Part shown: piece after piece, positions 1-23,220 of the stretch | Numbering within the stretch: position 1 is the first letter of the stretch | Layout: every line of letters starts with the position of its first letter | From: a virus | Virus record (IMG/VR): IMGVR_UViG_3300008107_001066 | Span: 1-23,220 of that record | Strand: one strand, 5' to 3' | Length of the DNA stretch: 23,220 nucleotides | Notes under the pieces: model-generated | The model's database searches: none | Told to the model about the DNA's origin: nothing | The model's input: the letters and a program-made list of their open reading frames with translations, nothing else | Position numbers and translations under genes: made by a program

Positions 1-1359
1 TGGGTTGTGTCGTTCGATCTTAACTCCCTTTACCCTCACCTTATTATGCAGTACAACATCTCCCCCGAGACCTTTGTGACTCGCTTGAATGATAAGGTGA
101 CGATCGACGACCTACTTGTTGGCGGTGCAGAGAAGTTCAGTGAATATCTTCGTAAGACGAACTGCGCTCTCGCCGCCAACCTTTGTATGTATTCGAAGGA
201 GAAACGAGGATTCCTCCCGAGCCTGATGGATCGTATGTACAACGATCGTACGATGTACAAGAAGCAGATGATCGAGGCAAAGAAGGAATATGAGAAGACC
301 AAGGATAAGAAACTCCTCAAGGAGATTGCACGCCTTGATAACATGCAGATGGCCAAGAAGATCCAGCTCAACTCGGCTTATGGTGCTCTCGGCAATCAGT
401 ACTTCCGTTGGTTTGACATTAACCACGCCGAGGCTATCACGATGTCTGGCCAGCTCTCGATCCGTTGGATTGAGAAGAAGATGAACGAGTATCTCAACCG
501 TCTCTTTAAGACCGAGAACATGGACTACGTGATTGCATCTGACACCGACTCGATCTACATCACGCTTGACTATCTGGTACACATGATGTATCCAAATGGT
601 GCTGATGATCTGACGATCGTGAAGTTCCTTGATGATGCATGCAAGAAAAAGATCGAGCCGTTTATCGATCGTGCTTATCAAGAGCTAGCCGACTATATGA
701 ACGCCTATGCTCAGAAGATGCAGATGAAGCGAGAGAATATCGCAAACAAGGGCATCTGGAAGGCAAAGAAGATGTATATCCTTAATGTCTGGAACTCAGA
801 GGGTGTTCAGTATGATAAGCCAAAGCTCAAGATGATGGGCATCGAAGCAGTTCGTTCTTCGACTCCTCCGTCGTGTCGTGATGGTATTAAGAGGTCTCTC
901 GAGATCATCATGAACGAGGATGAAGCATCGCTCCATCGTTATGTTGCAGACTTCCGTGCACGATTCAATACGCTGCCGTTCGAGGAGATTGCTTTCACCT
1001 CGTCTGTCAAGGACATGGAAAAGTATTACATCGCTGGTCAGTTCCAGTCTGGTTGCCCAATCCATGTTCGTGGTGCTGTGGTCTACAACAAAATCATCAA
1101 AGATCTCAAGCTCCAGAATAAATATGAGAGCATCGGATCCGGTGAAAAGATCAAGTTCGCTTATCTCAAGAAGCCGAACCCGACCAAGGAGCATGTCATC
1201 TCTTGTCCGTCAACTCTTCCAAAGGAGTTCGGCCTCGGTGCGTTCATCGACCGTGAGATTCAGTTTGACAAGGCATACATCAAACCTATCGAATCTATCA
1301 TCAACACTATCGGTTGGCACGTAGAGAAGCGTGCAACATTGGAGGATTTCTTTGTATGA
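1..1359 (+). CDS. 43: Family B DNA polymerase, C-terminal part (5' end outside window)
   Basis: Replicative DNA polymerase of the T4 gp43 type; only the polymerase domain is inside the window. The reading frame is open from base 1, so the GTG at 7 is an internal Val and not a start. Seen in order: motif A SFDLNSLYPH at the very beginning, motif B KKIQLNSAYG followed by GALGNQYFRW (residues about 120-138 of the visible part), and motif C ASDTDSIY with the two catalytic Asp (about 179-186). The protein ends in TLEDFFV, resembling the C-terminal peptide by which T4-type polymerases bind the sliding clamp. The 3'-5' exonuclease domain must lie upstream of the window. The stop overlaps the next start (ATGA), so the small downstream protein is probably translated by coupling. 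Family identity is firm; clamp binding is inferred. Confidence 0.97.
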   Translation, partial: WVVSFDLNSLYPHLIMQYNISPETFVTRLNDKVTIDDLLVGGAEKFSEYLRKTNCALAANLCMYSKEKRGFLPSLMDRMYNDRTMYKKQMIEAKKEYEKTKDKKLLKEIARLDNMQMAKKIQLNSAYGALGNQYFRWFDINHAEAITMSGQLSIRWIEKKMNEYLNRLFKTENMDYVIASDTDSIYITLDYLVHMMYPNGADDLTIVKFLDDACKKKIEPFIDRAYQELADYMNAYAQKMQMKRENIANKGIWKAKKMYILNVWNSEGVQYDKPKLKMMGIEAVRSSTPPSCRDGIKRSLEIIMNEDEASLHRYVADFRARFNTLPFEEIAFTSSVKDMEKYYIAGQFQSGCPIHVRGAVVYNKIIKDLKLQNKYESIGSGEKIKFAYLKKPNPTKEHVISCPSTLPKEFGLGAFIDREIQFDKAYIKPIESIINTIGWHVEKRATLEDFFV

Positions 1360-1604
1360 GTATTACAGATTTTGACGACGACTTCGACTTCGGCTTTACG
1401 ACTGTCAGCGAGGACGTATTTGTACAGGCAGAAGCAGCCACACAAGAAGGTCAACAAAAGGCTGAGACGATCTATAAAATGGTACTTCCGCTTTTAAATA
1501 ACCTGGTAAAAGATGCAGACCAGAATGCATATATCCATTGGCCAAACAGAGCAGAAAAGATTGAAGCATTCAAGAAAAAGTTGCTCGGTGTTCTAAATTC
1601 TTGA
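1356..1604 (+). CDS. Small acidic conserved phage protein downstream of the polymerase
   Basis: An 82-residue protein whose ATG overlaps the polymerase stop by four bases. The N-terminus is very acidic and aromatic (DFDDDFDFGF), and the C-terminal half carries a conserved-looking YIHWPNRAEKIEAFKKKL segment. I recognise the type as a small protein that often follows gp43 in T4-like phages of marine bacteria, but no function is known to me. Its position between polymerase and recombinase suggests a replication accessory role; this is inference from context only. An upstream in-frame start at 1314 would lie inside the polymerase gene and is not needed. Confidence 0.8.
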   Translation: MSITDFDDDFDFGFTTVSEDVFVQAEAATQEGQQKAETIYKMVLPLLNNLVKDADQNAYIHWPNRAEKIEAFKKKLLGVLNS

Positions 1605-1633
1605 TGTACAATATTATTATTACGTGCTATACT
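1605..1633 (+). promoter_or_regulatory. Promoter of the recurrent TGTACA class, upstream of uvsX
   Basis: TGTACA at 1605-1610, 17-base spacer, TATACT at 1628-1633, which is the best sigma70-like -10 of the set. It lies directly behind the stop of the preceding gene and 20 bases ahead of the uvsX start. Transcription would start near 1640, leaving a short leader with AGGAGG at 1643-1648. Confidence 0.65.
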
Positions 1634-1652
1634 GAGAATACAAGGAGGACAT

Positions 1653-2723
1653 ATGTCGGATCTGCTGAATAAACTTCGTAAAAATACTACAATCAAGGAC
1701 TCGGATATTCTAGCCGATTCCAAGTTCTTTAACGCCAAGGATATGGTGGCTACTACTGTTCCGGCAATCAATATTGCTCTGAGCGGCAAGATTAATGGTG
1801 GATTTGTTCCGGGTCTTACGATCTGGGCCGGCCCATCGAAGCACTTTAAGACTTCGTTTAGTCTACTGATGGCAAAGGCATACATGGACAAGTATGCAGA
1901 TGCTGTCATGCTCTTCTATGACTCGGAGTTTGGTACTCCTCAGGCATACTTTAACTCGTTCGGTATCGACACGTCACGTGTTCTGCACACGCCCATCACT
2001 GATGTAGAACAGTTGAAGTTTGATATCATGCAGCAGCTTGAAGAGATCAAGCGCGGTGATCATGTCATCATCGTAATCGACTCAGTTGGTAACCTTGCCT
2101 CGAAGAAGGAAGTCGAGGATGCTCTCAAGCAGAACTCGGCAGCGGACATGACTCGTGCGAAGCAACTCAAGTCTCTGTTCCGTATGGTTACGCCTCACCT
2201 GAATCTGAAGGACATTCCTCTGGTCGTAGTCAACCACACTTATCAGACTCAGGAAATGTACTCGAAGGCCGTTGTGTCTGGTGGTACTGGCATCTACTAC
2301 TCTGCTGATAACATCTTCATCATCGGCCGTCAGCAGGAGAAGGACGGCAAGGATGTGACTGGTTATAACTTCATCATCAACGTTGAGAAGAGCCGGTTCG
2401 TCAAGGAGAAGAGCAAGATCCCTATCGAAGTATCGTGGGACAAGGGCATCAGCAAGTGGTCGGGTCTGATGGACATGGCTCTTGAGTCTGGTCACGTGAT
2501 CAAGCCAAAGGCTGGTTGGTTCCAGAAGGTTGATATGTCGACTGGTGAGATCCTTGACAAGAACTACCGCATGGCTGATACCTATGACTTCAACTTCTGG
2601 CATCCGATCCTTACTTGCCCAAAGTTCAATGAATTTATTGAGAAGAAGTACGCGGTTGCTGCTGGTTCTATCATGCAGAGTGAAGACACTATTGAAGATC
2701 TAGAACTCGAGGAAGATGAATGA
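1653..2723 (+). CDS. uvsX: UvsX-type RecA-like recombinase
   Basis: Strand-exchange ATPase of recombination-dependent replication, 356 residues (T4 UvsX is about 390). Visible motifs: Walker A GPSKHFKT at residues 60-67, in the GPSK(x)FK(T/S) form special to UvsX; DSEFG with the catalytic Glu near residue 92; Walker B VIIVIDSVGNLA with Asp about 143. The C-terminus is strongly acidic (EDTIEDLELEEDE), as in other recombinases where it tunes DNA binding. The start at 1653 has a strong AGGAGG five bases upstream. The stop overlaps the helicase start (ATGA), so the two are made together. The gene has its own promoter at 1605-1633. By family knowledge the protein works with a UvsY mediator and gp32, neither of which is in this window. 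Confidence 0.96.
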   Translation: MSDLLNKLRKNTTIKDSDILADSKFFNAKDMVATTVPAINIALSGKINGGFVPGLTIWAGPSKHFKTSFSLLMAKAYMDKYADAVMLFYDSEFGTPQAYFNSFGIDTSRVLHTPITDVEQLKFDIMQQLEEIKRGDHVIIVIDSVGNLASKKEVEDALKQNSAADMTRAKQLKSLFRMVTPHLNLKDIPLVVVNHTYQTQEMYSKAVVSGGTGIYYSADNIFIIGRQQEKDGKDVTGYNFIINVEKSRFVKEKSKIPIEVSWDKGISKWSGLMDMALESGHVIKPKAGWFQKVDMSTGEILDKNYRMADTYDFNFWHPILTCPKFNEFIEKKYAVAAGSIMQSEDTIEDLELEEDE

Positions 2724-4132
2724 AAATTGAGAACATTATCTTTGGAAATCTGATTCATAATGAAGAGTATGCACGTAAGGTAATTCCGTTTCTCAAGTCT
2801 GAGTATTTCACTGATAATGTTGATCGTACTGTTTATGAACTGATTGAAGAGTACGTTGGCAAATATAGTAAGTTTCCTACGAAGGAGGCTCTTACTATTG
2901 ATCTCAATAACAAGAGTGGGCTCAAGGACGAAGAGTTTAAGGCCGCCGAGGCTACTATCAGTGGTCTGACCAAGAGCGAAGATCGTGAGATCGATTGGTT
3001 GATCGATACCACCGAGAAGTTTTGTAAGGACAAAGCTCTTTACAATGCCCTCATGGAGTCGATCAGGCTTGTTGATGATAACAAGAGGAAGGATGGCATC
3101 TCGGTTGGTGCCATCCCTCAGCTTCTGTCTGACGCGTTGGCTGTCTCGTTCGACTCGAGCATCGGCCACGACTTCCTTGACGACTCGGATGCTCGTTATG
3201 AGTTCTATCATCGTACCGAGGTGAAGATTCCGTTTGACCTGGATTTCTTCAACAAGATTACGAATGGCGGTTTGCCACGCAAGACCCTGAACATTGCGCT
3301 TGCCGGCACTGGTGTGGGTAAGTCTCTGTTCATGTGTCATTGTGCTGCACAGAATCTCATGTCTGGCTTCAACGTCCTATACATCACTATGGAAATGTCT
3401 GAGGAGAAGATTGCAGAGCGTATCGATACTAACTTGCTTGGTATGTCGACTGCTGATCTTCGTGAGCTTCCAAAGACAACCTATGATACTCTCATGGCCC
3501 GTGTGAAGAAGCGCGCTAAGGGCAAGTTGATTGTAAAGGAATACCCGACCGCGTGTGCTGGTTCGGCTAACTTCCGCCACCTGATCAACGAACTTAAGAT
3601 CAAAAAGAACTTTGTACCTGACATCATCTATATCGACTACCTGAACATCTGTATGTCCAGTCGTATTCGTGCCGGGTCGAATGTCAACTCCTATACGATG
3701 ATTAAGGCGATTGCCGAAGAACTTCGTGGGCTGGCAGTCGAGTGCAACGTTCCGATCGTATCGGCTACTCAGACAACTCGTACCGGTTATTCGTCATCTG
3801 ACGTTGGCCTTGAGGATACCTCTGAGTCGTTTGGTCTACCGGCCACAGCCGACTTTATGTTTGCCTTGATCTCGAGCGAGGAACTACAGCAACTCGGTCA
3901 GATTATGGTCAAGCAGTTGAAGAATCGTTATGGAGATCCTGCTCATCATAAACGGTTCGTCATCGGTGTTGACTACTCGAAGATGAAGTTGTACAACACA
4001 GAGGAGTCTGCACAGGATGATATTGTTGATGATACGCCAGTCTTTGATACGTCAAGTTCTGGTAGTAGAATGAATGAAGAGTCTAAGCCGGTAAACAAGT
4101 TCAATCGTAATAAATTTCAAGGATTCAAGTGA
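2720..4132 (+). CDS. 41: DnaB-type replicative DNA helicase (T4 gp41 family)
   Basis: Hexameric 5'-3' fork helicase, 470 residues, close to T4 gp41 (475). The N-terminal helical domain (about 1-150) begins with a typical DnaB-like segment (IIFGNLIHNEEYARKVIPF). The RecA-like ATPase domain follows: Walker A GTGVGKS at 196-202, Walker B PDIIYIDYLN near 298-307, then a TSESFGLPATADF segment matching the DnaB motif 4 region. The C-terminal tail is polar and low in complexity, a likely contact site for primase or loader. The start overlaps uvsX by ATGA and the stop overlaps the next gene by one base. No primase (gp61) is visible in the window. Confidence 0.96.
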   Translation: MKIENIIFGNLIHNEEYARKVIPFLKSEYFTDNVDRTVYELIEEYVGKYSKFPTKEALTIDLNNKSGLKDEEFKAAEATISGLTKSEDREIDWLIDTTEKFCKDKALYNALMESIRLVDDNKRKDGISVGAIPQLLSDALAVSFDSSIGHDFLDDSDARYEFYHRTEVKIPFDLDFFNKITNGGLPRKTLNIALAGTGVGKSLFMCHCAAQNLMSGFNVLYITMEMSEEKIAERIDTNLLGMSTADLRELPKTTYDTLMARVKKRAKGKLIVKEYPTACAGSANFRHLINELKIKKNFVPDIIYIDYLNICMSSRIRAGSNVNSYTMIKAIAEELRGLAVECNVPIVSATQTTRTGYSSSDVGLEDTSESFGLPATADFMFALISSEELQQLGQIMVKQLKNRYGDPAHHKRFVIGVDYSKMKLYNTEESAQDDIVDDTPVFDTSSSGSRMNEESKPVNKFNRNKFQGFK

Positions 4133-4479
4133 TGGGAATTAACACACACTACTACACTGTGTATGGTGTAAAGATCGATGAGTTCTCAGAAGAGTTCTCA
4201 GAAGCTTGGGATGAGGTTTATGATGAGACAAAGGACAACAAGGATATGGCTCTCATCCTAGATGGCATGTCTGGTTCTTATATGATCTTTGGTAAGATCC
4301 TTTTTGACTCAGGAGACCTTCGCTGGGGCGATTATGAAGATACTCACTCAGACATTGATTTAACCATGCTCGGCGAATATAAAGATAAGTGTGTGGAGCA
4401 GTTCATGAACTACTTCCCGTCGTTTGGTCATTATATGGATCACAAATGGAAGCTGATGACATTTGTTCATTACAGTTAA
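4132..4479 (+). CDS. Conserved hypothetical protein downstream of helicase
   Basis: A 115-residue acidic protein starting at an ATG that shares one base with the helicase stop (TGATG); a GTG codon directly before it is the only alternative. It is rich in Asp, Glu, Tyr and Trp (FDSGDLRWGDYEDTHSDIDL) and has no signal peptide or membrane segment. I do not recognise a domain. Tight coupling to the helicase gene says it is co-expressed with the replication proteins but does not show its role. Confidence 0.7.
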   Translation: MGINTHYYTVYGVKIDEFSEEFSEAWDEVYDETKDNKDMALILDGMSGSYMIFGKILFDSGDLRWGDYEDTHSDIDLTMLGEYKDKCVEQFMNYFPSFGHYMDHKWKLMTFVHYS

Positions 4480-4498
4480 AGTTAAAGGTAAAAATTAA

Positions 4499-4597
4499 AT
4501 GATTGATATCATACGAACATTATTAGCTATTGGGCTTGGTATACTTTCTATGATAGTCTTTCAACTTTTTCTCGATGTAAAGAATAGGAAAAAATGA
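4499..4597 (+). CDS. Tiny single-span membrane protein
   Basis: A 32-residue reading frame: an N-terminal MIDIIR, a hydrophobic segment of about 19 residues (TLLAIGLGILSMIVFQLFL) and a charged tail DVKNRKK. This is the typical make-up of a small phage membrane peptide. AAAGG lies about ten bases upstream of the ATG, and the stop overlaps the next ATG (ATGA), which favours real translation. Function unknown; such peptides often act in membrane remodelling or exclusion, but nothing here shows that. Confidence 0.5.
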   Translation: MIDIIRTLLAIGLGILSMIVFQLFLDVKNRKK

Positions 4598-4842
4598 TGG
4601 TAAACTATAAAGTACAAATGACTGGTGATTGGGCACCCACTCCCTCTGTTACTAACCCTGGAACAGTGTCTGGATATGTACATATGACTTATGAAGTTGT
4701 AGAAACTGGAACACGCCAGATTATGAAGAGTGATATGACTAAAGAAGAAGCAAAGACTCTTTGCCGCCACTTGAATTTTGGTGGTGGCTTTGATGGATGG
4801 ACTCCTTCATTTTTTCTACAAAAATGTGAAAAAAGTTACTAA
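4594..4842 (+). CDS. Hypothetical protein, 82 residues
   Basis: It starts at an ATG overlapping the stop of the tiny membrane protein (a second ATG follows directly at 4597). The sequence looks soluble: beta-rich in the first half (YKVQMTGDW, VSGYVHMTYEVVETG), then a short helix with KEEAKTLCRHLN and a Gly/Trp-rich end. No family recognised. It is the last gene of the run that starts with uvsX; a late promoter box and a structured non-coding stretch follow. Confidence 0.6.
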   Translation: MMVNYKVQMTGDWAPTPSVTNPGTVSGYVHMTYEVVETGTRQIMKSDMTKEEAKTLCRHLNFGGGFDGWTPSFFLQKCEKSY

Positions 4843-4858
4843 GAAGCAGACGAACTTG

Positions 4859-4866
4859 TATAAATA
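4859..4866 (+). promoter_or_regulatory. T4-type late promoter box TATAAATA
   Basis: An exact match to the T4 late promoter -10 box, which T4 reads with the phage sigma gp55. It is not in a gene, and its expected transcript would begin near 4872, just before the folded region 4882-4980 and the terminator at 4983-5011. Confidence 0.55.
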
Positions 4867-4881
4867 CTAGTACACTATGTG

Positions 4882-4980
4882 GTGCGTGGATTTGCGGTTT
4901 CATCCGTGAAAGAGGCAAGTGTCTTAATTGACGACTGGAATAAGCAGGATTACAGGTGGGGTTCCTCCTGCTACACGCAT
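4882..4980 (+). ncRNA. Candidate small structured RNA (tRNA-like shape, not a tRNA)
   Basis: No convincing gene occupies 4843-5065. Bases 4882-4888 (GTGCGTG) pair with 4974-4980 (CACGCAT), seven pairs with one G-T, as in an acceptor stem. Inside are three possible hairpins: GCGG/CCGT (4894-4907), AGTGTC/GACGACT with one bulge (4918-4936), and GCAGGA/TCCTGC (4944-4971). The stretch is 99 bases long, has no T-loop consensus and no CCA end, so a normal tRNA is excluded. It sits between a late promoter box and a rho-independent terminator, which would release an RNA of about 140 bases. The fold was made by eye. Confidence 0.35.
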
Positions 4981-4982
4981 TT

Positions 4983-5011
4983 GGGGCGGCTTTCGGGCCG
5001 TCCCTTTTTTT
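4983..5011 (+). terminator. Rho-independent terminator
   Basis: GGGGCGG (4983-4989) pairs with CCGTCCC (4998-5004), seven pairs with one G-T, around an eight-base loop, followed directly by seven T (5005-5011). It ends transcription from the region before the promoter at 5013. Confidence 0.8.
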
Positions 5012-5012
5012 A

Positions 5013-5041
5013 TGTACATTATTTCGAAAAAGGTGTAGGTT
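5013..5041 (+). promoter_or_regulatory. Promoter of the recurrent TGTACA class
   Basis: TGTACA 5013-5018, 17-base spacer, TAGGTT 5036-5041 within TGTAGGTT. It begins two bases after the terminator T-run and precedes the gene at 5066, which has its own separate GAGGAG ribosome site. Here the TAGG element therefore cannot be explained as a ribosome binding site. Confidence 0.7.
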
Positions 5042-5065
5042 GGTTTTCTATTGAGGAGAAAACAC

Positions 5066-5293
5066 ATGTACACCATCCAATATTTCGATAACCTCGGCCA
5101 AAACAACCACTCGCCCGAATTCCCCGATATCCAAACCATGGCCGATTACATTCTCCAAACCCCTACTCGTAACCACGGTCCTATCTTCTACAACAACCAT
5201 ATCGTCGGCTACGGAATCGACGATGTCATCCGCAACGGAAAAATCCGCCGCTCCTTCACTAACTGGATGTCTCGATATCTCTCCAAACTCTAA
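5066..5293 (+). CDS. Hypothetical protein, 75 residues
   Basis: Soluble small protein rich in Asn, His, Tyr and Ile; no domain recognised. The ATG at 5066 was chosen because GAGGAG at 5053-5058 stands seven bases upstream; the TTG at 5051 lies in front of that site. Codon choice is C-ending (AAC, TAC, CTC), unlike the T-rich codons of the neighbours, hinting at a different origin. It is a single-gene unit with its own promoter and is followed by T-rich sequence that may terminate weakly. Confidence 0.65.
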   Translation: MYTIQYFDNLGQNNHSPEFPDIQTMADYILQTPTRNHGPIFYNNHIVGYGIDDVIRNGKIRRSFTNWMSRYLSKL

Positions 5294-5321
5294 TTTTTTT
5301 CATCTTTTTAAAAAATAACTG

Positions 5322-5350
5322 TGTACATATTTTGAAAAGTGATGTAGGGT
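5322..5350 (+). promoter_or_regulatory. Promoter of the recurrent TGTACA class
   Basis: TGTACA 5322-5327, 17-base spacer, TAGGGT 5345-5350. The upstream sequence AAATAACTGTGTACATATT (5313-5331) recurs identically at 5844-5862. It drives the gene at 5375. Confidence 0.7.
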
Positions 5351-5374
5351 GAATAATAACGAATGGAGATGAAC

Positions 5375-5674
5375 ATGACCGCTTTTACTAAGACCAACTT
5401 CGAATACCACGGTGGCTACCTTCACTATAACACCGAAGCCGGTGAACGTAAGTTCGTTGCTCGGTTCAAGCACCGCGGTCCTGTTACCAAGGCTAAGTTC
5501 CTTAAGACCCTGATCAAGCACTACTCGGTTGAAGAGTATTTTAGCCGCCTTGGTGGAGCCTACAACCCTCACGGTGAAGCTCCTCTTCAGATCCTGAAGA
5601 ACGACGGAATTTTGGTGTTCGAAAAGGACGAGCTCGGTCGCGGATACTTCACTCTGGATGGAAAGGTTTTGTAA
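5375..5674 (+). CDS. Hypothetical protein, 99 residues
   Basis: Basic, aromatic soluble protein (FEYHGGYLHYNTEAGERKF, later KTLIKHYSVEEYFSRLGG). No family recognised. Three in-frame ATG codons occur at 5363, 5369 and 5375; the last is preferred because GGAG at 5365-5368 is six bases upstream of it. The leader ATAACGAATGGAG (5356-5368) is repeated in front of the beta-helix gene at 13541, so the two genes share a translation start region. Its stop overlaps the next start (TAATG). Confidence 0.65.
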   Translation: MTAFTKTNFEYHGGYLHYNTEAGERKFVARFKHRGPVTKAKFLKTLIKHYSVEEYFSRLGGAYNPHGEAPLQILKNDGILVFEKDELGRGYFTLDGKVL

Positions 5675-5844
5675 TGCAGCAGATTGCATACGCTGTCGTT
5701 GGCGACGGTAAGTTCGGGTTCAAGTTTTTTGGTGAGACCTTTGAGACTGAAGGCAATACTGATTACTGGGAAAATCGTGGATACCGAACGATTCCTGTCT
5801 ATGTCGAAATGACAGACGAACTCAGAGAGTTTTACTTCTACTAA
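5674..5844 (+). CDS. Small hypothetical protein, 56 residues
   Basis: An ATG overlaps the stop of the preceding gene (TAATG). The protein reads MQQIAYAVVGDGKFG... and ends in ELREFYFY. It is soluble and aromatic-rich with no recognised domain. Because it is coupled to the gene before it and followed by a promoter, it closes a two-gene unit. Confidence 0.6.
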   Translation: MQQIAYAVVGDGKFGFKFFGETFETEGNTDYWENRGYRTIPVYVEMTDELREFYFY

Positions 5845-5852
5845 AATAACTG

Positions 5853-5881
5853 TGTACATATTATCGAATATAGTATAAAAC
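5853..5881 (+). promoter_or_regulatory. Promoter of the recurrent TGTACA class, upstream of the RNA ligase leader
   Basis: TGTACA 5853-5858; after 15 bases comes TATAAAAC (5874-5881), giving TAAAAC at the usual 17-base distance. The -10 is the least like the others, so the exact hexamer is uncertain. Transcription would start just ahead of the folded leader at 5889. Confidence 0.55.
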
Positions 5882-5888
5882 TAAACTA

Positions 5889-5970
5889 TCAGATGGTGTG
5901 GATCACGAGTGATCTTTCGTAAATTGCTAGTGACTGCAGTGTGGATCGATCCTCGCCATCTGACTTTTTT
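5889..5970 (+). promoter_or_regulatory. Folded leader with terminator-like end ahead of the RNA ligase gene
   Basis: TCAGATGG (5889-5896) and CCATCTGA (5956-5963) form a perfect eight-pair closing stem around an inner part that contains a GATCA/TGATC hairpin (5901-5914) and the palindrome GGATCGATCC (5943-5952). A run of six T follows at 5965-5970, and the ribosome site AGGA starts at 5971. The stem plus T-run looks like a terminator placed between promoter and gene, so it may be an attenuator or the end of a separate small RNA of about 75-85 bases. It is tRNA-sized, but I find no anticodon arm or T-arm. Confidence 0.45.
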
Positions 5971-5981
5971 AGGACTTGATT

Positions 5982-7190
5982 ATGAACTACGAATTTCCAT
6001 ATATCACCAACATCTCTGATGTGCTGCCTGCTATCGAAGGCCGCGACGAGTTCGTGGTTGCCGAGAAGGAAGGCTACACCGTCATCAACTACAACGTGAT
6101 GATGGCTGATACGTTTCCTGATGTGCTTGCGTCTGATGATCTACGTGCAAACCACGACCATTATGAAGTAGAAAACCTTCACGCTCGCCTTCGTCGTGAG
6201 TGCCGCGGTATCATCTTCGACACTGAGACTGGTGAGATCCTTCGTCGTCCTTTCCACAAGTTCTTCAACGTGAATGAGCGTGAAGAGACTCAGGACCATG
6301 TTGTTGATCTGTCGCGTCCACATGCTATCCTCGAAAAGCTCGATGGCTCGATGATTGCGCCATTCGTTGTGATCGATCAGATGATCTGGGGTACGAAGAT
6401 GGGCGCTACTGATGTGGCAAAGCCTGTTGAAAAGTTCGTTAAGAACAATCCCCAATACGAAGCATTGGCGAACAATGCTATCTTGTTAGGTCTTACTCCG
6501 ATCTTTGAATGGTGTTCACGCAAGCAGCGCATTGTTTTGGATTACAAGGAAGATACTCTTATCTTGACTGCAATGCGAAACATGAAGACTGGTGAATATA
6601 TGGATTATTTCTATATTTCTTCATTTGCTGAACTTGCGGGTATTCCAGTTGTTCGTACCTTCGAACCACAGACTGATATGAAGGCTTTCGTCGAGTACGT
6701 TCGTGATCTGGAAGACCTCGAAGGTTTCGTAGTTCGTTTTTATGATGGGCACATGCTTAAGCTGAAGTGCCATTGGTACCTGCAGATTCACAGGGCGAAG
6801 GAAGCTATCCTACAGGATCGCAACATTGTCGAACTGATTCTGGATGAAGCACTGGATGACATTAAGGCTCATCTACCTGCTGAGGATCGTTTTGAGCTTG
6901 GTCGTTTTGAGCACTTGTTCAATATCGAAGTGTATGGTCAGGCTCAACTGATTAGCAATATGCTCGAGCATATCCGTGAAGAGAATGTTGATCGTAAGAC
7001 CTTTGCTCTCGAAATCGCACCTGCGTTCAATCAGTACACTCGTGCTACGATTTTTAAGTGCTGGGATGAGACTGACGATCACAAGATTGTCGAAGCAGTT
7101 AAGAATGTTATTCGTAACAACTTGACCAAGACTGTAAAGTACGAAGCGATTCGTGATGCTTGGTTTCCTGGAGTAACTTACAATGACTAA
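5982..7190 (+). CDS. rnlA: RNA ligase 1 (T4 Rnl1 family)
   Basis: ATP-dependent RNA ligase that seals 5'-phosphate to 3'-hydroxyl RNA ends; 402 residues (T4 Rnl1 374). Motif I is EKLDGSMI with the nucleotidylated Lys at residue 119. In front of it stands the Rnl1 signature RECRGIIFD...RPFHKFFNVNE (73-99). Further on are LEGFVVRF (motif IV) and MLKLKCHWY (motif V), then an alpha-helical C-terminal domain as in Rnl1. The ATG at 5982 has AGGA seven bases upstream; a TTG two codons earlier is less likely. In T4 this enzyme, together with polynucleotide kinase/phosphatase, repairs tRNA cut by the host anticodon nuclease PrrC. The kinase two genes downstream supports the same role here. Expression is likely influenced by the folded leader at 5889-5970. 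Confidence 0.95.
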   Translation: MNYEFPYITNISDVLPAIEGRDEFVVAEKEGYTVINYNVMMADTFPDVLASDDLRANHDHYEVENLHARLRRECRGIIFDTETGEILRRPFHKFFNVNEREETQDHVVDLSRPHAILEKLDGSMIAPFVVIDQMIWGTKMGATDVAKPVEKFVKNNPQYEALANNAILLGLTPIFEWCSRKQRIVLDYKEDTLILTAMRNMKTGEYMDYFYISSFAELAGIPVVRTFEPQTDMKAFVEYVRDLEDLEGFVVRFYDGHMLKLKCHWYLQIHRAKEAILQDRNIVELILDEALDDIKAHLPAEDRFELGRFEHLFNIEVYGQAQLISNMLEHIREENVDRKTFALEIAPAFNQYTRATIFKCWDETDDHKIVEAVKNVIRNNLTKTVKYEAIRDAWFPGVTYND

Positions 7191-7341
7191 ATGGTTCCGC
7201 AGGCATTACTATTATGTTTGTGTACAAACCGCTTTGTTTGGTTGGAGATGGATTTGTGGGAATCGTAGTCAAAAACCAAACATGACAAAATATCGTGCTT
7301 TCATGAAGCAATGGCACAATAAGTCGTCTCTTGGAGTATAA
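7183..7341 (+). CDS. Small basic aromatic protein between ligase and kinase
   Basis: A 52-residue frame whose ATG overlaps the end of the RNA ligase gene by eight bases and whose stop is one base from the kinase start. It is strongly basic and rich in Trp, Tyr and Arg (KWFRRHYYYVCV, FGWRWICG). The tight fit between two repair genes suggests it is a translated member of the operon, perhaps an RNA-binding partner; that is inference. A nine-base inverted repeat (7235-7243 with 7274-7282) lies inside it. Confidence 0.55.
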   Translation: MTKWFRRHYYYVCVQTALFGWRWICGNRSQKPNMTKYRAFMKQWHNKSSLGV

Positions 7342-7342
7342 T

Positions 7343-7816
7343 ATGCCTAAGTGTACAATTCTCGTTGGTGTTCCTGGTTCAGGTAAGTCCACGTGGCTTA
7401 TCGAAAACCGGCCTAAGGGTGCATGGATCGTCTCTACTGATAACATCATCAATGGTTTGGCCGATGACTACGGCTTTACCTATGATCAGATCTTTAAGGA
7501 GACGATCCGCTTTGCAGACATGGCTATGGTAGCTCGTATGCTGATTGCAGCTCAGAACGGATATGATCTTTATGTTGATCGTACTAATATGTCGGCAAAG
7601 TCGCGCAAGCAGTTCATTGATAAGCTCAAGAAGTATGGTTACGAGTTTGAGTGTGTAGTGTTCCCTACACCTGAACCTGAGGAATTAGAACGGCGACTGT
7701 CTGAACGCTCAGAACGTTTGGGTAAAACTATTCCACAGGATGCCATTGACCGTATGATTGCTTCTTACGAAGAACCAACTGAAACTGAAGGGTTTTCCAA
7801 GGTTACTTTTTTGTAA
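7343..7816 (+). CDS. Polynucleotide 5'-kinase, kinase-only relative of T4 Pnkp
   Basis: P-loop kinase of 157 residues that resembles only the N-terminal half of T4 polynucleotide kinase/phosphatase (PseT, 301 residues). Walker A GVPGSGKSTW is at 9-18; STDN follows at the place of the catalytic Asp; VDRTNMSAKSRKQF matches the DTNLNPERR region of T4 kinase; the lid Arg residues are in ERRLSERSERLGK. The HAD phosphatase domain is missing, so 3'-end healing would need a separate protein, possibly the one at 16286. The ATG at 7343 has GGAG six bases upstream. The stop codon lies inside a perfect palindrome shared with the convergent minus-strand gene, and the two genes overlap by 14 bases. Confidence 0.88.
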   Translation: MPKCTILVGVPGSGKSTWLIENRPKGAWIVSTDNIINGLADDYGFTYDQIFKETIRFADMAMVARMLIAAQNGYDLYVDRTNMSAKSRKQFIDKLKKYGYEFECVVFPTPEPEELERRLSERSERLGKTIPQDAIDRMIASYEEPTETEGFSKVTFL

Positions 7817-7824
7817 CCTTGGAA
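7795..7824. terminator. Perfect palindrome holding both stops of convergent genes
   Basis: TTCCAAGGTTAC (7795-7806), a six-T loop (7807-7812), then GTAACCTTGGAA (7813-7824): twelve perfect pairs. The TAA of the plus-strand kinase (7814-7816) and the TAA of the minus-strand gene (7803-7805) occupy symmetric positions. No T-run follows the stem in either direction, so this is not a textbook intrinsic terminator, but it can act as a bidirectional 3'-end hairpin. Confidence 0.6.
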
Positions 7825-8207
7825 GCCATTTCCTTTAGAACCTCGATCTTCTTGAGAGCATTCTCTTCTGTAGCATACGACGCATAGTGTTGCTTTGTAG
7901 CTTCAATACCTGCAAACATCGTATATACGTCCCACGGTCTTTCTGCACCTGACTCTGGATTGTATTCAACGATCCATTCTAGCTTAGAACCTTCAGGCTT
8001 AAAATAACCATCCTTTTCGCAATCACATATTTGATCTTTGAAAAGTTTGCTGAGACCGAAGGCACCGGCGACGCTTCCTGCCACAAAGGCAAGCACGGCT
8101 GCTAGCCATCCTTCTGTATTGATAGCTCCGATTCCGGCGATCAAACCGCCGAGTATGGGCCATCTCATGATGAATGCAATAACTCCATTTGATGGATTGT
8201 AAATCAT
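7803..8207 (-). CDS. Membrane protein with two hydrophobic segments, last gene of minus-strand block
   Basis: A 134-residue protein. Two hydrophobic stretches in the first 55 residues (VIAFIMRWPILGGLIAGIGA and WLAAVLAFVAGSVAGAFGL) predict two membrane spans with a short link. The rest is soluble and charged, with a CDCEK segment and a lysine-rich end. The ATG at 8207 overlaps the stop of the upstream gene (ATGA on the minus strand). A TTG at 8216 would extend it by three residues and is less likely. A holin-like or surface-modification helper role is possible, but the soluble tail is long for a holin. No family recognised. Confidence 0.7.
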   Translation of the reverse strand: MIYNPSNGVIAFIMRWPILGGLIAGIGAINTEGWLAAVLAFVAGSVAGAFGLSKLFKDQICDCEKDGYFKPEGSKLEWIVEYNPESGAERPWDVYTMFAGIEATKQHYASYATEENALKKIEVLKEMASKVTKK

Positions 8208-8632
8208 CTTCCCCAACCTGTCCAGTAGTTAACCACAACCTGCACGCCGCCATCTGAGCGATCGTCGGTTTTGTATAGTTTGCCAAAGCGTCTCTCGTAG
8301 GCATACTGAACGGTCACGTTCATCACACCGCCAAAAGCTTCTCGAGTTGCTTTCACTCCTACCGATGGAACGATTTTGTTGTTCCATTCAAAACCTTTTG
8401 TATCGGTGCTAAATCCAATACCGGTTGTTGCGGCGAGTTTCCAGTCTGCAACCTCGGTAAGAACGGCGTCTTGTTCTATTCTTCCGGATAGAACCCAGTT
8501 TCCTTTTTCTTCTCCAGAAACATGTGGACCTGTTACGTTTACCCATGCGCTTCCTGGAAAGTTTTTGTCTTCAGCATGTGCAGTGGCAGGAACGACGAGA
8601 GCAAGTAAGCTTCCCAGTATATACTTTTTCAT
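8204..8632 (-). CDS. Exported protein with signal peptide, possibly a small beta-barrel
   Basis: A 142-residue protein. Residues 1-20 form a classical Sec signal peptide (MKKYILGSLLALVVPATAHA) with AHA before the predicted cut. The mature part alternates polar and hydrophobic residues in short strands (WKLAATTGIGFSTD, MNVTVQYAYERRFG, GVQVVVNYWTGWG), suggesting an outer-membrane or periplasmic beta structure. The start has GGAGA upstream and is one base from the stop of the glycosyltransferase. With that enzyme and the following membrane protein it forms a cell-envelope operon. No family recognised; the beta-barrel idea is inference from pattern. Confidence 0.72.
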   Translation of the reverse strand: MKKYILGSLLALVVPATAHAEDKNFPGSAWVNVTGPHVSGEEKGNWVLSGRIEQDAVLTEVADWKLAATTGIGFSTDTKGFEWNNKIVPSVGVKATREAFGGVMNVTVQYAYERRFGKLYKTDDRSDGGVQVVVNYWTGWGR

Positions 8633-8633
8633 T

Positions 8634-9665
8634 TCATTCTCCGTATCTTTTAACTTTGTTCCAGTTATTCTTTTTCTTTCGAAGCACTATAACGTCAAAG
8701 AAACTTTTTATGTAAGCATACGTATTAAAAAACGACAAAAGATATAGAACTGGAACTTTATATATTAAATCATTGCGATCATTTTTGTATGAAGCATATA
8801 CTGCAGCGAGAGCAAATATGCACATATCAATAAACAAGACCAATAAGATAGATTTTAGACCAAGTACTATGAAGCTCGCAGAAAGCATGATGAGTCTATT
8901 CAGTACCAAAGAATCTAATATCAAATAAAGCAGATAAAAATCAACGCCCTTAAACCTGTTATTTCTGTTGGCGTATTTCATAATGACCTGCCAGAATCCA
9001 CCGTACCATCTCATCATCTGTTTATGGTAGTCTTTGAACGTACTCGGATCCTGCGTAATCACCTTCACATCATGTAGGTATTTGATCTTTCCGCCTAACT
9101 TATGAACCTGTAACGTGAGATCCATATCTTCTGTAAGCACCGAAGAATCAAATTCCAAATGTCTTAATATGTCGGTTGAATATATTGAAACGCACCCAGG
9201 CGCAACATAAACAACTCCGAAAGCTGCCTGTCCCTTTTTAACCACCTCGTGCGAGAACGTGTATTCTACAGTTCGATACGCAGAGTAGATATGATTTGCT
9301 TTAGAACTCGTAACCTGTCCAATAAAAAGATCTACGTCATTGTAGTGTAGCAGATTCAACGTTAAAACATCTTTAAAGTTTTGATCTATTTTTGTGTCAG
9401 CATCTATCATGATTACATATTTGTATTTATCACACAGCTCGAAATGCTGAATGGCGTACTGCTGTGCGCCGGCCTTTCCTAGTCCGGTTGGAGTCCTACA
9501 GACATTTATTTTATTTTCAATACAAATATCGTAGGTTTTGTCTGTAGAGAAGTCGTCGACACAATAAATAATGGTGGGATCGAATCCCACTTCATAGAGA
9601 GAATTGAGCGTGCTCTGCAACACAACTTCCTCGTTGTGGGCAGGAATAAGTATGCATGTCGTCAT
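8634..9665 (-). CDS. Processive-type family 2 glycosyltransferase with membrane domain
   Basis: Membrane glycosyltransferase of the GT2 type, 343 residues from the ATG at 9665. Motifs in order: ILIPAHNEE at the N-terminus; VDDFSTD (36-42) for nucleotide-sugar binding; DAD at 88-90; TED at 178-180; QMMRW at 216-220. D,D,D and QxxRW together mark processive enzymes such as hyaluronan, NodC or poly-GlcNAc synthases. Several hydrophobic helices follow (about 235-320), and the tail is basic. The ATG is preferred because the GT-A fold begins right there, although AGGAG stands only one base from it; a GTG at 9707 would add 14 residues. The gene is AT-richer than its plus-strand neighbours and lies in the only minus-strand block, which suggests acquisition from a host. 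Its likely task is to build or alter a surface glycan during infection; the sugar cannot be told. Confidence 0.9.
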   Translation of the reverse strand: MTTCILIPAHNEEVVLQSTLNSLYEVGFDPTIIYCVDDFSTDKTYDICIENKINVCRTPTGLGKAGAQQYAIQHFELCDKYKYVIMIDADTKIDQNFKDVLTLNLLHYNDVDLFIGQVTSSKANHIYSAYRTVEYTFSHEVVKKGQAAFGVVYVAPGCVSIYSTDILRHLEFDSSVLTEDMDLTLQVHKLGGKIKYLHDVKVITQDPSTFKDYHKQMMRWYGGFWQVIMKYANRNNRFKGVDFYLLYLILDSLVLNRLIMLSASFIVLGLKSILLVLFIDMCIFALAAVYASYKNDRNDLIYKVPVLYLLSFFNTYAYIKSFFDVIVLRKKKNNWNKVKRYGE

Positions 9666-9682
9666 GCTCCTATTTATGGTTT

Positions 9683-9690
9683 TATAAATA
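9683..9690 (+). promoter_or_regulatory. T4-type late promoter box TATAAATA
   Basis: Exact late box on the plus strand in the divergent gap between the glycosyltransferase and the small plus-strand genes. Transcription would start near 9696, 13 bases before the ATG at 9709. Confidence 0.5.
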
Positions 9691-9703
9691 TTACACCTGA
9701 GAG

Positions 9704-9732
9704 ACACTATGTTTCACCCTGACGTTTGTAAA
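9704..9732 (-). promoter_or_regulatory. Candidate promoter of the minus-strand envelope operon
   Basis: Read on the minus strand: TTTACA (9732-9727), 17 bases, TAGTGT (9709-9704). The spacing equals that of the TGTACA class and the -10 differs from TAGGGT by one base. It lies about 40 bases upstream of the glycosyltransferase ATG. Confidence 0.4.
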
Positions 9733-9780
9733 CCCAAATCCAAGGCAGGTAAGAAGAAATGTCAAAATACAAGTCTATAG
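9709..9780 (+). CDS. Possible 23-residue peptide
   Basis: A very short frame (MFHPDVCKPKSKAGKKKCQN...) behind the late box at 9683, Lys-rich with two Cys. It overlaps the start of the next small gene by 22 bases. The ribosome site is weak (GAGAG). It could be real or only leader sequence; nothing is known of its function. Confidence 0.3.
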   Translation: MFHPDVCKPKSKAGKKKCQNTSL

Positions 9781-9890
9781 CAATCAAGGTTGCTCTAATC
9801 GGCGCTGCTGTTCTAATCCTGAGCACAAGCGTTGGCCAACAATACGCTGATGAACTGAAGCCATTGATCGAAATGTTGCTTCAACAGTAA
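9759..9890 (+). CDS. Tiny single-span membrane protein
   Basis: A 43-residue protein: short basic N-terminus MSKYKSIAIK, hydrophobic segment VALIGAAVLILSTSVG, then an acidic amphipathic tail QQYADELKPLIEMLLQQ. AGGTAAGAA is directly upstream of the ATG. Basic end in, one span, tail outside the cytoplasm is the simplest topology. It is followed by a seven-T run (9891-9897) with only a weak hairpin before it. Late expression from 9683-9690 is likely. Function unknown. Confidence 0.55.
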   Translation: MSKYKSIAIKVALIGAAVLILSTSVGQQYADELKPLIEMLLQQ

Positions 9891-9898
9891 TTTTTTTG

Positions 9899-9950
9899 TG
9901 TACATTTTTCCCATTCCGGTGTAGATATAGATTATACGGAATGGGAAAAA
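9899..9950 (+). promoter_or_regulatory. TGTACA-class promoter inside a 14-base inverted repeat
   Basis: TGTACA 9899-9904, 17-base spacer, TAGATA 9922-9927. TTTTTCCCATTCCG (9905-9918) and CGGAATGGGAAAAA (9937-9950) are perfect inverted copies with the -10 in the 18-base loop. The right arm covers the ribosome site and ends three bases before the ATG at 9954. RNA started at this promoter would lack the left arm, while read-through RNA would fold and hide the ribosome site. Confidence 0.7.
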
Positions 9951-9953
9951 CAT

Positions 9954-10190
9954 ATGAGCACTCAATTTAAATCTGTTCAATGCCGCACTGGCAAGATGTC
10001 GATGGTCGGCTTCTTCGGCGGGCCCGACGGCCGCTGCGTCCAACTCACCTTTCCAAGACCAGAATCCGAAAAAGATCGCTACGACTTTGGCTACTGGTAT
10101 ACCCAGCTGACCAAGGAGCAGGCGCTGGATCTGGCGCATGTGCTGGTTATGTTTGCAAATGATAAACTGGAAGAATGTTACGATGACTAA
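9954..10190 (+). CDS. Hypothetical protein, 78 residues
   Basis: Small soluble protein with a strand-rich first half (FKSVQCRTGKMSMVGFFGG) and a helical second half (YTQLTKEQALDLAHVLVMFA). No family recognised. Its ATG stands directly behind the right arm of the inverted repeat at 9937-9950, so its translation probably depends on which promoter made the mRNA. It overlaps the phosphoesterase start by eight bases, so the two are likely coupled. Confidence 0.65.
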   Translation: MSTQFKSVQCRTGKMSMVGFFGGPDGRCVQLTFPRPESEKDRYDFGYWYTQLTKEQALDLAHVLVMFANDKLEECYDD

Positions 10191-10809
10191 TTCTGTGAAT
10201 CGTTTTGTTATCTCCGATACACACTTCGGACATACCAATTCGTGGGAAAAGTTCAAGCTGCCAGATGGTAGTCCTCTGCGTCCATTCACCTCTAACGAAG
10301 AGATGGATGAGACTATGATCGAGCGCTGGAACGCGAAGGTCAAGCCGAACGATGTTGTTTACCACCTAGGTGATGTTGTTATCAACCGTAAGTACCTTCA
10401 TCTGGTGAAGCGACTGAACGGCAAGAAGCGTCTGGTTCGTGGCAACCACGATATCTTTCGTGATAAGGACTACTACGAGGTTGGTTTCGAATCGCTGTAT
10501 GGTGTTCGTGTGTTCACCGACCAGTTCATCCTGAGTCATATTCCTCTGCACCCAGATTGTATCACACATCGTTTCAAGGTGAACGTTCATGGTCACCTGC
10601 ATGCGAACGAGGTGATGGGCTGGTGGAAGCATGGATATGCCGAGGATACAGAGATGCCTGATCCTCGTTACCTGTGTGTCTCGGTCGAGCATACCAACTA
10701 CGAACCTCTGTCGTTTGAAGAAGTAGATGCTCGTATTGCTAAGCGTTGGGCAGAGACTGGATATGAAGGTCCAGTTGATGCCTGGGGAAATGGAAGTGGA
10801 CCTAACTAA
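10183..10809 (+). CDS. Calcineurin-like metallophosphoesterase
   Basis: A 208-residue enzyme with all metal-binding blocks of the family: ISDTHFGH (D and H, near residue 10), HLGDVV, LVRGNHD, LSHIPLH and HVHGHLH. The size fits the small single-domain phosphodiesterases found in phages and bacteria. Substrate unknown; candidates are cyclic phosphates, nucleotides or RNA ends. The ATG at 10183 is preferred over an upstream in-frame ATG at 10138, since it overlaps the preceding stop region and begins just before the first motif. It is followed with TAATG overlap by a small membrane protein and then the SPFH lipoprotein, so it may act near the membrane with them; that is inference. Confidence 0.88.
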   Translation: MTNSVNRFVISDTHFGHTNSWEKFKLPDGSPLRPFTSNEEMDETMIERWNAKVKPNDVVYHLGDVVINRKYLHLVKRLNGKKRLVRGNHDIFRDKDYYEVGFESLYGVRVFTDQFILSHIPLHPDCITHRFKVNVHGHLHANEVMGWWKHGYAEDTEMPDPRYLCVSVEHTNYEPLSFEEVDARIAKRWAETGYEGPVDAWGNGSGPN

Positions 10810-10985
10810 TGAGTAAAATGATTATTGCATTTCTGGCCATCTTTGCAATGGTGTTTCTGGGTATCCAGGGATTCATTGCTGCAAGTGGTCGAGAAAAGCT
10901 CCAGCTTGCCAAGGTGCTGGGGTATAGTTTAGCTTGTGCCACCTTGGCAATCTTGATTGTTGCATCTATTGTTATCTTACTTTAA
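10809..10985 (+). CDS. Small protein with two membrane spans
   Basis: A 58-residue protein starting at an ATG that overlaps the phosphoesterase stop. Two hydrophobic segments (IIAFLAIFAMVFLGIQGFIA and YSLACATLAILIVASIVIL) flank a short charged link SGREKLQLAK, giving a membrane hairpin. The SPFH lipoprotein begins 18 bases after its stop. SPFH proteins often pair with small membrane partners, so a joint complex is possible; no family is recognised. Confidence 0.6.
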   Translation: MSKMIIAFLAIFAMVFLGIQGFIAASGREKLQLAKVLGYSLACATLAILIVASIVILL

Positions 10986-11003
10986 TTGAAAGGAATGAAT
11001 ATA

Positions 11004-11804
11004 ATGAATCGTTATGCTAAGGTTGCTGTGCTCGCTGGTCTGCTGGCTACGACTGCTGCTTGTACTCGAGTTGAGACCGGTGAGGTCGGTGTTCGTCGTG
11101 CATTCGACAAGACCATCGAAACCACGGAACTGATGCCTGGTTCTGTGAACCAGACGATCTTCGGTGATGTTATGACTTTCCCAACCAAGGATGTTCAGGT
11201 TGATATTACTGATTTGACTCCTCTGGCTTCGGATAACTCGACCGTTGCCGACTTCGACATGGCTGTGATCTACTCGATCAATCCAACCTCGGTTGCCGAG
11301 CTCTTCATCGAGAAGAACCGTGGCTTCCACGCTGACACCGAGGAAGGCGACACTCTGCTGATGTACAACTACATTCGTCAGCTTGGTCGTAATGCTGCTT
11401 ATAAGGTTGCTCGTAAGTACGAGTCGCTGAAGATGGCTGACAATCGTGCAGAGATGGAACAGCTGATCCGTCAGGAAATCGTTAGCCAGCTGGCTGCTGA
11501 AAAGCTTGATGGATCCATTACGCTGTCGCAGGTTCTTGTCCGTCAGATCAAACCGGCTGGTAACATCGTAGCATCGGCTAATGCGCTGGTTCAGGCTCAG
11601 AACGAACAGAAGCGTAAGGAAGTTGAAGTCCAGACTGCTAAGCTGGAAGCACAGCGTATTGCTGCTCTGAATGCTAACCGCGGTGCTACCGAGTACATGG
11701 CTGCTATGGCCCTGCAGGATATCGCCGAAGGCGTGAAGGCCGGCAAGGTTCAGACCGTTGTTGTTCCTTATGACTTCAAGGGTATCGTGAACGTCGGTAA
11801 GTAA
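11004..11804 (+). CDS. SPFH/prohibitin-like (band 7) lipoprotein
   Basis: A 266-residue membrane-anchored protein. The first 20 residues (MNRYAKVAVLAGLLATTAAC) are a signal peptide ending at a Cys in a lipobox-like setting (TAAC), so it is probably lipid-anchored. The SPFH domain follows: RVETGEVGVRRAF, PTKDVQVDIT, and later SQVLVRQI with an extended Ala/Glu/Lys helix (about 185-235), the usual coiled-coil assembly region. Host relatives HflK/HflC form cages around the FtsH protease. A phage copy may disturb or replace such cages, or protect the membrane; this is inference. AAAGGA at 10989-10994 fits the ATG at 11004 better than the ATG at 10995. It is the last gene before the promoter at 11812. 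Confidence 0.88.
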   Translation: MNRYAKVAVLAGLLATTAACTRVETGEVGVRRAFDKTIETTELMPGSVNQTIFGDVMTFPTKDVQVDITDLTPLASDNSTVADFDMAVIYSINPTSVAELFIEKNRGFHADTEEGDTLLMYNYIRQLGRNAAYKVARKYESLKMADNRAEMEQLIRQEIVSQLAAEKLDGSITLSQVLVRQIKPAGNIVASANALVQAQNEQKRKEVEVQTAKLEAQRIAALNANRGATEYMAAMALQDIAEGVKAGKVQTVVVPYDFKGIVNVGK

Positions 11805-11811
11805 TTAGCGA

Positions 11812-11840
11812 TGTACATTAATTGAATGACGGTGTATAGC
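11812..11840 (+). promoter_or_regulatory. Promoter of the recurrent TGTACA class
   Basis: TGTACA 11812-11817, 17-base spacer, TATAGC 11835-11840, directly behind the SPFH gene. The following gene has a separate GGAGG at 11848-11852. Confidence 0.7.
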
Positions 11841-11859
11841 AGGATCTGGAGGTTACATT

Positions 11860-12279
11860 ATGACAATGCATCTTTTAGGTCCTGCTTACACTACTACTCG
11901 TACTGGCAAGCGTGGCAAAAAGGTTACGACTGCAGCGCATACCAAGATGGCTATGGACTGGCTTGACCATAAGCGACAGTGCAAGCGACTTGGTATCAAG
12001 GCCAAGACCTTTGATGAGTATATTCAGTATCGCAAGGGTAACTACAAGCCCAAGCTTCGTGGTACTCAGATGCCAGACTATAAGGTCTCAGATCATCGCC
12101 AGAAGTATCAGTCTCAGAATGAGATTGGCCCGCACTTCACAAAGGATCTTGCCTACGAGCGTGCAAAGCTCGAGGTGAGTAGCAATTATATTGTCGGCCA
12201 AGCCTATAACAAGGGCGGACTTGTTGTCCTTTCCAAGTCTGATGCTGCCGACCCGGCAACTGGTAAGAGGCGGTGTTAA
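11860..12279 (+). CDS. Conserved hypothetical basic phage protein
   Basis: A 139-residue basic protein rich in Lys, Arg and Tyr. The central part (TFDEYIQYRKGNYKPKLRG) and the end (NYIVGQAYNKGGLVVLSKSD, then DPATGKRR) look like a family I have seen in T4-like phages of marine and soil bacteria, annotated without function. No membrane segment. The start has GGAGG seven bases upstream. A nucleic-acid-binding role would fit the charge but is not shown. Confidence 0.75.
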   Translation: MTMHLLGPAYTTTRTGKRGKKVTTAAHTKMAMDWLDHKRQCKRLGIKAKTFDEYIQYRKGNYKPKLRGTQMPDYKVSDHRQKYQSQNEIGPHFTKDLAYERAKLEVSSNYIVGQAYNKGGLVVLSKSDAADPATGKRRC

Positions 12280-12431
12280 CTCTTCTTCTCCTTCTTTTAT
12301 CAGTGCCGCTCTTGGCGGTCTTGGGCCTCTTTCTTTGGATCGGGTTCAAGTCCGCCAAGTATATTTTCCGGTTTGCTATGATTGGATTCATATTTTTATG
12401 CGTGATCGCGCTACTTTTCAGTGTACATTAA
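12273..12431 (+). CDS. Small protein with two membrane spans
   Basis: A 52-residue frame from a GTG at 12273 that overlaps the end of the preceding gene by seven bases. Nearly the whole protein is hydrophobic: TLLLLLLSVPLLAVLGLFLW, a link FKSAKY, then FAMIGFIFLCVIALLF. The stop at 12429-12431 lies inside the next promoter. GGTAAG five bases upstream may serve as ribosome site. The hydrophobic pattern argues that it is translated; function unknown. Confidence 0.5.
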   Translation: MLTLLLLLLSVPLLAVLGLFLWIGFKSAKYIFRFAMIGFIFLCVIALLFSVH

Positions 12432-12450
12432 TTCGAAATGATAGTAGGGT
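12422..12450 (+). promoter_or_regulatory. Promoter of the recurrent TGTACA class
   Basis: TGTACA 12422-12427, 17-base spacer, TAGGGT 12445-12450. The ATG at 12456 is only five bases beyond the -10, so the transcript would be leaderless or nearly so, unless AGGGTGA also serves as a ribosome site on longer transcripts. Confidence 0.7.
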
Positions 12451-12455
12451 GAATC

Positions 12456-12623
12456 ATGGTTAAGACATATCTCAACAACTTCGGCTACTCGGTCTATGAA
12501 GGCCCGAGTCTTTATGACGCAATGGAAGCTGCCGAGAAGGCTGGTTTCGAATCGACTGTCTATAACGAGTTTGATGAAACCGTTATGACATACAGTCCAA
12601 TTGGCGGATGGGTGTTCGTCTGA
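12456..12623 (+). CDS. Small protein, probable N-terminal part of a frameshifted SWIM-like protein
   Basis: A 55-residue frame starting five bases after a TGTACA-class promoter and ending PIGGWVFV at TGA (12621-12623). No domain by itself. In the +1 frame the sequence continues from the same point as DGDLVCNCTG..., containing a CxC...CxH zinc site and ending in a four-base overlap with the next gene. Joined, the product would be about 84 residues. Either the two frames are one gene (programmed +1 shift, sequence error or recent mutation), or the 55-residue protein is complete. Confidence 0.6.
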   Translation: MVKTYLNNFGYSVYEGPSLYDAMEAAEKAGFESTVYNEFDETVMTYSPIGGWVFV

Positions 12624-12711
12624 TGGAGACCTAGTCTGCAATTGCACCGGCTTCAACTTCCATGGCAAGTGCAAGCATATTCGAATGGTTCATGAAAGGT
12701 TAGTGGCATGA
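12622..12711 (+). other. Start-less coding frame with SWIM-type zinc finger (CxC-x8-CxH)
   Basis: Reads DGDLVCNCTGFNF then HGKCKHIRMVHERLVA. CNC and CKH give the CxC...CxH pattern of SWIM zinc fingers, known in DNA-binding and recombination factors. The frame is open only from 12589 and has no ATG or GTG before the motif; only a TTG at 12601 without ribosome site. Its stop overlaps the next ATG (ATGA), the usual gene junction here, so it looks like the 3' part of a real gene. Confidence 0.5.
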
Positions 12712-13109
12712 TTGTACAGAATGCTGTGATTTGCAACAAGTGTGACGACTTTATTTTTTCAGCGCATCGTCATAGCTATGTAGAGTGCAAGTGTGGAAAC
12801 ATTGCTGTTGATGGAGGCCAGGATTATCTACGCAGAGTAGGTCGTGGTATTACTGATAAGTCATATATTGATGTGAGTTGGGACATTCCCGATGTTGTCT
12901 ATCAGGAATGTGCTGATGCTGTAGAGCATGCTATTGAAACCAATCGTAATAAGTTTGGTATTGCCAATGCTGTGCTTCGTGCCCTTCGCATGAGGGATCG
13001 TGTAATTGCTGAAGGAGAACAACGAATTATGGCCTACAACAAAGATCTAGATGAGGTCATGGTAGTTGAACCTGACGGCACTGTCAATCGTTATAAAAAG
13101 GTGGTGTGA
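12708..13109 (+). CDS. Conserved phage protein with N-terminal zinc ribbon
   Basis: A 133-residue protein. Cys residues at 9, 12, 27 and 29 (CNKC ... CKCG) form a zinc-ribbon-like knuckle followed by IAVDGGQDYLRRVG, a combination I have met in small phage proteins without assigned function. The middle is helical (YQECADAVEHAIETNRNKFG, VLRALRMRDRVIAEG), and the C-terminus is a short beta hairpin (VMVVEPDGTVNRYK). The start overlaps the SWIM-like frame, and the stop overlaps the next small membrane protein (TGATG). Nucleic-acid or protein binding is the likely role of the ribbon. Confidence 0.78.
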   Translation: MIVQNAVICNKCDDFIFSAHRHSYVECKCGNIAVDGGQDYLRRVGRGITDKSYIDVSWDIPDVVYQECADAVEHAIETNRNKFGIANAVLRALRMRDRVIAEGEQRIMAYNKDLDEVMVVEPDGTVNRYKKVV

Positions 13110-13252
13110 TGTCGTGGATTGCTATATGGCTACTAGCCAGTGCTCTTTCATTCGTAGTACTGAGTTTATTGGCATTCTTTGCGCCAGAAGGTTATCAAGA
13201 TGAAAGGGGCTTTCACTATGGAAAACCAGAGGATACCGCCGATGAATCTTGA
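13109..13252 (+). CDS. Tiny single-span membrane protein
   Basis: A 47-residue protein whose ATG shares one base with the preceding stop. One hydrophobic span (WIAIWLLASALSFVVLSLLA) is followed by a polar acidic tail (PEGYQDERGFHYGKPEDT). It overlaps the next gene by 35 bases in another frame, compact packing that is common for such phage genes. Function unknown. Confidence 0.5.
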   Translation: MSWIAIWLLASALSFVVLSLLAFFAPEGYQDERGFHYGKPEDTADES

Positions 13253-13478
13253 GGTAGAAGCCTTCGAAGGCGAATTGAAGAACCTACGCAAGCTAAGTGT
13301 TATCCTCAAGCACGAGGTAATGGCTGAAAAGCTCGGTGAGATCTACTTCATCTGTGGTGAAGGTGGAGAGAAGGATAAGAATAACCTTCCTGAGAGAATC
13401 CATATCTGTCCAGCATATGGATGTGATTGGTTTCAAGTTTACGAACGCACTGATAAAACTTTTGGGCCGGAGTGGTGA
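13218..13478 (+). CDS. Conserved hypothetical phage protein, 86 residues
   Basis: Small soluble protein with an N-terminal helical part (EAFEGELKNLRKLSVILKHE) and a C-terminal segment HICPAYGCDWFQVYERTDK. I recognise the CPAYGCDWFQVYERT type from many phage and prophage small proteins without known function; the Cys pair may bind metal. The ATG at 13218 has AAGGGG eight bases upstream; a TTG at 13179 would lie inside the preceding gene. The start lies inside the membrane protein gene before it. Confidence 0.72.
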   Translation: MENQRIPPMNLEVEAFEGELKNLRKLSVILKHEVMAEKLGEIYFICGEGGEKDKNNLPERIHICPAYGCDWFQVYERTDKTFGPEW

Positions 13479-13484
13479 TTTTTC

Positions 13485-13526
13485 TGTTTACTTTATTGTG
13501 AAAATGAGTTATATTGAAAATATAAC
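13485..13526 (+). promoter_or_regulatory. Weak promoter and dyad ahead of the beta-helix gene
   Basis: TTTACT (13487-13492), 16 bases, TTATAT (13509-13514) form a divergent member of the TGTACA class. GTTATATT (13508-13515) and AATATAAC (13519-13526) are perfect inverted copies covering the -10. The leader ATAACGAATGGAG (13522-13534) is identical to that at 5356-5368. Confidence 0.4.
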
Positions 13527-13540
13527 GAATGGAGTTTGAT

Positions 13541-14074
13541 ATGAAAAATATTTTGGATAACGCTGAGGTCTCTGGTAACGCTGAGGTCTCTGGTAACGCT
13601 TTGGTCTCTGGTAACGCTAGGGTCTCTGGTGACGCTTTGGTCTCTGGTAACGCTAGGGTCTCTGGTAACGCTTGGGTCTCTGGTGACGCTTTGGTCTCTG
13701 GTAACGCTAGGGTCTCTGGTAACGCTTGGGTCTATGGTGACGCTTTGGTCTCTGGTAACGCTAGGGTCTCTGGTAACGCTTGGGTCTATGGTGACGCTGA
13801 GGTCTCTGGTGACGCTTTGGTCTCTGGTAACGCTTGGGTCTCTGGTAACGCTTGGGTCTCTGGTAACGCTTGGGTCTCTGGTAACGCTGACATTCAATCG
13901 AATGATGATTGGTTTTCTTTCATCTATAATGGTAACACTCTCACTGGATACCGTAGTCGTAATGAAGCCGGTTACGAGCTGAATGTTGATGGTAAAGATA
14001 TTGCAATTGAAGACCTCAAAGACGGTTTTGATGTTGTCGTTCGCAATCTAATTAAGAAGTTTACACCCTTTTAA
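13541..14074 (+). CDS. Left-handed beta-helix protein with hexapeptide repeats
   Basis: A 177-residue protein. Residues 7-114 are 18 copies of a six-residue unit (N/D)A(E/L/R/W)V(S/Y)G, followed by a degenerate NADIQS. Such hexads with small residue and Val at fixed places build a left-handed beta-helix, three hexads per turn. The C-terminal 55 residues (WFSFIYNGNTLTGYRSRNEAGYE...) form a separate domain that I have seen behind such repeats in phage and prophage proteins of unknown role. No signal peptide or enzyme motif. The ATG at 13541 has GGAG six bases upstream; an ATG at 13529 would add four residues. After the TAA the same frame continues for 28 sense codons as a coiled coil, so the protein may be a truncated form. 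Possible uses: adhesin-like or scaffold protein. Confidence 0.82.
   Translation: MKNILDNAEVSGNAEVSGNALVSGNARVSGDALVSGNARVSGNAWVSGDALVSGNARVSGNAWVYGDALVSGNARVSGNAWVYGDAEVSGDALVSGNAWVSGNAWVSGNAWVSGNADIQSNDDWFSFIYNGNTLTGYRSRNEAGYELNVDGKDIAIEDLKDGFDVVVRNLIKKFTPF
13559..13882 (+). repeat. 18-base tandem repeat, 18 copies, with 54-base higher order
   Basis: Unit AACGCTNNGGTCTCTGGT repeated 18 times without a gap. Variation is nearly confined to three places: AAC or GAC in codon 1, GAG/TTG/AGG/TGG in codon 3, and TCT or TAT in codon 5. From 13631 a larger unit of three (D..L, N..R, N..W; 54 bases) occurs three times in a row, matching one turn of the predicted helix. Confidence 0.95.
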
Positions 14075-14161
14075 AACAAAGAGAAGGATGATCTGAAGTC
14101 TGTTATCAGTGATCTCGAAAAGCAGTTGGAAGAAGCTAAGAATCGTTTGAAGGATATTTGA
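14075..14161 (+). other. In-frame coiled-coil tail behind the stop of the beta-helix gene
   Basis: Directly after the TAA at 14072-14074 the same frame encodes 28 residues (NKEKDDLKSVISDLEKQLEE, then AKNRLKDI) up to TGA at 14159-14161. The pattern of Leu, Val and Ile spaced by charged residues is a coiled coil. There is no start codon in this frame. It looks like the natural C-terminus cut off by a nonsense change, or made by stop read-through. Confidence 0.55.
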
Positions 14162-14162
14162 T

Positions 14163-14402
14163 ATGTCTAGAAAAATTACTGTAGAACTAAACTGGGAAAC
14201 CGTTGATAACATTGTTGTTGGTCAACTTCGCGAAACATGGGAAAACCTGAAGGACGATCTCGGTGCTGGCAATAATGTCTTTGCATGGGGTGATCCTGAG
14301 CAAGACGATGAACTCATTCAGAAGCATATTGATGCTCTTGAGCTCATTCTGAAGTGGTACGCAACCCCAGATCAACTGGAGGATATGGGCCTTGAACCCT
14401 GA
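14163..14402 (+). CDS. Conserved hypothetical phage protein, 79 residues
   Basis: Small acidic protein starting MSRKITVELNWETVDNIVVG and ending in a helix LELILKWYATPDQLEDMG. I recognise the type as a common small protein of T4-like phages, function unknown. The ATG stands one base behind the stop of the coiled-coil tail. The stop lies inside the start of the next gene (11 bases overlap), so the run 13541-15416 is one transcription unit. Confidence 0.75.
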   Translation: MSRKITVELNWETVDNIVVGQLRETWENLKDDLGAGNNVFAWGDPEQDDELIQKHIDALELILKWYATPDQLEDMGLEP

Positions 14403-14613
14403 TCCTAGGTGTGAAGGTGAATGCCGGTTTAATGTCGGCATAGGTATGACTACGTGTACATACTATCCTCCTGTCTACGACAAACACGGTGTCAATCTCA
14501 ATCCGGATCGGAATGTAACTTCTGGAATGGTATCGTGCCATGTTTGTGACAGACAGTGGAATTATGCCACGTGTCTCGGTGAAACCGAGTTTCAGGAAAT
14601 TACAAATGGCTAA
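14392..14613 (+). CDS. Cys-rich conserved phage protein with TTG start
   Basis: A 73-residue protein that must start at TTG 14392 to include the conserved-looking NPDPRCEGEC block; GGAGG at 14378-14382 is nine bases upstream. It has Cys in CEGEC, TTCTYYPPVYDKHG and SCHVCDRQW, so a zinc-binding fold is likely. The NPDPRC...YYPPVYDK pattern is one I know from small proteins of T4-like phages, annotated without function. It overlaps the genes on both sides by 11 and 8 bases. Confidence 0.72.
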   Translation: MNPDPRCEGECRFNVGIGMTTCTYYPPVYDKHGVNLNPDRNVTSGMVSCHVCDRQWNYATCLGETEFQEITNG

Positions 14614-14917
14614 GTATCTTGTTGAAGCTATCAGCATGTTTCGTATGCGCTACGTAGTCGAGTGCGATAGCCCAGAGCATGCTAAAGATACCGTATCGAT
14701 GAACGAAGCCGGCGAGTTTTCTCAGTTGCATATCGATGAGATGATTACTTCTACTCGCGAGATCGATGACGCAGAGTATCTTCGACTCTTCGATGAGGAT
14801 AATGAATATCTTCAGGGATGGAACGACGAGCAGAAATTTAAATTTGTACACAAGGTGAATAATGAATCTGTTTATTCTCGATACATGTCCAATCAAAGCT
14901 GCTCAGCTGCAGTGTGA
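14606..14917 (+). CDS. Conserved hypothetical phage protein, 103 residues
   Basis: Soluble acidic protein starting MAKYLVEAISMFRMRYVVEC. It has an HAKDTVSMNEAGEFSQLHID block and REIDDAEYLRLFDEDNEYL, also seen in small proteins of other T4-like phages. AGGAAA eight bases upstream supports the ATG at 14606. The last 56 bases overlap the next gene in another frame, so the C-terminal 18 residues (ending SNQSCSAAV) are probably not conserved. Function unknown. Confidence 0.72.
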   Translation: MAKYLVEAISMFRMRYVVECDSPEHAKDTVSMNEAGEFSQLHIDEMITSTREIDDAEYLRLFDEDNEYLQGWNDEQKFKFVHKVNNESVYSRYMSNQSCSAAV

Positions 14918-15416
14918 TAAGCATGTGGTGAAGATGATCGTCGAGTCGGCTCAGATGCTCTCGACGGTTCATCGTATGCTTGACGGCGTAGAAACTCGTG
15001 TGCCATCAAAGTCTGGCAAGACCATGTCCAAGGCATGGACCCTGCCAGATAGCCGTGAGGATGTTTTGTACCGCGCTGTGCACATGCATCATCCTTGCAC
15101 GGTCTGGACCGCTGAGAGCAACAACAACTACAACTGGCACTATGTCCACTTTGTAGCTCTGTGTGACGAGTATACGTACCGTTATGGCAAGGTCCATGGA
15201 ACCGATAAGTTGCTTCGTGAGGTTCTCAAGAGTCCTCCGCTAAACATCCCGATCGGTTACAAGACTCCACAACCGCTGGCTATGAAGTCGAACCCAGAGT
15301 GTATGGACTATCGTGACATCGTAGGTTCATACCGCAAGTTTTATCGGACCAAGCAAGATCGCTTCAGGATGGTCTGGACAAAACGTCCGATTCCAGAGTG
15401 GTTTATAGCTGCTTAG
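14862..15416 (+). CDS. Conserved phage protein of the DKHVVKM/HPCTVW type
   Basis: A 184-residue protein beginning MNLFILDTCPIKAAQLQCDK. Conserved-looking blocks are DKHVVKMIVESAQMLSTVHR, HMHHPCTVWTAESNNNYNWH, ALCDEYTYRYGKVH and WTKRPIPEW, with several His, Cys and Asp residues that could form an active site. I know this family as a frequent protein of large phages. Some annotations link it to DNA repair glycosylases, which I cannot confirm from the sequence. It ends the transcription unit and is followed by a terminator. Confidence 0.75.
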   Translation: MNLFILDTCPIKAAQLQCDKHVVKMIVESAQMLSTVHRMLDGVETRVPSKSGKTMSKAWTLPDSREDVLYRAVHMHHPCTVWTAESNNNYNWHYVHFVALCDEYTYRYGKVHGTDKLLREVLKSPPLNIPIGYKTPQPLAMKSNPECMDYRDIVGSYRKFYRTKQDRFRMVWTKRPIPEWFIAA

Positions 15417-15436
15417 TATAAATAAGAATAACACGG

Positions 15437-15472
15437 CCGGCCCAGTAGCAATACTCGGGCCGGTTTTCTTTT
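15437..15472 (+). terminator. Rho-independent terminator
   Basis: CCGGCCC (15437-15443) pairs perfectly with GGGCCGG (15457-15463) around a 13-base loop, followed by TTTTCTTTT (15464-15472). A TATAAATA box at 15417-15424 stands just before it and is discussed under rejected items. Confidence 0.85.
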
Positions 15473-15476
15473 GTCT

Positions 15477-15484
15477 CATAAATA
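15477..15484 (+). promoter_or_regulatory. Late promoter-like box CATAAATA
   Basis: One mismatch to the T4 late box, placed between the terminator and the gene at 15502. The same variant CATAAATA precedes the late gene at 20059. Its transcript would begin near the AAGGAG ribosome site at 15490-15495. Confidence 0.4.
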
Positions 15485-15501
15485 GACCAAAGGAGTTTTT
15501 T

Positions 15502-16251
15502 ATGGCAGCCCAACAAGGATTTCAATACGAAATCAATGCATCAAATTTATTAAAAAAATATGGGATTGTTCCTAAAGACTTTAGGCCTGCTGGAGCAGGT
15601 CATGACCAACCAGATTTGATGATTATGAAAGGCAATCAAAAAGCTGGTTGTGAACTTAAGATATCTGCAGCTTCTGCTGGGTCTCTAGTAATTAAATACG
15701 ATTCAAAAGATAAAATTAATCCGTGGAAATTTGGAGACATCAAATCTACTGAAGATGAAAAACTCTTTATTAAAGAATTAGCAGAAGAAGTCGGCATATT
15801 TGATATTATTAAAGAAAACTGGAAAGACAAACCGGCAAAACGCGACAAAGATGATGAATGGAAAGCTTTTTTTGGTAATATGTCAAATAGAGAAATGTAT
15901 GAGCGTGATAAAGTTCTCTTTAAAGATATTAAAGGCTCTATTCCAGCATCAAAAATTGAAGAGTATTATATAAAGAAAAAAACATATTATGTAAATGTTG
16001 GAACCCACGGGTTCTATTTAATGGGATCTAAGAACCCCTTAAAGTTAAAAGGCATTCCACGGTTTGGAACCGCTGCAAATGCTACATACAGAGCGCGCGT
16101 CCAATATAAAGGTGGTGGCAATTATCAATTCACTTTTGAGATGCAGTTTAGTATTCCAACAAATTCTAAATCTCCATTTAATATCGCTCCGGTTGATGGG
16201 AAAACAGTCAATATTATCGAAAAAAAATTGAACCTGGCATGTTTTTTATAG
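15502..16251 (+). CDS. PD-(D/E)XK nuclease-like phage protein
   Basis: A 249-residue protein. The N-terminus GFQYEINASNLLKKYG is followed by PAGAGHDQPDLMIMKGNQ and GCELKIS, giving the spaced PD...ExK pattern (Asp about 38, Glu and Lys about 51-53) of restriction-type nucleases; GFQYE at the start supplies the Glu often seen on the first helix. The rest is Lys-rich, with a beta-rich C-terminal half (TYRARVQYKGGGNYQFTFEM). I have seen relatives in marine T4-like phages, some annotated as structural or unknown. The gene is AT-richer than its neighbours, flanked by a terminator and its own late-type box, and looks like a separate insert. Nuclease activity is inferred from motifs only. A junction-cutting or exclusion role is possible. 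Confidence 0.7.
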   Translation: MAAQQGFQYEINASNLLKKYGIVPKDFRPAGAGHDQPDLMIMKGNQKAGCELKISAASAGSLVIKYDSKDKINPWKFGDIKSTEDEKLFIKELAEEVGIFDIIKENWKDKPAKRDKDDEWKAFFGNMSNREMYERDKVLFKDIKGSIPASKIEEYYIKKKTYYVNVGTHGFYLMGSKNPLKLKGIPRFGTAANATYRARVQYKGGGNYQFTFEMQFSIPTNSKSPFNIAPVDGKTVNIIEKKLNLACFL

Positions 16252-16280
16252 TGTACATTTTTTCAAAAACGTTGTAGGGT
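16252..16280 (+). promoter_or_regulatory. Promoter of the recurrent TGTACA class
   Basis: TGTACA 16252-16257, 17-base spacer, TAGGGT 16275-16280, ATG only five bases later (16286). It is the closest match to the one at 12422-12450 and would give a leaderless or nearly leaderless mRNA. Confidence 0.72.
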
Positions 16281-16285
16281 AAACC

Positions 16286-16891
16286 ATGATCAAGAAAAGG
16301 TTTAGAGAGTTTGTTGGTTCTGGTACGCTCACGATATTCGATATCGATGAGACACTCTTCCATACGAAGGCAAAGGTTGCTGTCGTAAAGGATGGCAAGG
16401 TTGTTCGAATGTTGGATAACCAGGAGTTTAACACCTACAAGCGTAAGGAAGGCGAGACCTACGACTTCGGAGAGTTTGCGAGCGCAGAGGTATTTCGCAA
16501 GACCTCGACTCCAATCTCTCGTATGGTTGCAAAGGCGAAAGCGATCTTTGCCAACTCGAAGAAGAATCCTCACAGCCGGGTAATCATCTGCACTGCACGG
16601 GCTGACTTTGATAACAAGGATCTCTTCCTTCAGACGTTCCGTGATCATGGTCTTCCGATTGATCAGATTCACGTTGAGCGCGCTGGTAACTTGAAGATCG
16701 ACTCTTCGGCAGAAGCTAAGAAGATCATCTTCCGCAAGTATATAAATACAAAGAACTACGTTAAGCTGAGATTGTTTGATGATGCTCCTAGCAATCTTCA
16801 TGCATTTCTTTCGCTGCAAAAAGAATATCCAAACATTAAGTTTGAAGCATATTTTGTAAACCCTGATGGATCGATAAAGACGGTAAAATGA
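16286..16891 (+). CDS. HAD-family phosphatase
   Basis: A 201-residue HAD hydrolase. Motif I is FDIDETLFHT with the two Asp (about residues 19-21), motif II VIICTARADFD (Thr about 96), the motif III Lys lies in the EAKKIIF region, and motif IV is LFDDAPSN. The short N-terminus MIKKRFREFVGSG resembles the capsid-targeting-like starts of later genes but lacks the Glu. The phosphatase half of T4 Pnkp is also a HAD enzyme, and the phage kinase at 7343 lacks that half, so this protein may supply 3'-phosphatase activity; this is inference. A late promoter box lies inside the gene at 16741. The stop overlaps the next gene (ATGA). Acid-phosphatase-like action on nucleotides is the main alternative. 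Confidence 0.85.
   Translation: MIKKRFREFVGSGTLTIFDIDETLFHTKAKVAVVKDGKVVRMLDNQEFNTYKRKEGETYDFGEFASAEVFRKTSTPISRMVAKAKAIFANSKKNPHSRVIICTARADFDNKDLFLQTFRDHGLPIDQIHVERAGNLKIDSSAEAKKIIFRKYINTKNYVKLRLFDDAPSNLHAFLSLQKEYPNIKFEAYFVNPDGSIKTVK
16741..16748 (+). promoter_or_regulatory. T4-type late promoter box inside the HAD gene
   Basis: Exact TATAAATA 140 bases ahead of the ligase-like gene at 16888. It could express that gene and the nucleotidylyltransferase late, independent of the promoter at 16252. Being inside a coding region it could also be chance. Confidence 0.35.
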
Positions 16892-18057
16892 CAGCATTTA
16901 AAAATTTCTTGACCGAAGAAGTAAGTGAAGAAAAGCTCAAGCATCTTGAGCATGCAGAAGATCATGTGATTAATGCTGGCGCCGAAGGGTTCTCACACGC
17001 TTATCATAATCTCAAGGATGTGCATGATAAACTAACTGGTAAAGAGAATGCCACGAAGGTAACCATGAAGTATGACGGTTCGCCTTCTGTTGTGTTTGGT
17101 CGTCATCCTGAAACTGGTAAGTTCTTTGTTGCATCCAAGTCTGCGTTCAACAAGAATCCAAAGATCAACTACACGCATGAGGACATTGAACGCAATCATG
17201 GTCATGCTCCTGGTCTTGTAGAGAAACTGAAAGCTGCCTTGGATCATCTGCCGAAGGTAACTCCCCGTAAGGGTGTGTTCCAAGGTGATATCATGCACAC
17301 ACAAAATGATGTGCACGAATCGGGCAATAAGATTCACTTTACACCAAATACCATTACGTACTCTGCTGATAAGAACTCGCATCATGGCAAAGCAGCACTT
17401 CGTTCAAAGATCGGTGTTGCTGTTCATACCAAGTATAACGGTAAGAACCTCGAAGACATGAAGGCCGAGTATGCACCAAACCTTGATGAGTTTGGACTGC
17501 ACAAGGATGTGCATCTTATCTCTACAGAACATGACATGTCTGGCATTGATTATAAGCCACAACACCAGGCTAAGTTTGTCAAGCACATGGCAGCTGCTGC
17601 TAAGTTGCATGCAAAGACCGGTCCTGAAACTCATGCGGCCATCGAGAGCCACCGTATTCCTCTCAAGACATATATCAACCATACGGTTCGTACCGGTACT
17701 AAGCCGAATGTAAATGAGTTTATGGCGCATCTTGCTAAGTCGCATCAGAAGAAGATCGACTCTGTAAAGACTGCTGCCTCGAAGGCATCAAAGACTGCGG
17801 CAATGGAGCAAGATATTGCTCATGTCCAACGCAATCGTGGTCACTTCGAACGCATTTTGCAGATGCACAACCATCTTCAGAAGGCAAAGGATGTGTTATC
17901 TAATACACTCTCGAGTCGTGCTGAGTTTGATCATAGTATCAGTGGAAAGAAATCTAAGCCTGAAGGATTTGTGGTGGTAAGACATAATCGTCCTACTAAG
18001 ATTGTTGATCGTGCTGAGTTCTCGGCTGCTAACTTCAACAAGGACAAATCGCTGTGA
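16888..18057 (+). CDS. Nucleotidyl-ligase-like protein with KxDG motif, possibly head-packaged
   Basis: A 389-residue protein carrying the signature series of DNA/RNA ligases and capping enzymes: motif I TMKYDGSPSVVFG with candidate lysine K61, motif III-like VFQGDIMHT, motif IV KPEGFVVV and motif V-like PTKIVDR. A His-rich helical segment lies between motifs III and IV. Relatives in T4-like marine phages are usually listed as a domain of unknown function (I believe DUF6267). The N-terminus MTAFKNFLTEE closely resembles the T4 capsid targeting sequence MKTYQEFIAEA, with a possible gp21-type cut after LTE. It overlaps the HAD gene (ATGA) and the next gene (GTGA). It probably forms a covalent nucleotidyl-lysine; whether it joins RNA, DNA or another acceptor is open. 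Confidence 0.75.
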   Translation: MTAFKNFLTEEVSEEKLKHLEHAEDHVINAGAEGFSHAYHNLKDVHDKLTGKENATKVTMKYDGSPSVVFGRHPETGKFFVASKSAFNKNPKINYTHEDIERNHGHAPGLVEKLKAALDHLPKVTPRKGVFQGDIMHTQNDVHESGNKIHFTPNTITYSADKNSHHGKAALRSKIGVAVHTKYNGKNLEDMKAEYAPNLDEFGLHKDVHLISTEHDMSGIDYKPQHQAKFVKHMAAAAKLHAKTGPETHAAIESHRIPLKTYINHTVRTGTKPNVNEFMAHLAKSHQKKIDSVKTAASKASKTAAMEQDIAHVQRNRGHFERILQMHNHLQKAKDVLSNTLSSRAEFDHSISGKKSKPEGFVVVRHNRPTKIVDRAEFSAANFNKDKSL

Positions 18058-18665
18058 AGGCAATCCATATCACTCAAGGAAGATTCAATCCTGTGCATGC
18101 TGGCCACGAAATGGTCGTAAAGCATGTGATGGATGCCGCTAAGAAGGAAGGTGCAGATCATAAGATCTTGACAACCGGTTCTCATGATGCCAAGAAGAAT
18201 CCTCTGACTCCAGAACAGAAGGTCAAGCATCTGTCTCGTGCCGTGAAGGGCGCGAAGGTAGAGGCTATGGGTAAAGATCATCCTACGTTGCTTCATCAGA
18301 TGTCTAAGCTGCATAAGGCTGGTTACACACACGTAACTATGCATGTCGGCTCAGATCGTGTCCATGAGTTTCATAACTTGCTCCACAAGTATAATGGAAC
18401 TGAAGGGAGGCATGGACACTATAACTTCAAGAGCATCAAGGTCAAGTCTGTCGGCGGCGAGCGTTCAGACACAGGTGAAGGAATTGCTGCTGCTTCTGGT
18501 ACGGCAATGCGCAAGCACGCTTCAGCCGGAGACAAGGAGTCGTTTCATAAGATGGCTCCGGCCGGGATGAGTAAAGCGCACAAGGATGAACTCTATCATG
18601 ACGTTCGTAAGGGCATGCCCATGCCCTTACGAGTCCTTTATTGCGAGATTCAAGAACTGGATTAA
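18054..18665 (+). CDS. HxGH-superfamily nucleotidylyltransferase
   Basis: A 203-residue enzyme starting at GTG (GTGA overlap with the gene before). GRFNPVHAGHE near the N-terminus is the GRFxPxHxGH motif of cytidylyl-, pantetheine- and NMN adenylyltransferases; MHVGSDRVHEF and SGTAMRKHASAGD (the SxTxxR-type motif) complete the active site. NMN adenylyltransferase, making NAD, is one likely reaction; transfer to another phosphorylated partner is also possible. The gene is translationally linked to the ligase-like and HAD genes, so the three products probably serve one pathway. A strong hairpin (18606-18631) lies in the last codons. The C-terminal sequence after RKGMPMPL may be atypical, since the hairpin encodes it. 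Confidence 0.82.
   Translation: MKAIHITQGRFNPVHAGHEMVVKHVMDAAKKEGADHKILTTGSHDAKKNPLTPEQKVKHLSRAVKGAKVEAMGKDHPTLLHQMSKLHKAGYTHVTMHVGSDRVHEFHNLLHKYNGTEGRHGHYNFKSIKVKSVGGERSDTGEGIAAASGTAMRKHASAGDKESFHKMAPAGMSKAHKDELYHDVRKGMPMPLRVLYCEIQELD
18606..18631 (+). repeat. 11-base perfect inverted repeat in the 3' end of the nucleotidylyltransferase gene
   Basis: CGTAAGGGCAT (18606-18616), loop GCCC, ATGCCCTTACG (18621-18631). The stem is GC-rich and would be stable in RNA. The following CTTTATT is only a poor T-run, so it may slow or partly end transcription or protect the 3' end before the late genes. Confidence 0.6.
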
Positions 18666-18668
18666 CTA

Positions 18669-19988
18669 ATGGCACAATGGCGCACTGACAGCTACGAATT
18701 TAAACAGCCTCATAACGTTCATCTCTATGAACTGAATATGACTGCTGATATCTATGGTAATCCTATTGACGGATCGAATCCGACTGGCATGGCAGTCGAT
18801 GCTTTCGGTAGAGCCAGATCAGCACAACCACTGACTTTGTTTGATTCATCGCACAGGTACAGAGATAATGGTAGAATCAATCAATCAAACTCTGCAACCG
18901 GGGCCGTATCAACACACAATGCAAACGCCGGATTGATTGAATGCACACTTGACACGGCATCTGGTTCATTCCTTTATAGAGAATCAGCCCGTGTGTTTGC
19001 ATATCAGCCAGGCAAATCTCTGCAGATTCTCCAAACATATGTAATGTCTCCGCACAAAACAAACCTGCGTCAGAGATATGGTTATTTCAGCACTACCAAC
19101 GGAATCTTTTTAGAACAAACTGATGCTGGTATTTGTTGGGTAGAAAGATCTACATCGCCTGGTACCGGTGTATCTGAAACCCGTGTATATCAACAAAATT
19201 GGTTATACGATAAACTAGATGGTAATGGTCCGTCAAAACTTACTCTGGATCTAACAAAAGCTCAAATTCAGTTTATCGATATTGAATGGTTAGGACTTGG
19301 TACGGTTCGCTGCGGTTTCGTTATTAATGGCAAGTTTGTTCACTGTCATTCATTCCATCACGCCAATATTATTGATTCGACATATATGGCAACAGCATGT
19401 TTGCCAGTCCGTGCTGAGATTGAAAATCTTGGTACTACAGCAAGCAGTTCAACACTCAAGATTGTTTGTGCTACTGTGATCTCAGAAGGCGGATATGAAA
19501 TAAAGGGTAGATCGCGATCAATTGGTATTCCTATCACAACACCAAAAGATATACCAACAGCAGGTACATTTGTTCCAATCATCTCAATTCGATTAAAAGA
19601 CGCGTATTCAGATGCTATCGTAATTCCAACAGACATTGAATTCTTTGGTGTTTCAAACAATACACGCTATCGATACAAACTTGTTGTTGGCGGTACACTT
19701 ACCGGGGCCAGTTGGGTTGATGTAAATACCGCCGAATCATCAGTTGAGTATGATATCACAGCCACTGCCATTACCGGCGGTAGAGATGCACAGGTTGGTT
19801 ATATTAATATTTCTGCTGGGGCCGGCGGTACTGCAATTAATCTTGCAGGCTCTTCTTTATTCCAATATCAGCTAGAGCGCAACTCTTTTGCTGCTAATAA
19901 TAAAGGTGTTGTATTTTCTCTTGTTGCAACTGGTGCAGCGAACGGTGATGATGCTCTTGGTGCTATTACTTTCCAAGAAATCACATAA
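18669..19988 (+). CDS. Probable virion structural protein
   Basis: A 439-residue protein rich in Ser, Thr, Gly, Asn and Ala with predicted beta structure throughout, no signal peptide and no membrane span. The N-terminal part (YGNPIDGSNPTGMAVDAFGR, SQPLTLFDSSHRY-like) and long sandwich-like strands (FVINGKFVHCHSFHHAN) resemble large virion or tail-associated proteins of T4-like phages; I recall similar proteins in marine phages near head genes. The C-terminal third has Gly/Ala-rich turns (INISAGAGGTAINLAGSS). It starts four bases after the nucleotidylyltransferase stop. It is structural by composition and place, but which part of the virion cannot be said. Confidence 0.65.
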   Translation: MAQWRTDSYEFKQPHNVHLYELNMTADIYGNPIDGSNPTGMAVDAFGRARSAQPLTLFDSSHRYRDNGRINQSNSATGAVSTHNANAGLIECTLDTASGSFLYRESARVFAYQPGKSLQILQTYVMSPHKTNLRQRYGYFSTTNGIFLEQTDAGICWVERSTSPGTGVSETRVYQQNWLYDKLDGNGPSKLTLDLTKAQIQFIDIEWLGLGTVRCGFVINGKFVHCHSFHHANIIDSTYMATACLPVRAEIENLGTTASSSTLKIVCATVISEGGYEIKGRSRSIGIPITTPKDIPTAGTFVPIISIRLKDAYSDAIVIPTDIEFFGVSNNTRYRYKLVVGGTLTGASWVDVNTAESSVEYDITATAITGGRDAQVGYINISAGAGGTAINLAGSSLFQYQLERNSFAANNKGVVFSLVATGAANGDDALGAITFQEIT

Positions 19989-19990
19989 CG

Positions 19991-19998
19991 CATAAATA
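19991..19998 (+). promoter_or_regulatory. Late promoter-like box CATAAATA
   Basis: Directly behind the structural gene stop and about 60 bases ahead of the ATG at 20059. It is the same variant as at 15477. The position between two late-type genes supports use as a late promoter. Confidence 0.45.
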
Positions 19999-20058
19999 AC
20001 AATGCGGTTAGGCTACGGCAATCCCGTTTGTTTACAGATAAGCCCAAGGGAAACTCTG

Positions 20059-21576
20059 ATGGAAGATAAGAAGAAACCGGTACCAGAAAAGAATACTAAG
20101 AAGCCTACGGGCAAGTCTGCAACTGGTAAACCACTAGATGGCGTCGACGTTAATCCTCAGCTAGACGACAAGCGCCGTACAAACGAGGACTTTGCCGTCC
20201 TAGCCGCATCCCTTCAGGAGCGTAAAGCCTTGACGCTTGCACAGCGTCAGCAAAGAGGTCGCCAGCTGAAGCGCATTCAACCAAAGATTCAGAGAGCAAA
20301 AGAGATCTCGCAAGCTCGTCTTGCCGGTCCTCAGAAGCTACAAAGACGTGCAGAAGCCAAGGCACGTGCACTCTTGAAATCTAGATTCTCGGCCCGCAAG
20401 GATGTTCCTTACGCCGAACTGACAACATCTGAAAAGATTCAGGTAGACACTGCTGTTGCCAAAAAGACCAAACTCATCAAGAGACTCGCAGCAAGACTTC
20501 TACCAAAACTAAGAAAAGCAGAGTTCGAAAGACTCAAGTCTTATCACAGTGGAGAGCCAATGAAGAGCCTCCATACCACGATTGCTGCTGAAGAATTTTC
20601 TGGTCTGTTCTCTGATCTAAATGACAAGTCAACACTCGAGCTTGTCGATATCATTGAAAATGCGATTACTCGATTTGAAAAAGAAAGTAATCCGCTAGGT
20701 ATCACTCTACGTAGAATGCTGAATGCCACAATTGGCACCGATCAGATCACAGAAACACTTATCAAAAAAGCTGAAAAAACTGGCATCCCGTTCTCGACTC
20801 TCAAGGAGGTGTACGAGCGCGGCGCTTCGTTGTATCAAGAAGACGCACGTCAAACACGAGATCAGTTTGCATTCAATCGAGTCAATAGCTATATCGCTAA
20901 AGGTAGAGCATGGACTCTTGATGCAGATCTTCGTGAAGAGAGAATTGTCAACGAAGAACTTGACAACGCGTTCAAGCAACTTCTTGAACAAACTAAAAGC
21001 AAAGAGATTGTAGATCGTAAACCTGCGGAATCGAATGTAAAAAAGCGCCATCAAGAACTTCAAAAGAAAATTATTGATGAAGGCGAGATGAAGCCATATG
21101 TAAAGCCGCACTATGGATCAAGTGATCCAAAGAAGCAGACGGCATGGGTTGCTTCGAATAAGTGGGGCAAGAAGAAGTATTTTGGAATGGACTTCAAAAA
21201 GTCTGCTGAGAAGCATGCTAAGATAAACGAAGACTCTCCATCTGAAAGAGAGATTGGAACTGATTCTCTTGTCAAGAAGTACAAGAAAGAAACACCTGGC
21301 CAAGAGAAAGCCGATCTCAATGAAACATTCAACATGGCTTGGACTGCTGGTATCGGCGTGACTCTCTCGGCCGAAGCATGCGGAATCAAGATGAAGCCTG
21401 CTTTCGAACTTCATCCAGATGTTGTTGATGCAATGGAAGAAGTTCGCACTGCTGACGTTAAAGGTGTAATCGTTCGTACCGCCGATGGTAAGACCGTTGT
21501 GCGCAAGCAAAAAAGAAACAAAAAGATCATCGGATCCGGAAATGTAAATGATGGGAAGCCAGATGATACGCTTTAA
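20059..21576 (+). CDS. Conserved highly basic phage protein, probably virion- or head-assembly-related
   Basis: A 505-residue Lys/Arg-rich protein. After a disordered, Pro/Lys-rich N-terminus comes a long basic helical region (LAQRQQRGRQLKRIQPKIQR, later KRLAARLLPKLRKAE), then a segment with DQFAFNRVNSYIAKG, and a C-terminal part TLSAEACGIKMKPAFELHPD. The RVNSY-type block occurs in conserved proteins of marine and rhizobial T4-like phages with unknown function. The ATG at 20059 has AAGGGAAA upstream; an ATG at 20002 would add 19 residues but sits next to the late promoter. Being basic, late and next to head-type genes, it may bind packaged DNA or act in assembly; this is inference. Confidence 0.7.
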   Translation: MEDKKKPVPEKNTKKPTGKSATGKPLDGVDVNPQLDDKRRTNEDFAVLAASLQERKALTLAQRQQRGRQLKRIQPKIQRAKEISQARLAGPQKLQRRAEAKARALLKSRFSARKDVPYAELTTSEKIQVDTAVAKKTKLIKRLAARLLPKLRKAEFERLKSYHSGEPMKSLHTTIAAEEFSGLFSDLNDKSTLELVDIIENAITRFEKESNPLGITLRRMLNATIGTDQITETLIKKAEKTGIPFSTLKEVYERGASLYQEDARQTRDQFAFNRVNSYIAKGRAWTLDADLREERIVNEELDNAFKQLLEQTKSKEIVDRKPAESNVKKRHQELQKKIIDEGEMKPYVKPHYGSSDPKKQTAWVASNKWGKKKYFGMDFKKSAEKHAKINEDSPSEREIGTDSLVKKYKKETPGQEKADLNETFNMAWTAGIGVTLSAEACGIKMKPAFELHPDVVDAMEEVRTADVKGVIVRTADGKTVVRKQKRNKKIIGSGNVNDGKPDDTL

Positions 21577-21859
21577 GCAATTTGTTTCAGAAGCTCGAGG
21601 TGAAGATTCTAAGGGGCATTTCATTGCAACCGAAAAGGGTGCTGGAATGACTGAGAAGGGCGTCAAGGCCTTCCGTGCAAAGAATCCTGGTTCAAAGTTG
21701 CAAACCGCTGTGACAGGTAAAGTAAAACCTGGTTCAAAGGATGCCAAGAGACGCAAGTCTTTCTGTGCTCGTATGAGCGGTATGCCAGGACCAATGAAGG
21801 ATGAAAAGGGACGTCCTACGCGGAAAGCAATGTCTCTACGTAGATGGAGATGTAGATGA
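21563..21859 (+). CDS. Small basic phage protein with capsid-targeting-like N-terminus
   Basis: A 98-residue very basic protein. The N-terminus MIRFKQFVSEA matches the pattern of the T4 capsid targeting sequence MKTYQEFIAEA, with a possible protease cut after VSE. The C-terminal half AKRRKSFCARMSG...RPTRKAMSLRRWRC carries Cys at both ends of an Arg-rich block; I recognise this as a conserved phage domain (I believe DUF6321) of unknown function. Start choice: the ATG at 21563 gives the targeting-like start; ATG codons at 21548 and 21551 would add four or five residues. It overlaps the preceding gene by 14 bases and the next by ATGA. Likely a DNA-binding internal head protein. Confidence 0.75.
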   Translation: MIRFKQFVSEARGEDSKGHFIATEKGAGMTEKGVKAFRAKNPGSKLQTAVTGKVKPGSKDAKRRKSFCARMSGMPGPMKDEKGRPTRKAMSLRRWRCR

Positions 21860-22446
21860 AATATAGATCATTAGAGTCTAAGATTCGCGATATCTTTGAA
21901 TCAAAGCATATTGCTATGGGTGCTATCGAGTCTGATCAGAACGATCAGATCGCTGTCGGGTCTTATACTACAAAAGCGTTTGAAGTATCTCCAGAAGCTC
22001 AAAAGCTTTATGCTGATCTTCCAAAGGATACAAATGCTTCTGATGCTCAAACCGCAGCTGAGAATCTAGACAAACTATTTGATATTGTCAAGGATGTGCA
22101 CCACACCGGCAAAGCCACAGCGGCTCATATTGCCCGTGCTACCATGCACGGCGAGATCGTAATGAGACATGCTGCTGGAATGAAGCTTGAGAAAGAACAC
22201 GAAGCTATTGTAAAAGCTGCTATGAATGCATTACATGCTGCGTCAGGCGAGCATGAAAAAGAACTTAATCCGGATCATGATTACCATCCGGCTGATGACA
22301 AAAGATTTCATAATCCACCAAAGGGATACACACCAGATCCTATTCCTGGTCCTCAGGGTGATAAAGATATAGATAACTTGAAAAGATACCTTATTAAAAG
22401 GTCTCGTGCGGCAGAACGCAAAATTAAAATCATAGATGCAGACTAA
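21856..22446 (+). CDS. Helical phage protein, possible internal head protein
   Basis: A 196-residue protein coupled to the preceding gene by ATGA. It begins MKYRSLESKIRDIFES, where IFE followed by Ser fits the T4 prohead protease consensus (hydrophobic-x-Glu). The middle is a regular helical repeat rich in Ala and His (AAHIARATMHGEIVMRHAAG, VKAAMNALHAASGEHEKEL), followed by a Pro-rich linker (YTPDPIPGPQGD) and a basic end. No enzyme motif. Proposed packaging rests on the N-terminus and the neighbours only. Confidence 0.68.
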   Translation: MKYRSLESKIRDIFESKHIAMGAIESDQNDQIAVGSYTTKAFEVSPEAQKLYADLPKDTNASDAQTAAENLDKLFDIVKDVHHTGKATAAHIARATMHGEIVMRHAAGMKLEKEHEAIVKAAMNALHAASGEHEKELNPDHDYHPADDKRFHNPPKGYTPDPIPGPQGDKDIDNLKRYLIKRSRAAERKIKIIDAD

Positions 22447-22459
22447 AGGATACCCCATA

Positions 22460-23220
22460 ATGTTTACAAAGAAACTCGAAGATCAGTTTTCTGCCGACCT
22501 TCTGAATACCGTTCGTGGTATTCTAGACGAGGCAAAACACGACAAAGAATGTGAATGCGAAAAGTGTGAAAAAGAAGAAGAAGATGATGAAGACGAAGAT
22601 GGCACAAAGAAAGAAGGCTATATGCCTACTGCTGATGAGCCAACTGAAGCTAATAAGAAGACAGCTCAAAAAATTCGTGATATGATGGCTAAAGAAAAGA
22701 AGCCAGCTAAGAAAGAAGTGAAGGAAGAAAAGCGTGGACTGTGGGATAATATCCATGCCAAGCGTAAGCGCATCAAGGCAGGATCTGGCGAGCGCATGCG
22801 CAAGCCTGGATCAAAGGGTGCACCTACCGACGCTGATTTTAAAGCGGCTTCTGAAGCAGTTGATCCAGGTCTTGAAGATGAGCTAATGTCACAACGCCAA
22901 GGCGAATCTGGTAAAAAGTGGAGAGTTGAGCGTGCTGGTAAAATAGTCGGCACATATAGCTCAAAAGATAAAGCTGATGTTAAAGCCATGAAGCACCCAC
23001 TGAACAAAGTGGTTGCCAAGGAAGAAGCAGAGCAGATCGACGAACTTTCGAAGTCAACACTGGGAAGCTATATCAAGAAGGCCGCTGGTAGTGTTGGTCA
23101 AGAAGCCATTACTGCTGGTTTAAAGATCAAGACGGGCGAGAACCCAACTAAGAATCTAAATAAAACTCTCCGCCGCCAAAAGGGCATTGAAATAGCTGCA
23201 AATAAGCTGACCAAGGAAGA
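22460..23220 (+). CDS. Charged phage protein with head-core-like segments (3' end outside window)
   Basis: At least 253 residues, cut by the window edge. The N-terminus ends its first helix in ILDEAK, again a hydrophobic-x-Glu cleavage-like site. Then come an acidic Cys-bearing stretch (ECECEKCEKEEEDDEDEDG), a GLWDNIHAKRKRIKAGSGER block with RKPGSKGAPT, and IDELSKSTLGSYIKKA. The LSK(x)TLGSYIKKA motif is one I know from prohead core or internal proteins of many T4-like phages, often repeated. High charge and these segments suggest a scaffold or internal head protein. The acidic CECEKC part could bind metal. The ATG at 22460 stands 14 bases after the preceding stop. Confidence 0.75.
   Translation, partial: MFTKKLEDQFSADLLNTVRGILDEAKHDKECECEKCEKEEEDDEDEDGTKKEGYMPTADEPTEANKKTAQKIRDMMAKEKKPAKKEVKEEKRGLWDNIHAKRKRIKAGSGERMRKPGSKGAPTDADFKAASEAVDPGLEDELMSQRQGESGKKWRVERAGKIVGTYSSKDKADVKAMKHPLNKVVAKEEAEQIDELSKSTLGSYIKKAAGSVGQEAITAGLKIKTGENPTKNLNKTLRRQKGIEIAANKLTKE

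What the first reader, a model, noticed from the sequence alone, without database searches (positions are those of the whole stretch)
16286..18665. Overlapping HAD phosphatase, ligase-like and nucleotidylyltransferase genes form one unit
Three genes overlap by four bases each and combine a phosphatase, a KxDG covalent nucleotidyltransferase and a HxGH nucleotidylyltransferase. Such a set could heal and seal nucleic acid ends or rebuild a nucleotide cofactor such as NAD that host defences destroy. It is separate from the Rnl1/kinase pair at 6-7.8 kb, so the phage would carry two end-processing systems. The ligase-like protein is usually listed only as unknown.
Basis: partly seen in the sequence, partly recalled or inferred. 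Interest (0 to 1): 0.75.

Follow-up and report, generated by a model that had tools for sequence, protein, structure and literature searches.

The report
Head-targeted ligase-like protein and nucleotidyltransferase pair
A T4-like phage encodes an unstudied ligase-like enzyme and a partner nucleotidyltransferase side by side; the ligase-like enzyme carries the short address tag that T4 uses to load proteins into its head, so it is probably injected with the phage DNA, but what it acts on is unknown.

Summary
The three genes exist as described: HAD 16286-16891, a 389-aa protein 16888-18057 and an HxGH nucleotidyltransferase 18054-18665, each overlapping the next by 4 bases. The 389-aa protein is DUF6267 (4.6e-101), which no paper in the library searched mentions. 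It looks like a diverged ligase-superfamily enzyme. KxDG (K61) and motif IV EG (E359-G360) are invariant in 71 homologs, and the AF2 model (pLDDT 92) finds mostly DNA/RNA ligases first, but only at E>=0.094. The real partner is the nucleotidyltransferase: present in 51/56 loci with enough flank, fused in 9, with an NMNAT-like fold. The HAD is an accessory (34/100 loci).

This tag is on 96/112 homologs against 36/529 neighbouring ORFs. The rule was checked against published virion proteomes. In S-SM1, S-SCSM1, S-SZBM1 and S-CREM2 the nucleotidyltransferase was found in virions and carries the tag. The untagged DUF6267 of S-CREM2 and S-SZBM1 was not listed.

Best reading: a ligase-like/adenylyltransferase pair loaded into the head and injected at infection, most likely for nucleic-acid end repair; substrate unproven. 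A complete NAD salvage pathway is not supported (no NadV in 16 records).

The parts
16286..16891 (+). HAD-superfamily phosphatase-like protein, 201 aa; N-terminus MIKKRFREFVGSG keeps the F..F pattern of the head tag but lacks the cleavage glutamate
   Evidence: phrog_415 polynucleotide kinase 1.5e-9; DxDET, T103, D165-D166 invariant in 7 homologs; accessory
16888..18057 (+). DUF6267 ligase-like protein, 389 aa, putative nucleotidyl-lysine K61
   Evidence: PF19782 4.6e-101; invariant K61/D63/G64/K84/Q132/D134/E359/G360/K371/R375; AF2 pLDDT 92.2; top folds mostly ligases, E>=0.094
16888..16917 (+). capsid-targeting-like peptide MTAFKNFLTE (residues 1-10), predicted cleavage after E10 by a gp21-type protease
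   Evidence: T4 IPII/IPIII MKTYQEFIAE; 96/112 vs 36/529 vs 1.2% shuffled; determinant residues 4, 7, 8, 10
17068..17079 (+). motif I KYDG (K61-G64)
   Evidence: invariant in 71/71
17557..17910 (+). helical insert, residues about 224-341, between motifs IIIa and IV; shortened in some cyanophage homologs (S-CREM2 gp87, 295 aa)
17962..18012 (+). motifs IV and V: E359-G360 and K371..R375 (EGFVVVRHNRPTKIVDR)
   Evidence: weak register match to T4 Rnl1-type motif IV/V
18054..18665 (+). HxGH nucleotidyltransferase, 203 aa, NMNAT/NadD-like fold; C-terminal tail frameshifted in this species
   Evidence: NMNAT PRK01153 1e-5; pLDDT 89.9; 71 PDB matches E<=1e-3, NadD first
18607..18634 (+). 12-bp inverted repeat CGTAAGGGCATG..CATGCCCTTACG that shifts the frame of the NTase tail
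   Evidence: (z = -2.8)
21548..21859 (+). DUF6321 small basic protein with the same head tag (MIRFKQFVSE); the only other forward gene of the window with the tag
   Evidence: S-CREM2 DUF6321 locus lies in ORF137, listed in its virion proteome

Best explanation
A two-enzyme unit of T4-like phages. DUF6267 is a diverged member of the covalent nucleotidyltransferase (ligase) superfamily that would form a nucleotidyl-lysine at K61. It works with an adjacent, sometimes fused, NMNAT-like adenylyltransferase, and in some phages with a HAD phosphatase or a P-loop kinase. In the window's clade DUF6267 carries a T4-type capsid-targeting peptide: it would be recruited into the prohead core, cut after E10 by the gp21-type protease, packaged with the DNA and injected. 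In the new host it would act before phage gene expression, most likely healing and sealing nucleic-acid ends (tRNA or DNA broken by host defences), with the NMNAT-like partner supplying or recycling a nucleotide cofactor. Supported here: gene linkage and fusions, conserved catalytic residues, the tag and its fit to published virion proteomes. Inferred: packaging and injection of this protein, covalent chemistry, nucleic-acid substrate. My step-wise estimates: ligase-superfamily enzyme 0.85; functional pair with the NTase 0.9; head packaging of the window's DUF6267 0.75; end repair as the main role 0.4.
For: Tag: MTAFKNFLTE vs IPIII MKTYQEFIAE; 96/112 distinct homologs, 80/118 in the exact IPIII register; on both sides of deep splits of the family tree. 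In the 70-kb contig of the same species only 2 of 106 ORFs have it; AF2 leaves residues 1-12 below pLDDT 50. Gp21-type protease in 6 of 16 records, including one whose DUF6267 is 78% identical. Virion data: NTases of S-SM1, S-SCSM1, S-SZBM1 and S-CREM2, reported in virions, all begin with the tag; the untagged DUF6267 of S-SZBM1 (adjacent gene) and S-CREM2 are absent from the lists. Ligase: motifs 71/71, mostly ligases among top folds. Pair: 51/56 loci, 9 fusions. End-healing context: HAD hits phrog_415 polynucleotide kinase; NTase-kinase fusion; tagged kinases.
Against: No significant fold or profile match to any ligase: Foldseek E>=0.094, hhalign 0.034 and 0.52. Motif III is QGD and motif V K..R. 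HAD is missing from most loci. Cyanophage DUF6267s lack the tag, and DUF6267 itself has not been seen in a virion in any source I could read. The window's NTase has no N-terminal tag. Virion detections of NTases rest on 2-3 peptides in the two papers whose tables I read, and authors of two of the papers warn of possible carry-over. Homologs are related, so the enrichment p-value overstates independence.
Confidence: 0.5

Rival explanations
1. NAD+ maintenance: the NMNAT-like enzyme is the active core, turning NMN (host-derived or released by other reactions) into NAD+ early in infection; DUF6267 is an auxiliary nucleotidyl enzyme or NAD user.
For: NTase fold nearest to NadD/NMNAT; best NCBIfam hit is NMN adenylyltransferase; several cyanophage virion papers propose it; phage NAD salvage is known.
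Against: No NadV (NAPRTase) in any of 16 records, including 7 complete isolate genomes; PPAT and FAD synthetase score almost as well, so the substrate is unproven; the fused or linked kinases are AAA_33/zeta-like, closer to polynucleotide kinase than to the NadR kinase family.
Confidence: 0.3
2. The pair is an ordinary intracellular end-repair or metabolic unit; the N-terminal peptide is an amphipathic helix with another role, and virion detection of the NTases is carry-over.
For: Authors of the virion papers raise carry-over; DUF6267 not listed in two cyanophage virions.
Against: The tag matches IPIII at all four tested determinant positions, is rare in the same genomes, and all four virion-detected NTases whose sequence was checked have it.
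Confidence: 0.2
3. DUF6267 is a catalytically diverged ligase fold used as a DNA/RNA-end binding head protein, like T4 gp2 end protector, with no covalent chemistry.
For: Motif III/V departures; long helical insert.
Against: Catalytic K61, E359 and K371 invariant in 71 sequences down to 34% identity.
Confidence: 0.1

Closest known systems
T4 internal proteins IPI/IPII/IPIII and Alt (capsid-targeting sequence, gp21 cleavage)
   Same: 10-residue N-terminal tag with hydrophobic residues at 4 and 7, aliphatic 8, Glu 10; gp21-type protease in relatives
   Different: Cargo is a predicted ligase-like enzyme with an NTase partner, unrelated to IPs; T4 itself has no DUF6267, NTase or HAD homolog
NMNAT-like cytidylyltransferases of cyanophage virions (T4-GC190; S-SM1, S-SZBM1, S-SCSM1, S-CREM2)
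   Same: Homologous to the window's third gene; next to DUF6267 (T4-GC71) in several cyanophages
   Different: There the NTase carries the tag and DUF6267 does not; in the window's clade DUF6267 carries it
T4 Rnl1/Pnkp and Rnl2 end-repair enzymes
   Same: KxDG ... EGxV ... K motif order; HAD and P-loop kinase companions in some loci
   Different: No significant profile match; helical insert; head tag; the window carries its own separate Rnl1 and kinase at 5976-7816
KVP40-type phage NAD+ salvage (NadV + NadM/NadR)
   Same: HIGH-type adenylyltransferase
   Different: No NadV in 16 records; companion is ligase-like

Membership tests
Covalent nucleotidyltransferase (ligase/capping) superfamily | Motif I KxDG | tested here: met
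   K61-x-D63-G64 in 71/71
Covalent nucleotidyltransferase (ligase/capping) superfamily | Motif IV EGxV | tested here: met
   E359-G360 in 71/71
Covalent nucleotidyltransferase (ligase/capping) superfamily | Motifs III and V (xGEx, KxK) | tested here: inconclusive
   QGD with invariant D134; K371-x-V-[DN]-R375
Covalent nucleotidyltransferase (ligase/capping) superfamily | Ligase-type fold or significant profile match | tested here: inconclusive
   Most top PDB folds are DNA/RNA ligases but E>=0.094; hhalign to Rnl1 0.034 and Rnl2 0.52
Covalent nucleotidyltransferase (ligase/capping) superfamily | Enzyme-lysyl-NMP intermediate | not testable with these tools
   needs protein
T4 capsid-targeted internal head proteins | N-terminal CTS with determinants at 4, 7, 8, 10 | tested here: met
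   MTAFKNFLTE; 96/112 homologs
T4 capsid-targeted internal head proteins | gp21-type (S77) prohead protease in the same phage | tested here: inconclusive
   Found in 6/16 records of relatives, one with DUF6267 78% identical; not found in the 70-kb contig of the window's species, a fragment; the window record itself was not searched
T4 capsid-targeted internal head proteins | Presence in purified virions, cleaved after E10 | not testable with these tools
   Only the tagged NTase partner has published virion evidence, in four cyanophages
HIGH adenylyltransferases (NMNAT/NadD type) | HxGH, a terminal S-x-x-x-R motif and Rossmann fold | tested here: met
   HAGH, SGTAMR; 71 PDB matches E<=1e-3, NadD first
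HIGH adenylyltransferases (NMNAT/NadD type) | NMN or NaMN as substrate | not testable with these tools
   PPAT and FAD synthetase are near-equal fold matches
Pnkp-type 3' phosphatase (HAD) | DxDxT and DD motifs with Pnkp-like sequence | tested here: inconclusive
   Motifs present; phrog_415 1.5e-9; Pfam HAD_SAK_1 below cut-off
Phage NAD+ salvage (NadV + NMNAT) | NadV/NAPRTase in the genome | tested here: not met
   0 of 16 records

The most novel reading that the evidence does not exclude
DUF6267 is an NAD+-consuming nucleic-acid ligase that releases NMN, and its fused or adjacent NMNAT partner regenerates NAD+ from that NMN: a self-recharging ligase delivered from the phage head that can seal ends even while host defences destroy NAD+.
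Probability: 0.08. Interest if true: 0.9.

Novelty: new variant of a known kind. Interest (0 to 1): 0.62.

Why it matters
DUF6267 was found in 471 phage records, mostly T4-like marine cyanophages, yet no paper in the library searched names it. If tagged enzymes are injected from the head, the short tag gives a readable rule for which T4-like phage enzymes act in the first minutes of infection. It also explains why NMNAT-like proteins keep turning up in cyanophage virion proteomes, an observation their authors left open, and it makes an injected end-repair or cofactor role directly testable by mass spectrometry and adenylylation assay.

Tried and rejected
(1) PDB sequence search with the window's DUF6267 and NTase and with profiles of DUF6267 and the HAD gave nothing useful. 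(2) hhalign of DUF6267 with Rnl1 and Rnl2 profiles: not significant. (3) PADLOC: no defence family for the three proteins. (4) Complete NAD salvage: no NadV. (5) A first kinase count was discarded: the NTase profile contained a kinase fusion and cross-hit kinases. (6) Piggy-back packaging of untagged DUF6267 with a tagged NTase: not supported in S-CREM2 and S-SZBM1. (7) HAD as a core member: rejected. (8) S-CREM2 genome-wide test of the tag against virion detection is only suggestive: 3/50 detected vs 1/160 undetected, p=0.043. (9) Melnitz was scored untagged on the tree although it begins MINFSKYITE in the alignment, probably because the script read a non-ATG start codon literally.

Full report
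Observation. The three ORFs and both 4-base overlaps are present exactly as described. The window is a 23,220-base virus record from a T4-like phage; the same species appears in other contigs of up to 70 kb.

What the proteins are. The 389-aa protein is Pfam DUF6267 (4.6e-101) and phrog_455. The phrog_455 profile also contains a C-terminal cytidyltransferase, i.e. a natural fusion of the second and third genes. A search of open-access papers finds no mention of DUF6267. Across 71 diverse homologs K61, D63, G64, K84, Q132, D134, E359, G360, K371 and R375 are invariant, in the motif order of covalent nucleotidyltransferases. AlphaFold2 with these 71 sequences gives pLDDT 92.2 and pTM 0.88. Foldseek against the PDB ranks DNA ligase III, the Rnl of the Pnkp1/Rnl/Hen1 complex, DNA ligase IV, LigA and T4 Rnl2 first, but only at E>=0.094. 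A likely reason is a helical insert (about residues 224-341) between motifs IIIa and IV that is shortened in some cyanophage homologs. In the viral structure library the first named non-family matches are RNA ligases. Profile comparisons with Rnl1 and Rnl2 are not significant, although both local alignments fall on motif IV. I conclude 'ligase-superfamily enzyme, probable' (0.85), not 'RNA ligase, shown'.

The third protein has an NMNAT-like fold: HAGH and SGTAMR motifs, 71 PDB matches at E<=1e-3 with NadD enzymes first and PPAT and FAD synthetase close behind. The first protein is a HAD phosphatase with weak Pnkp affinity.

Which genes belong together. Of 56 distinct DUF6267 loci with at least 3.5 kb downstream, 51 have the NTase. 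Nine further distinct loci have it fused, for example L131, 551 aa, and a 591-aa S-PM2 protein matches DUF6267 in the viral fold library under the name cytidyltransferase. In L060 the NTase is fused to an AAA_33/zeta-type P-loop kinase; similar tagged kinases lie nearby in L162 and L166. The HAD is present in 34 of 100 loci with enough upstream sequence and in none of the seven complete isolate genomes with the pair. The Rnl1 of the window is found in only 1 of 16 DUF6267-bearing records, so the 'two systems' are a feature of this phage, not of the family.

The new feature: a head tag. DUF6267 of the window starts MTAFKNFLTE. T4 internal proteins IPII and IPIII start MKTYQEFIAE. For IPIII the first ten residues suffice for packaging; positions 4 and 7 govern targeting, 8 and 10 govern cleavage (PMC9026906). 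The window protein fits all four. By one fixed pattern the tag is on 96 of 112 distinct DUF6267 proteins, on 36 of 529 other ORFs of the same loci and in 1.2% of shuffled N-termini; 80 of 118 are in the exact IPIII register. Relatedness inflates the p-value, but the tag occurs on both sides of deep, well-supported splits. In the 70-kb contig of the window's species only 2 of 106 ORFs have it: DUF6267 and the small basic DUF6321 protein. A gp21-type protease is encoded in 6 of 16 relatives' records. NTases (e.g. L071, L101, L123), HADs (L076, L095, L119) and kinases (L162, L166) of other loci carry the same tag.

Independent check on published virion proteomes. Cytidylyltransferase/NMNAT-like proteins were detected in virions of S-SM1 (PMC3037559), S-SZBM1 (PMC9146016), S-SCSM1 (PMC9602691) and S-CREM2 (PMC10665884). 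I read their N-termini: MKKFSAFLNE, MRFRQFIIE, MKSFLQFLKE, MKNFSSFLTE, all four tagged. The DUF6267 proteins of S-CREM2 (gp87) and S-SZBM1 (gene 141, directly adjacent to the NTase) have no tag and are not in the virion lists. For S-SM1 and S-SCSM1 I could not read the full lists. In S-CREM2 as a whole 3 of 50 detected and 1 of 160 undetected ORFs have the strict tag (p=0.043); the tagged detected ones include a SAM hydrolase. The prediction is therefore that in the window's clade DUF6267 itself is in the head. Only one paper in the library holds both 'capsid targeting' and 'cyanophage', a T4 review, so the rule appears unreported within that library.

How it may work. Tagged DUF6267 is recruited to the prohead core, cut after E10, packaged and injected. 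It would then act at once, with the NMNAT-like partner. The company of Pnkp-like HAD and P-loop kinases in some loci favours nucleic-acid end healing and sealing (0.4); NAD maintenance is the main rival (0.3), weakened by the absence of NadV in 16 records. Substrates are not shown by anything here.

Verdict. An orphan family gets a probable enzyme class, a stable partner and a predicted place of action. The kind (tagged internal head proteins of T4-like phages) is known; the cargo and its distribution are new.

Noticed in passing
18607-18634: A 12-bp palindrome CGTAAGGGCATG/CATGCCCTTACG replaces the relatives' sequence and frameshifts the NTase tail (ESFIARFKNWIN* to PMPLRVLYCEIQELD*); identical in L001-L003, so not a single-assembly error.
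   Followed up: yes
21548-21859: DUF6321 small basic protein with a head tag MIRFKQFVSE; the DUF6321 locus of S-CREM2 falls in ORF137, which is listed in its virion proteome. Candidate DNA-associated internal head protein.
   Followed up: partly
L060:7176-8420; L069:7854-8717; L079:5377-5997; L080:7804-8418: Tag-like peptides (RFKTFFTEAF, FKTFLAED, FKTFLTEE) sit inside or at the C-terminus of NTases, at the joints to a kinase or DUF6321: fusion scars of tagged genes.
   Followed up: partly
15502-16251 and L010:3748-4743, L076:4976-5962, L107:2695-3936, L098:2033-3061: A variable gene lies just upstream of the HAD/ligase genes; in relatives it often carries the head tag (phrog_4687, phrog_13937 or no family). 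Possibly exchangeable injected cargo; the window copy (phrog_26930) has no tag.
   Followed up: partly
L177 (S-CREM2 3837-5081, minus strand): The SAM hydrolase found in S-CREM2 virions also begins with the tag (MKDFDSFLEE), consistent with an injected anti-restriction enzyme.
   Followed up: partly
L081:7986-9765 (S-PM2 AJ630128) versus BFVD A0A0M6VVW4: DUF6267 and cytidyltransferase are split differently between S-PM2 records: two ORFs with a broken DUF6267 in AJ630128, one 591-aa fusion in the fold library.
   Followed up: no
13529-14074: 181-aa protein of near-perfect VSGNA/VSGDA repeats with a long open antisense frame; weak PHROG matches to tail and baseplate proteins.
   Followed up: no
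5976-7816: Rnl1-type ligase (phrog_562) and P-loop kinase (Pnkp-like, 7331-7816); this Rnl1 is absent from most other DUF6267 records searched, several of which are fragments.
   Followed up: partly
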